NCBI GenBank assembly: GCA_021234155.1
Contig: JAJEKV010000071.1
Span: 124,001 to 188,000, forward strand
Source of the DNA: Isoetes taiwanensis
Taxonomy: Eukaryota > Streptophyta > Lycopodiopsida > Isoetales > Isoetaceae
Direction of reading: 5' to 3'
Length of the DNA: 64,000 nucleotides
Position 1 is the first letter of the stretch; the number at the start of each line of letters is the position of its first letter. Under the pieces are notes generated by a model. That model saw only the letters and a program-made list of their open reading frames with translations, ran no database searches and had not been told where the DNA came from. The position numbers and the translations under genes were made by a program. Shown piece by piece: positions 1 to 64,000 of this stretch.

Positions 1-814
1 ATGGGCAAAGGGCCCTATTTACAAAACCTAAAGAGAAAAACCTCTACCGGGGTTTGGAGCGGAGGTGATGCCAGGATGTGGTAGTAGTTCCGCCTCGGAT
101 CCCAGTAAGGTGAATCACCACCTACATCCCGCTAATTGGTGTGGGGATCGGATGCTTTCAGCCATCCCCGACACCACCCATCCATGGGAATGCTACGGTT
201 GTGGCACCTCCACAGTCCCAAGATCCATCTTGCATGTTATCCACTCAAAGGCGATTCAAGGTATGGTGCACTTGTTGTGAAGTCCGCCGGCCAGACATAC
301 CGGAGCGCCATCGGGTGCCCTCGGCTTCATCCATCGTATGGTTCTTATATAGCCAATCGCGGACCTCCCCATTGGCGTGGACCAATAAGAAATTTAACAA
401 CGTGGTTGCAATGCAAATTTGTTTTTAAATGGGGAAATCTTTTTCTCCGCCGCATATCTAGCCATGGTACTTTAGCCGACACCTTCGTTTAATGATATCC
501 CGCCGAAGTTGCCGGCATTAAATGACATTCCCTTCTTTTTCGAACGAACATTAATGTGTACATCAGATCATTCTCTTAAGTCTCGTCACCACCGTTCACT
601 TGCTTTTCCCTTTACCGTTTGGGGACTTAGCCAAATTTTGCCTCTCAATCGCCTCGCCGATTCATGCCGCCACGGCATCATCAGCGGTTGCCGGGTTCCT
701 CATGCCCTTCGCCAAACGCTTGCGCCCTAGAGCCTTTTGCCTATCTCATTTTTAGTCTTACGCTCTCGGCTCGCCTCAGCATCACAATTCTTCTGTTCCT
801 TTCCGGCTCTTAGC
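1..814. other. Left-edge segment, no gene recognised
   Basis: No protein family is recognisable here on either strand; the short open frames overlap one another and lack similarity to anything I know. Because a probable 3' LTR lies at 3755-4252 and a coiled-coil ORF starts at about 815, this stretch may be the 5' untranslated or leader part of that element, with its 5' LTR outside the window. That is inference only. Confidence 0.3.
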
Positions 815-2120
815 CATGGCTGCACCCAAATTTTCTACACTTCGAAGCTTCTACTCCAAGGGATCCAATGGCTCTTTTAAGTTGCGTGTCTTTCTTGGCG
901 CCCCACCTTTCGGGGAAGCCCTCGTTGCCGAGGCGTGAAGTCGCGGAATGCGAAGCTTTATGAATTCTCCGCGGATGGATCTTCCTGTGCCCAATCCAGA
1001 GCAATTAAAGCAGTTCATCGCTCACATCGTCAACAGCCCGGAAGGATATACTACTGTAATCGATGGCACCACCATCTTGCTTACTCAGCCCCTGATTTCA
1101 GAGGTATTTCGTATTCCTTTGCAAACACCTTCTTTATCTTGGGCTGCCTTACAGGACATAGATGTCACTCAGTTCGGCGCTCCTTCTGATCAAGCAAACA
1201 TGCATCGCTTCACCAATATTGCAAAGTCCCACGACACTTTTGTAAAGTTTTTGTGGCGCAAATTGCTTGGGTATTTTATCAAGAACATCCATATCAATAA
1301 GCCGTTCTATAATATGGTGATCACCGCTATCCGCTCCAATCACCATATTGATTGGCCACAGCTTTTGTTCTACCGCCTCCTTCATGAAGTCGACCGCATT
1401 CGGGCTGCACCCTCCTCTGTCTTTGAAGCCTCAATGGGTGGCCATCTTCAAGCCCTCATCCGTCATTATCTTCCTGTTCCTGTGTCCCCTTCCATTTCTC
1501 ATGCCTCCACTCAGCAATCTCTGCCTTCACATCCTCAAAACCAACAGGCTGCACCTTCACGCCATCCTTCTCCTGGTCAAGTTCAACATCAAGCCACACA
1601 TGTCACTGTTTCTTCTTCCTCCATAGAAACCACGCCCTCCACTTCTCGTCATGTCTCTCAGACGTCACAAACGCGGCCACAACAGGGCCCTGCACCTCCA
1701 CATCCTCGACAGCTTCTGTATCAATATCAGCAGAATGTTCAAGCTGCTGCTCTCAAGTTGCAAGAATTCCAAGATGTTCTTATGCAGGGGGTTCAAGCAT
1801 CCTTGGAAGCCTCGGATGCAGTTCAAAGAGACCTTCAAGCTGCCAACACACAAGTTCAAACTCTGGAGGACAAACTTCAAGAAAAGCACGAGGCTCTTTT
1901 ACAGGCCCGTGAGGATCTCAAGACCGCACACGATCAAAACAGCCTGCATGCGGACCAACAGGCTCAGTTACAAACTACCATTCAGGACTTGTTGGAGCAG
2001 GTCAAGGCAAGGGACACTCTCTTGGTTGACAAGGATAAAGACATTGCTAAGCTTACCATGTTGTACACAGAGCTTTCTCAGAATTACACCACTCAAGCCC
2101 ATGCCCTTACAGTAGCGTGA
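815..2120 (+). pseudogene. Gag-like or unknown coiled-coil protein of a decayed element
   Basis: I do not recognise the family. An uninterrupted frame runs from ATG 948 to a stop at 2118-2120 (390 residues). Another frame from ATG 815 gives about 40 plausible residues (MAAPKFSTLRSFYSKG...) and ends at a TGA near 935, so the original start may be 815 with a frameshift near 935-948. The first 180 residues look globular. Residues 185-255 are rich in Ser, Pro, Gln and His, and residues 260-390 are a heptad-like coiled coil rich in Gln, Leu, Glu and Lys. The coiled coil seems to continue past the stop in another frame (DAQIASLEARLFRVTRRHA at about 2121). A globular N-terminus, low-complexity linker and coiled coil, placed before a probable LTR, would suit a retroelement structural protein, but no CCHC knuckle or pol domain is visible. 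A captured host gene is the alternative. Confidence 0.45.
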
Positions 2121-3754
2121 TGCTCAAATCGCCTCTTTGGAAGCCCGGCTTTTCCGCGTGACCCGTCGCCACGCCTCTCGAGGATCAACTCACGAGGCCC
2201 CGGCAAAAGATACTTGATGATGCCGAGATTGCCTGCGCCCGACTCCATACTCTGGGCAATCCTCTTCACATGCCACGCTTCACCGAACGGGTCCGTGATC
2301 GATCCATCTTACGTTAGAAAAGGAAAACGGATCAGCGGTCTTGAACATCAGCTCAGAACAAAGTCCAATCCAGAAGAGGCCCAAACTAAACAAGAGGGCT
2401 ACATTAATATAGCTCTCCACCGATTACGTGGATTTTAGCTATTCCTTCCGGTTACCTCGATTATGTGGTTGCCCGGCGCCACCTCTTTCTTTTCAAGTGG
2501 TATCGACAAATGGGTCGGGTTGATGCCCACATGCGCTTGCGAGGATTTTCTCGGTTTGGCGGAACCTCTCAATTGAAGACAAAGGCTTACTCTGTGCCCT
2601 CTTAGTCTTGACCTCATTCATTTGTGAAGACCTGATTTAATCACCGCCGAGTTGTTGTGGATGGCATACATCTTTCATGACTTCTATAACGGGTGACACG
2701 CGAGGACAAATTTAAGTGATGGGCCACATCGGAACTTTCGGGGTGATTCACAAGCTCGGGTTGCTCTTGTATCGGACTCCGGCTCTTCGCCGAGTACATG
2801 CCGAGCTTGCTCATCATTTACCGCTATGGCAAGCCGAAGCGCCGGAGCAGTCGCGGAAGAATCTTGGGCATCCGGAGGATCTTCCGTTTGCCCAAGTTTA
2901 TATGCGGCATTTGGCGGGGCGGCTACAATCAATTGCGTGCCCATACGGATAGCAAAGAAAATACCCACGGGATGGGATATCCTCCTGTCTATACTCGACT
3001 CTCTACCGAAAGTGGGATCAGTGGTGCAAAGCTCGATCCGACCTTGTGCGTGGTCGGGGGCGGGCTCGGCCGGTGACCCGCCCATACGGGCATGGCTCCC
3101 TCTCCATATGCTTCTTGCGTTGTCCCTCCACGCCCGATTTCTCACCTCCGGGCGTCTTTCCTTTTGGACGAAGGTCATGGATGGCCTGGCGGGTGGACTC
3201 CGCCTCGGATCTCGCCGGATCTCGGTGAGATCCCGTTTTGTCGGCAGCTCAATTGGGAGGATGGTGCCACCCTGGATGACACTTCAAATTGGATCTATAT
3301 TGCAAATGGCGTGGTTGGCAAATGCCGGGCGATCTTTGGTCATGGCCTTGATACCTTCTTGCGGGGAATGCAGCCCTCTCGGACCCTTGATTACCCGTCA
3401 AAGGCGGAAGCCCGTCGCTCTCAAGTGCATTACGGTAGCTCCTTGAATCGGCGTCCCCATCTTTTCACGCAGCGAATGCCCGTCGGTGCCTCTCGGACAC
3501 GCCTTCTAATGGGTGCGGTTCGTTCCGAGCGCGCATTACGCCACCGGAAGACATGGTGCGGCTCTCATTTCCTCATTGATCGCAGATCTGCCCTTGGGCT
3601 CAACCTCTATTTGCTCTTCAAATATGTTAGGATCTCATTGGCACTTACCATAATGGCCCACCCTCATTCCCATGAGGATCACTTTCAAAGCTGTTGGATT
3701 CCGCCGGAATCACTTCCTCCTTTTCTTCATTAAAGTGTCGTTTGGGTGGGGGAG
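2121..3754 (+). pseudogene. Decayed downstream part of the left-edge element
   Basis: This follows the coiled-coil ORF and contains only short frames interrupted by stops. A few stretches read as protein-like on the + strand (for example around 2716-2952 and 3092-3733), but no family, catalytic motif or domain is recognisable. Base composition is GC-rich like the ORF before it. It ends in a purine-rich run (GGGTGGGGGAG, 3744-3754) directly before a TGTTAG, as a polypurine tract would. Confidence 0.35.
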
Positions 3755-4252
3755 TGTTAGTCCTGTGCCTCACAGTGGGACTATTCATCATCTGACGGAC
3801 CAAGTCAAGTCAAGGATCCTGACCGAGCGCAGATTGATTCGTCAAAGGCCCGACAAAGACCAAGCGGCGGACCAGCGGTCAAAGCCATGCGCTACCAAAA
3901 GCGGCTTTCGGACAAGTGGCGGCCCGTCCGCGCGCCGTCGGTATCGAGCGTGATTCGGGCACTTCAGAGAGGCAGCCCGGTAAATTCGCAAATCAGGCCT
4001 CCTTCCGGGTCGACGCGAGATGGGTCCGGTGTGTATATTGGGCCAAAGGCCATTGTACTATATATATGAGTAGAGCTAGCACATGAGTTTTAGATGAGTT
4101 TTGAGTCTTGTCTCACATCGGTTTCTCACCGATTGTGAGGCTCATGTATCTTCATTGACATCAAAGGAAGTTGTTCTCATTATTGTGATCTCATTGTTCT
4201 CTTTTTGTTACGTTCTCTTCTTCTTGTTTCTTTTCTTGCAAATCCCGTGACA
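3755..4252 (+). repeat. Probable 3' LTR of the left-edge element
   Basis: It starts with TGTTAG right after a purine-rich tract and can be read to a CA at 4252. It contains a TATA-like stretch (ACTATATATATGAG, near 4058) and a T-rich 3' third, as plant LTRs do. No second copy is in the window, so the boundaries rest on the polypurine tract and the TG...CA ends only. Confidence 0.4.
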
Positions 4253-4334
4253 TAGCTCGGATTCTCTGTTAGATCAAGGGTCCTCCGAGGAGGGCTGTCT
4301 TGCGAGGAGTTCAGAACCGGACCCCAAACCACGG

Positions 4335-4688
4335 TGTTAACCACCTAGTGGTTAACATTGTGCATCACATGTTAGGTGCATGCACATGTTAGGTGTCGAT
4401 GGTGGCGGTGACACGCAGTATGATTAGGTTAACATAAGTGTAGGGATTAGATTTAGTTAGATGTCGGCTCAGATTTTGCGGTCTACACTATATTAGGCCA
4501 GAACCTCTTCATTTGTACTTCGGTTTATCTCAAATTTGGAAGCCGCTTGTAGCCCGTTCCCTTCATTCTTTGTACATATTTGTTTTTGTCTTGTTCTTGT
4601 TTTTGTGATCATGAGCATGGCAGCTTTTCCAGCAGCGATCATGGTACGGCTTTCTTTGAAGGTGTATGCCAAGAACTCACAACTAACA
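4335..4688 (+). repeat. 5' LTR of the non-autonomous element
   Basis: 354 bp, TGTTAACC...AACTAACA. A near-palindrome (GTTAACCACCTAGTGGTTAAC with a one-step-asymmetric centre) lies at its 5' edge. It matches the LTR at 6675-7032 along its whole length with scattered substitutions and small indels, so the copy is not recent. Confidence 0.85.
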
Positions 4689-4689
4689 C

Positions 4690-4707
4690 TGGCGCCGTTA
4701 TGCCGGG
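4690..4707 (+). promoter_or_regulatory. Primer-binding site, tRNA-Asp type
   Basis: TGGCGCCGTTATGCCGGG lies one base after the 5' LTR. It matches the complement of the 3' end of plant tRNA-Asp (TGGCGCCGTTGCCGGGGA) apart from a small insertion and end mismatches. The same primer type is used by Athila-like Gypsy elements. Confidence 0.75.
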
Positions 4708-6660
4708 TTCGCTCGTGATCACCTTCTTAAGCCTTGCTGTTTTGCTGTTGTCGTTGCTGCCCTTATTCTAATCAGTTCTAGAATACTTCTTGTACACTAT
4801 TCTCACCCTTCAATCCCTTTATTTGGCCCAACCAGTTGTTGAAATGGTCCGGCTGGAGGCCCCTTTGTCAATCAATTCCTTAGCACTTACTTTAGTTATG
4901 AAAATCGTTTTCAAAAACTCTGTTTTTCATGCTGCAGCAAGCACAGTTTTACAGCAGGGGATTTCTGGAGTGGTGACAGCACTCCTCTCTGCAACAAACT
5001 CAAGAAAAAATCAAGTGTTTTTATCTTTTCTCTGCTGAAAAAGCTATCAGAAAAAATCATGTCTTTGATCATTTTTATCATCTTCTGTTTATCTTGGCTT
5101 ATCAGAAATTTCGTGCTTCTGCACACCCAAAAATATTCACACGATGCTACAAAGGATCTTTACCTCATCTGCCTCTTCAAGTCTCAGGTTTTTACGAAAA
5201 TTTCTTTTTCAGATTATTTGGCAGAGGGCCAGCACTTGGCTAGCCCCCAACTTTCGTGGTTCTGAAGCAAGAATTCTCAAGGTACCTGCATATCTTCAGT
5301 ACAGTATCAAGATGCACTTTTTATTGAAGTTTTAAGAGGGCCAGCATCCCTGCTAGCCCCCATTCATTTGCCTCATGCAGCTACCGGTTATAGAGAACTA
5401 TTCAAGCACAAATTGGATTGAAGAAACTATTCATCTTTGAAGCCTCAAACTCGAATTTCTCACGACTCTCTGGTCTTCATCTGCACAGAAGCATTCTTAG
5501 CACATCAAAGTTTCGGCCGTGATTGGAGCACAAATATATTTTCAACTTTACCTGTGATCACTTGGCTTCTTCCTCATCCATATGTCACCCATGGCTTTGC
5601 GCCTCTGTGGGCACCGATTCTAGGACTGAATCCATCGAGTTTTTACATGTTTCTGATCACCATGTCAGAAGATTTGAGCATTTCTGTCTGCAGCGCACCT
5701 ATTGTGGCAACCTTGACCAGTTCTATCTATAGAAGCTTCATTTCTGGCATTCCATCAGGGTTCGGTGTCCAAAATTAGCACCTTCTAATTGCAGCAGATC
5801 CATTTTGGCATTCTATCCGGATCCGGCCTGCATCACTACCTAGCTGCTATGTTCGTGCGAATTTTAGGGCATTTTTAGGTTTTTTTTTTAGCTCAACGGC
5901 TCAGATTTAGCCGCCCAGGATCCATGGCTGAGATCTGTCCAAGCTTTTCCAGTACCTTTTAGGGCCACGGCCACGCCACGCTGACGGGCTAGGACCACGG
6001 CCACGGCCACGCTTCCTGAGTCTGACTCTTGACAACGCCCACGGCCACGCTTCCTGACTTTTGCCCTCGGGTCACGCTCATAACTCCACGCTTTGCAACA
6101 TTTTGCCCACGCCAAGTCCACGCTCCAGCCACGCTCTATTTTTTAAGACCCACGCTTTGCCACGCTCTTCATGCTTTTATTTCCCATGCTCCGCTGGCTG
6201 GCGACCCACCGGGCTATCGCCCACGCCATGCGCTCACACTTTGCTTGCTTATGGCCACGCTTTTTGCTCAATATCCACGCTCTGCACAAATATTGTGACG
6301 CATAGCCACGCTCTCCTATGGTCGATCACGGGGGATGCCTTTAAGGTGCTTACATTTTGAAGGCTCCCTATCATCATTGTTTTTAAGCTTTTTTCGTGAA
6401 CTTTTGGGCAATATTTGTTCCAATGGACTTACCCATAATATAAGGGGATGGTCCTTATGTTTTTGGCCCAAGTTCCTATGATCCTTGTTCTCCATCGACA
6501 TTCCTTCGGATCTTATTCGTCCTCAACGTATTCATGACGATCTTTTGCGGCGACATAACCCAACCATTACCATTATTTTTACCCCAAATTTTTGGCACCA
6601 TGTTGTAATTGTCAGACTTGTCTTATAAAAGTCTGTACATGTTTTCGTGCTAAAAAACTT
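4708..6660 (+). other. Non-coding internal region of the LTR element
   Basis: No retroelement protein is visible in any frame. Two short repeats of the form GAGGGCCAGC...GCTAGCCCCC occur at about 5224-5252 and 5336-5362. A cluster of CCACGCT words lies at 5955-6320. The rest is pyrimidine-rich unique-looking sequence. Confidence 0.6.
5955..6320 (+). repeat. CCACGCT-rich degenerate repeat
   Basis: The words CCACGCT, CCACGC and CCACGG recur at irregular spacing, for example 'ggccacggccacgccacgct' at 5961 and repeated 'ccacgctt' further on. The words are too unevenly spaced for a clean tandem array. It may be a relic of one inside the internal region of the LTR element. Confidence 0.6.
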
Positions 6661-6674
6661 TTAGGGGGAGGCAG

Positions 6675-7032
6675 TGTTAACCACCTAGTGGTTAACATTG
6701 TGCATGCACATGTTAGGTGCATGCACATGTTAGGTGTCAGTGGTGGCAGACTGACACTTGGCATGATTAGGTTAACATAAGTGTAGGGATTAGATTTAGT
6801 TAGATGTACGGCCAGATTTGCGGTCTACACTATATTAGGCCGAGCCTCTTCATTTTGTACTTTCGTGTTTATCTCAAATTTGAGAGCCTCGCTGGCCCGC
6901 GTTCCCTTCATTCTTTGTACATATTTGTTTTGTCTTGTTCTTGTTTTGTGATCATGAGCATGGCGGCTTTGTAGCATCCGTGATCATGGATTTGCTTTCG
7001 CAGTGGTGTATGCCAAGAACTCACAACTAACA
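6675..7032 (+). repeat. 3' LTR of the non-autonomous element
   Basis: 358 bp, co-linear with 4335-4688 and with identical termini. Preceded by the polypurine tract at 6661-6674 and followed by ACGG, which repeats the four bases before the 5' LTR. Confidence 0.85.
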
Positions 7033-7129
7033 ACGGCGATGTCCTCGCATTTCTACGATCGCAGACGCAACCCCGCCACGGGGATCGGATGACAGCCGTG
7101 TCACTTTCGCTTTGGCGACGATTTTGCTC

Positions 7130-7330
7130 TCGCTATGTGGTATTTTGACTTGATAATTTGTAATGGCACGTCGCGGTGGGCTTCCGCAAGTGCACTGCGA
7201 GCCAGGGACAATCGGGGAGGGTCTAGTGTGGTGGACTATGTGCTCGTAGTTGCGCCAAGATATGCATCTCATCGGTCGTTTAGGGTGGGCACAAACGGCG
7301 GTCGGGATGAGGAGGTCGACTTCGAGATCA
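7130..7330 (+). pseudogene. LINE endonuclease fragment (APE type)
   Basis: The frame from 7135 reads FDLIICNGTSRW followed by GGSSVVDYVLV, matching the end of LINE apurinic-type endonucleases, where a D-Y-(I/V)-hydrophobic motif precedes the SDH catalytic motif. The SDH itself is not visible. Only the C-terminal part remains. The family role is nicking target DNA to prime reverse transcription. Confidence 0.7.
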
Positions 7331-7969
7331 CCTCCCACTTTATTTGGACATGGTTTGGCAAGCGCCGGAACCCCCACTATGCCAACCCCCGCCATCTTCA
7401 GTTCGCGACTAGATTATGAGCGCGGAGGACTACGCCCGGGATGCTCATGGGCCAGCCTGTCGGCAATTACGACCCCCACACTAGAAGCGTGACGCCGGAC
7501 CAGTTGACTTGGCTATTATGGGATGCGGCCGGACAAGTGCTGGCAGACCCGATTTCGCTCGGGGACAACAACATTTTCGCATAATAGGGTGGTTTGATGC
7601 GGAGTGTAAAGCATAGCGCCCATTTCCGTCATCATCGGATCCGTTACCGGAGCCACCACCGCGATGCAGCGCCCACGGGGGAAGGAGACAAAGCGATGCG
7701 GTACCTTGCCATGCATCGGGGAGATGTTAGGCTCTTGGACACTCATCCTCGAACCTTTTGGCGCAGAGTGGCAGGAATGACCCCCCACGAGGGGACATCA
7801 CCGGCTGATGGAAGCGGTATTTGCGGCGGCTTTATGACCCACCGGGGGACGTATGCCCATACCCCACAGGATGGCCCCCATTGGTTTTGTGAGGAGGAGG
7901 ATGTTGTGGAGGGCTGCAGCGGTGACTAATGGGAAGGCGGTGACCTCGATGGTATGCAGGCCTAGTTAC

Positions 7970-8660
7970 TCAAATGGGTGGGGCTGACCCCTTTCTGTTC
8001 AACGAGCATTGCGGGAAGGTTTCCCAGACAATGGACCACAAGCGGGGTTTGTCCCCATTCACAAAGGCGGGCGACCCACCCGCTGTCCGACCAATTACCG
8101 GACGATCATGGTCGATTCGGTGTTTGCAAACCGCTGTTCGGGCATTCTCGAAAGCAGCAGTTGACCTCCACGGGCGGAGGCCCGGATGTGGAAAGCCCTC
8201 ACACAAGCAGGCTTTAGACCCCGCCACTCAACGATTGACCATATCTTTACCGGGCGCGGGCCATCGATTGAAGATAGCCGGAACCATCGGCGGGGACTTG
8301 TATTGTTGCTTTTGTGGACTTCGCTGAAGGCTTTTGATACGGTCCCCGGGAAAAGCTATGGGCTAGGCTGTGTCAACTAGGGGCTGCGGCTGCCGTGCGT
8401 AATGCCATATACGGTACGTATGAGAGTTGTTTTGGCAGGATGCAGCCGAGGGCCAAGCATTCACCGATGAGTATCGAAGTTCCGTGCGGCTGCCCCTCTC
8501 ATTAACACTTTTGGCCTCTACATTGATCGGGTTAGAGCCCCGGCTTCCGAGCATGGGGGATGGCATACAACTTTTGCACTGCATCATCCGCCAGCTCATC
8601 TAAGCGGATGATGTTGACCTTCCTCGCCCACACCCGAAGCTATGCGGTCTCATCACGGAT
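7970..8660 (+). pseudogene. LINE reverse transcriptase fragment
   Basis: Motifs are in the right order but in different frames. QAGFRPRHSTIDHIFT (about 8206-8253) is the conserved block before motif A. LKAFDTVPGK (about 8326-8355) is motif A with its first catalytic Asp. LFGLYIDRV-like and ADDVDL-like sequence (about 8510-8620) covers motifs B to C with the second catalytic Asp pair. At least four frame changes and several stops separate these blocks. Confidence 0.75.
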
Positions 8661-8833
8661 GCCCTAGACACATTCTCATGAACTCTGGGACATCTTGGCG
8701 TGAATCGGCCAAGACACGGGTGGTTCTCATATCCTCTTCCGCCACCCCGCCTCCGCACTCACGCCGGGGGGGGCCTTGTGGAGGTCACGCCCACCTACAA
8801 AGTACCTAGGGTGGAGTTCCCCTCCTCGCTCTG

Positions 8834-9640
8834 TTGGGGCGTCCATCCGGCTTGGGTGAAAGACCGGAAGCGCTTTATGTCATCTTAAGAACAAGTCCAC
8901 GTGAGGAGCTCTATGATTGGGGCCATCGGTCCACATCTTTTTGGGCACTAATCGAGTCCACAATCCTTCATCGGGGTCGAGAGTTTGGGACCCCGTGCGT
9001 CTCTTTGGCGACACGGAATGACAAACAAGTCACGGAAGGCATTTTTAGCACGGGAACGCAGGGTGAAACCTTCAGTCCCCCGGATTCTCGCTGCGCAGAA
9101 AGCGATTCTTGCCGCTCGGTAGGCCCCTTGATAGACACATCGTCTATTTTCGGAGAAAGTGGTTAATATGGGTGATGCTCGGCTCCCGCTTTTGGCTTAC
9201 GCGGTGGCAATGGGCCCGCGCTCAGGCTTTGTTGGAGGGTAAGAGAGATCGATGGTTCGTTAGATGGAGCGTGCGCAGAACCGCAGTGCGTCGCGGTGGA
9301 TCGTGACGACTGCGGGGAGTACCGGACGCTTGCTTCCTTGGCAAGCTCGGGACCCGGCTCTCGGCGAGTCAAAACAGCCCATTACAAAGGAGCACATCAA
9401 CCCCGTGTTAGCCTGGGGCAGCAGCTCTACACGGGTTCCTACCGCCTCAAAAAGCGAGACTCATTGCCTCCATTCACAAGTGCCCACCATCTTCGCATCA
9501 AGGCTGGCGGTGGATTGGAGAACCCCGCCAGACGAACTCTGTCGGGCTTTGTCAAGCGGGTGCCATTGAGGATGAGTCTCACACTTTCGAGTTGCCCAAA
9601 GATTCAATCAGATCACGGGCGGATATGCTCCCTTTAATAC
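8834..9640 (+). pseudogene. LINE ORF2 C-terminal region
   Basis: Frames at 8834-9166 and 9296-9637 read like the region downstream of the reverse transcriptase in LINEs (EALYVILRTSPREELYDWG; ESTILHRGREFGTPCVSLAT; RIKAGGGLENPARRT). They are separated by frameshifts. No zinc-knuckle cysteines could be placed with confidence. Confidence 0.55.
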
Positions 9641-9927
9641 GGCGGACTTGCCCCTACATTTGCCGATGAACACGGCCACGATGCGTGCTCGGGGTCGACA
9701 TTCAGGAGGTATTGGATCTGCGAGCTCACCTTTGCCCCCCCTTTGCGCTGCCCGATCGGGCACTACGGGTGCGGTGCATGAGTGTATATATTTGTGTGTT
9801 TTGCATTACGTATATTGGAACGGTTTGTATTACAGGTGATTGCTGCCCACGATTTTTCCCTCTAAACCCTTCCGGTGGGGTTTTAAACCGGTAGTAATCC
9901 GCTTGGTGGGTCCCATAGACCGATTGG

Positions 9928-9976
9928 TCTCCGTGGACGATAAAAATACCTTCCTTCCTTCCTTCCTTCCTTCCTT
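9928..9976 (+). repeat. LINE 3' terminus with (CCTT)n tail
   Basis: TCTCCGTGGACGATAAAAAT at 9928-9947 is followed by about seven CCTT units at 9949-9976. The same 20-mer occurs in reverse orientation at 32813-32832 and diverged forms lie at 27383-27406 and 27799-27815, each followed by a different short tandem repeat. This marks a LINE family whose 3' tail is a microsatellite instead of poly(A). Confidence 0.7.
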
Positions 9977-10130
9977 ATACAATTTTGCAAGCTTAAAATC
10001 TCCAACGTAAGCTTTAAAGCTTTGTCCAATAGAATATCAGCAGGCTTAAAGTCACAATGGATGACTTGGTACCTGGATTCTTCATGCACATCCATGGATA
10101 TCTCTACCCATGGGAAAATGGACATGCTAT
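9977..10130 (-). pseudogene. Receptor-like kinase fragment
   Basis: Read on the minus strand, ESRYQVIHCDFKPADILLD matches the catalytic loop of S-domain type receptor kinases (HCD-x-KP-x-(N/D)-(I/V)-LLD). In a second frame, AYVGDFKLAKLY follows, which is the activation-segment block with DFG changed to DFK. Only about 45 codons remain, they are split by a frameshift, and the fragment abuts the LINE microsatellite tail. It is a pseudogene relic and cannot encode a kinase. Confidence 0.65.
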
Positions 10131-10244
10131 TGAAAAGGACAAAGCTATTGCTTATAATAAATGCACAAGTAGGAAAGCGTCATCATGAAGGGCAGACTAC
10201 ATAGCAGCCACTTGTGTTCCATCTCTTTGAGCAATGTTAGAGTT

Positions 10245-10829
10245 TGATAGTAGAATATAGATACAAAGGCTCAAAGCTGCGGCAATGAACAAAGCCATCC
10301 CAGAAGTTCAATGATACCCAGACATCTAGACTAAGATAAATGCTCCTACTTGATCTAGAAAAAGTGCCCAATGTAAGAAAAAGACTTAGGATATCATATC
10401 TCAAAAGGCCTGAGATGATTAAATGTATTGCTGCACCTTGTCTTACATGTGTAGAATATTATCACAAGCCCATTACAAGCTGTGCTGCTTTAATGGACTC
10501 TTAGGCGGAATTGCATGTCCCCTCTGTTCTCAGTTGTAATCCTAATAAATCTCACTTCTACCTAGCCTGCGGTGCTTGGAGGAATGGATAAGCTTCCAAC
10601 CTGCTTAAATCTTAATTGTTTAACTAAGATTTATGAAAATTCTCTGAATTCTTGTCTGTTATGAAACTGTGCCCCTGCATGTCCATATCCTCAGTCCATG
10701 TCATCGATCCGCTGATGTGGCCTAGAGTTGTGTCGATTAGCCTGTGCCTCTTGGAGGCTTATATCTGTGTTCCACGACTGGGGTTTTTTAGGCAGATCAA
10801 TTCATTTTCTCCACTTTCTTATTTTATCA
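10245..10829 (+). repeat. Probable 5' LTR remnant
   Basis: The end (...TTATTTTATCA) directly precedes a perfect tRNA-iMet primer-binding site. The start is placed at TGATAG because TGATA...TATCA are inverted ends. AATAAA at 10544-10549 could be the LTR polyadenylation signal. No 3' partner was found, so the left boundary is a guess. The internal region is cut off by the MULE terminus at 11099. Confidence 0.5.
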
Positions 10830-10842
10830 TGGTATCAGAGCC
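10830..10842 (+). promoter_or_regulatory. Primer-binding site, tRNA-iMet type
   Basis: TGGTATCAGAGCC is the standard plant retrotransposon primer-binding site complementary to the 3' end of initiator tRNA-Met. It is identical to the site of the Copia element at 39509-39521. Confidence 0.8.
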
Positions 10843-11098
10843 AGCAATGGTTGGAACCCGTATTTAGAGTCCGGGATCCAGTCTTTCTGGACAAATCTCG
10901 CTCGGTCTTTCCGGACTCCCGTAATCAGCCACGCCATGGCCATCCGAATGCGATGGGAGGCATCAACCGGGGCATGCCATTCGTGCATGCATCTGAACCG
11001 CGCGGTTCAACCGCGCATGAGCATACCAGGGTCTGCTGCCCTGGTACTTCATTCTCACAAGCCCGGCAGGTCCGTGGTACCTGCAGGCAGGTGCATTC
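10843..11098 (+). other. Leader remnant of the LTR element before the MULE terminus
   Basis: This GC-rich stretch follows the primer-binding site. It has no recognisable gag. The overlapping open frames on both strands look fortuitous because they run into the MULE terminus and its untranslated leader without a break in character. Confidence 0.4.
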
Positions 11099-11122
11099 AA
11101 GAGGGGCCACTTTTGAACGGGC
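11099..11122 (+). repeat. MULE left terminal inverted repeat
   Basis: AAGAGGGGCCACTTTTGAAC followed by GGGC matches the reverse complement of 27495-27518 exactly. Weaker similarity continues inward for about 40 bp, ending near a shared ATGGTT. Confidence 0.75.
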
Positions 11123-11247
11123 GTAAGGTGGTATTTCCGGGCGAGGGAAAACAAAATTGGCAATGGTTGGATTTGTGGCCATTTTGCTCTGAATTTTTGC
11201 TGCTCCTTTCATTCCGACCCACTGAAGTGCCAGCAATCCGAGCAGGC

Positions 11248-13951
11248 ATGGAGGCAGAGGAGGACGACTCTGAGTTGGACCAGGTAAGTTCTTCTGATAG
11301 AGCAGCATTTCTGATAGAGCAGCGTCCCATTGTGGCAGCATTTTTCAGTGGCTTTAGGTTTCTTTTTGCATTTGATTTCCAAAAGCTTTTGCTACTCCTA
11401 GTTCAAGATCCCGTCCACGGTCCGTTTTCTAGTTTGCAATTGCAATGGGAGATCGAGCATCATTCCTGTGTAGCCAAATCCACAACTCCACACCAATCTG
11501 TTCCTGTTCATATATGCCATATCCCCACAAACAGGGTTCAAGATTTTGTGGAAGGGGAGCAGAATTTGCCAGGATGCAATACCACATTCCAGAAGCGTGG
11601 ATCTCGGGGGAGAGAAGAGGGATCAGCCAAGAAGAAAGTTGACCAACACGCACACTTGAAATTAACCACGTAAGCCATTTCTTGTCTGACTGCCTGATTT
11701 GGTTTGATTGTTGGAGATACACAAGTTTGTTAGTAAGAAAATCAGTTTCAAATAGTTTGGCCCTACTTTTTCTTGCTTAGGTTAATAAGTAAAGTAGTCT
11801 TCTTCTTTGTAGCTACTGGTGCAGCTATGGCCCTGAGGATTATCGTGAGCGCACTCGTGAGATCAAAAATAAAAAAATCCCGAGCTGCAATTGCTGAAAC
11901 TAAGAGGAAGGATCCTTCCTACTCAAAGAGGTTTAGAGGAATGAGTATTAGGCGAGGTTGCAGGTGCCATTTTCAGGTCAAACAATTGTATGTGAAGCCC
12001 AAGATATGTAAGATTACATTCTATGAGATGAGACATATTGATAATAAAGGCATTGTCTGCCATGAAATGGAGGATCCCCAATGCTTTAGAACAAGGTATG
12101 ATGTAGCTCCATGGTTATCAAAGGGTAAGAAGACTTGGGCATACCAACAGTTGCTCCAGAACCACACTCCCCAGGAAGTTTATCGTCAATACCAGGAGCA
12201 ATGGTCCTTAAAGCATAGGATGCATTCCAATGCTCCCAAGAATAGAGATGAATTCCTGGCTATGGATGATCTGTATAACTTGTCCCGCAAGGTGGCTGCT
12301 GACAGATGGATGCTACACAAGGATGTGGCCACAAGTGTGAGGATGTGGGTTGACTTACACCAGGAGGATGTGTTCTTGTATCAGGAGGGTGTTCCTTTTA
12401 TTTTGGGCATCATCACCCCCTTTCAAATGAAGATCTTGTTGGAACATGGAAGGGGGAATGCGGTAGCCATGGACTCAACCTTCAAGACCAATGATCATTG
12501 TTACAGCTTGTATACCCTGCTAGTATATGACACACATGGAAATGGTGTCCCTGTTGCTTGGGTTCTAACCTCTAGTGCCACCCAGGGGGACATCCACCCT
12601 TGGCTGATGGCAATGAAGAACAGTATACATAGAGAAGACCCATCCTGGGAACCTTCATGTTTCATTGTGGATGACGCACAGGCTGAGATCAATGCCCTGA
12701 AGGACGTATGGCCTAGAACCAATATTCAGTTGTGTATTTGGCATGTGAGAAGAAGCTGGATGAAGTTGCTCTTGAAGCGCGTCAAGAATAAGAAGGTGAG
12801 GGGACCTCGGGCGTATTATGTATGCCACTTGTGGGGAATGTAATCCAAGAAGGAAGACTGATTATGTGGAGGCTTGTCGTAAAGAGGCATTGAGAAAACT
12901 GGATGAATTCAAGGAAAAGTACAAGATGTGGAAAAGGGTTGTGAGGTATATGAATAAGGTGTGGACCAATAACATCTCACATTGGATAATTGCAACAAGG
13001 ATGTATCCTCATGCCAACCAAGAGACAAATGCTGGCATAGAGTCTTACCATGGCCACATGAAGAGAAGATTAGGGGTCTCTAAGCATGCTTTGAGAGGAA
13101 GGCGAATTGATTGGCTGATTTACATGCTGACAAGCATATTACAAACCCACATGTCATATAACAGGTTCATGAAGGATGAGGGTTTTAAAACCAACAAGAA
13201 ACATGAGCACATAGTTGAGGCAGCCATTATAAGTGCAAGAGACATTCCTGAATTTCAAGGAAGGCAGGGCCGAGGTGTGGAGTCAGAACATGGATACTTG
13301 GGATGATAACAGGGAGGCATTGCCTTATTTCGTAGATGTGGCACATGAGCATTGGTCCACTTGTGATTGTCCATGGGGTATGAAAGGGAATACGTGCAAG
13401 CACCAAGTTAAGGTGATCTGAATGATGGCCAAGTACAATGAGGGAGATATTTTAAGTTTTTGTGGGACATTACATGGATCTCAGGCTGGCGGCTTGTCCA
13501 ACTCAAGGCACTTTGCCGAAGCATATGATGACATCTTGCCTCCTTCAGAAGAAGGGCCATGCACTGGTCAAGGGCCATGCAATGGTCTTGCACTTGATGA
13601 AGAAATTATGGACCAAAGCATTGCTGGTTGTTTGAGTCAAAACCCAAAGGTTAAGGTACTAGCGAGCATAGATGAATGACACAATGCTTGCTATAAAGGA
13701 GACCATAGCTAGGAGGCCCCAAGTATGGACAGAAGCTAAGGTTCCTTTTGGCTGAACTTAGCAATAAGTTGGCAAGGCGAAGTGACAGCAAAACTGACAA
13801 CACCAACGGCCCTGGTCTAGCCATGGTTGAAGACTTTAGTGGAAAGACCATTGTTAGGCCAATACCTTTCGTGAAGAGCCATAAGAAGAGGAAGAAGGCT
13901 AGTGCACAGCATTTTCTCGAAGGAATGCGAAGACCATATTACAAAATGTGA
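11248..13951 (+). pseudogene. MULE transposase (mudrA-like), frameshifted
   Basis: A short first exon, 11248-11283 (MEAEEDDSELDQ), ends at a consensus GTAAGT donor; the next acceptor is probably at 11811-11812. The main frame to about 12840 carries a FAR1-like Cys/His N-terminal segment (RRGCRCHFQVKQLYVKP), then the MULE transposase core. The catalytic Asp is in AVAMDSTFKTND (about 12470), the second in CFIVDDAQAEI (about 12662), and there is a conserved IQLCIWHVRRSW. A frameshift near 12790-12840 moves to a frame with NQETNAGIESYHGHMKRRL (about 13018-13075), which holds the catalytic Glu. A further shift near 13290 leads to a SWIM zinc finger, CDCPWGMKGNTCKHQ (about 13363-13407). A basic tail ends at 13951. 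The role is cutting and joining the MULE ends. The order is complete, but two to four frame breaks make this copy probably inactive, unless unrecognised introns account for some of them. Confidence 0.85.
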
Positions 13952-14189
13952 AGGTATTGCATTTATTCCAATACATACTTTTTGAAAGAATTCTTATTCT
14001 TATCTCTCGAAATTCATGTCATGCCATTCTAGGTACAATTGGAGGCAATGCAGAAGCACCAAATTAATGTGATCAATGTTTGGGACTCTTAGGTGATCAT
14101 GCCATGTTGCTTTTAGGTGAAAGGGTTACACTGATCTGTTGTCAATATATTTTTGAATGATATGGTATCCTATTTTGCATACATACTCT

Positions 14190-15470
14190 AAGCCATGGTA
14201 TTTTTGGCCAAATACCTGGTATTTCTGGATGCCTTTATAGTGGCTTATAGACCTCATAATCCTTTATTTGCCTTATAATAACAGTGGCTTCATTTTTCCT
14301 GACTTTTTTTGCCTCATGTTCATGTGTTATTTTGCTGGCTTTAGAGTAATATGGTAAGTTAATATGGTATTTCTGGCCAAATGCCATGGTATTTCTGGTC
14401 ATTGCTTGGTATTTCTGGCCAAATGCCATGGTATTTCTGGCCATGACAATGGTAATTCTGGCCAATACCATGGTATTTCTGGACATATACCATGGTATTT
14501 CTGGCCAATACCATGGTATTTCTGGACATATACCATGGTATTTCTGGCCATATACCATGGTATTTCTGGCCAATACCATGGTATTTCTGGACATATACCA
14601 TGGTATTTCTGGTCAATACCATGGTATTTCTGGCCAGTACCATGGTATTTCTGGACATATACCATGGTATTTCTGACCAGTACCATGGTATTTCTGGACA
14701 TATACCATGGTATTTCTGGCCAATACCATGGTATTTCTGACCAGTACCATGGTATTTCTGGACATATACCATGGTATATCTTGCCAATACCTTGATATTT
14801 CTGGACATATACCATGGTATTTCTGGCCATATATTATGGTATTTCTAGTCAGTGCCATGGTATTTCTGGCCAATACCATGGTATTTCTGGCCATATACCA
14901 TGGTATTTCTGACCAGTGCCTTTATAGTATCATAAAGTCCTCGTAATCCTTTATTTGCCTTATAACAACACTGGCTTTATTTTTCCTAAAAGAATTTTAC
15001 TTTGCCAGGACTATGGTATTTCTGGCCATATACCATGGTATTTCTGGCCAATACCATGGTATTTCTGGCCATATACCATGGTATTTCTGGCCAGTACCTT
15101 TATAGTATAATAAAGTCCTCGTAATCCTTTATTTGCCTTATAACAACACTGGCTTTATTTTTCCTAAGAGAATTTTACTTTGCCAGGACCATGGTATTTC
15201 TGGCCAATACCATGGTATTTTTGGCCATATACCATGGTATTTCTGGCCATATACCATGGTATTTTTGGCCAGTGCCTTTATAGTATCATAAAGTCCTCGT
15301 AATCCTTTATTTGCCTTATAACAACACTGGCTTTATTTTTCCTAAAAGAATTTTACTTTGCCAGAACCATGGTATTTCTGGCCAATACCATGGTATTTCT
15401 GGCCATATACCATAGTATTTCTGGCCATATACCATGGTATTTCTGGCCATTCCATTTAAAGCCCTGGTAT
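14190..15470 (+). repeat. Array of near-palindromic CCATGG/TGGCCA units, TTC orientation
   Basis: The unit is ATACCATGGTAT (a perfect 12-bp palindrome), then TTC, then TGGCCA (a 6-bp palindrome), giving about 20-22 bp with variants such as TGGACA, TGACCAG and TGGTCA. Dozens of copies occur. The unit has no stop codon in any frame when iterated, so long open frames appear on both strands and should not be read as genes. From about 14919 onward the units alternate with a second block, giving a higher-order repeat. The array lies between the transposase and the 3' end of the Ulp1-like gene. Confidence 0.9.
14919..15365 (+). repeat. Higher-order repeat inside the array, period about 174 bp
   Basis: A block starting TGCCTTTATAGTATCATAAA or close variants and ending in TTTTACTTTGCCAG recurs near 14919, 15094 and 15267. 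It is separated by four or five CCATGG units each time. A more diverged copy lies at about 14225-14310. The three close copies are almost identical, which suggests recent amplification of the compound unit. Confidence 0.75.
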
Positions 15471-15620
15471 TTCTGGTAACACATCAATACATAAGCATGG
15501 TATTGCATTCAGAAGTAACAAAAAAAAAGGCAACTGCTGCTGCAAAATCTGCTGCAAACAGCAGCAATTGCTCAAGAGTTTAACAAGCTGTTCAAAAGCT
15601 AAACAAGTAGCAGATGTCAC

Positions 15621-18110
15621 TTAAATTTCAGAAGCTAATTTGAAGAAATTTCGGATTGTCTTTTGTGGTTTCTTTGCTTGTATCACAGCCTCATGTAGCC
15701 TGCCTAGTAGCATACTGAAAGTGCATCGGCAGTTTGCAACATCAACCTTTCCAAACCAATCCGGGGTCACCTGCATAGTTCAGCCTAGTTAGCATAAATA
15801 ATGAACATAAGAAAATCATACAATACATGTTTATACCTGAACAGGACGAATTTGCAGATCATTTAGAATGAAGTCCCTAATAAAACATCGTGCATATAAA
15901 AGAGTATACACTCCACAGTCTAAACCATTTTCTTGTTCAGGACAACGCATTTCCATCGGTTGGATGTCAACCCATTCTGGGGCAGGGGTATCCCAAATTT
16001 GATGGACCTCTTTGATCAACCTGCAGCCATGTAAAATTACAAAATTTCGGAATTATATAAGTACAGAATTAGATAGATAATGACAGAAATAGTAGCAAGA
16101 TGCCTACTCGCATATTTCACGTGATATCTCAGCAGCATACCACAATCTGAGGGAGTCAAAATGCAGCAAAATTGGATGTGGAGCTCCAAGTGTCTTGCAG
16201 ACTTCCCAATCAGCATAATAAACATATAGGCTACAATGATGGCTGCACTTAAGCAATTTGAATTAACTACTTATAAACACATCAAAAAATATGAATAAGC
16301 AAAGTCAATCGAAAGGATGTATTGATGCCAGAAGACTAACCTTCTACAAACAGGCAGCCAGTAGAAGAGGGGTGGCTCTTGGGGTTTGGCAGGAATCAGC
16401 TTCCTCCAAATGGACACAACCTTGTTCATGTACAAGTCCACAATGGCCGGGTGAAAGAAGACATGAGACCTTCTCCTTGGGACCGGTACCATATGAGAAA
16501 CAACCCTGTATTATGAATTCACAATCAGTGCAGAATTGAAATAAATGAGAAAGAGGGGCACTTACATGAGATAAGCTCCCACATATTGCTCATTCAACCA
16601 AAATTGTCCCATCTTTTCAGGAATATCCGTACCAGGATGCTCGAAGGAGAGGGCCTCCACATCATCTATCACAAATTCACCTTTTACATCCGAGACCGTA
16701 GGCCAAAGTGCGCTCCCCAGATGGACAGGCCATTGTGCATTGTAGGCAAGAATTGGATTAGATTTGATGCTCTTCCCTTTTTTTTTTTGTTAGCCCATTC
16801 CAGAGTGGTAAGGTCCTCCAGATGCATAAAAAAATCAAAATTCAGAATGAAGTCATCTGTCATGGTCACCATTGTTCTCCTGATTACCTCGGGATCATCC
16901 TCTCCGTCATCTGCCACATCGAAGTATGTGGATATCTGGTGCACAGATGATGAAGCAGCACCCAATTGTTCAGATGAGAGTAATTCTGAACCGATCCTCA
17001 ACTTTGGTTTTTGAGGTGCTTTGAAGGACATCCCTGTAGCTGTAGACTTGGTTAGCTTGGTAACCGATATGGAAGGGGATCTCGGCCCACTGCTGCTCCC
17101 CTCAAACCTGCCACAATAAAGTAATTTGGTCTGCAAACCCTCCTTGCATGTCTCTAGGTTACCCAAAGCTTCTCGGTCTACCCACTCTTTTCTGTCCACA
17201 GTATCCAGCCCATAATTTTGTGCAATGTACTTCTCATACTGTGCAATCTTTTTATCCTTCATTCTCTCCCACTCTAACCTCCTCCGAGCAACATAATCTT
17301 CAGCATGTTGCACCAAAGTTTTCTCTTTGTCCTCACCCTCTGGAATATTCTCAAGCATAGCCCGACCACAACCCAAAGCAAGCTCTCGGCATCTCTTCAA
17401 AAACCTGTACAGATTAACCTTGTACTCCGGATCAAAGGCATGCCTCAAGTTGTATTCCTGCATGTCCCGCCCTTCCCTTCTCTTTTGCTTTGTAACAGGC
17501 AGCCTTCTTCTGCCCTTTGGAGCCCCTGCTACAACATCATCCCATTCATGCTCCTTAAGGAGGTGATCCTGCAGCCTCTGCTTTTTTACAGAAGAAACAG
17601 ACAGATATGCTTTGCCTTCTTCCTACTATAGTAATACCTGCGTTCCCAAGCTGCCTCGTCGATCTCCGAGTCCTCCTCTAAGTAGGCTGCTACCACTTCA
17701 GAAGGCATGGGTTTCCCCCGGATTGGGCTGACCCTCTCTGCCCGCTTGATCTTCTTGATCACGCTCAATGAGCTCGGATGAAATGGAGTTATCTGTTTTT
17801 CCTCCTTTGCCTTTGCCTTAGCTTTCACAGCCTGGGTTGCTTGCATCATCTCCATCTGCTCTGGGAAAAAATCCTCTTCATTACCTTGATTCTCTTCTAC
17901 AACATAATCCGGATCGCGCTCTTCTTCCTCTGGATCGCCCTCTTCTTCCTCAGGATCCACTTCCATTCCCTTTGAAGATTCTGATGCATCCCCTTCTTCC
18001 GGGGATTCTTCCCCGGACGAATAGAAGTAGGATAAGCTCCCACTGTCATCCTCGCTCCCACTTTCAGAATCTCGCCCTTGGGCGCCTGCTCTGTCGCAGG
18101 AAGCTGCCAT
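15621..18110 (-). CDS. Ulp1/SENP-like SUMO protease gene carried by the MULE
   Basis: Six segments with consensus splice sites are read on the minus strand. The start is ATG 18108-18110, followed by an acidic Ser/Glu-rich N-terminus (about 150 residues) and a middle domain (about 17560-16566), the two separated by one apparent frameshift near 17590-17640. Then come exons 16505-16341, 16247-16108, 16020-15837 and 15770-15621 (stop TAA). The C-terminal part has the C48 peptidase layout: FWLNEQYVGAYLM at the domain start, HHCSLYVYYADW with the catalytic His, ILLHFDSL with the Asp, and CPEQENGLDCGVYTLLYA with the oxyanion Gln and nucleophile Cys. All four catalytic residues are therefore present, although the usual Trp after the His is replaced. 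The family removes SUMO from proteins. In Kaonashi MULEs the domain travels with the transposase. Here it is on the opposite strand and convergent with it across the repeat array. Confidence 0.8.
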
Positions 18111-18301
18111 AACTCAGCCTTGCTGTCCTGCGCTTTCAAATGTCACCGGAAGCCACCATAGCTCAGCCCCGGAGCTCTGTTTTTTCAAAAGTATGCTGCA
18201 CTAATATAATAGTTGGGTATTTTGGGCAGGACTACTACTGTCAGATCATTAGATATACCCCAATTTAAAAATGAGATGATGATAGTTCTGACAGGCCAGA
18301 A

Positions 18302-18385
18302 ATTGACAGATACCGGCCCAAAAATACCATGGTATAAGGCCAGAAATACCATGGTATATGGCCAGAAATACCATGATGTATGGCC
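18302..18385 (-). repeat. Short CCATGG/TGGCCA array, GAA orientation (left part)
   Basis: Three units in the order GGCCAGAAATACCATGGTAT, the reverse of the array at 14190-15470. The array breaks at 18385 and resumes at 25803, where the 7.4 kb transposon is inserted. Confidence 0.8.
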
Positions 18386-18412
18386 GGGTGTGTTTTTAAT
18401 TGATATAGGCCA
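18386..18412 (+). repeat. Left terminal inverted repeat of the 7.4 kb element
   Basis: The 27 bp from GGGTGTG to ATAGGCCA pair with the reverse complement of 25772-25798, with roughly seven mismatches. The adjacent GGCC duplicates extend the apparent match to 31 bp. Confidence 0.7.
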
Positions 18413-18679
18413 AAAAGCATGTGGGCGACATTGGTGCTGTAAAACTGCTTTTCGAACTTCAACCCCGAGCGTCATGCCCTTCAGCGCCCGTCGTCGAAGT
18501 TCTGCCCTTCATCCAACCGTCATCCAATTTTCATGGGCGGGAGAGAGCTTCCATTCTTGGATCGACTGGGCGCCGGATCAAGTTGAATTTGAAATGGGTA
18601 ATGGTGGAGTAAGCTCGGGTTCTTGCAATTGTCTTAAATTATGGCCGAAATTCTTTGTTTCATTTTTTTCTCTCAAATG

Positions 18680-21600
18680 GAATGGAACGCTTCCTTCCTC
18701 GGCTCTCTGGCCAAGAACAAGGTGGCGTTTGATCCTGCATCAATTCTTTCCGGCCTCCATGAATTCGAACAACAGTCCAAAAGATTTATGGAATCTTGTT
18801 CAAAATTCAGCACAATTATTGACAGAGGTCTTACTTCTGGTCGATAATTTGTTCTTGCATGACATAACTGTGAACAATGCTATTCTCTTTTAGGAAATGC
18901 TGGAATTGCTGCCCCCTCAGGTGGATCTTCAATTAAAGAAGTGAACCAAGAAGACAGAGGTGTAACCTCTGCTTGTTGATTTTTTTTTGCAATACTTTCT
19001 TAATTCTTAATTACTTCTACTCTATTTTTTTCAGGAAATGGTGGATTTGCTACCCCCTAGATGGACCAACTATTGAAGAAGCTTATCAAGAAGCTGGACA
19101 TGAAGGTTTAGCATTTGTATTTGTGTCTTTGCTTCAACAACCATTGAAATTTGTACTTATTAGCAAAGATATATATGTCTTTCTTGTTTTCAAGATTATG
19201 GACAACAAGTCATGGAAGATGAAAGCATAAACGGCTTTCACATTTCGAGGTATTTCAAATTGGTTTGCCAAATTGGTTTGCAATTTTGATTTCGGACTCA
19301 ATGTCAAGGTCTTGCACTTACTTTTATTGTACTTCCTCATTGCGTGTCTTGGTACATGTGTTGAAGAGGTACATGGTGAATTTGTTGTTAAGAAAAGATT
19401 GATTTTGAGTACTTGCAAGAGGAAACAATGGTGAGGCAACAGGTAACTTATTTACTTTCAAGTCTGCTTTGTCATTTTTTTTATCTTTGAATTGGTCTTT
19501 GAATTCATTTTAAAGCTTTTGTTCAACTGTAGGTGCGAGGATTATCCAATGAACAAGTAGATTTTGCATTTATACCAAAACATACAAGTCTTGATAACGG
19601 ATATTGAAAGTAAGAAATATTTATTTGTTTATGTTGATTAAATGACTCTTGCTTTGTGAAATTTAGCTATTGTTAGCATATGTAGCTGTCCTTTTAGGAA
19701 GAAGAGAGCTGAACAAAAGAAGGAAGGAGAGGCAAAAACAGAGAGAGAGAGAGGGAGCTGCGGATGAGCAAGCCAAAGTCAATGGTGAATTCAGCACAAA
19801 AAGAAGAAGAAAAAGGCTGTCAAAAAACATTGGCAAACTTGTATGGCGAAATTTGTGAAAACGCAAGTGAAAAGGACAAGGAAGATATCTTAAGGGGGGC
19901 AGCCAAATGGTTGCCTCAACTTGGTGTTGAATCCACCAAAGAAGTAAAGACTATGAAAGCTATAGTGGATAACTTGAAGAAATCATTTGCAGCGACTCAC
20001 AAGTATGCTAAGGATACGGATATTTGGAGAGCAAGAAGTACTTTATGCTATGGCTTTCTCGTAAATTCGATACCAATAGAAGAGCTTTTGCAAAGCAATT
20101 GAACTTGAATAGGAGAATTGTATCGATTCTTTGTGAATAGAAGGTTGGCGGTGAACATGGGAAAGGTCCATGGTCAATGTTTAAGAAGAGCACTTTCGAT
20201 GTGACAAGCTTTCTTATGATCAAAGAAAATTTGTGGTTGACTTCTCGGAGAAACAACACTAGAGTGTCACCTTGCAAAAACATGTCATGAAGATCGGACT
20301 AGCTAAAGGAGTGAAAGTAATGCATCCCTTGCATTTCTTGGAAGAAACTCAGGTCAGTTTTTTTTCTAAAGTAGTTGTGATTCTTATTTCAATTCAATTA
20401 CTTACTTTTGTTGTTTCTTCAATTTGATGTTCTCCTAGGTGTGTTTCTACAAGAGGTTTACAGCAGAATACCCAAAATTTGAGGTATCTTTCTCAATGTT
20501 TCATGCTTTGAAGCCACCATATGTGAGGAAAGTTAGGGATAGAGAAACTTGCTGCTGTGTCTACCACATGAAAGCAGACTTTATAAGACAAGCAATAAAT
20601 AAGGTTAGGCATGATGAGAAGATTCATGGTAGTAGCTGCAATTGCACATGTTTAGTTTGTGGTCCAGGACCTATTTGCATGGCCAAAACATGCACATATG
20701 CAGCTACTAGTGAGTTGTGGAGGTCATTAGTCTGTCAAAAGGATGAAGAAACAGAAGAGTGGCATAGACATGAGTGTTTAACTCTAAAATGCAAGAAATG
20801 TGGACCTGCCAATTTACCTACATGTCCAAAGGAGCTAGAACACAAATCAGATCACAAAATCGAGTGGAAAACCTATGACAAGGTAAGAGTTCAACCTAAT
20901 AGTATCATGATTTCTATTTGTGATGTCTAATGTCAATGATTTGTCATTACTGTTGCAGGTACTTGAGCCTACAGGAGAGCCAGAGCCTGATGGGAAAGGA
21001 GGGTTCAAAGTTGGTAGTAAACCAATTACCAAACTAGTTTACAAATGCACAACTGCTGCTTGCATTTTCCAGGAAGCAAAAACAGTTCTAAAAGAATTTA
21101 TTCCACATAACTATGAAGGGAGATGGCAAGCCAAGCAATTCAGAGAATGCCTGGCAACATTCCCAAAAGACACAATTGTGTCAGTCATAGATTTTGCTGA
21201 AAACTATAGTTTTAAGATTCACAAGAGATACAAAAGTCGCATTGGAGGAATGACCAATGCACAATCTTGGTGCATATTACTTATAGACACGCTACCAAGT
21301 TAGATGACATTAATCTTGACGAGAAAGAGAAGGGTTGTGAAGGAAACTCACTTCTACATATCGGATAGCGGGGACCATGATACATTGATTGTGCAGCATT
21401 GCTTGAATAAGCATGCTGCATTCTTGAGCAGCAAAGGTGTGAAATACAACAAGCACATCATGTGGTCTGATGGATGTCCTCATCAGTTCAAAGGATCAAG
21501 AACCTTCTATTTCCTTGGCAGGAACTACCACAACACTGGCATTCCAATAAATTGGAACTACTTTGCCTCATATCATGGAAAGGGTAAGTACTTTTATGGT

Positions 21601-22557
21601 TTTTCTTTGTGTTTGTAATGTATTCTTGTTATCTCATGGAAATTGTATACCAGGTGAGCATGATGGTGCTGGAGCTGTCATCAAACGAGCTTTAACTCAT
21701 GAGATGCTGAAGAGGAGCTCAGTACCCTTAAGAAATGCACATGATGCAGTGGTATTTCTAATTAAACATTTCAGTGACAACTCCCAACTCGAGGGAAAGG
21801 ACAGATACAGGTATGCTGAAATAGTGCTGTTTTTTTCTTACAATATGAGAAATAATCCTCTTTTTACAGGTTCTTTTGGGAAATTGGAGTGGATGAAGTC
21901 GACAGGTCACAGAGGTTTGATTGTGCTACACTAGTAGGTTCAAGCAAATTTCATTCTATCAGGCCAATTCAAACAACAGATCCAACACAGGTAGCTCATA
22001 TGGATTATAGTTGTTTCTGCCATAACTGCTGGTTAGGCAAACATGCCAAGTGTCCTAACAAAGCCAGAATAGGTACATGGCAGTACTCAGAACTTAGACC
22101 ATGTGCTGATTATGTGGAAGATATTGTGGATGGTCCTGTGTTTGAAGGTGATCCACAATGGATGTCTGATATTCTTGCAGTTGGGGATAATTTTGCTGTA
22201 GTTTCAGAGCCTGACAATAAAGAGAAGGTGGACTTTTATGTTCTTAAATGCACCAAAGTCAAACATGTTGTTGAGAAGGCATTCAAAGATCCATGGGGTC
22301 AGAAGTTTGGCAGAAATGAAGTTGTTGTTACTGGGTTATTCTACAAGTATTTAGGGTGCAATAGATATGAGCTACTTGTGAATGAACCAGAGTGTAATGT
22401 TTACAGTCATTTGGTAACTTCAGTTTGTTTTGAAATGAGCAATAGTGATGGAATTGGAAATTGCTTCAATTTGCCAGAAGACATACAAAACCAAATACTG
22501 GACAGCTTGCCACAAAACAGTGCTTTGTTTGCTCAGGAATCAGATCAGCCTACATGA
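18680..22557 (+). CDS. DDE-transposase-like gene of the 7.4 kb element
   Basis: The 3' half is well preserved. Exons are 20439-20882, 20959-21583, 21654-21810 and 21870-22557 (stop TGA), all bounded by GT-AG. It encodes a Cys-rich segment (RDRETCCCVYHMKADF; CNCTCLVCGPG; CKKCGPANLPTCPKE), then a transposase-like core. The core has VSVIDFAENYSFKIHKRY with a probable first catalytic Asp, IMWSDGCPHQFKGSRTFYF with a probable second, and NWNYFASYHGKGEHDGAGA with a probable Glu. A second Cys cluster follows (CFCHNCWLGKHAKCPNKA), then a C-terminal segment with BAH-like features (DFYVLKCTKVKH; DPWGQKFG; EVVVTGLFYKYLG). Proteins with the DFAENY / SDG-QFK / HGKG-DG-G signature are familiar to me as uncharacterised transposon proteins of animals and algae. 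The 5' half (18680-20352) is only partly readable, with frameshifts near 20100-20280, and a stop plus compensating shifts lies near 21300. Start and upstream exons are uncertain. Confidence 0.65.
18894..19107 (+). repeat. Duplicated exon-like segment in the 5' part of the + gene
   Basis: Two similar blocks, 18894-18963 and 19034-19107, both follow a polypyrimidine-AG and begin GAAATG. They read EMLELLPPQ and EMVDLLPPR in the same relative frame, which looks like a tandem exon duplication upstream of the conserved part of the gene. Whether either is spliced in cannot be told from the sequence. Confidence 0.45.
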
Positions 22558-23079
22558 AGTGTTCATAATGAATCAAAGTGTAAAAAAAATTCCAAGTCTG
22601 TATCAAATTGTCTGCATCCAAGTCTTTAATTGTAACATTGATTGTAACATGGATTCTTTCATTGATTCATGAAAGTTTTAGTTTCATTGTTTATAACATT
22701 AAGTTTCTAGTTTCATTGTTTAGTTGTTGTTTTGTTGTTTAGTTTCATTGTTTTAGTTTCATTGTTTTTAACATTAAGTTTTTACTTTCATTGTTTAGTT
22801 TCAAAACTTCGAGTTGCCAATCTTCAAAACTTGGAGTTAATGTTTTTAATACTTTGCTTGCAAAACAAGGGATTGATAACTAAAAACATTAGCACTTCTA
22901 TGACTGCAAACAACTTCATATTCCAAAACAAGTATCCTCAAAAGATAATAGAGATATGTATTCATGTAAAAGTTTACAAAACTGGCACCTAAAAGGGAAA
23001 ATTGGTGCTCACTGTTTTACATGAAAATATAACTTAGAAGTTAAAATAACTGAAAGTTTTTCTGACAACAAAACAAGTA
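22558..23079. other. Intergenic region between the two convergent genes
   Basis: This 520-bp gap holds no ORF. It is T-rich, with repeated AGTTTCATTGTTT words at 22678-22805. It presumably supplies the 3' untranslated regions and polyadenylation signals for both genes. Confidence 0.5.
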
Positions 23080-25443
23080 TCACTTGAAGATATTTTTCAC
23101 AACTCCCTTCATCTGCTCCTTCTTCTTCAACCACCCTTCCATGGTAAGCTCCTCCTCCATTGGGCTGTCTGGGCTTTCTGGAGTTTGGAGTACTTTCCGC
23201 TGTGATGGAGTTAGCACCACACCCACTGGTGATATTACTACAATGCTCAGTTCTCGACCTGCATGAGCAAGAAACTAACTAATTAAACTATGTAAAGAAC
23301 ACCCTATGTAAAGAACCTCAGGAAATTTTAACTCACAGGTGTTCAGGGGAGTTGGAATCTTGCTGGTGTCAGGACCATCTCCTTCAGTGACTTCATTATC
23401 TGCATAATGTTAATTAGGACTAGTTAGAAGAAAACTGCTGAAAAACTGCTTACCAGTTTTAACTGGAGTCTTCGTAGGAGAGAGGGAGTGATTTTCTTCA
23501 GTCTCATTTTCTGTTAAGAATAGACATTCATGTCAGAGATTTGTAGGGTTTGAATTAATGTGCAAAACTCACTTACCATTGTTCAATGGTACTTGTTTAG
23601 CTGGTGAACTCTTTTCTGTTGAACTCTTAACAGCTTTTGAACTACCTTCAGCTACATAAACAGACAATTCTAAGATAGTTAAGACTTAATTGAATGAGAT
23701 GTTGGAATACTATTACCTTGCATGTTAAGGGACTGATGTTCTTTTGCAAAGAAATTCTCCAGAATATCATCCACAGCCTTTTCAGTTTCTTTCTCTGGAA
23801 TTTCCTTTCTTCCAGTAGGTTTTTGCACTTTCTTTTTCTTAGAACCAGTCCCTTGTAAGTTAATACATGCTGACTTAGATCTGGGCTGAAAACCCTCTTC
23901 ACGAGTCAAGTGTGAAAACTTTACAGGACTAACTTTGTCCACATCGATTGGATCTATAATGAATACATATGAACACAATTAAGTTAACAGACCTAAACAA
24001 TTTAGTAATCAGCAAATTTCATACCTGTTTCAACTGGCTTTGATGCATTACCCTTTGTAGAACTCCTTGTCAATCTTTTCTTTGCTTGTCTGACTGGCTG
24101 AAAGTCTTTACTTGCTGGTTCATTGAATAAGGAGGTACTAGAGCTTGAATCATCTCTGAATCTTTTCTTAGGAGTTACCTCCTTCTTTGTGCTTTTGGAC
24201 TTGAAATCTTCTTTGCTGATTTTTTCCACTTCTTCTGCAGATTCATCACTATCTTCTTCATCATCAGACACTGGTGGCTTCAGTTCCTTGAAGCCAAGCT
24301 CGTCCAAAATGGTGGCAGGCACCTCAGCTTCACAACCTGATGCAATACATTGCATACTTTCCAGCACAACACTGAAGCAAATTACATGGTAAATGTGTCC
24401 ACATTCTTTGAGTTTGACATGCAACTCATATTCCTCTGAAAACAGAAGGCCACAGCCCTCACAAGTACTTCCCCCATCAGCAGACATTGGGAAAAAATAA
24501 TTTCCCATTCCTATCTTTGGCAGATTCTTCTTTGACTTATGATTCTGTTGCAAATGTGCCACATGTTTGCACTTTGCATGCCAATATTTCAAGTTAACTT
24601 CATATTCTTCAATTTCAGACTCAAGGATAGAAATACTTGACTTTAGTGCTTGCAGACTTGAGGAGTTGGTCTTCGACTTCTGCTTGTCTAAAAATGATTG
24701 CAAAGCTTGCTCTTCCTTTTGTATTAACTCTATTGCATCCTCTTCTTCAGGGTTGAGGAGCTTCAAGGCCATCCAGTTCTGCCTTTTCTCATTAATTTCA
24801 TCTTCAAGATCCTTAAAGCATGCCATCGAGCTATTAGCAGAACCCTCCATCCTCAACAGATCAGCCTGCTTCTCCACCAATTCCTGTTTACTGTCTTCTA
24901 ACATTGTAGAAAGAGACCTCATGTGGTTCAGCAGGGATTTGGTGTTCTTTTCAAAAGCATTCCCATGCTCTTTGTTCAACTGTACTTGCCCAATTCTGTA
25001 AGCCTCTGCTGCTAAACTCGCCCAATTGACCTTGTACTCATCAGGATTCTGCAAGGCTTTAGCACTATGAGACCAGGCGAATGCTCTGGCAAACAATGTT
25101 CGAAGTTCATTGTTTGGAAGGGGTTTCTGGTAAACCCTCTCGATCAAGTCTGTCAGAGATGTCTTGAACTCGGGCGATCGACGCTTTTACATGAATCTTG
25201 CCCGTCTTGGGCATGGGCTTCTGCCAAACTTGCAAAAATTCTGCATCTGAAACATCTCCCTTTTTGATGCTTCTTGGATTTTTGCCCTCCATAGAAAGCT
25301 TGCGATACTTAGCAAATTCAAGAGGAGTTCTTGCGAAAAGCATTTCCTGGAAACCCGATTGAACATTCTACATTAAGAAAAAAAACAAACTCGGACTAAA
25401 AAAAAATGCTTCTTACCTCGCCGGAATTGGTTTTGGTCGCCAT
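23080..25443 (-). CDS. Coiled-coil/RING-like companion protein of the 7.4 kb element
   Basis: I do not recognise the family. Exon 1 is 25443-25417 (MATKTNSGE, donor GTAAG). Exon 2 runs from 25346 to about 24025, where the donor GTATGA follows KPVETG. Small exons follow near 23955-23717, 23653-23579, 23512-23455, 23400-23340 and a last exon from about 23260 to a TGA at 23080-23082. The protein has an N-terminal segment, a long coiled coil (about 24930-24580) and a Cys/His cluster with RING or zinc-ribbon spacing (CEGCGLLF...CGHIYHVICF...CIASGC). An acidic Ser-rich stretch, a Lys/Arg-rich region and a conserved-looking end (MEGWLKKKEQMKGVVKNIF) follow. One apparent 1-nt frameshift lies near 25175-25190, where PMPKTGKIH and SPEFKTSLTDLIERV are in adjacent frames. 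Its place inside the element, convergent with the transposase-like gene, suggests a DNA- or chromatin-binding accessory protein. A captured host gene is the alternative. Confidence 0.65.
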
Positions 25444-25771
25444 GTTTTCTTCTTCGAGTGTTGAATTCAAAAAACAGAAGAATTTGAAGCAGGATGAAGC
25501 ATTATCATTCGCATTAAGGCAAAGGACAGATCAATCCGGTCGGACAGTCCAAGAAATTAAGGATTTTGAAGAGCCCGAGGAAGAATTATGCATAAAATCA
25601 TTCTTCCAAATGATTCGCGCCAGAAAAAGAATTGATGACTGGTGGCCTTCTCTGACCGTCAGTGCCTGTCAGCGGCCTTCATATGTATGCCCCGACGGGC
25701 CATCCGACCGGCAGTCGATCCGCCGAATTAAATCTAAAAAAGTGCTAAAAAAGTGCTTGACGGGCGGAAAA

Positions 25772-25798
25772 TGGCATATATCAAGCATAAATAGACCC
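25772..25798 (-). repeat. Right terminal inverted repeat of the 7.4 kb element
   Basis: TGGCATATATCAAGCATAAA through ATAGACCC is the imperfect inverse of 18386-18412 and is followed by the GGCC duplicate at 25799-25802. Confidence 0.7.
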
Positions 25799-26340
25799 GG
25801 CCAGAAATAGCAATGGTGTGTGCCGAGAAATATCATATTAAATTGCAATACAATTTACCATAAATTACCTTATAACTAAATTACCATACAATTTATGTTG
25901 TCACAGCCTTAGTGATCATGGCCTTAGAAATGGTATAGCCTTGTGACAACCTTAGAAAGATCATGGTATGCTTCTGGACAGGACCATGGTTTATGTCCAG
26001 AAATACCAGAATATGGCCAGAAATACTATTGGCTTGTCTAGAAATACCATGGTCTTGGCCAGAAATACCATGGACTTGGCCAGAAACACCATGGTATTGA
26101 CCAGAAATACCATGGTAATGGCCAGTAATACCATGGTATTGGCTAGAAATACCATGACACTGGCCAGAAATACCCTGGTATATGTCCAGAAATACCATAG
26201 CCTTGTCCAGAAATACCATGGTCTAGGCCAGAAATACCCTGGTCATGGCCAGAAAAACCATGGTATTGGCTAGAAATACCATGACACTGGCCAATATGGC
26301 CAGAATGGCCAGAAATACCATAGCTTTGTCCAGAAACATG
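25799..26340 (-). repeat. CCATGG/TGGCCA array, GAA orientation (main right block)
   Basis: It continues the array split at 18385. After an AT-rich interruption (25840-25965), about 16 units of the GGCCAGAAATACCATGG type follow in reverse orientation to the left array. The interruption carries a segment (TTATGTTGTCACAGCCTTAG, about 25891) that returns at about 27242 before the next block, so the right side was also amplified as a compound unit. Confidence 0.85.
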
Positions 26341-27010
26341 GAATAAAATAACGGCTAAGGTTAGCCAAATGGCTATTTTGTAGCATTTTTGCCAAGAAAA
26401 ACGGCTAAAGTAAATAGAAAAAATGCCCAAAAAAAAGAAAATTTTAGCCCAATTTTTTTGCCGCCCAAGTGAGTTTCTAGGTTGAATAGCCAAACCTTTA
26501 TCTCCAGACATATCCATCAGGACATCGATTAGCTAAACCTAAGATAGAGTGGGCTTGGAAAAATAGATAGATTAGCACGAAGTTCAACACTAATGTATGT
26601 ACTATATAACTTTAAGAAATTTCAAATAGGGTTTATATTTTGTTTCTTTTTTTCTTTTTTTCACTTTCTTTTTTGTTCCAAGTACAAAGTTGAAGCATTT
26701 AGAGGAAAAGGAACAATACAGTCCCCTTTTTTTTAACGTTTTTGAACATGTTCATGTATGTTTGTGTCTTGATTTATGTATTTATAATAAATTCAATGTC
26801 TTTGCCAAAATACTTGGATTTTTTAAATTACTATAGCGTGATGGCTAATATTTGCCTTTCCATTTTGTGAAAGTTTAGCCAAAAGCAAGAAACTGTGATG
26901 GAGAAAAACCATTTAGTTTAGCCAAGTGTTAGAAACTTCTAGCCCCAATTTGAAGGTAGTTTAGCTAAACCTATTTTGGCTACACTAAAATATAGGAGTA
27001 GTAATTTATT
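26341..27010. other. AT-rich interruption between right-hand arrays
   Basis: No coding potential. Words such as TTAGCC/GGCTAA recur on both strands (26348-26410 and 26870-26985), giving a loosely inverted arrangement that could be a decayed MITE inserted in the array. I could not define termini or a target duplication. Confidence 0.35.
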
Positions 27011-27460
27011 CTATGTCCAGAAATACCATGACACTGGCCAGAAATACCATGATAATGGCCAGAAATACCATGGTTCATGTTTAGAAATACCAGAATATGG
27101 CCAAAAATAACATAGCCTTGTCCAGAAATACCATGATACTGGCCAGAAATACCATAGTTTATGTCCAGAAATACCATGTTAACTAGCTACATTAATCTAA
27201 AAGCTAGTCAAAGTTTAATAGTTGTATTGATCTAAAACAATTTATGTTGTCACAGCCTTAGTGATAATGGCCTTAGAAATTGTATAGTCTTGTCCAGAAA
27301 TACCTCTGTCTTGGCCAGAAATACCATGTTTTTCCTAGCCAGAAATACCACGTCATTCATGGACAGAATAGAATAGAATATGATTTTATCATCCACGGAG
27401 ACCAACAAATACCATGTCACTCCTAACCAGAAATACCATGTCACCCATGGCCAGAAAAAC
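27011..27460 (-). repeat. CCATGG/TGGCCA array, GAA orientation (terminal block)
   Basis: About 12 units with more divergence than the other blocks, broken at 27180-27290 by a copy of the segment also found at about 25891 and at 27365-27406 by a short LINE tail. It ends close to the right MULE terminus, so on this side the array is subterminal. Confidence 0.8.
27365..27406 (-). mobile_element. Minimal LINE 3' tail inserted in the array
   Basis: On the minus strand, TTGGTCTCCGTGGATGATAA is followed by AAATCATATTCTATTC and further ATTCT units. The first part matches the LINE 3' end at 9924-9947 with one substitution. Only about 25 bp of LINE sequence is present, so this would be an extremely 5'-truncated insertion. 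Confidence 0.55.
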
Positions 27461-27494
27461 CATGGCCAGTTCCGTTCCCGCCCGCACACCTCAG

Positions 27495-27518
27495 GCCCGT
27501 TCAAAAGTGGCCCCTCTT
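27495..27518 (-). repeat. MULE right terminal inverted repeat
   Basis: Exact reverse complement of 11099-11122. The inner continuation is similar but shorter on this side. The next bases outside, ATAAGATGG, do not match the left flank. Confidence 0.75.
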
Positions 27519-27765
27519 ATAAGATGGAAAAATCTACTTAGATTGGAGCATATAAGAACTCATAGATCATATACAGAGTAGAGAAGCAACTTTAGAATTC
27601 AAATGCTACTGTTATGTATTTCCTGTCATTGCTGCTTCTCCCTGGAAATCCTGGTTCTTATGAATCAGAAGAAGCTCTGGAAGATTGGGCTTGTTAGCCA
27701 AGAAAATAAGCCTGGAGCAAACACAATGCAGTTCTGAAAGAATTGCAGATAAAGGGGAAGCATCC

Positions 27766-27900
27766 GGATAAGATAAGATAAGATAAGATAAGGTTAGATA
27801 TTTTTAACATCCACGGGAAGTTCTACGAGCTTATGGAACCAAGTACATGCAAAGGACGAGAACCCAAACTAAAACTCGGGGACTAAGCCCCATCACAAGA
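27766..27900 (-). mobile_element. Truncated LINE 3' end with (TTATC)n tail
   Basis: On the minus strand about 80 bp of LINE-like 3' untranslated sequence ends in CCCGTGGATGTTAAAAATAT (27798-27817), then about five TTATC units (27766-27793 on +). The terminal motif matches the other LINE ends in the window at most positions, and the microsatellite differs again. Confidence 0.5.
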
Positions 27901-28435
27901 GTAAAAAGACAAAAATTACAAACAAATATGAAGAGTGGGGCTATATACCAAATGTCCATGGATCAAAAGGCCACTGATTCCAAATGATAACCCCTCCTCC
28001 TCTGTACACTGCCCACTTCTGTTGCAGACAAGCTTCGAATACTCGGCATCGTTCCTCTTTCTGTCTGCAGAGCTAGCTAGGGTGAGATCCTCTTGAACAA
28101 AAAAGGTGATCCCTTTCAGGTCAGGATATGCAGGCGGGAAATATCATCACTAAAATGAACTAGGAGGTGATGAGGGCGGTCCATCCCGACTGGCCAAGAT
28201 AACGCCATCTACCTGAATCTACATTACCTGAGTGAAAAAACATACTGCCTCTTCTGTAGCAAGACAATCAGTAGCCTCTGTAATACTAATGACTCGAATG
28301 TTCAGACTAGGTAGGTGCTTTTTGTCCTCCAATAAATTACCCCTGTCAGAAGGCCAAGTGGGTGCTGCTTGTTCTCTTGTGTGCAACAAGTCCTTTGACG
28401 ACATCTATGTGGACATGTCTACCCTGTCCACCTGG

Positions 28436-28525
28436 TGCGACATTATGGCAGGTCTCGCCTCAATGCAGTGCACCAGGCCAGTGTGACGTTATGGCAGGTC
28501 TTGCCTCAATGCAGTGTACCAAGCC
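28436..28525 (+). repeat. 46-bp tandem duplication
   Basis: Two adjacent copies sharing TTATGGCAGGTCT(C/T)GCCTC and AATGCAGTG(C/T)ACCA(G/A)GCC, differing at a few positions. No coding role seen. Confidence 0.8.
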
Positions 28526-28710
28526 ATTTCTTCCCTCAGAAGTATACGCTTGCCAATAGAAACAAACTCTAACCTAAAGACTCTCGAGCCTTGCATGTGA
28601 AGTAAGGAAGTATAAAAGTAATTGTCAATCATGGGATAATATTGCATATTTGAATTTAAGATATACGGAGAATTCATAGTTGTAAGCATTGGGAAGTGCC
28701 TTGAAAATCA

Positions 28711-28860
28711 ATTTGAGCGTATGAGCACTCTAGATATATGCATTAGTATGTTTCACGAAATACGACCATTGAATCAGATAAAAAACATAGATAGAAGTGT
28801 AAAAAAATACAAAGGAAACCCTCCTATTATTGTGCTACATATTTCGGTATTCATGTACGT
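28711..28860 (+). repeat. Dispersed repeat, copy 1
   Basis: Shares order and sequence with 60838-60985, including GCACTCTAGATATA, ATTAGTATG and TGCTACATATTT. Identity is about three quarters by eye. No protein or terminal structure was recognised. Confidence 0.55.
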
Positions 28861-29896
28861 AAAAAAATCTATTCTATTCTATTCCTTGGAAACCACCTCC
28901 TCCTCTTCTATCAGCTTAAGATCGTCCTATATCTTGTTATAAGCCTAATAACTCTTTCTTGCATGCCTGGAAATTTTGCACCTCTAGTGTACCCTCTTAT
29001 GCTAAGTTGGCATGGCCGATCTAAGATACTACTCGAAACCAATATTAGAAGACTGAAAACTACACCTATGGCCTCGAAGTACTAATTTTCATGTCTCAGT
29101 TTGAAGACAAAACATCATCGTGACAATTTTAAGTTTTTTTTTTTTAAGGTCTTAACAATATTCCAAGACCATAATTAGATATTGTTATTTTTTAACTAAG
29201 TTACCTAAGCTTGCACTAGCTTGAAACATTTCTGAAGTTCGTTTGATGTTCTAACATAAGTCTTCCATTTTCCCCTTTCTTTAAACATTCACTTTTGTAA
29301 CGTGTGGTGTAATATGCCATGTTTGGAATAGAAAAAAAAAATCCCTAAAAATTCATCTTCTCTTAGCTTGATTACAACAAACACTCAAAAACGTACTCAT
29401 TAAACAAATGCATTTAAAAGATTGACAAGAAAACCAGGGATGTGACAGTCTTTGAATACATAATTAAATGGCATGCTGAGCCCCAATCTAAGTAAAAACA
29501 ACTAGCAAACCACATATATACAACTTGCAATTAAAAGGGCGAAAAATTGTTGGCAAAGGTTTGCTTTATAATTAATGCCAGTATGGTTATGCAGTTACAT
29601 GATTATTCCATGTCTTAAAATAGCTTGCAAGTGCTGGCTATGGCACTTTTCTAGCATTTGACTTTTATCCTTTGGTTTGAGGCCTTGTCTTATTAGGGAA
29701 TAAATAATGGGCATTTAAAGGAAACATAGAAAATTGTGCATAGTACACAAAACATGTAACTATATCAATTGTTAGTGGCCTGCACGTTGAGGGCAGATCT
29801 GCTAACTTAGAAAGGCTATACTTGCTTTTTCTTAGCAAGTACACCCTTGAATTTTCAAAAGCATCCTTCCAAAAATTATAGCTGAGTTTCTTCCAC

Positions 29897-31573
29897 CTAT
29901 ATCAGACTTCCATCAACATGAATGTTGCTCGATTCTTGAGTTCGCGCGAAAGAATATAGTTTATCAATCATGCTCTCATAGCGCCTTCTAAAATCAGGGT
30001 ATTTAACTATATTGGTTACAATGCCTCCAATCATCCTGGCAAAGGATTGCAGCTTACCTTTTCTTAATGCGTCATCTGGCTCTGCAATGTCATTGTGCCA
30101 ATTTTTCAAGGCTGATAGATCTCCACAAGATAGTACCAACTTCTCTAAATACTTTATCTCCCCAGGCTGGAGTTGGCAAACCTTCATCTGCTGCATAATC
30201 CAAGTTAAAGGCTCGAAGAAAAGAGTAACAGATTCATGTTTTGGATCAGCATTGAGCTCGCTGATCTTTAAACCATTTTCAAGAACAAACTCTTCCTTGT
30301 CAGAGTTTATTGAAGAGATTAAAGTATGCAATATGGTGTGAGCAGGTATACCTAATGTCACTATTCTTAAACTCTGCCTCCTGATCCTGTTTGCATGAAG
30401 CCATTCTTCAAGGTCTGATGCCTTTAGAGCTCCCTCTCGAATAAGCATCTCACAATGTTTCTCAGAAATTGTAAATTTGCTTTCAAAGACCTCTTGCAAA
30501 TCAACTTTCTCCAATTTCTCGACTTCAGTATTTGCAGCTGCATTTAAATCTTCCATAGATTCTGATTTACCTAATGAATTGCCATTACTTTTTTGTTCTC
30601 CGTATACTTTGGTCATATCAAGCAAATTATCTGCCAGATTTGAGTGACCTCGGTAAGGAAACCTTGGCAAACAAGTTCCAGGTTGCAAATGAAGCAGATC
30701 ATTTGTATACTCATCAAATTCGGCAACTACAGAAATAACATAGGCTAATCCAAACTTAATTGAACCTTCTTGGTATGCAATTACTGCCCCAAAAAGTCCA
30801 TAAAAGATACTAGAAATAACAGCACCACAGACAGATGCTAGAACCACAAGGGGCCAGATTATAAGGGCGCAGATGCTAGTAGGAACACATACCAATTTTG
30901 TGCAACTGCCATCTTTAGACAATACGTAAAAATCTGATACCAACCTCCACCATCCTTTCAGGAGCATGCAGGGGCATTTCCATAAAGCAATTCCTGTAAA
31001 ACAAGGAAAATCCACTACTACTCCGATAACTCCAATGCAGATCGAACATGGAATCCTCGCAATGTAGAATTTAAACTTGGGCACATTGTCCAGTGCTTCC
31101 CATTCATCCAGATTTTTTAGAAGATCAGGAAAGGATGAAAAACACATAGTATGGAACCCTAAAATCACTTTCCAGCTCCGTTTTAAAGCTCCAAAAATGC
31201 CTCCAGAGATGCAGTACCATACCTTATCTCGCCGGAGGTCTCCCACAGCCTCGAACGTTGAAATTAGAGGCAAAAAGATGCCATAGCCGGCGCCAACAAA
31301 AAATGATGCAATAATTGTTACAATAACTGTTAGGAGGGAGCCAAAAAGAATGAGAAAGACAAGCGGCAAGAATGAGATGATTTTGGTGAAGAGCCTGAGC
31401 TTGGAAGAACTAAAAAGGGCTCTGCAGATCCAGAAGAAAAAAAAAGGAATTGAAGAAAAAGCTATGGAAGAACATCCAACAGTGGTGAGAATTATAGCTG
31501 CCAAACCTCCGATAATTGATTTGACGAAGCCCAGAACCACAACGAGGCCGATCTTAGAGCAGGAGCAATCCAT
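29897..31573 (-). CDS. At3g27390-like multi-pass membrane protein
   Basis: An uninterrupted 558-codon frame runs from ATG 31571-31573 to a stop at 29897-29899. The N-terminal half has several hydrophobic stretches (around residues 8-30, 35-55, 62-95, 175-200 and 235-275). The C-terminal half is soluble and rich in charged residues. Motifs I associate with the plant family of uncharacterised membrane proteins typified by Arabidopsis At3g27390 include GYGIFLPLISTFEAVG, a Cys/Pro-rich loop, GLAYVISVVAEFDEYTNDLL and a C-terminal YPDFRRRYESMIDKLYS. The length is close to what I recall for the family. The function is unknown. No frameshift or stop is present. The absence of introns is notable if relatives are spliced, and would then suggest a retrocopy, although no poly(A) or flanking duplication is apparent. 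Confidence 0.85.
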   Translation of the reverse strand: MDCSCSKIGLVVVLGFVKSIIGGLAAIILTTVGCSSIAFSSIPFFFFWICRALFSSSKLRLFTKIISFLPLVFLILFGSLLTVIVTIIASFFVGAGYGIFLPLISTFEAVGDLRRDKVWYCISGGIFGALKRSWKVILGFHTMCFSSFPDLLKNLDEWEALDNVPKFKFYIARIPCSICIGVIGVVVDFPCFTGIALWKCPCMLLKGWWRLVSDFYVLSKDGSCTKLVCVPTSICALIIWPLVVLASVCGAVISSIFYGLFGAVIAYQEGSIKFGLAYVISVVAEFDEYTNDLLHLQPGTCLPRFPYRGHSNLADNLLDMTKVYGEQKSNGNSLGKSESMEDLNAAANTEVEKLEKVDLQEVFESKFTISEKHCEMLIREGALKASDLEEWLHANRIRRQSLRIVTLGIPAHTILHTLISSINSDKEEFVLENGLKISELNADPKHESVTLFFEPLTWIMQQMKVCQLQPGEIKYLEKLVLSCGDLSALKNWHNDIAEPDDALRKGKLQSFARMIGGIVTNIVKYPDFRRRYESMIDKLYSFARTQESSNIHVDGSLI

Positions 31574-32812
31574 TTCATTGGCCTAGGCTGATCAAGTGAT
31601 CGGCTTTAACTCTGTTCGTCTGATTTAAAGGCTTTAGAAGTTAGGGCCTCTATTTTAATGAACATTCTCGCGCAAGAAACTTCAAAAGGTAGAAGGCAAT
31701 AAAAGGCTCCGGTAACTTAAAAAGGTAAAAAACCTATTAATAAAGGCACATGGTTTATGATTGAACATTTTTTGGCAAAATTTAAAAACCATAGCCATTG
31801 AATTAAAAAATGGCACCTAATGATTCAATACATAAGGGTCTTGTCATCGTACACGTGGCAAAGACCCATGTTCACTCCAGCACACGTCAAGGTAAGTTGG
31901 TGTTGATTCTTGTTTTTTGGCCAATGATATCTTGCCACGTTGCAACCATTCTAATCAAGAATGGAAAATCGATGTAGCATTCTTGGCTAACCTTTTATTT
32001 ACAACCCGGTGACCTCTGCTTTTTACCTCTCTGGTCGAGGAAGGCGCGAAACGAAGGAGACTCCAAGCCATAGCCATAGCCGGAGCTCGAGCGATTTTGA
32101 AGCCATACCTTTTGCTTTCTTGTTTTGAAGTCACATTACCTCTGCGTTGCCTGCGATGCGGTCGAGGCGGAAAGCGGCCCGAGCTCTCCGGGATGTCGGC
32201 GGTCGACCATAGCGGATCTCCGTGAACTCCAAGCCATAAACTCGCCATAAACTCCAAGCCATAAACTCGCCATAGCCTAAACTCGCCATAGCCAAAAACT
32301 GAAGAATCAAAATTTTTTTCTTACCTTAACGTTGTGGAATGGTGAGTCGTGGATTCCGATTTAGCGAGGCGGTGGCTCTTGCCCGTAAACGGTCGGCGCC
32401 TAAGCGGCGCTCCCGGTATTTGGCGACCGCTACACCTAATCCACCCATCCCATTCCACATAACATCGCATGCCAAGATGCACTTGCTAATAAGATTTACG
32501 ACCCAAAAAAAGAAGGGACGTTTTGACATTTTGTCGGAAAAAAAGCGTCCAATAAAATTTCAAAATCTCATGGCTCAACCTTTTGTGCACACACAAAAAA
32601 CCAAGGTGATGCATATGAGGGATTGCCCTCTAGTGGTCCGAGAGTGTGTTTTTATGTTTTTTGTTTGGTCGTTTGTATTGGATCTTTTATGTTTAATCTC
32701 GGGCCGTCTAAATGGTATGAACACAGGGTTTGGTTTTCTTAGCCCCAAAGTTTTGAGATTTATTTAAGATGTTGTGGAGGTCAATTCATACAACTGAGGA
32801 AGAAAGAATAGG
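31574..32812. other. Upstream region of the membrane protein gene and spacer
   Basis: It presumably includes the minus-strand promoter and 5' untranslated region. Nothing on either strand is a recognisable gene. A GC-rich block at 32030-32230 and one at 32340-32450 stand out from AT-rich surroundings. A tandem repeat lies at 32225-32293. Confidence 0.4.
32225..32293 (+). repeat. 24-bp tandem repeat
   Basis: AACTCCAAGCCATAAACTCG + CCAT is repeated twice, followed by shorter variants (CTCGCCATAGCC). Related words (CTCCAAGCCATAGCC) occur at about 32062. Confidence 0.8.
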
Positions 32813-33290
32813 ATTTTTATCGTCCACGGAGAAAGTATTGGTACCATTGGCTGTTTTTAAGACATCGTGGACGTCTTCAAGTGAATGCTATGTATGCCCG
32901 TATGTGGTCTCTCTAGTAGTAGTGTCCGATGTTGTAGAATGTGGGCATGGCGTGGAGAATGTGGGGGCCTTGACTTGTTGGGTGAGGTTGGGTATGGCGG
33001 CATCACGATGATATTGTTTCATCGCAGGATGTCTATGTTGAAATCTCCCATGAGGATGGTCCTGGTGGTTGCCGCTATGTTGTTGGCGGGGGTTTTGGTG
33101 GACGTTGTTGTGTTGTTGGCAATGGCTTCGATGTTGGTGAGGAATTGCTGCATGTTTCCCCATGGTATATGTATATGTTGGCCGTCTAGACGATAGTTCC
33201 CATGTTGCAGTCTTGAAACGTGATGAGGATGGTGTGACTGAGGGCTCTGTGACTTGTTGGTGATGGACTCGAGCATGTTGTCATCTTAGA
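32813..33290 (-). pseudogene. LINE endonuclease fragment joined to a LINE 3' tail
   Basis: On the minus strand, QHIHIPWGNMQQFLTNIEA and MGDFNIDIL (about 33170-33025) match the LINE apurinic-type endonuclease, with GDFN as the conserved catalytic block. A second frame continues to about 32890. The segment then reaches TCTCCGTGGACGATAAAAAT (32832-32813) and a CTATTCTTTC tail without any reverse transcriptase. It is either an internally deleted LINE copy or two truncated insertions side by side. Confidence 0.6.
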
Positions 33291-35104
33291 GTGTTGTTGT
33301 TCTGCATGCATTGCTGTAGAACATGCACCTGCACTTAGTTGTCAATGAAGTTGAGTCTATAGTTTCATTGTGATTCTAAGGCCTAATGTTTTCTAATCAA
33401 ACTCTAGGATCTCCACCTAGAAATGATTGTTGGATGACTATGGATAACTCAAACAGAGAAAGAATGTAAATTTTCTTTGACGTGAAGCACATCTTTAAAT
33501 GTATTCTACGTTCTTTAACACCATAAAGTAAGAGGACACGATGCTTTAAGTGTGTATAGTAAGTTAAGTTTTTTATCTTATAAATGAATGGTCTAAACCC
33601 ATGTGTCGTAAAAGTAAAATATTTTTTCGAAGATGGATTTTTATGTCCAATAGAGGACATAGTTAAAGGGCCAATGTTATTAGACTGATCCAAAGTGGGA
33701 AATTAGATCTAGACCATCCAATTGCCCCCATAATAATAGTCACTACAACAATGGTTTCCACCTCTAATAAAAGTTCAAATCTAAATGAAGAACCACCACT
33801 ATAGCCAAGAATATCCCAAGACATAGAGTGTTGTTTAGAGCTACTGCACCATAAGTCTATAAACGTCAAGCTTAGAATAAACCTAACCAAATAGAAATGG
33901 ACATAAGCAAGATACCTATGAATATGTTATGGATGTGTTCTTCCTCTTTTTCCAAGCTGCAAACATTAGTGAGGAAATTGCCTCGCTTGAGTTGGTTGCC
34001 ATTGGAGTTGCTATAAATGATATAAAAAAACTTGGTAAAGTTGAGAAGTTAGTAATGGAATCCACAAAGTGTCTCAGAATACTCTAGCCACCACAGCTCT
34101 ACATAGAATGTGATGGCTTTGTTATTACTGCCCTCTTGGTTGATGGCTCTTTTGGTTTCGTTTTTTTCATCCTCTTCATATTCTTCTTTGCTCCCATCTT
34201 CTATCAGAATATTAAAATTCTGCTCTACTTCCTGCCCGCCAGGTTAACCGTGTTTAGATTCTTCCTACATATTTAGAAACATGTTTCCTTGCAGATTACT
34301 AAGCTTTGATTTCCTCTACCAAAATCTGGCTTGTATACAAAAGTAAAAGATACATATGAGAATGCTAGACTTGACAACAACATTGGATCAACTTTTCTTA
34401 TTCTAAAAAGAAGCATTTACGTTGCAAAAAGTGTTGTATTAGGAGTTCTTCTAAACTTCTAAAAGCAGACTACCAATTTTTTCCAGAAACTTTATACATA
34501 ATGTGAATAAAGTTTGGAATTTTATGTCTATACTCGTGGTAGATTGGTAATTACGATTGTAATGTAATAGGCCTGAACGTGTATACTAGATGTGAGTGCC
34601 TCTTGGTAGATTAGCCGCAATAGGCTTGAACAAGAGTGCATAATGTAACCTTTTGAAGAGTGGTAATTGTGATTGCAACACAATAGGCCTGACAAGAGTT
34701 TGCATCTATAATATGGAGTACAAATGTTTTGCAGTGATATAATCAAAATAGGAATGCGGAGGGCCAAGGGATGTATGGTACTATGAGAGTACAATAATAT
34801 CCAAAATTATTTCTTGAGTTTGCAGGTTATGAAACTTCTAGGTTCTTGATGGTCGTGGATGATCCACTTTGAGAAGGGATGGACTGCTTTGGAACGTAGC
34901 TTGGACGATTGCAGACGATCTTCCTTGAGAAGGGATGGATTGATACGGAGCAAGCACGGGGGAATGGTTATGGAAACATGGCCAATATTATATAAATATT
35001 ATTCCTAAGGCCATATAGTAATATAAAGGTGCCGAGGTATAATATCGAAATTAAGGGACACTTCTAACAAAGTTATAATCATGCAAGAAGGTAGTTCATG
35101 TTTT
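33291..35104. other. AT-rich spacer, no gene recognised
   Basis: No coding region recognised. A locally repeated word, AATAGGC(C/T)TGA, occurs at about 34567, 34620 and 34683. A + strand stretch at about 33955-34060 is open and faintly exon-like but too short to name. Confidence 0.4.
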
Positions 35105-36371
35105 GAAGGGGTCGAGGCACTATCATCGATAATATCCCATATGATAAGTCATGTAATCTAATTAAAGTCAATGAGCTATTTTGTTATAAAAGGCAAGTCT
35201 TAGCTAAAAAGGGCTAAAGTTATTGAGAGATCTATAAATAGATGCTAAACTTCAGTTAGTTATATCTCTGCAACCAGAGCTCCAATTGAGGCAATCTTTT
35301 TGGAACTGGCTCGGAGTCTAGTTTCCAAATTGGAATGGCACATCTCGTAGTTCGTCCGTATGAGGGAATAATGACCGAAAATGTAACAAGGGGTCACAAA
35401 TTACTGTTACATCGGCATTACAACTTTGCAATTGCTCTCTGATGTATGGCTACTTGGAGTAGCGAGATTACCTTGGAAGGCCAGTCAGCCAGAAGCCAGA
35501 GCTTTGTATTTGCCATAACCCAGTGGATCCGGATGGGTGCTTAATTATGCTCTTATATTCTTGTATTCAAGACTCTCTCTTTCTTGATCTTGTTCAACAG
35601 TGGTGATGATGTTGTGATGTTATGACTTCAAGTTGATCTTGTTTATCTACTAAAATATTACTTCAAGACTATATAAGTATCATAAATACTATGAGTCATA
35701 TCAAATGGTATACGACTCATAGTATTTGGGATACTTATATAGTCCTGAAGTAATATTTTTGTAGATAACAAGATCAACTTGAATTCATAACATCACAACA
35801 TCATCACCACTCTTGAACAAGATCAAGAAAGAGAGAGTCCTTCGGATACAAGAATATAAGAGCACAATTCACCCAACCGAATCCACGGGGTTATGGCAAA
35901 ATACAAGCACTATAGCAAATACAAAGCTCTGGCATCTGGCTTACTGGTCCTCCAGGCTAATCTCGCTACTCCAAGTAGCCACAGATCAGAAAGCAATTGC
36001 AAGTCTGTAATGTCGCTGTAGCAGTAATCTGTGACCCCTTGTCACGTTTTCGGCCATTACTCTCTCATACGGATGGATTACGAGATGTGCCATCCCAATT
36101 CGGAAACTAGACCCCGAGCCGGTTCCAAAGAAGTAAAAATCACCTCAATGAGAGCTCTGGTTGCGGAGATATGTCTAACTAAAATTTAACTTCTATTTAT
36201 AGATTCCACGATTTTAGCTCTTTTTAGCAAACACTTGCCTTTTATATCAAAATATCTCCTTGCACTCAATTGGAATACATGACTTATCATATGGGATATT
36301 ATCTATGGCTTTTTCTCGAGCTCAATCCAAACTAATAATCATCCCAATGATAATGCCTCGACCCCTTCCAT
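35105..36371. repeat. Imperfect inverted repeat with about 600-bp arms
   Basis: The left arm, 35105-35697, is the diverged reverse complement of 35714-36371. The two meet at a 16-bp spacer (ATATCAAATGGTATAC region). Matching landmarks include GACTCATAGTATTT at the centre, AACAAGATCAAGAAAGAGAG, ACGAGATGTGCCAT and GACTTATCATATGGGATATT. This could be two copies of one element in opposite orientation or a foldback element. No ORF with known similarity lies inside. Confidence 0.75.
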
Positions 36372-36596
36372 AAATATCAATATTATATTATCCTATGCCC
36401 CTTCTTTATATACACTTGGGGAAACATTAGGATTATAATATTCACATACTATTTGCCATACTTTTGTCATAACTTCTATTTATAGATCTCTCTACAACTT
36501 TAGCCCTTTTTAGCAAAAACTTGCCTTTTATATCAAAATATCTCCTTGCATTTAATTGGAATACATGACTTATCATATGGGATATTATCTATGGTC
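36188..36596 (+). repeat. Direct duplication that hosts the LINE insertion
   Basis: ACTTCTATTTATAGAT at 36188 and again at 36474 start two copies of a roughly 290-bp segment. The second copy is interrupted at about 36597 by the minus-strand LINE and resumes at 49354-49490, where TTTTTCTCGAGCTCAATCCA continues as in the first copy (about 36306). Confidence 0.75.
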
Positions 36597-36659
36597 TTTT
36601 TTTTTTTTTTTGAAGAACTGTGTCATCAATATATTAAAAGAATGGTAATGTTACAAAGC

Positions 36660-38956
36660 ACGTGAGGAGGAAGGAGAACTGCCCCAAAGAGACAGCGATA
36701 CCTCGACACTCCACAACAAACTCACAGAAAAACTGCAACTCTACTGCTGTACAAACCGACCATCATCATCTACAACACCCAAGAAGTCCTGCCAAATGGC
36801 AAACTTCTGCTCTACTAATCCCGGAAACACCAGAAAGCTTTGAAATAGCTTGTACGAGTCGAGGAATCGAGAGGCGGCAAATTTCTTTGAAAAACCGAAG
36901 ATCCACAATCGCGGCCGGCTTCCAAATCAGCCCACACCAACCAAGCCACGATAGATACAAGGCTTGTCGCCGCAAGAGCCGCCAAGCACCAGGATACACA
37001 TGAAGCAAAGAATCGTTGGCTAGTCAATCTCACTGAAACGAGCCCTAACCCAATCCAAAAGTACCGCAAGTGAGGGCATAAAACCGCACAATGCTCCACT
37101 CTCTCCACGATGAAGGCCACAACAAGGGCGAGAGGGCTCACACCCGCCTAAACCTGACTCACAAGAGCATTCACCCGATACTGGCCCGGTGCACCACCGC
37201 CACGTAAGCCCCTAACCTTTGGTGGGGAAGTGAGCTCCATGTCCATCGCCCAAACCGAAGGCCATCGAGAACCCGAAGCCGCAGAGACCACTTGCTCAAG
37301 GGGGGTGTGTGTCATGAATAGCCGACACACGGTAACAAGACCGCGCACAAAACAAGAAGACACAACATCCAGGAAGGACCTTCCAAACATGCACCACCAC
37401 ATCATCCCGAGGGACTATAGGTATGTGTAGCGGAATACTCGCCACTTGTTCCCGAGATAGCCCTGGCCACGCCTCAGGAAAAGCGAGCTCGAAGAACTCC
37501 CACGGCTAGCTGACCACCCCAATACCAATCCTCCAAGGTGAGCACAGCGAGATCGCCTCAACGGGCCTGCGGCCCAGAGCATGCACGGTGGCACCAAGGG
37601 CAAGTGCAGGGGTAGAGGAACCCACAAGAAAGGAGAAGAGTGGTGATAAACTGCGGCATAATCTAGCTGGAAGAGCACACGCACATGATCCCAAGCCCCA
37701 ACACCCAGTGAGAAAAGGGGATGCATGTGGGAAAGGCCGGAGACCATACAACAGTGCCCAAGGCAACTCCACATGCACAGACGGCTTCCCAAATGCCACA
37801 GAATGGCGAAGAGACTGCAACAACAGCACCACACCAGGAGAAGATGCTCCATCCTGCAAAATGCTCCAAACAAACTTGGAGACCAACACCTTACTATGCA
37901 AGTGCCAAATCCAAAATGGCCGAGCCCCCATCCTCGGGGCAGAGACACTTCCACCAAGCCACTTTAACAACCGCCCCTTCATCATCCCCGCCCCACACAA
38001 AATTTTGAACAATCTTATCAAAAGCATGTATCTTACCCTCAGGAGCTAACATCGCAGATGCTGTATACACATGAGTGCTACAAAGTACTGACTTAGCAAT
38101 AGTGATCCTACCTGCCATGGACAACTTGCTACCCTTCCACCAATTGAGGGTGTTTCGCGCAACCCCCGCAAAATCTCATCCCACACCCTTCCCATGGAAA
38201 CATCCCTCCAAAGGGAATACCCCAGCGACTTAGTACACACATTACCCGAAGCACCTTCCAAGGGAATAGATCCAAACAAGGGTGAGGCGGAGTTTTGGGC
38301 CTATAATGCGGAGCACTTACCCCAATTAGGAAGAATGCCCGAGGCCAAGGAGAAAATATCCAGCAAACCCCTTCACATTCATAAAAATTCCTCTCTTACG
38401 CCACCAAGAAGAGGAAAGTGTCATCAAGAAACTGGTTAATAATCTGGCTGGCTACCATCCTGCATCCGAAGCCCATCCACCATCCCCTCCTCCACTGCAG
38501 CCTAAAAACAATCGAGGACAATTGCCTCCGCCACAATCGTAAAAAGGCGCCAAAGGGCACCTCGACGCACCCCCGCCCTAAGGAGAAAAAAAGGCGGAGG
38601 ATTCACCCCGGACACACCACCGTAGCCCATGCCGACTGCGACTTCATGATGCTGTCTCTGTAAAGCATGGACCACAGCCCAACGCTAACATCATGGCAGA
38701 CAAGAAAAACGGACACTATCGTAAGCTTTGGCAAAGTCAAGCTTAAGATAGGCAATGCCTTGACCTGTTCTCCTGGCCCAATAAAGGCCCTCATAAGCTG
38801 CGGCAACATTAGTCAAAATGTTCCTCCCAGGGACAAACCCAGACTGCACCTTACTAATGGAAGAAGTCAACACCGGCTTCAACTTCTCTGCCAGGGCTTT
38901 CGCAATAATCTTATACACAAAGGACAACAAGGAGATAGGCCCGTTGAAAATGGTAA
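36660..38956 (-). pseudogene. LINE reverse transcriptase and C-terminal region
   Basis: On the minus strand from 38940, ISLLSFVYKIIAKALAEKL, QSGFVPGRNILTNVAAAYEG and YLKLDFAKAYDSV are reverse transcriptase motifs, with the first catalytic Asp in LDFAKAYD. Further on, LSMAGRITIAKSVLCSTHVY and FDKIVQNFVWGG, then CPEDGGSAILDLALA, are the typical post-RT region. The (Y/F)ADD motif was not found in frame. Frameshifts are frequent. Confidence 0.8.
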
Positions 38957-39507
38957 TGTTAGATATAATGCAGATGTGTGAAGGGATACACTAATTGTGA
39001 AGAGGAATCCAATGATCAAAGTGGAGACTAGGTGAGTTAAATATTTGATGAAGGCAACTATTTGTGAAGTCATATTGAATGCATAAGAAGAATACTAAGT
39101 TCAATGGTTCGAAGTTAAATAATGGTCTAGGTTCAAACCTTATGGTCGGGGATATCATAGAAATACATATTCAGTTATTTATAGTTATATAAAGTGGTCG
39201 AATGGAATCAATCGAACTCCTACAAGAGAGGCGACCGAGTTAGATTGATCAGAAACCGCCTGCAAGCGGCTAGGATCGGATCCATATATTGAAATCTAAG
39301 ATGTGTTCGAGGAGTGAGCAGAAATGCGATGTCGTCTGCAGAGGAATGAGTTATATTCATTGTTTTATTGACTCATTGAAATTGCAGTAGTTTGGGATTT
39401 GAATTTATTGTTAAGGCTTTGTATAGCTTAACTAATAGGATTGAAGTTAGTTGCCAATATTTAGCTTAGAATTGTTGCTTCTAAGTTGATACTCACGTTG
39501 TTTAACA
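38957..39507 (+). repeat. Copia 5' LTR
   Basis: Starts TGTTAG and ends TTTAACA (TGTTA/TAACA inverted ends). It differs from the 3' LTR at about a dozen positions by eye, most of them A here against G in the 3' LTR. Confidence 0.9.
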
Positions 39508-39508
39508 T

Positions 39509-39521
39509 TGGTATCAGAGCC
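39509..39521 (+). promoter_or_regulatory. Primer-binding site, tRNA-iMet type
   Basis: TGGTATCAGAGCC begins two bases after the 5' LTR end and is complementary to the 3' end of plant initiator tRNA-Met. Confidence 0.9.
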
Positions 39522-39523
39522 AA

Positions 39524-42500
39524 ATGGCAACTAGACTTGGTTCTTCTCTGCTCAATGGAGTTGAGATATTTCAAGGAGAAGCAGGATTCCAGGCATGGAA
39601 GGAAAGAATGAAGGATGTGTTGCTAGCTGAAGATCTTTGGAATCTGGTGATTGGAGAAAGTACTGAAGAAGGTGAGAGCAGCACAGCAAATTCACGTGAC
39701 AGTGGTGCAAGTGAGGCATCTATAAATGATGTTTCGAGTGGGAGCAACACTAAGAAAACACATCAGGCAAGATGTATTGTTGCTAGCAAGCTTAGTTCAA
39801 ATATTATGTTCAAAATAAAAAATAAAACACCCAAGGAGATGTGGGATTTTTTGATAAAGAACTATGAGGTGAAAAATTCATCTCAAATTGAATTGCTTGA
39901 CAGGGAGTTGAGGAGATTAAAATTCAAGGAAGAAGATAATCTAATTGTGTTTTTTCAAAGGTATGATAACATTGTTACAGACCTTGAGGCAGTTGGAGTT
40001 CCAATAACAAAAGATTTCCATGTGCTTTCTCTTTCAAGGGCATTTTCTGAGTTTGAGCAACTGTCTACCTTAGTGAGAACAGTAGCTAGAAATAGAGAAA
40101 AAGCTGAACTTATGATAAGAACTGAAATTGAGCAGCAGAAAATATTAAAAGGGGAAGAAGAGAACTCTGAGGTGCTGTTTGCAGGAAGGAAGAAAGGACA
40201 AATGGGAAATCAAAAAAAAGAAATTAGGACCATGTTATGGTTGTAACTCATATGAGCATTTAAAAAACAATTGTCCAAAGCTGAAAGAAAACATGTGCTT
40301 TAATTGTGAGGGCCTTGGGCATTTAGCTGCTGCTTGCCCCAGCCCAAAAGGGATTGGAAATAAGAATAAGGGCAAGAGAGACTCTAGTTTTGGTAAAAGG
40401 ACAAATAACATGAGAAGAAATGAAGGCACCAACAGTGTAAATCTAGCACAAGATGGCGGTGCTGAGGAAGAAGATCCTGAAGCTGAGGTAAGTAAATTTG
40501 CTACATGCTCAATTTCAAACGAGAAAGCTAACAAAACCAGTGACATGCTTGTGATAGATAGTGGAGCTGAGAGATCAATAGTTAATCTACTGATACTCTC
40601 AGAGACAGGAAGAAAAGAGTCTCTACATTTGTGCAAATGGGTGATGGTGAGCTGCAAGAAGTTAAAGAATCTGGAATGCTTGAGTTATACGATCTTGAAG
40701 GCAATGTTGTTAATCTGCATAATGTTTTGTCAGTTCCAAATATTGTGAGGAACTTGATTTCAGTCAGCCAGCTGGTTGATATGGGCTTCAAGCTTTTCTT
40801 TGACAAATACTGTTGTAAAGTATTTGAGAATAATAAAATTAAGTTTCTTGCAAAGCGTATTGTCAATCTATTTGGTTTTCATAACAGAATGTTAGCTGGA
40901 AGTTTAAACTCTGTGGAGATCCCAACACTTAAGCTTTGGCATGAGAGATTGGGACATGCCAAGCATGGTAGGAAAAAGTACAAGGTTACCCTTCCAAAAA
41001 AGGCATGAGAAAGCTGAAGATCTACTAGAACTGGTACACTCTGACCTTTGTGGACCAATCAATGTAAAAAATATGCAAGGGAGAAGATATTTCATTACTT
41101 TCATTGACGACCACTCTAGGTTTACTAAGTGTTTTTTTCTTAGTAAAAAAAGCCAAGCCTACAAGGCCTACAGGATTTATGAAGCTGAAGCTGAAAGGAT
41201 GACAGGGAAAGTGGTCAAATGTTTGAGAACAGACCGTGGAGGTGAATTTGTCAATGACACTTTCAGAAATTATTGCAGAGAGAAGGGTATTAAAAGGCAA
41301 ATCACTTGCAGCCACACTCCTCAGCAAAATGGAGTGACTGAAATAGGTATATTCTGGACTGTGTAAGATCCATGTTGAAGCAATCAGGGTTACCCAACTG
41401 TCTACATTCAAAATAAATTACCTTCTTCTAGTCTAAATGGGCTGATTGCTGAAAACTTATGGAGTAAGATAAATGCAAAGTATGAATACTTGAAGGCATT
41501 TGGATGTATGGCATTTTCCCATGTGCCAAAGGAGGTAAGAAAAAAGCTTGACAATCGAGCAGTAAAAGGGTTCATGGTTGGTTATGATGAAATGTCCAAG
41601 GGGTATAGAATTTATTCTCCAGAGGAGAGGAAAATCATTATTAGCAGAGATGTTAAGTTTAATGAGAATATACTCTACAAAAATAGGAAGGAAATTGACA
41701 ATAGACAAGATCTATTTGGGCATGTTGATCATAATTATGCAGATGAACAGAATGCACAGGCATATGATCAAGAAGATGATGATACAGTCGAAAATTTCAG
41801 AGATCACAATAGAGAAGAAGGAAACATAGAGACTGCTGACTATATTGAAGATAATGTTGAGGAGACTGATAAGCATATAGAAAATAATGCTGAGGAAATG
41901 ACCATACGAAAGAAAAGCACAGAGGTTGAAAGACTAAGAGAAGGAATTAAGGACATAGATTATGAAAAGCATGGGAGAACCCCTGCTGGTACATCTAAAC
42001 GATTTCAAACTCTTCACATTGAAATCAATGATATTATGGCAATATTAGAGCCTAATGTGCCTAGAAATTATGAGGAAGCACTGAATTCAGAGAATTCAGA
42101 TCAATGGAAGATTGCAATGGAGGAAGAAATGGGGTCATTTGCTAGAACACAAACCTATGAACTAGTAGAGAAGCCCAAAGATAAAAATATTGTAAGAAAT
42201 AAATGGATATACAAGGTGAAAACAGGTCATGATGGAGAACAAAAATTCAAGACACGGTTAGTTGCACAAGGATTCACTCAAAGAAAAGGTATTGACTAGG
42301 ACGAGACTTTTTCACCTATTGTTAAACTAACTAGTTTGAGAGTTCTACTTGCCTTTGCTAATGCACTGGATCTTGAACTTCATCATATGGATGTTAATAC
42401 AGCCTTTTTTAAATGCTGATCGACATAAAGAGATCTATATGCAGCAAGCTCAAGGATTTGAACAGGGGAAGAATAAGGTGTGGAAGTTGAATAAAGCTGT

Positions 42501-43602
42501 TTATGGTCTCAAACAGTCTCCGAGGCAATGTTACCTATGCATGGATGGTTTTCTGAGAGAACAAGGGTTCAACAAACTTGAAAATGATGGTAATCTATAT
42601 GTATTTAGGGAGAAAATTCATTTTTGCATCATTGCATTGTATGTAGATGATAATATTATGGTGAGTGACAATCTACAATGCTTAAATCAATGCAAACAAT
42701 TGCTAAGCAACAGGTTCAAAATGACAGATTTGGGACCACTTAAAAGATTCCTTGGGATTGAAGTATGCAGGGATCGAGTGCACAAAAGAATTACTTTGAC
42801 TCAAAACAGCAATATTCAAGGAATGCTACAGAAATTTGGAATGATGGAATGCAATAGTGTTAGGTCTCCTATGGTGACAGGTCAGAAATTAACTCGACTT
42901 ATGTCCTACAACTGAAAAGGAAATGCTGGAGATGGAAAATTATCCATATAGGAATTGGTGGGATGTCTTCTCTATGTGGCAAACTGCTGCAGACCAGATA
43001 TAGCCTATTGTGTCAACATGTTGAGTAGATTTGGGAATAAACCAGGAATGCAACACTGGCGTGCTGCAAAGCATGTTCTCAGGTTCCTGAAGGGAACTTG
43101 CAACAAAGGGTTAACATTCTCAAATAATAATCTTGAACTAACTGCATACTCTGATGCAGATTGGGGAGGAGATATGGACACTAGAGCATCAACATCAGGC
43201 TACATTCTGCAAGTTGGAGGGAGCACTGTTTCATGGAGAAGTAAAAAGCAGGGTTGTATTGCAATGTCAACAGCAGAGGCTGAATACAATGCAGCCTCAT
43301 TAGCAGTCAGAGAAGTAGTATGGATAAGGAGACTATTAGCAGAATTAGGGTCTGAACAACAAAAGTCTACAACACTGTTTATTGACAGTTTGAGCTGCAT
43401 AGCAATAACTAAAAATCCAGTTCTCCATGAGAGAACTAAGCACATTGAGCTTCATGTGCATTCTGTACGAGATATGGTTGCAAAGGGAATAATTGCAGTT
43501 GAGTATATAAATTCTAATGAACAAATTGCAGACATATTGACTAAAGTTATACCAGTGCACAGATTCATAAAATTACATAAGGATATTGGCGTCAATCGCT
43601 AA
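39524..43602 (+). pseudogene. Copia gag-pol polyprotein, frameshifted
   Basis: ATG 39524 opens gag with the UBN2-type capsid-like domain (about 240 residues). A shift near 40200 leads to two CCHC knuckles (CYGCNSYEHLKNNCP and CFNCEGLGHLAAACP, about 40235-40340). The protease active site is VIDSGAERSI (about 40553). After another shift come the GAG-pre-integrase block (LWHERLGHAKH, about 40935) and the integrase with LVHSDLCGP, FIDDHSRF and RTDRGGEFVN (about 41030-41250). The reverse transcriptase has WIYKVKTGHDGEQKFKTRLV, a stop at about 42297, VYGLKQSPRQ and LYVDDNIMVS (about 42640). RNase H has AYSDADWGGD and MSTAEAEYNA, ending with ADILTK and a stop at 43600-43602. At least five frame breaks or stops make it non-functional. 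Catalytic residues remain readable in every domain. Confidence 0.9.
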
Positions 43603-44845
43603 CTATAGATCCAGGGGAAGATCACTGTAATACAGAAAATACAGAAAAAGAAATAAGTCAAGCTCTTACTGTCGATGCAAGGGAAGAGCTCAGTTATACA
43701 GGAAATACAGAAAGTCAAGCTAGGGGAAAAGCTCAGTTCAGTTATACAGGAAATACAGTAAAAAGGATAAGGTGCAGAAAGGTTAAGTTCAACACAGGTG
43801 ATCAAGTATGGAATGTTGAATATGTAGCATAATAACAGGGGGTTTTCTTTGTGTTTTTGTACGCTTTTCACTAAGGTTTTCCTATGATTTCGTGATGTAT
43901 TCAAATGGATGTACTAATGCGTACATCTAGAGTGCACCATTTCTGAGCCATTGATTTTAGTTTTTTTTTTTCAATGGTCAACAACCAATGGCTCACAACA
44001 AAACCCCTTTTTCGGCATAATGGGCACATGAAGGGCCATTGATTTTGGCCTTTTTTCCAATGGCTCACAACAAAAGCCCTCTTTTTATATGTGTGGTGCA
44101 TAATGGGCACATGAAGGGCTTGAAGGGCGCATGTAGTGCAGTTTCCCCGCCGGCAACACATTTCTTATCATAACTTTTGATCCAGAGTTCTGTTTGAGAT
44201 GATTTTTATCGCGTTGGAAAGCTCTCTCCGAGATCTTTTTGATAGTGTATGATATGGATATGTTTGGTTAAGTTATCTATGCTAAAACAGCAATTTTTCG
44301 GCCGGGTTTGGTAGGCTTTCATATCCTACCGGTGATTAATCTGAGGATTGCGCTATTGGATATTGTTTTATGGCTCATTCGAATGAAACTTGTAAAAATT
44401 ACCATGCATTTTAGATTTTGAGGCGAGTTATTAAGCAAATTCCAAGGCTTCTAGATCCTTGTGCTAACAAGCAGAAAAGTTTCCCACTTTGGTTTCTCAC
44501 CACAAGAATCCATAGAGGCCAAAGGCTGCTGTTAAATTCCAGTTGAAAAATGTTTGTGTATGGGTGTTTCAAACTTTATGACTTTCAGAATAATGGGATC
44601 AATCTGCTCTATCTTTATGGTAACTTTTACTTATGTTCTATTTGTTTTATTGTGATCAAATTCAAAAGCTACAGGTGATGAAAGCCTCAAATGAATTCTA
44701 GTTTTTTTTGGTTTGAATTCTAAAATTTTTTGTCACCCAGGGGAGGGGGTGATCCCTAAGGCCCACTGAATTTTTTTTTTTTTTGCAACACAAACCATTA
44801 ACATCCAACATATAAAAATTAAATCCCCCAACACATAACAACCAA
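43603..44845 (+). other. Copia 3' non-coding region
   Basis: This is unusually long for Copia. It has repeated CAGGAAATACAG(A/T)AA words at 43632-43765 and a purine run at 43834-43840. An approximate 100-bp tandem repeat lies at 43960-44120, with shared CCAATGGCTCACAACAAAA and CATAATGGGCACATGAAGGG. A GGGGAGGGGGTG run lies near 44741. No ORF with known similarity is present. The extra length may reflect further insertions. Confidence 0.5.
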
Positions 44846-45339
44846 CACATAATAACCATTGACATTAACAACCAACACATAACTACCATTGACATTAATT
44901 AACACAACCATTGAGTCTAACACATTTAAATTAAAATCCCCCTTAAACCCCCTTTGGTTTAGGTGCATATTCACACGGGGGGTGACGTAGGGCAGCGAGA
45001 GCCCTCATAATTGTATTTTGCACGTACGAAATCAACATCATATAGTATTCCGCTTGAAATCTTATAGTATTTTGCGAATCTTGTTATACAGTATAGCAAA
45101 TTTTGTACTTGCATACCCCACAAATGAGGAATTTTACGTATGGTGTAGATTAAGGAATAAGGGGTGAATATGCCTATCCAACAGCTCTCGTTGCCCGGAG
45201 TCACCCCCCGTGTGAATATGCACCCAAACCAAAGGGGGTTGAAGGGGGATTTAATTTAAATGTGTTGGACCCAATGGTTGTGTTAATTAATGTCAATGGT
45301 AGTTATGTGTTGGTTGTTAATGTCAATGGTTATTATGTC
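44846..45339. mobile_element. Foldback/MITE-like element, copy 1
   Basis: Arms of about 140 bp (44846-44986 and 45200-45339) are near-perfect reverse complements around a 213-bp loop. The inner arm edge is GGTGCATATTCACACGGGGG + GTGAC. The loop carries ATTAAGGAATAAGGGGTGAA and TATGCCTATCCAACAGCTCT, both also found, inverted, in the copy at 58219-58628. No coding capacity, so it would be mobilised by an enzyme made elsewhere. Confidence 0.85.
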
Positions 45340-45347
45340 AATGGTAA

Positions 45348-45897
45348 TGTTAGATATAGTGCAGATGTGTGAAGGGATACACTAGTTGTGAAGAGGAATC
45401 CAATGATCAAAGTGGAGACTAGGTGAGTTAAATGTTTGATGAAGGCAACTATTTGTGAAGTCATATTGAATGCATAAGAAGAATACTAAGTTCAATGGTT
45501 CGAAGTTAAATAATGGCCTAGGTTCAAACCTTATGGTCGGGGATATCATAGAAATACATATTCAGTTATTTATAGTTATATGAAGTGGTCGAATGGAATC
45601 AATCGAACTCCTACAGGAGAGGCGACCGAGTTGGATTGATCCGAAACCGCCTGCAAGCGGCTAGGATCGGATCCATATATTGAAATCTAAGAGTATTCGA
45701 GGAGTGAGCAGAAGTGCGATGTCGTCTGCAGAGGAATGAGTTATATTCCTTGTTTTATTGACTCATTGAAATTGCAGTAGTTTGGGATTTGAATCTATTG
45801 TTAAGGCTTTGTATAGCTTAACTAATAGGATTGAAGTTAGTTGCCAATATTTAGCTTAGAATTGTTGCTTCTAAGTTGATACTCACGTTGTTTAACA
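45348..45897 (+). repeat. Copia 3' LTR
   Basis: 550 bp, co-linear with the 5' LTR, TGTTAG...TTTAACA. It is preceded directly by the foldback element instead of a polypurine tract, so the tract was displaced or lost. Confidence 0.9.
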
Positions 45898-47420
45898 AGG
45901 TCTCCAATCATTAATGGTAGAAGGCTACTTAACCTTAGGAATCAAGGAAATGCATGCGGCATTCAAGATCCTATCCATTTGAGAAGATTGCAAAGAACTC
46001 AAGATACATTACCAGGACGAGACTCACCACCCACTCGAATAAATCGAAAGAACTCCATTGGGGATGCCATCCAGCCAGTGACATTTATCCTTGGCCATGC
46101 ACATACATGCCTCAGCTAAATCCTCTCGGAGCCTCTTGCTCCAAGCTCTCCGCTGGTGAGAATAGATGGCTTAACCCCCCAAAACAAGCCGTATCTCTCA
46201 CGCTCATAGGGAAGAGTGCGTTGTGCGAAAACCGAGAAATGAGCATGCACATACCCCACAAATCAGTGGGATCCTCAAAGTCACGCCATCCGGGCAAAGC
46301 AAGGGGCGCCATAGATCTTTATATCACGGTACTAAAGGCGCTCACGGCGAGAAGAACAAGCCGAACTTGGTCCCCTCCTTCAACCAGGTGGGCCGCCTTC
46401 CGCAGCGCCTCTGCACTTTAACCTGCTCGAGGAGCAACAATACGCTGCATTCTCCCTAATGCCATGGGAAGGCTCAGCCGAATCTTCTCCAACTCGATAG
46501 AGACCATGCAACTCACATCGCTCCTGCTACACCACGCTACCTACCAAAGACCTTGGCAAAAGCGCTTCACCACGCCAATGCGGTCACCATACGGACATAC
46601 CCTTGAGGAGATGAAAAGGTATCAAGCCATAACTCCCGCATCGGGGCCGAAATCCCGATCGTAAAGGCGGGTGTTCAAAGCGGAACAGATCCTAGAGGGC
46701 CGAGAGGCAATCGCACCCGCCTTCGACAAAAGCCGAGGGTAAAGATCAGAAATGGAGGTAGATGCGAGAATGTTATTCCGGCGCAAAGAGGGCACACCAT
46801 CCAATGCGCATGGGGAAGCATAGCACCGGTCATGCCTAGTATACGCCCACGACCAATCTGCCTATTACAATAGGTGAAAGACAAGTCCCTGGGGACCTCA
46901 ACCAAGGCCAAATCCTGCAACAAACGAGACCACACTGGTCCCTCTCAAACCCATGCACAACCCACGGGTTCGCAAACAGGCGATCCTCTACTCGCTCTAC
47001 CATATTGAAGTCCCCTAACGGCGACCTGCCGACACAGAACCCATCAAGGGCTGCGAACTTATTCCAGACTCAGGCCCATAAAGCACCCTGGCGAGAAGGC
47101 TGATTAGGGGCATAAATATTAACAATCCCCACTCTTGCCCTCCCTCCAACCAAACACATCTGCAGAGCACATGCATTGACTGCACATCCATCCTCCAAGC
47201 AATAAGAGTACCCCCACTAGTCCGCCCAAAAGAAGAAGCAATAGAGGCAAGCGCCTACCGGCCATATTCATGAGCCGGACATATCACCCATGTGACACTT
47301 ATGCTCTGAATGCAAACAATATCAGGGACCAAATCTAGAAGTGCCAAAGAAACCGGGCCCTCTTTACTACTAGAGGACGCACCCCTCGCACATTCCAACT
47401 AAGGATCGACCCATTCATCC
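45898..47420 (-). pseudogene. LINE endonuclease and first part of reverse transcriptase
   Basis: On the minus strand ILSWNVRGVRPLV at about 47410-47370 is the canonical start of a plant LINE ORF2 endonuclease. Decayed sequence follows. At the end near the Copia junction, ACISLIPKV and then INDWRP (about 45950-45899) mark the reverse transcriptase finger block, which continues as ISLLSFVYKI across the insertion at 38940. Many stops are present. Confidence 0.7.
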
Positions 47421-47596
47421 AGGAGGAGAAGTGTCCGACCCCACATGCCTACCCACCGGACCATCAGGCCTCCACGAGTCATAATCTAGAGCAGGAGGAT
47501 TAATCAAAGAATGTGACCCACAGCGGCTCACGTGACATTCCACTTCCAACACGTGTTGGAAGTCCCCGTGCACCTCCATAGAGTCATGGGCCCACA

Positions 47597-49117
47597 CTAG
47601 TCTCTACCTCCGGCTGGGGCTGCTCCCACCTCATGCTTAGCACATACCGCTCTGGGGACATCCCCAGCGGGATCCACCGGCCCTCCCCCGGCCACGTCCT
47701 CAGACCTAGCCACAACCAAATCATCACGAGGCCCTCCCACGAGGCCACCACTTCCCCCTAGCCCCGCCATCCAATGGGCGGCCCGGTGCTTTGCCCGGCC
47801 TCGTCCCACACCACCTCTCCCAACCACACCACCTCGTCCAACTCCACTCCAGCGCACCGCGAGTCCCTCGCCTATTGCCTCGGGGAATGAGGAATCCAGG
47901 CCCCCCGCATAAGCACCCTTAGCCCCTACCACATCACAAGCACCAACGGGATCATCAACGGGTCGGATGGTAGCACAATAGATGGAAACATCCGCCCCGG
48001 ATCTTTGAGCCATTCAAAAGCTTCAATCGGAAGAGAAAATGCCGGGGACCACTACGCCCGAAAAGAGAATGGGCACGGGCTGCAAAGCAAGCGAGCAGCA
48101 ACACAGATCTTGGGGACACGCATAACAGAATGAGCCAAATATACACCCGAGGCCATTAGCCATAGAAACCAAGAAATCGGGCACCATCGGATCGGGAGGA
48201 AGATCCCGAATCTGAACCAACACAGATTTTACTTCCGTCAAAGAATCAAGGACATTGCCGAGTATAATGCGATACAACACATAAGATTCACCCAAAGTAT
48301 CCACCTCCCGACTAACCAATTGCCGCACGGAAGAGACCTTAGCCTCAAACATGATTATGAAGAAATTATTTGGTAGGAATTTCGAGACCGATACCTGGCA
48401 AAACCAATCCGCCTCGATGGATGGTAACCAAGCCAAGAGCTAAACCTCCTCGTGTCCAATATGTAACCCGTGAAGTAGCCCAATACCGCAAATGAAACTA
48501 GATTCTCAATGGTCTGAACATGCCTGGTATGATCAATATCTATCCATGGAGTCTTTGGAAGAGCTGCCTGTAGGTCAACAGAGTGATGATCCTCCACAAA
48601 TTTCAGAGCCTCTTGAACACAGGCAGTCCTACACTCCGGAGCCTTGCGCTTGATCCAATCTGAAAACTCCGGCCGAGTGATGCGAGCAACAATGTCATTG
48701 TTCGCGGCCAGGCAAGCCCACGAGTTGGGGCTGCCTGGCACCGAGAGGTATCCGGGGCACCCGAGGAGGCACATCAGCTACATGCACCCTAAAAGTGGGC
48801 GCATCACCAGCAAGTGATCCCTTCCCAAGCACAGGGGAAGAGGGCATCACAGATTCAGTTTCCAAAGGGGGCATACTTGATGGAATCAAGACCGGAGTCT
48901 CCAAAACACAATCTACTGGGGTTTCAGAATTATATTGAGAGGAAGAGCAATCCACATACCTCTCAATCGAAGGGGATTCCAAGAGCTCCCTCATCTCTGC
49001 CACCAATTGCATGCCACTTCCTACAGCCCGTGCCTCTTCATGCATGCCGAGACCCGTGCCCTTCCCCTTTACTGGAGGATTCTTCCTCCTCACCATCTCC
49101 CTTGGCTTCAGCCCCAA
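47597..49117 (-). pseudogene. LINE ORF1 (nucleic-acid-binding protein), broken
   Basis: Minus-strand frames at 49117-48695, 48774-48355, 48436-48023 and 48013-47597 overlap in sequence as one decayed ORF1. The middle has a DUF4283-like pattern (FEAKVSSVRQLVSREVDTLG; SVLVQIRDLPPDP). The C-terminal part is Gly/Arg-rich (RGGVVGRGGVGRGRAKH). Plant L1 ORF1 proteins bind the element RNA. No intact CCHC knuckle was found. Confidence 0.6.
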
Positions 49118-49353
49118 CTATGAGGCTCAATCGATCCCCCATCAGCCTGTCTGGCAGGAGCCATGACATTCAAACCAGTCCGGAAATCAGTTGTTTGTGG
49201 CAACAAGCCACATGCAAAACAGCTGATGCTATATATCTTCGGAAAGAGCTCGGAGCAAGCTTTCCAACGAGCCCAAGCACGGCAAAATCTGACACCAGAT
49301 AAGAGAGATATCGCCGATCAAAGTTTCGCAAAATAGAATATCTTATCTATAGC

Positions 49354-51263
49354 CTTTTTCTCGAGCTCAATCCAAACTAATAATCATCCCAATGATAATG
49401 CCTCGACCCCTTCCATAAATATCAAAAGTATATTATCTTATGCCCCTTCTTTATATATACTTGGGGAAACATTAGGATTAATATTCACATACTACCATGG
49501 CACTTCCATGCATCCAGCACCACCCTGCTCCGGGAGGCTAGCAACTACTACTCTAGCAATCTGTCCTAGGATTATAAATCTCAGCCCAAACCACTAGAGT
49601 TCTCCAACCAGGCAAAACGGCAAATTCTCTAAGAACATGCATACAATCTCTTTTCTTCCATATTTCTTCTGAAGGCAAATACAAAATACTGACCTATATG
49701 CAACTCTAGAGTGGGTACCTTCTATGATGTAGATTGCAGAAGTCATAAAATTGGGGTTACAAATTCCAATGTACAGACTATAGTTGACAACACAAGTGTT
49801 AGAAATACTTGAATACTTATATACTAACTACGAGTTGCATGGTGTATATCTTTAGTTGCAAGCAATTTATAAATATGCTTTGAAGCTACGGCTACGATGT
49901 TGTGCTTCGAACAAATAATAAATCAAGAGCTAATCTAAAAGTGATCTAAAGCTCTTTTACCTGGGAGTGCGATAATGCATGCAATTCTTATGTAGGAGAC
50001 CATCTAACAGTAGATACCATCATTAGGCATATATACAACTGGAATTGGCCAGCTCTCTCATAAATTGTTGTTAAGTCCATATATGTATAACCAGGATGCC
50101 CCTGAGAAAGCAAGGTATTGGCCAGCCCTCTCAAAGTTCTTTTCCTCATTCTATATACGTTTAACACTTCATGTTTCATGCCTTGGAAGAGCATTCAGTG
50201 CATATGATGCAATCATGGAATGCAATAAAACACCAGACTACAATACCTGTAAAGATCTCAACTCCCATTTTTTCTAGCTAAGAGCTTGAAAACAATCGAA
50301 GGCACAGGTCTCCATCTCAAAATCACACCAAAAATCTTCTTGCCAGAAGTCGGCACAACCAAACACTACATAGAACAATAACAAGAAGAACAAGAAGGGC
50401 CCTCATAAGTCAGCATCTTGATGGAGATGTGGATTTTGTCTTGATGGGTTCAGTACACGAAAGAAAACAAAACTGAAGTCCCGTCACCAGAGCCAAAAAA
50501 TGATAAGATGCTCCAAAGTAAAGGCGAATCTGAAATATATCAGCAACAAAAAAAATCCAGCACCCAAATCCCAAGGAAAAAGAGGAAACATGGGCCTCCG
50601 CATCGCGAGGATCTCCGGAAGACCATGCGAAGTGGAATTTTCTGTACTTTCTAATTTTCCTACCTGTAGATGCGGAATTAGAAAGATCTAACAGCATAGA
50701 ATCATTTTGGCCTATGTGGCATGATACGTGGCATAGCTAGAATCACAGCAAATCGGTCACCTCGAGTTAGGCAACCCTCCAAAAAAAAAATATGTGAAAA
50801 ACATTGCAAAGGTTACGGGCCACGAAGTTGCATGCTCTGTTCTAAAACAAGTTGCACTTTCAATAGTTGCGCTGTCTAATAAAGGCCATGTTGAAATGCG
50901 GCTCCGGATTTAGTGTATTATTACCAGCCATACAAATTTGCGTCCTACAATAGATCTTGGATACGGGCTTACTCTTCCTCAGAAGTTTCAAAGGCCTAAC
51001 TTCAATACCAAGTAAGCTGCTTCAGTAAGAGATATATATTACTTAGGGTTCTGCTTTCAACCTACAAAATCCGACATTTTATGCGATCCTTTTTTCATTT
51101 CAAGCATACCAATCTGCCCGGAGTAAAAGAATGTACAGATGGCTGAGCTCTAGGAGCAAAATCGTGTGTGATAATTGCTGGTGTGCATATCTTCCTCCTC
51201 ATTAGTTTTTTTTTTTATTGATTTCAAAAGCAGAAGGGGATTTGTTCTTTTACACCGGAAAGC
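49354..51263. other. Spacer and upstream region of the ATL gene
   Basis: 49354-49490 continues the host repeat interrupted by the LINE. The rest has no recognisable gene. ATTGGCCAGC(C/T)CTCTCA occurs twice (about 50046 and 50118). A long T run followed by TTGATTTCAAAAGCAG at 51208-51233 resembles an intron 3' end, so the ATL gene may have an intron in its 5' untranslated region. Confidence 0.4.
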
Positions 51264-52199
51264 ATGAGCACAGATGCCAGTCCGGTTCCTGTAGGCACTA
51301 TAGATGATACAGATTTCAGCTCGTTAGGCTGTTCTTTCAAACCAACTATGGCAATAGTTCTAGTAGTAATGGTGGTACTGTTTCTTTTTCTGGGTATGGT
51401 TCTCGTGTATATAAGGAAAATCAATGCTGGGGTTGCTAATGGTAATCCTGTGAATTGGCAGCAGGATAATGGGTGTCATGGCATGGACCCTGATATGGTG
51501 AAGAAATTTCCAATCAGAAGGTATGCATCTGTAAAAAGGCTGGGATTAGGCAAGGAAGAATATGAATGTGTGGTATGTTTGACAGAATTTAAAGAGGATG
51601 ACAAGCTAAGGTTGCTTTCTGAATGTGGCCACTCTTTCCATCCAGATTGCATAGATAAGTGGCTTCGTTGCCATACCACATGTCCTCTTTGCAGGCACAG
51701 TTTAGGCCCTGTTGTAGCTACCAGTTGTGATCCTTCCTCAGCTTCCAACCCGAATTCTTATCCTGTTCAAGAATTATCATCTGCGCAGCAGCGAACATTA
51801 TCTAATCAACACAGGGTAGCTGATGATCAAAACATGCCTGCTGTGCGCTCTCTCTCACATAATTCTGAGTCTTTGAGAATGGCTGCTCAGGATATTGAAA
51901 CAGACAAAAGTGCATCAGTATATTCATCGAGCACGCTTGCAGAGGGATCCTCTTCTAGTTCTAAAAACTTCACATCTGTAAATTCTTCCACAAGTAGGCC
52001 AAATGATTTTTCTGACATAAGGGATTCAAGTATATGTGTAAATATCATGGGTTCAGTGACCAATGAAAAGGGGCAGATTATGATAAGGCCTGCAACATCT
52101 TCAAGTCATAACATAGATCTGGAAAAGGGCAACTTCATGTCAGAAGAACATTCTTGTTTAGCATTGCAAACTTCTGCCTCTGATCTGAAGACCAGCTAG
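51264..52199 (+). CDS. ATL-type RING-H2 E3 ubiquitin ligase
   Basis: A single uninterrupted frame of 311 residues starts at ATG 51264. One transmembrane segment lies at about residues 28-50 (MAIVLVVMVVLFLFLGMVLV). The GLD-type motif is present in altered form as GMDPDMVKKFP (residues about 74-84). The RING-H2 domain follows at about residues 101-143: CVVCLTEF, CGHSFHPDCIDKWL and CPLCR give the C3H2C3 order and the Trp expected for E2 contact. The remaining 165 residues are Ser-rich and probably disordered. ATL ligases are membrane-anchored enzymes of plant ubiquitination and are usually intronless, as here. Among window genes it is one of only two that look fully intact. The exact ATL subgroup and substrate cannot be told. 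Confidence 0.92.
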   Translation: MSTDASPVPVGTIDDTDFSSLGCSFKPTMAIVLVVMVVLFLFLGMVLVYIRKINAGVANGNPVNWQQDNGCHGMDPDMVKKFPIRRYASVKRLGLGKEEYECVVCLTEFKEDDKLRLLSECGHSFHPDCIDKWLRCHTTCPLCRHSLGPVVATSCDPSSASNPNSYPVQELSSAQQRTLSNQHRVADDQNMPAVRSLSHNSESLRMAAQDIETDKSASVYSSSTLAEGSSSSSKNFTSVNSSTSRPNDFSDIRDSSICVNIMGSVTNEKGQIMIRPATSSSHNIDLEKGNFMSEEHSCLALQTSASDLKTS

Positions 52200-53581
52200 T
52201 CTCAAGGAGAGACATCTGCCCATCATAAACTCTGCTTCCCACAGTTTTATTGTTCATGCACATAAAGGACAGGCTTTCCCATTGTATTCGTTTGATTAAT
52301 TCATTGTTGGTATCTTTGTTCTTCTATCAAGGCAAGAAGTCTTTTTTCGCATTGTGCAAGAAAGAATTGTTTTTATGAGAACCCTCTGTCATTTATGTAG
52401 TTATTCTTGCTATACTTGTGGCACTTTGAATGCTGCTCAATTGGGCAAGCAGGTCAAAGCAGCAGGCGGTGTTTGATGTGGAATTGCATTGTTCAAGTAG
52501 ATTAGGTTTTGCTGGAATTAGAGGGAGGTAATAAGGGACATGCATAGTCTAGAAGCACAAGAAAAGATATGTAAAGTTTAGATTGTAAGAGCCATCAGGT
52601 ATTTTTATTATATTGTCCGATATAGCTAATACTTAGGCAACGACTTTCACATTTCATGTACTTGTGTTGTTTCATTTATGTATTATATAATCATTGCTTT
52701 CTTAATGGTTCATTTTGTTAAGCACTTCCCTTCGTTTGTTTATTTCTTCAGCATATTCAAATCAAGCACCTGGAACATGGCTGAGGACATCCCAAATGGT
52801 CGCACCTCTTCCCCCTTCTTTACCGCACCTTCATGAAGAAACCCATTCCAGGCTGACGTGCAAGAGCTAAGGCATGCATCAAGAGCGCCATAACCGGAGC
52901 TGAGAAATTGGCAGAAATCGCCATAGCTGAAGCGCCAAGGCAGAGTACTCCAAGTCGGCAATAACCATGCATCTAAAAAACCCAAAGCCGCTACATAGCA
53001 TCTGAAGAATATTATCCTTTCAACCACTCTTTTTGACTTATGTGTACAGTCAAATCAAATCATCAGGACTTAATTCAACAGTTCCATAACACTGATCTAA
53101 ACAAAAGCTACTCTTTAATTTTTCTTTAATTTTTCGAAAACAACAATAATCAATGTAAAGTATCCAAGCCATGTTGCATGGTTGCTAATGTCAAATGAAA
53201 GCCATCGTGGCGAACCAAAAGCACGCCAGCTGCTACAGGTCTGATTGGACTAAGAAATGGTTGGCCATATTGGCGATTGCTAGCCAATAGAGAACGATTC
53301 TGCAGAACTTAGAGCCGTTTTTTTCTCTGTTCTACCTCAGAACAACTTACTTTTCAACTATCTAATTCAGAATAGAGCAGCTTTATTTTCAATCACTCAG
53401 CTCAGACTATTTCTACTCACAGCCAAATGCTGCAGAGCTTAGAGCTTTTGCAGAACTTAGAACTTCACGGCAACATAGCAGAGCTTAGAGTCTTTGCTAT
53501 TTTAACGACCCAGCTTAGCAGAGCTTTGGAACCCTCTGGAAAAAAGAAACGCTTCCTTGTTTGAAACGTTTGAACTCCTAC
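52200..53581. other. ATL 3' region and spacer
   Basis: The first part is the ATL 3' untranslated region; its segment at about 52570-52690 resembles 61500-61625. Minus-strand frames at 52740-53027 do not resemble a known protein. At 53290-53530 the words CAGA(A/G)CTTAGAG recur at irregular spacing (about eight times). Confidence 0.45.
52570..52690 (+). repeat. Dispersed repeat in ATL 3' region, copy 1
   Basis: AAAGTTTAGATT, ATATAGCTAATA(C/T)TTA and CTTGTGTTGTTT(C/T)ATTTA are shared in order with 61500-61625. One possibility is that the second place holds a remnant of a duplicated ATL 3' region. Confidence 0.45.
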
Positions 53582-53584
53582 TTA

Positions 53585-54510
53585 GGCCCCTTTTCCATGG
53601 CACATATGTCTTAAATTTAGCTGATTATTATTGGGCCACATAAGCAAATGTGATAGTTTTCCCACGACAACTTTTCAGACATGTCCTAAATGCATGCCGT
53701 ACAACTCTAATGTCTTATTTTCTTCCGGGGGATTTTCCCGCCACAAAATAAGACAACGAATCATAACCAATCAGAGGTCAAGACAACGAATCATAACCAA
53801 TCAGAGGTCAAGTTCGCCGCAATTCAAGGTTGTCGCAGAAAAGAGGAAAGTAGAAGCATGCGAATCGAAAGATGATCGGTCGAAAGGTTTTTGAAGCAGA
53901 TTTTTGAAGCATCTGTGGTTGGATTTAGTTTTTTGAAACAACCTATTTGCAGATTCCATTGTAAAGATTCGATCTGTTTTTCAGATTTTTGAAGCACCTG
54001 TTCGATTCGGTTTTTTCGAAAGAGCCTGTTTTGCAAAGAAGCCATAGCTGCATCAAACAAATGGATTTACAGGCTTGAAAGCCCCGTTCCAGTTTAGATT
54101 TCTGCTCTGGGCTTGAAAGCCCTGTTCCGGTGATCCATGAAGCTTCTATTCTTGCTCTGGGATTGCCATAGTTGCATCAAACAGGTCGGATTGCGAACAG
54201 ATTGGTTTACAAAAGCTTTGATTCTCGCTCCTGGTAGATTGCTCCTGATAGGTTGCTTCGATTCTTTGCTTCTGGTGGATTGCTCCTGATGGATTTCTCC
54301 TAGTATCTCTAGATATCTCCAGATAGATTGCTGTAGCAACCTCTTTGCTCCAAGATTCGAAAAAATCTGGAAAATGGTGGTCTGTCGAAAAGCTAGATTA
54401 TAAGACAGGTCTTATTAGCACATGTCTTATATTTCAGTAATGGAGAATCCATTCTTTTAGGAGGTGTCTTATGTATGACGTGGAGCTGGCATGGAGCTCA
54501 AAAGAAGGCC
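53585..54510. mobile_element. PIF/Harbinger-type MITE
   Basis: The termini GGCCCCTTTT and AAAAGAAGGCC are inverted, and the element is flanked by TTA on both sides (53582-53584 and 54511-54513), the target duplication typical of PIF/Harbinger and Tourist-like MITEs. It is 926 bp with no transposase. A 30-bp tandem duplication lies at 53751-53810. Words such as GATTTTTGAAGCA and GATTGCTCCTGAT(A/G)G repeat internally. Confidence 0.7.
53751..53810 (+). repeat. 30-bp perfect tandem duplication
   Basis: AGACAACGAATCATAACCAA followed by TCAGAGGTCA is present twice in direct succession without a mismatch, inside the MITE. Confidence 0.9.
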
Positions 54511-54699
54511 TTAGCTTTTTTGAAACAATGTAATTTCATTCAATCAATGTGTGTTGTTCAGTTACTGTAGCACCATCGTTGGAAAAAAAAAATTACAGCA
54601 CTTTTCTGATAACAAATAGATTCGGTATAAACAAACGTCAATTGACGAATTGTTACCAATGATTGCTTGGCAGAACACAAGAACCAGAGTTTCAATTTC

Positions 54700-54945
54700 G
54701 CTCTAAGTATCTTAAAATGGGTGCAAATTACAGACTGATGGATATTCCTATTAGTAATTGCATCAATAGTGACATTACAAAAATTTATGTTCGTACACAG
54801 TTCAACTCTACATCTTTGAATAGTCATATTTGCAGAGCTTACTCTGGCAATATGGTTGGGTTCAGAGATGATAGTTTTGTGGAAGTTTTAGCAGCTGAAC
54901 ACACCCTAGAAAATCAATTTTGGCGTCGGGTTAGATGGCAATGTT
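54700..54945 (+). pseudogene. ADP-glucose pyrophosphorylase small-subunit fragment
   Basis: The frame reads [19 protein letters not shown], then [29 protein letters not shown] and [14 protein letters not shown]. This matches the N-terminal nucleotidyltransferase part of AGPase, whose small subunit has GANYRLIDIPVSNC, TQFNSASLNRH and FVEVLAAQQSPEN at these places. AGPase makes ADP-glucose for starch synthesis in plastids. Only about 75 codons are present. There is no start, no G-x-G-T-R nucleotide-binding motif and no continuation, and the frame ends in unrelated sequence. It lies 190 bp after the MITE, so it is a stranded exon or fragment. Confidence 0.8.
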
Positions 54946-55060
54946 CTTCCCTCAAATGGTTGGAGCTGTCAAATTGTGTGCATAAAGAGTCAAAAGATTG
55001 ATGTTAACTTTGTGTTCAACCCAAAAATTACAAAAGTGTTAAGATTTGATCCAAGTTACT

Positions 55061-55154
55061 GTAGGCATGAGAAGTGCATCAGAAGTGCAGTCCCCATTCT
55101 TATGTTTGTAGGCATGAGAAGTGCATCAGAAGTGCAGTCCCCATTCTTATGTAT
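55061..55154 (+). repeat. 47-bp tandem duplication
   Basis: Two adjacent copies starting GTAGGCATGAGAAGTGCATC are almost identical. They follow the AGPase fragment. No gene is associated. Confidence 0.9.
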
Positions 55155-56364
55155 GAATCTGTTGAGAATGCTCTGTTTATTTGAACTACATGAGAGAAGA
55201 GCTTTTCTCATTTCATAGTTAGTCTTTGAAATCTAAGTAGCATTTAAATTTGCCTAATATTTTATTGAAAGTAGTTTACTCTAATACCCATGCAGTGCTA
55301 TAGTGATGCAGCGAACAGTGGATGCAAATTTGTCGCTTTTTAGGATCTAACTGTTAAGGAATTTTTTATTTTAAGGGCTGCAGAAAACTGTTGAAGTGAA
55401 ACAAAACTATTGGCGACACAAAAGGATTGTCGGACATGTTAAAGTATTGGACAAGTTAGATTTGGAACGAGGGCCCTAAAAAAAAGGGAGAAGAAAAATA
55501 CAACACAATTCAGGACGGCAGATTTGTGCTAAAGCCCAATCCGGCATCCGGTTCCAAGTTCTGGAAATTCCTGCATCTCCGTTCAAAATGAATTACCTCA
55601 ACAATTCGACTGCCACAGAATTACCTGACACATCTATGAAGAACAAAAACTCCAATTGGCTAATCAAGCCAGGACGATGCGACATCTTCTTGTGCCTCAG
55701 GGATTCTGATGCCTGATACTTGAAGGAAGCCTAATTGCTCTCTGAAAGCAATGTTACTTGCTCCTTAAGAAAAATCCAGTATGTACCTTTGAAAATCTAT
55801 CTCAGAACAGGGACGATCAACTTAGGGTTACGAAAACAAAAATTGGGGAGGCTTACATCAATCGACGGTCGCCACAGAAACAGGCCAGGTACCTGCTTGC
55901 GTGTTTAACAAATTCTAGAACGAACAAACAGACGCTCAACCATTCTAGTCCCTTTATATGCCCACAAAGATCAATCCATATGCTTCTAGAAGGATCGAGA
56001 TGCCACAAAATCGCAACAGTAGTTTCTAGAAAGACCGTCGCTCTTCTTAAATTGTTTGGTACCTACACGTGTACATTCCTAAACATAGAAATAAGCATAC
56101 ATGAACTTCATTCAAGCTGATCCCTTACATTCAAGCTGCTCCCTTATCGGCCATATTACAATTAGAGGTATAGTCATTGCTTTCTTAGTGGTTATGCTTC
56201 TTATTGTTATTTTTTTACCCTTGGATCATAGGAGATTCTATGGAATCTTCCACGTCAAGGGCCAGTGTATTTTATTACCTAAAACTCTTGCATGGATCTA
56301 TGGTGCAAGAACCATGGTGCTATTTTTGGAAAATTTGCCGGCAGGAACGACGCCAGCAACCATA
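55155..56364. other. Spacer, no gene recognised
   Basis: No known protein on either strand. The 120-codon frame at 55758 and the hydrophobic frame at 56101-56433 lack recognisable similarity, and the latter runs into the tandem duplication. Confidence 0.4.
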
Positions 56365-56620
56365 CCTCCGACGCTCACTGCCCTTCAGACTGAACAGTCG
56401 AAGGAACAAGATTCAAATGCATACGCCATTTGATTCATAAAAAAACATGGACTAATTTGCCACCTGCAATGGCGTCGAAAGCCAATGCTTTGCCTCCAAC
56501 GTTCACTGCCCCTCAGACTGAACAGTCGAAGAAACAAGATTCAAATGCATACGCCATTTGATTCGTAAAAAAACATCGACTAATTTGCCACTGCAATGGC
56601 GTCAAAAGCCAATGCTTTGA
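56365..56620 (+). repeat. 128-bp tandem duplication
   Basis: Units 56365-56492 and 56493-56620 share CAGACTGAACAGTCGAAG, CAAATGCATACGCCATTTGA and GCAATGGCGTC(G/A)AAAGCCAA, with few differences. Confidence 0.85.
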
Positions 56621-56913
56621 CTTTCTGGTGACTGCCAAAAACTTTTTGACCTCAATAGGATACTTTGCCGCCCAACGTGATGAGGTTCCAATAAAACCAG
56701 TCAGACCTTGGCATAAACCCTCAAATCTGGAGATAAGTCGGGTCTGGGAAGGAAGAATCCAGCAAACAATAGGGATGCAGATAAAAGAAAGAATCTGCCA
56801 GAATTGGCATGCATCGAGGTTGTGCCTTCAGCCACATACCTTCTAATTATGTTCTGCAATTGTTGAAAGGCCAGGGTATTACATTCATCTACCTAAATAG
56901 TATTTTGATGAAG

Positions 56914-57009
56914 GGGATAAACACCGAGCCCATTACCTCGTGATAAATGGGCGAAGCCCCGAGGGCGAGCCCATTTATCCGAGGTAATGGGCCAGTGGGT
57001 GTTTATCCC
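56914..57009. repeat. Long hairpin
   Basis: GGGATAAACACC, CCCATTACCTCG and GATAAATGGG on the left pair with CCCATTTATC, CGAGGTAATGGG and GTGTTTATCCC on the right, with a loop of about 18 bases around GAAGCCCCGAGGGCG. Pairing is near perfect apart from short bulges. It could be a foldback element or part of a larger transposon end. Downstream, CGGTTATC recurs four times in 57060-57125. Confidence 0.8.
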
Positions 57010-58218
57010 TTTAACCGCAGGCAAGCTGCCTCATCCATACCTAGGATCCGAGCTTCCATAGCTCGGTTATCACAGCCCGGAGGGCCAAAGATCGGTTATC
57101 GAGTCCGAGCTCGGTTATCAAGTCCTAGCACGGATTATCGGCGATCCGGTTGAATCCGGGCAAAAATCCTCCTGCGTGAATCCGGGCAAAGTTGCAACGC
57201 CGCCGCTCTTCTTATTTGTTTCTACTTTACTGTTATGCCCTATCACGGGCAGCAATCAACGCCGGGGATGCTTGATGTTGAAAAGCCTGCCGGTTAAAAT
57301 GTCAGTAAATAGGTTTTGGGATTTTATGGTTTTGGTTTGTTTTTAGGGTTATTTATGGTAGGCTTTCGGCAAGGAAGGCGGCGTGGCTATCGAGGAGTTT
57401 CGCCAGGAGCCGTGGCTATGGTGAGGTCACCGACTGCCCTAGGGTTAGGAAGACATGGCAACCGGAAGCTCATGGCGATAGCGCCAGTTTGCACCATACC
57501 CAATCATTTCGCTATAACAGATTCTATGTTTCCTTTTTGACATACACAAAGCATACATGAAGATTTGTAGGAGCCCAGATTCTGGATGCAAATGCTCATG
57601 GAGATTTCTAGGAGCCCTAATTGTGGATGCAGATGCTCGTGGGCGCCCTTCCTTCATAGACACATCTCTGTTGTTTTTGCAGGGACGAAGTTTCTACTAG
57701 TTTCTTTCAGGGCTTATTTTGAGGGCATCCATTGTGCTTTTAGAAGAAGAGGGCGATTGTTGTATTTGTGGAAAATGGAAGGATTATGCCTCTGGTTTGG
57801 TTATCAGAGGCAAGTCTTTGTTACCATGCCCATTCTATGCAAGGCTGGTCCAGCAAGCTCTGTGCAAGCAAATATTATTGTTTCTGTTGTTTGTGTTGTC
57901 ATCTGTTGCAATCTGCCATGCAATTCCTTGCACAAGTGCAGGATGTTTGAGGAAGGCCAAATTTCTGTGCCTACGTTCTCTGCCAAAATTTTGTAATGAC
58001 GGATATGAAATGCAATTTTTCTTTGTAGTGTAACACTTTGTTATGAATAACTGTTTGTTGGGATTGAATGGCACAGTTCTATCAGATTTGTTCTTCTAGC
58101 TGTATTTCCCATATTCGTGCGAGATGGATGCTATGTTCCTCTTCATGTTATGTGATTGAATGTGTTGTTCAACTATTGCATGCAGCTCCAGTTCTTGAGA
58201 CTTCTTCATGTCAAACCA
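57010..58218. other. Spacer with a GC-rich CGGTTATC-repeated block
   Basis: 57010-57180 is GC-rich with repeated (C/T)CGGTTATC and AATCCGGGCAAA words. The rest shows no recognisable gene. The + frame at 57719-58033 has two CxxC pairs and a hydrophobic stretch but matches no family I know. Confidence 0.4.
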
Positions 58219-58628
58219 TTAACCTATAACCTATAACACAAAGCATTATATTACACGCCTTAAAATTAAATTCCCCCTAAAACCCCCTTTTGTTTGGGTG
58301 CATATTCACACGGGGGGTGACTCCGGGCAACGAGAGCTGTTGGATAGGCATATTCACCCCTTATTCCTTAATCTACACCGTACACAAAGTTCCTCGTTTG
58401 TGGGATATAGATGTATAGAATTTGTTATACTATATAACAAGATTTGTAAAATACTATAAGATTTCAGGCAATATATTATATGGTGTTGATTTTGTACGTG
58501 CCAAACATAATTACAGGGGCTCTCGCTGCCCTACGTCACCCCCCGTGTGAATATGCACCCAAACAAAAGGGGGTTTTAGGGGAATTTATTTTAAGGCGTG
58601 TAATATAATGGTTTGTGTTATAGGTTAA
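58219..58628. mobile_element. Foldback/MITE-like element, copy 2 (inverted)
   Basis: Arms 58219-58322 and 58535-58628 pair closely around a 212-bp loop. The inner arm sequence (GGTGCATATTCACACGGGGG) and the loop match copy 1 at 44846-45339, but the element is in the opposite orientation. The outer arm sequence differs between copies (AACCTATAACAC here, ACCATTGACATTAA there), so only the core is conserved. Confidence 0.85.
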
Positions 58629-59861
58629 AAATTTTTTTCGGAGCAAAAAAAACAAACATTACATCACACTTGGATGAGTTAATGAAAAATAGCAAATGAA
58701 ATAGATACTTCGAGATATTAGAAGCAGCAAGCCTGGTGGAAGCTACTCAGAGCCGCATATGTGCAAAACTATAGAAGCATACATTATCCATAAAGTCTTG
58801 ACATGCTGCCTTTCTGTCAAGGCTCTCATGGTTATTCTTGCCTCATTAATGAATTGATAAGCAAGACAACATCATATGTGTTTTGATTGCATTGCACGGC
58901 TCAAGAGAATCAAATACATACATAAAGGAACATGCATGTAAACATCATGGAGCAGATATCCTCAAGCAAATCATACAACATCAACATTTTTTGTTCGAGT
59001 ACCGCCCATATCCTCTAAAAGTAAAGCCAACAAACTTTGTCTATAGAACACTCTTTTATTAAAGCTACTATGTTCAACATTTACCTTGAAACCGTGTATA
59101 AAGATACAAAGACAACATGCAATGACACTTATAAACTTGGTCTCAGATTAAGGTTCCGACGCCAAAAATGGGCAAATGGCTTCTCCTTTGTGAAGATAGA
59201 AGGGCCAGCTATAGAAGGGCTTATAGGTGAAAATATATTCCCAAAAAGCCCTATTTAGAGAAGTCCTAGACTGGGAGCCTGCATCGTAAAAGCTTAGGTT
59301 ACAAGTGCCAGAGCTGCTGCTCCTACATTGAAATAAGGAAAAACTAGTTAATGATGCTGCAAAATAGCAAGCAGAAAAGCTCTAACTAAAAGTGCATGGG
59401 AGCACACAAGCATACATATTCAGCTCTCCATAGAAGAAAATGCAATTACCATCCCCTTTAGAACTTGTTGTTTCTTAGAACTTGTTCTTTTGCAAAAATT
59501 TAGAGGAAATAGCATTAGTAAATTGCATATGTTGCCAATAAATAAATGGAATTGTAGAGCTGTGAATCCCAATCCAACAACAATCAAATAACAATATGCT
59601 AGTACTAATCGCTGGCCAATTCTTTGAATAAAATTCCACGGATTCATTTTAGTACCTCGAGACCTGCCAAGCTAATGGAAGAACAATAATTTTGTTAATG
59701 GTTTATGGCTACCGATCGTAGTAATCTTGGCCAATTGTAACCATTGCCCTCTTGCTTTATACTATATCATACCCCATTGAATACTACAACAGAAATTTAG
59801 GGATTTTCGTGATTCATTCTACATAGCCATCCGTAAGAACAATCAGCAATGAATTTGTGGT
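58629..59861. other. Spacer, no gene recognised
   Basis: AT-rich, without recognisable coding sequence or repeats. Confidence 0.4.
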
Positions 59862-60265
59862 TTAACCACCAACTAAATGCTTGGCTACGTGTAATGCATA
59901 TTTAAATAGTTGTAGATCCGTACTTACGGGGAGCACATAGCCTTCTCTTGCCTCTTTCAGCTCTCCACTTTGATATGCTCGTAATGCAATATCACACCGC
60001 CATAAAACTCCCCATCGATGTCTGAGTTGTGGAAATGTTGGCCAGTTTGAGTACTCCTTCAAGCCTTGACGCAGCCCATCATCTTCGAGAATGTTTACAG
60101 TCTCATATGGCACATTTAAGCATTAAGTATCGATTTCGCAAGTGTTTGAGAAGCCACATTGAGGGAACACCTTAGTCCCCTTCATGAAGAGTACTATCTT
60201 GTGCTCCCTCACAAATTTATCAAGTGATTGTTTCAATTTGGTGTCAACCCTCCGAGCTACCCGCG
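59862..60265 (-). pseudogene. Chloroplast-type monothiol glutaredoxin (GRXS14-like) pseudogene
   Basis: On the minus strand LKQSLDKFVREHKIVLFMKG, then FPQCGFSNTC, then VPYETVNILEDDG, LRQGLKEYSNWPTFPQL and CDIALRAYQSGELKE follow in one continuous stretch. This is the GRXS14 order, with the CGFS active site and the glutathione-binding WPTFPQ block. These proteins carry or transfer Fe-S clusters in plastids. A TAA lies between CGFS and VPYE (about 60123-60125), and paired shifts occur around PQLRHRWGVLWRCDI, where the other frame reads IDGEFYGG. The lack of introns suggests a processed pseudogene, but a GTAAGT follows GYVLP at about 59930, so a decayed spliced copy is not excluded. An upstream frame (60605-60324) could be the transit-peptide region. 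Confidence 0.8.
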
Positions 60266-60784
60266 ACCGAAAGAAGCCCTAGGCATGGGCTGCCCTAACT
60301 CGGCCAAGATGAGAGGAGCTAATTTACAAGATGCAAATTTTGCCATTCGCTGAAAGGCAAGGCAATGGGCGAATAGAGGTTGGACAAACAACGAAGTTAG
60401 GGTGTGAGCAGAGAGGGATGGCTATGGCCACGCCGGTTTCCAGTTTATAAACTGGCACCGAATTGTCTCCATATATCCACCAGCTTTTGCAGCCATCTGT
60501 TGCCGGTTTTGCACCGTGAATGCTGCATATTGTTGCCCTGATGCCATGCACAAGGGAGAAACACTGTGGAAAAAAAAAAGCCTTTAAAGCTAACCTTTCT
60601 GGCAAAATACTGAAGAATCAAAGGAGTAGTAAAAGTCGGATTCGCCTCCGAGCTTCTGCTGCTTCGAAATCAAAGGACAGACTTGTTCCTTCCTCTTTGA
60701 AGATTCAGAGAAGTAAAAGAAGTCGAAAACACAACCCTAAACCTAAAGTACAGGTTCTCGAGCCCTGCATGCCATTGGTTTTTT

Positions 60785-60807
60785 TTATTTATTTATTTAT
60801 TTATTTG
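60785..60807 (+). repeat. (ATTT)n microsatellite
   Basis: About five to six ATTT units. Confidence 0.85.
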
Positions 60808-60837
60808 TGGAGGGGGTAAACCATTGGTGATATGGAA

Positions 60838-60985
60838 TTTAGACAATAAAATGCGGAGTGCACTCTAGATATACTGATTAGTATGCCTCATGCAATACGC
60901 CCATGAAATCATATAAAAACCATGCCAAAAAGCGTATAAAATCACAAAAAAAAAACCCTGTTATAATGCTACATATTTGATGCGT
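60838..60985 (+). repeat. Dispersed repeat, copy 2
   Basis: Counterpart of 28711-28860, same orientation, about three quarters identical by eye. Confidence 0.55.
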
Positions 60986-62746
60986 GGAATGTGTTTGGAG
61001 TTGTTCTCCAGTCCATTAGTCTGACAGTCTGTTATTGCTATAATGGCAGAGATGTTGATCTGTATACTCATTGTTGTTCATGTGTTGTCTGTGTAAATCA
61101 ACATATTCTTTCATGTAATGCATGTGTTCTAGTTGACTACATGTTTGACTGTTTAAAATATAGCAGAAACCATTGGATGACATGGAAAATCGAGTTTGAC
61201 CCTATCTTGTTTTTGGATGAATGGCCGAGGTTGTGAAATTTGGAATATTTTGTGGTGTATTCCATGGATCAAGGGTTGAGAAAAGTGACGAGTATTGAGC
61301 ATGCATCGAGGTTGTGTCTTCATCCACATACCTTCTAATTGCAGCCCGACTAAATCCCTTCCTCCAACCATAGAAGGAACAAGCACAAAAAGTGTTCAGG
61401 AAAAAATGTTGTTCAGATTTTGGCATCAAGCTGCACAAACCTTCGTTTGAATACCCTCCCGCAGTGCCAAGATGATTGTGCAAACTTTATTGAAGAAGGT
61501 TATCTAAAGTTTAGATTTCAATGAGAGACATGAGGTATTATATTCTCTGGTATAGCTAATATTTAAGGTGAAGACCACACTTAAACTCGCATTTCAATTG
61601 CTTGTGTTGTTTTATTTAATCGTACTTAGATGTATAAATTTTGGGCAAATATAATTGTAACATAATGACTATGCAACTAGATTGTCGAACTGTTATGCCT
61701 CTGGCCAGCTCCGAGGGAGCAGCTCAAATTCAACAAGGTTTTATTGGGAATATTTTATGGGGTATATAAAATGTGGATGAGTTAATTATAAGCTAAGGTT
61801 AAGAGAAATATGAAATATATCTTTAAGGTTAAGTGAGCTATGAAATATATCTTTAAAAACAATGAACTGGCTGATAACGGGGCCTTGCCTGCATCTGATA
61901 ATTGGTTCTCAACCAAGAACTTCCTATAATTGATCGACCAAGAACTTTCTGGAATTGATCAGAAGAGTCCAACATCAATCGAAAGTGCAAACTTATTTGT
62001 TTCTAAGGTCTGGTAACTCAGTACAACCATTTCACTATCTCAACGAAATCACACTCTTTCTCATGTTGTTGTTGCAGTTATTCTAAATAAACCAATAGCA
62101 AATTATCTGCAAATATCTCAAACTTTAGTTGTAGCTTCCACAAAATTTGATTATTAGCAGTTTAAAAACCATTTGGCTATCAAGTATGCAACTATAGAAT
62201 TAAACAATACAAGCCCAACTTCCATACTGCAGCAGCCTACGTCCGTCACCTTAATTCTGACAATGAACTGCCTTAACTATCTATTTCATTTACCTTCCAC
62301 TGTGATGTTAGCAAACTGGCTCATGAGAGGGTGCTCTTGCTGCTCCTAAGAGTCTGGTAATGCCAGCAGCGATTGAATTTGAGGGGCACGAGCGGCCTTA
62401 CAATGACAACACTCTATAACCAATGGTATTATTAAGGCTCGTATAGCAAGGCCTATTCGTCATGATCTACTTAAACAATTGTTGTTCAGAGTTGTTATTT
62501 CCTATCAAGCTGCGTTTTGAATGATCCAGAGTTAGCTCGCATGTTTCTAGAGACCCCTCTCTTTGCAGAATATCGCAGGGCTCGGCAATAAGTTCTCCCA
62601 TCTATTTGTATTGCGCCCCATGCTCCTAGTTCAACTTCTATATCAATGGATGTCTCTCGCCCCTATTTTTTCATTTACTTCTATTCCAGATGCAGTTCCC
62701 ACACCTCAATTACTAGAAGAGCCGAATTTCCTTCTACTTACCTAGA
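60986..62746. other. Spacer with short dispersed repeats
   Basis: 61296-61342 shares about 45 bp with 56805-56850 (GCATGCATCGAGGTTGTG, CCACATACCTTCTAATT). 61500-61625 resembles the ATL 3' region at 52570-52690. No gene recognised; sequence near 62560-62740 may be LINE leader. Confidence 0.4.
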
Positions 62747-64000
62747 ATGGATGCTCAATTTGTGTACCTCCAAGAACACAAGTGTCACGAGGGAGATGTT
62801 TCAAAGCTCGCAGAAATGATTGGTCGATGCTTTAATGTTCTCATTGCAGTGGGGTTGCTTATAGCAGGGGTTGCTATAGCATGGCCTCCGTCCTTGTCAA
62901 TCATCTTCACTCAAACTGATTGTTTTGGTCATTGGACACTGATTGTGGGGCAAGAACATGAGGTTAAGTATGGTCTAATCAATATCTATGCTCATAACAA
63001 ACCCCTTTAGAGAGATTTATTATGGGTTTCTTTGCGGAGCAAGGTTCTTAGCTTAGGCCAAGACATTTTCTAGCTTCTTGTTGGGATGGTAGAAGTGAAG
63101 TCCAATCGGTTGGGGGCTACATCCACTGTGGTATCTGGATTTGAGTGCCAACTGTGGCTTCACTTGCTCCATGATTGCAATCTCATGGAACTTGGTAAAG
63201 GTGCCTTTACTTGGTGCATTCGTCAGACTAGTGAGGGTCTAATAAGCTCTAGAGGCTACTTGAATGCAGCTGCAGCCTGAGCACTTCTAGGTCTTTCTTA
63301 GTCCTGCCTTTGAGACAATTCAATTTCAGACCATCATCCACAACTCCTCTTAGATGTGCCTTTGTGCAACATTGTCCAGGTCGAACATGTTTTCATCTGA
63401 ATGTAAAGTTCTTGAAATTGCAGACTTCCAGGAAGCTTGCAAGGGCATTTGGGCAACTGCCTTTAGCTGACATAAACGGATGGATGTTATTGGATGCACT
63501 CGTAATAATAAAAGGTTTTGTTAGACAGTGGGGTCGAGAATCTGCAGCGGTAAGTTGTACTTTATTGGAAACTTTGTATCACGATCTTCTCCTTTACCCA
63601 CAGGGAATCCTCCTACGGGTTTATGATTCAGATATTCTAACACAGATTCAAGTTCTAAAAGAGGAGCAAATCCAACAGAAAAACACTAAGGCAGGTTTAC
63701 AGTGGTTTCATGATGGAGATTGTTATACGGCTTCTTCTTTCGTGTAGCTAAGCGACATCCCATGATGTTAGATATGTCTTTATTATGCCTATCAGATGGT
63801 CCAGTGCTTTTGGAGCCAACGGAACTCAAATAGTATTTGCACATCTGCTTCTAGATATCTACCTTTCTAAGCAGAAATGCGGGAGGTAGTGTTGTCTAGA
63901 ATTTCTCCCATCGTTTTTGAGGAACCGCATCTATCAATAGATAATGTCATAACTGCTATTGATCTGTGCTCGTCAATCTTTCCACTGAAAAAGGGCATAT
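62747..64000 (+). mobile_element. LINE, 5' part of ORF2, truncated by window end
   Basis: Decayed plant L1-type ORF2 on the + strand. The endonuclease is seen in LQEHKCHEGDVSKLAEMIGR, then GHWTLIVGQ and YGLINIYAHNKP. After frameshifts come GAFTWCIRQTSEGLISSR (about 63210-63255) and an ISDHHPQLLLDV-like stretch (about 63325-63360), the catalytic SDH block. The region before the reverse transcriptase is seen in LQWFHDGDCYTASSF (about 63697-63744), like the conserved WL-x-EGD-x-NT block. The reverse transcriptase would lie beyond the edge. Several stops make it a pseudogene. Confidence 0.75.

Follow-up and report, generated by a model that had tools for sequence, protein, structure and literature searches.

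A two-gene DNA transposon in Isoetes taiwanensis, likely of the Sola kind, with a convergent partner gene for a candidate transposition cofactor

The window analyzed in this study, a 64,000-nucleotide stretch of the Isoetes taiwanensis genome (contig JAJEKV010000071.1), contains a DNA transposon that carries two convergent genes (Table 1). The gene on the plus strand encodes a predicted transposase, and its four 3' exons are linked by GT..AG introns. The gene on the minus strand, here called the partner, comprises seven exons, all of which are also linked by GT..AG introns. Moreover, the 394-codon frame on this strand is longer than any frame in 300 elements generated by resampling with preserved dinucleotide statistics, where the longest had 215 codons.

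Table 1. Positions in the window of the transposon, its ends and its two genes
Feature	Position	Strand	Remarks
Whole transposon	18386..25798	.	7413 bp; ends common to independent copies
Target-site duplication, left copy	18382..18385	.	GGCC
Target-site duplication, right copy	25799..25802	.	GGCC
Left terminal inverted repeat	18386..18412	+	begins GGGT; 21/27 match to right end
Right terminal inverted repeat	25772..25798	-	ends ACCC
Transposase gene	18677..22557 (about)	+	decayed in window copy; start codon 18677 and 5' exons putative
Transposase exon, Cys/His-rich	20439..20882	+	zinc-binding-like; precedes predicted catalytic core
Transposase exon with first and second Asp	20959..21583	+	Asp at 21190-21192 and 21469-21471; two frame changes
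Transposase exon with third predicted catalytic Asp	21654..21810	+	Asp at 21662-21664, in GEHDGAG
Last transposase exon	21870..22557	+	Cys cluster
Partner gene	25443-23080	-	seven exons; present in other copies
Partner exons	25443-25417, 25367-24025, 23953-23717, 23651-23577, 23510-23454, 23399-23337, 23258-23080	-
Predicted long helices / coiled coil	24524..25045	-	model residues 48-221; low-confidence model
RING-like finger	24341..24463	-	C-x2-C-x16-C-x-H-x2-H-x2-C-x9-C-x4-C

The termini form a 27-nt imperfect inverted repeat (GGGTGTGTTTTTAATTGATATAGGCCA versus GGGTCTATTTATGCTTGATATATGCCA), and its 21 paired positions were equalled by 7 of 2,000,000 random pairs taken from the window. Both limits were shared with other copies of the same family (family A, described below): the alignments to six fetched copies start at the left limit (L031, L033, L035, L037, L039 and L041), and the alignments to six copies end at the right limit (L032, L034, L036, L038, L040 and L044). 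The host sequence at the insertion is a 21-22 bp minisatellite that is interrupted by the element. When the element and one GGCC were excised in silico and the flanks were joined, an ordinary minisatellite unit was regained, and therefore the insertion duplicated GGCC. A duplication of 0 or 2 bp would be possible for the palindromic GGCC in the window copy alone, and it was ruled out by the other copies. The search for subterminal repeats beyond the termini revealed none, as the inverted alignment was equalled in 260 of 500 shuffles and the direct alignment in 49 of 500. These results bear out the original prediction of a bounded element with its own inverted termini, both end bases of which proved exact, and of two genes with consensus introns that meet tail to tail.

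The transposase was predicted, from the model of an outside relative, to adopt an RNase-H/integrase fold in which three conserved Asp are placed as in DDE/D enzymes, with a predicted catalytic role. This fold agrees with the DDE-transposase-like character first suggested for the gene. A candidate Glu, Glu329, is variable (24 of 33 relatives), the alignment (A1) comprising 33 of the 42 relatives. The outside relatives include uncharacterized proteins of the conifers Cryptomeria (LOC131074642, 32% identity) and Taxus (KI387_026096, 38%); these are homologous transposases, but they form a separate, strongly supported group in a tree of 34 of the 42 relatives (420 aa or more) and the window protein, the row of which is long-branched. 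A Pfam search with the window transposase found no family at E<=1, and the 33 relatives gave scattered weak matches, the best of which was DUF6597 (E=2.4e-4, in 4 of the 33); no Sola transposase was named by these scans. Furthermore, a sequence search of solved structures returned no match, and no confirmed relative was found in viral contigs scanned with P0002, A1, P0040 and P0019 or in genome contigs scanned with profile A1. In the viral structure library, the single match at E<=0.001 was to a MutS-like protein with a TM-score of 0.15, which is uninformative. In the 5' part of the gene, adjoining exon-like blocks from 18821-18991 to about 19100 are alike (GNAGIAAPSGG.. and GNGGFATP..) and contain a 39-nt direct repeat of 77% identity, which amounts to a small duplication within the gene.

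The window copy is a broken remnant. Its transposase gene shifts frame twice, at about 21210-21225 and at 21311-21334; compared with outside relatives, the exon with the first two Asp reads in frame 1, then in frame 3 (21210-21326) and then again in frame 1. Additional breaks at about 20030-20290 are suggested by weak colinear P0040 matches in three frames (E=0.15, 1.1 and 0.005). The exon with the first two Asp is open throughout in copies C1037 and C1107:1.54 Mb, and therefore the breaks are not family-wide. The partner gene contains a single frame change at about 25107-25186, and at least two copies (C1025 and C919) have one frame across this region. Most other copies contain stops or frame changes somewhere in either gene. 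Two candidate features were rejected: the TAG at 21301-21303, considered as a nonsense mutation, falls within the stretch read out of frame, and a very short partner intron near 25160 would span approximately 22 nt, where C1025 and C919 read straight on.

The partner protein has the predicted N-terminus MATKTNSGE, followed by helices, the finger and an acidic and basic tail that was taken to be disordered. The structure is a single-sequence model of low confidence (pLDDT 50), of insufficient quality for a fold-based search. Pfam matched the zf-RING_5 family to the protein below the cut-off, with an E-value of either 0.012 or 0.0043 according to which stretch was used (17.4 bits for the best match against a cut-off of 27.9), and again matched it to the partner of copy C907 below the cut-off (E=0.021). 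The N-terminal 71 residues had no Pfam match, and a Myb match was absent from the N-terminal piece, exon 2 and the later exons up to E=1. Canonical RING spacing ends in C-x2-C. The finger of the partner ends in C-x4-C and scores under the Pfam cut-off, and in these two respects it departs from a canonical RING E3. Every ligand of the finger is the same in copy C907, and the decayed C919 copy has Tyr in place of two of the Cys. A ubiquitin- or SUMO-ligase activity is possible for such a finger, yet it is less likely than a structural role because the last Cys pair departs from the canonical RING. The coiled-coil/RING-like nature originally proposed for the protein thus persists as a weak prediction, that of a protein with a coiled coil and a degenerate, RING-like finger, from a low-confidence model and a match below the cut-off. 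Protein searches with the partner recovered no relative among 3677 candidates at E<=0.01 or among 96 at E<=10, although the same database did yield the conifer relatives of the transposase.

When the host assembly (1.658 Gb, 1110 contigs) was searched with the transposase core, at least 47 matching pieces were found; of 1229 first-look candidates, 40 were scored. There are dozens of related copies of the element in this genome. Family A comprises nine loci including the window (92-100% identity), the eight further close copies being 92-98% identical; the other fetched loci (L010-L030), with near-full-length matches of 75-79% identity, constitute a sister subfamily, family B. Shorter pieces outside the fetched set reach 85%. 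Fifteen copies were examined, nine of family A and six of family B; flanks were fetched for 13 of them, C337 ends with its contig, and the copy in the window is complete. Nine of the fifteen copies retain both ends intact, and every one of these nine has a perfect 4-bp target-site duplication. Six of them, including the window copy, belong to family A and have a duplication of different sequence each time. The other three belong to family B (7389, 7053 and 6337 bp), where the termini are of the same type (GGGTGTGTTT). The six copies left out of this count are C1107:1.54 Mb and C1088, which have just the left and just the right end, respectively, C337, which is cut by a contig end, C907 and C1107:84 kb, where the stretch read did not extend to the right end, and C1056:11.39 Mb, which lacks approximately the first 22 nt at the left and has differing flanks without a matching duplication. 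As side observations, the partner gene in C1107:1532163-1541907 (family A) is split by approximately 8.3 kb of other sequence, likely a later insertion, and the partner matches at C941:4887017 and C983:339499, with transposase pieces alongside, have identities (85% and 83%) between those of families A and B and perhaps represent a third subfamily.

The gene pair lies inside the termini in all nine copies with both ends. The idea that two nested or adjacent elements came together by chance, for which the other transposons of the neighbourhood might speak, is already refuted by these copies, since the same gene pair recurs within the same termini at unrelated sites. Among the transposase loci L001-L030, partner sequence was present downstream at 26 of the 29 that were testable (L008 being cut by a contig end), within the 1.5-kb flank at 23 and at a distance of 2.4 to 5.2 kb at L012, L013 and L016; it was not found beside L014, L021 and L024. 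The reciprocal search of the genome with the partner found at least 44 pieces, merged to 39 places, after 40 of the 132 candidates had been scored. The opposite strand carries a transposase match no more than about 6 kb away at 21 of these places. One 2.2-kb stretch was read at each of the other 18, and 12 of these contain transposase-gene sequence (149 to 2294 bp), convergent in all 12; none was seen in the 2.2-kb stretch beside the remaining six, where it may extend beyond the stretch. In total, a convergent transposase accompanies the partner at 33 of 39 places. A copy with one gene outside the termini and a pair restricted to this locus, the two outcomes named as counting against the original prediction, were looked for, and neither occurred.

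Comparison of the two families indicated how the partner has been maintained. Between the window copy (family A) and C907 (family B), exon 2 of the partner had a dN of 0.162 and a dS of 1.217 (ratio 0.133, 379 codons), and the comparison of this exon with C1056 gave a dN/dS of 0.247 (181 codons). The N-terminal part of the partner gave values of 0.053 and 0.076 (58 codons each), and the transposase exons gave 0.063-0.216. Removal of nine family B segments with more than one stop and of five with fewer than 40 codons from the 49 available left 35, of which 22 provided dN/dS values and all provided codon-position counts. All 11 partner segments (227/183/498 in total for exon 2) and all 24 transposase segments differed most at third codon positions; the segments are not independent, as those of family B share ancestry and each was compared with the single window copy. 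As a control, the C907 alignment was read in the other forward frames, which gave dN/dS values of 1.69 and 2.09, and in the reverse frames, which gave 1.73, 0.25 and 2.80. The value of 0.25, low and unexpected of a control, was read as that of the frame whose silent sites coincide with those of the coding frame. The selection was if anything stronger than these ratios, because decay after insertion raises dN/dS. By this evidence, the partner, like the transposase, was under purifying selection and functioned as a gene of the element during the divergence of families A and B. The partner accompanies the transposase and was under purifying selection; therefore, it is an element gene. Plant transposons often carry pieces of host genes, and the several introns of the partner would suit a host gene that was captured and travels as a passenger. 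This origin is very improbable, as the partner occurs in both subfamilies with marks of purifying selection, adjoins the transposase at 33 of the 39 genomic places recovered from the 40 scored candidates (of 132) and has no relative in protein searches of a database that included conifer relatives of the transposase.

To our knowledge, Sola is among the least studied superfamilies of eukaryotic transposons. The Isoetes element is likely Sola-like, as judged by comparison with described features: the 4-bp duplications in all nine both-ended copies, the three conserved Asp (DDD) of the predicted transposase fold, the length of 7.41 kb, the 27-nt imperfect terminal inverted repeats and the land-plant host. 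A review (PMC10741241) describes DDD transposases, 4-bp duplications, lengths of mostly 2-9 kb and termini of 11-1124 bp for Sola, and it mentions Physcomitrella as a host and an apparent scarcity in flowering plants. A table in PMC9033089 lists Sola1 for Physcomitrella and also includes Capsicum, 2739 Sola copies are given for the fern Ceratopteris in PMC6890710, and in a mollusc study Sola1 elements average 5445 bp (PMC10294476). The original prediction knew of no named plant superfamily with this pair; as worded, this part was not supported, as the 4-bp duplications and the DDD triad fit Sola, which is reported from Physcomitrella. In favour of an unnamed superfamily instead, the window protein falls into no Pfam family, the relatives have no better match than DUF6597, no solved structure was recovered by sequence and the case for Sola consists of the DDD triad, the termini, the host range and the lengths of element and duplication. 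This alternative appears improbable, as all Sola features open to testing, as given in PMC10741241, are present. The element may differ from other Sola elements in its second conserved gene, coiled-coil/RING-like by prediction. A search of open-licence papers returned none on a transposon whose second protein is of the RING type, which is no proof of absence. We advance only tentatively, at less than even odds, the narrower proposal of a two-component DDD transposon of a plant Sola lineage whose obligate coiled-coil/RING-like partner, of an unseen family, would be the first for the superfamily.

A transposase and a separate second protein within one element are also found in PIF/Harbinger (PHIS) transposons. 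In that system, a Myb-like protein serves to recruit the transposase to the element ends or to bridge it there. The second protein there is of the Myb/SANT type, whereas the Isoetes partner has no Myb match. In addition, canonical PIF/Harbinger duplications are of 3 bp, and certain relatives have 0 or 2 bp instead (PMC12730594), in contrast to the 4 bp of all nine Isoetes copies.

Our main reading, to which we assign a probability of roughly 0.68, is that this is a DNA transposon with 4-bp duplications, likely of the Sola kind, in which the transposase and a convergent partner occur together in most copies, the partner being a predicted nuclear cofactor of transposition. The transposase would cut at the inverted ends and join the element to target DNA at positions staggered by 4 bp, by three-Asp, integrase-type strand transfer, as the model of the outside relative predicts; the movement was probably cut-and-paste rather than replicative. 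Most likely, the partner would associate with itself via its coiled coil and reach the nucleus by its basic tail, and by analogy with PIF/Harbinger it may bridge or recruit the transposase at the inverted ends. This cofactor function is likely, though its basis is a RING match below the Pfam cut-off, a low-confidence model and an analogy. Some plant MULEs encode anti-silencing proteins, and the Isoetes partner could similarly have been kept for a role outside DNA cutting and joining, countering host silencing or tuning expression. We consider this unlikely, though a serious contender: selection shows a benefit to the element and not which benefit, and a long charged tail with a degenerate finger would suit a chromatin or regulatory protein and a transposition subunit equally well, and nothing observed separates this role from the cofactor reading. 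The convergent genes were kept jointly across a dS of about 1. Separate convergent genes that are long kept together are usual for transposition cofactors and not exclusive to them. The original view of the partner as a second component remains the best reading, given the pair within the termini of nine copies and the purifying selection. The partner is thus a concrete candidate transposition cofactor from a protein family for which the searches made returned no relative, and together with the transposase it offers a directly testable two-protein system.

An Rfam scan of the whole window found nothing. Several other features lie in the window; among them, the RING-H2 gene and the copia and MULE elements, together with the conifer relatives of the transposase, point to a land-plant host. 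A MULE transposase frame at 11737-13303 (+) stands just to the left of the transposon, with a Pfam MULE match (E=6e-20) in 11737-12840. A gene convergent with this frame has an exon of the Ulp1-type peptidase C48 at 15834-16052 (-; E=1e-5), the two possibly forming another two-gene element. Minisatellite arrays (unit ATGGTATTTCTGGCC, 21-22 bp) at 14364-15450 and, in the opposite orientation, at 18290-18385 and 25954-27370 flank the Ulp1-like gene, and the transposon described here sits in the right-hand array. Farther to the right, 39506-42299 (+) contains Ty1/copia gag and polymerase pieces, and 51222-52199 (+) contains a RING-H2 gene (zf-RING_2, E=4e-14), which resembles plant ATL proteins and is probably an ordinary host gene.
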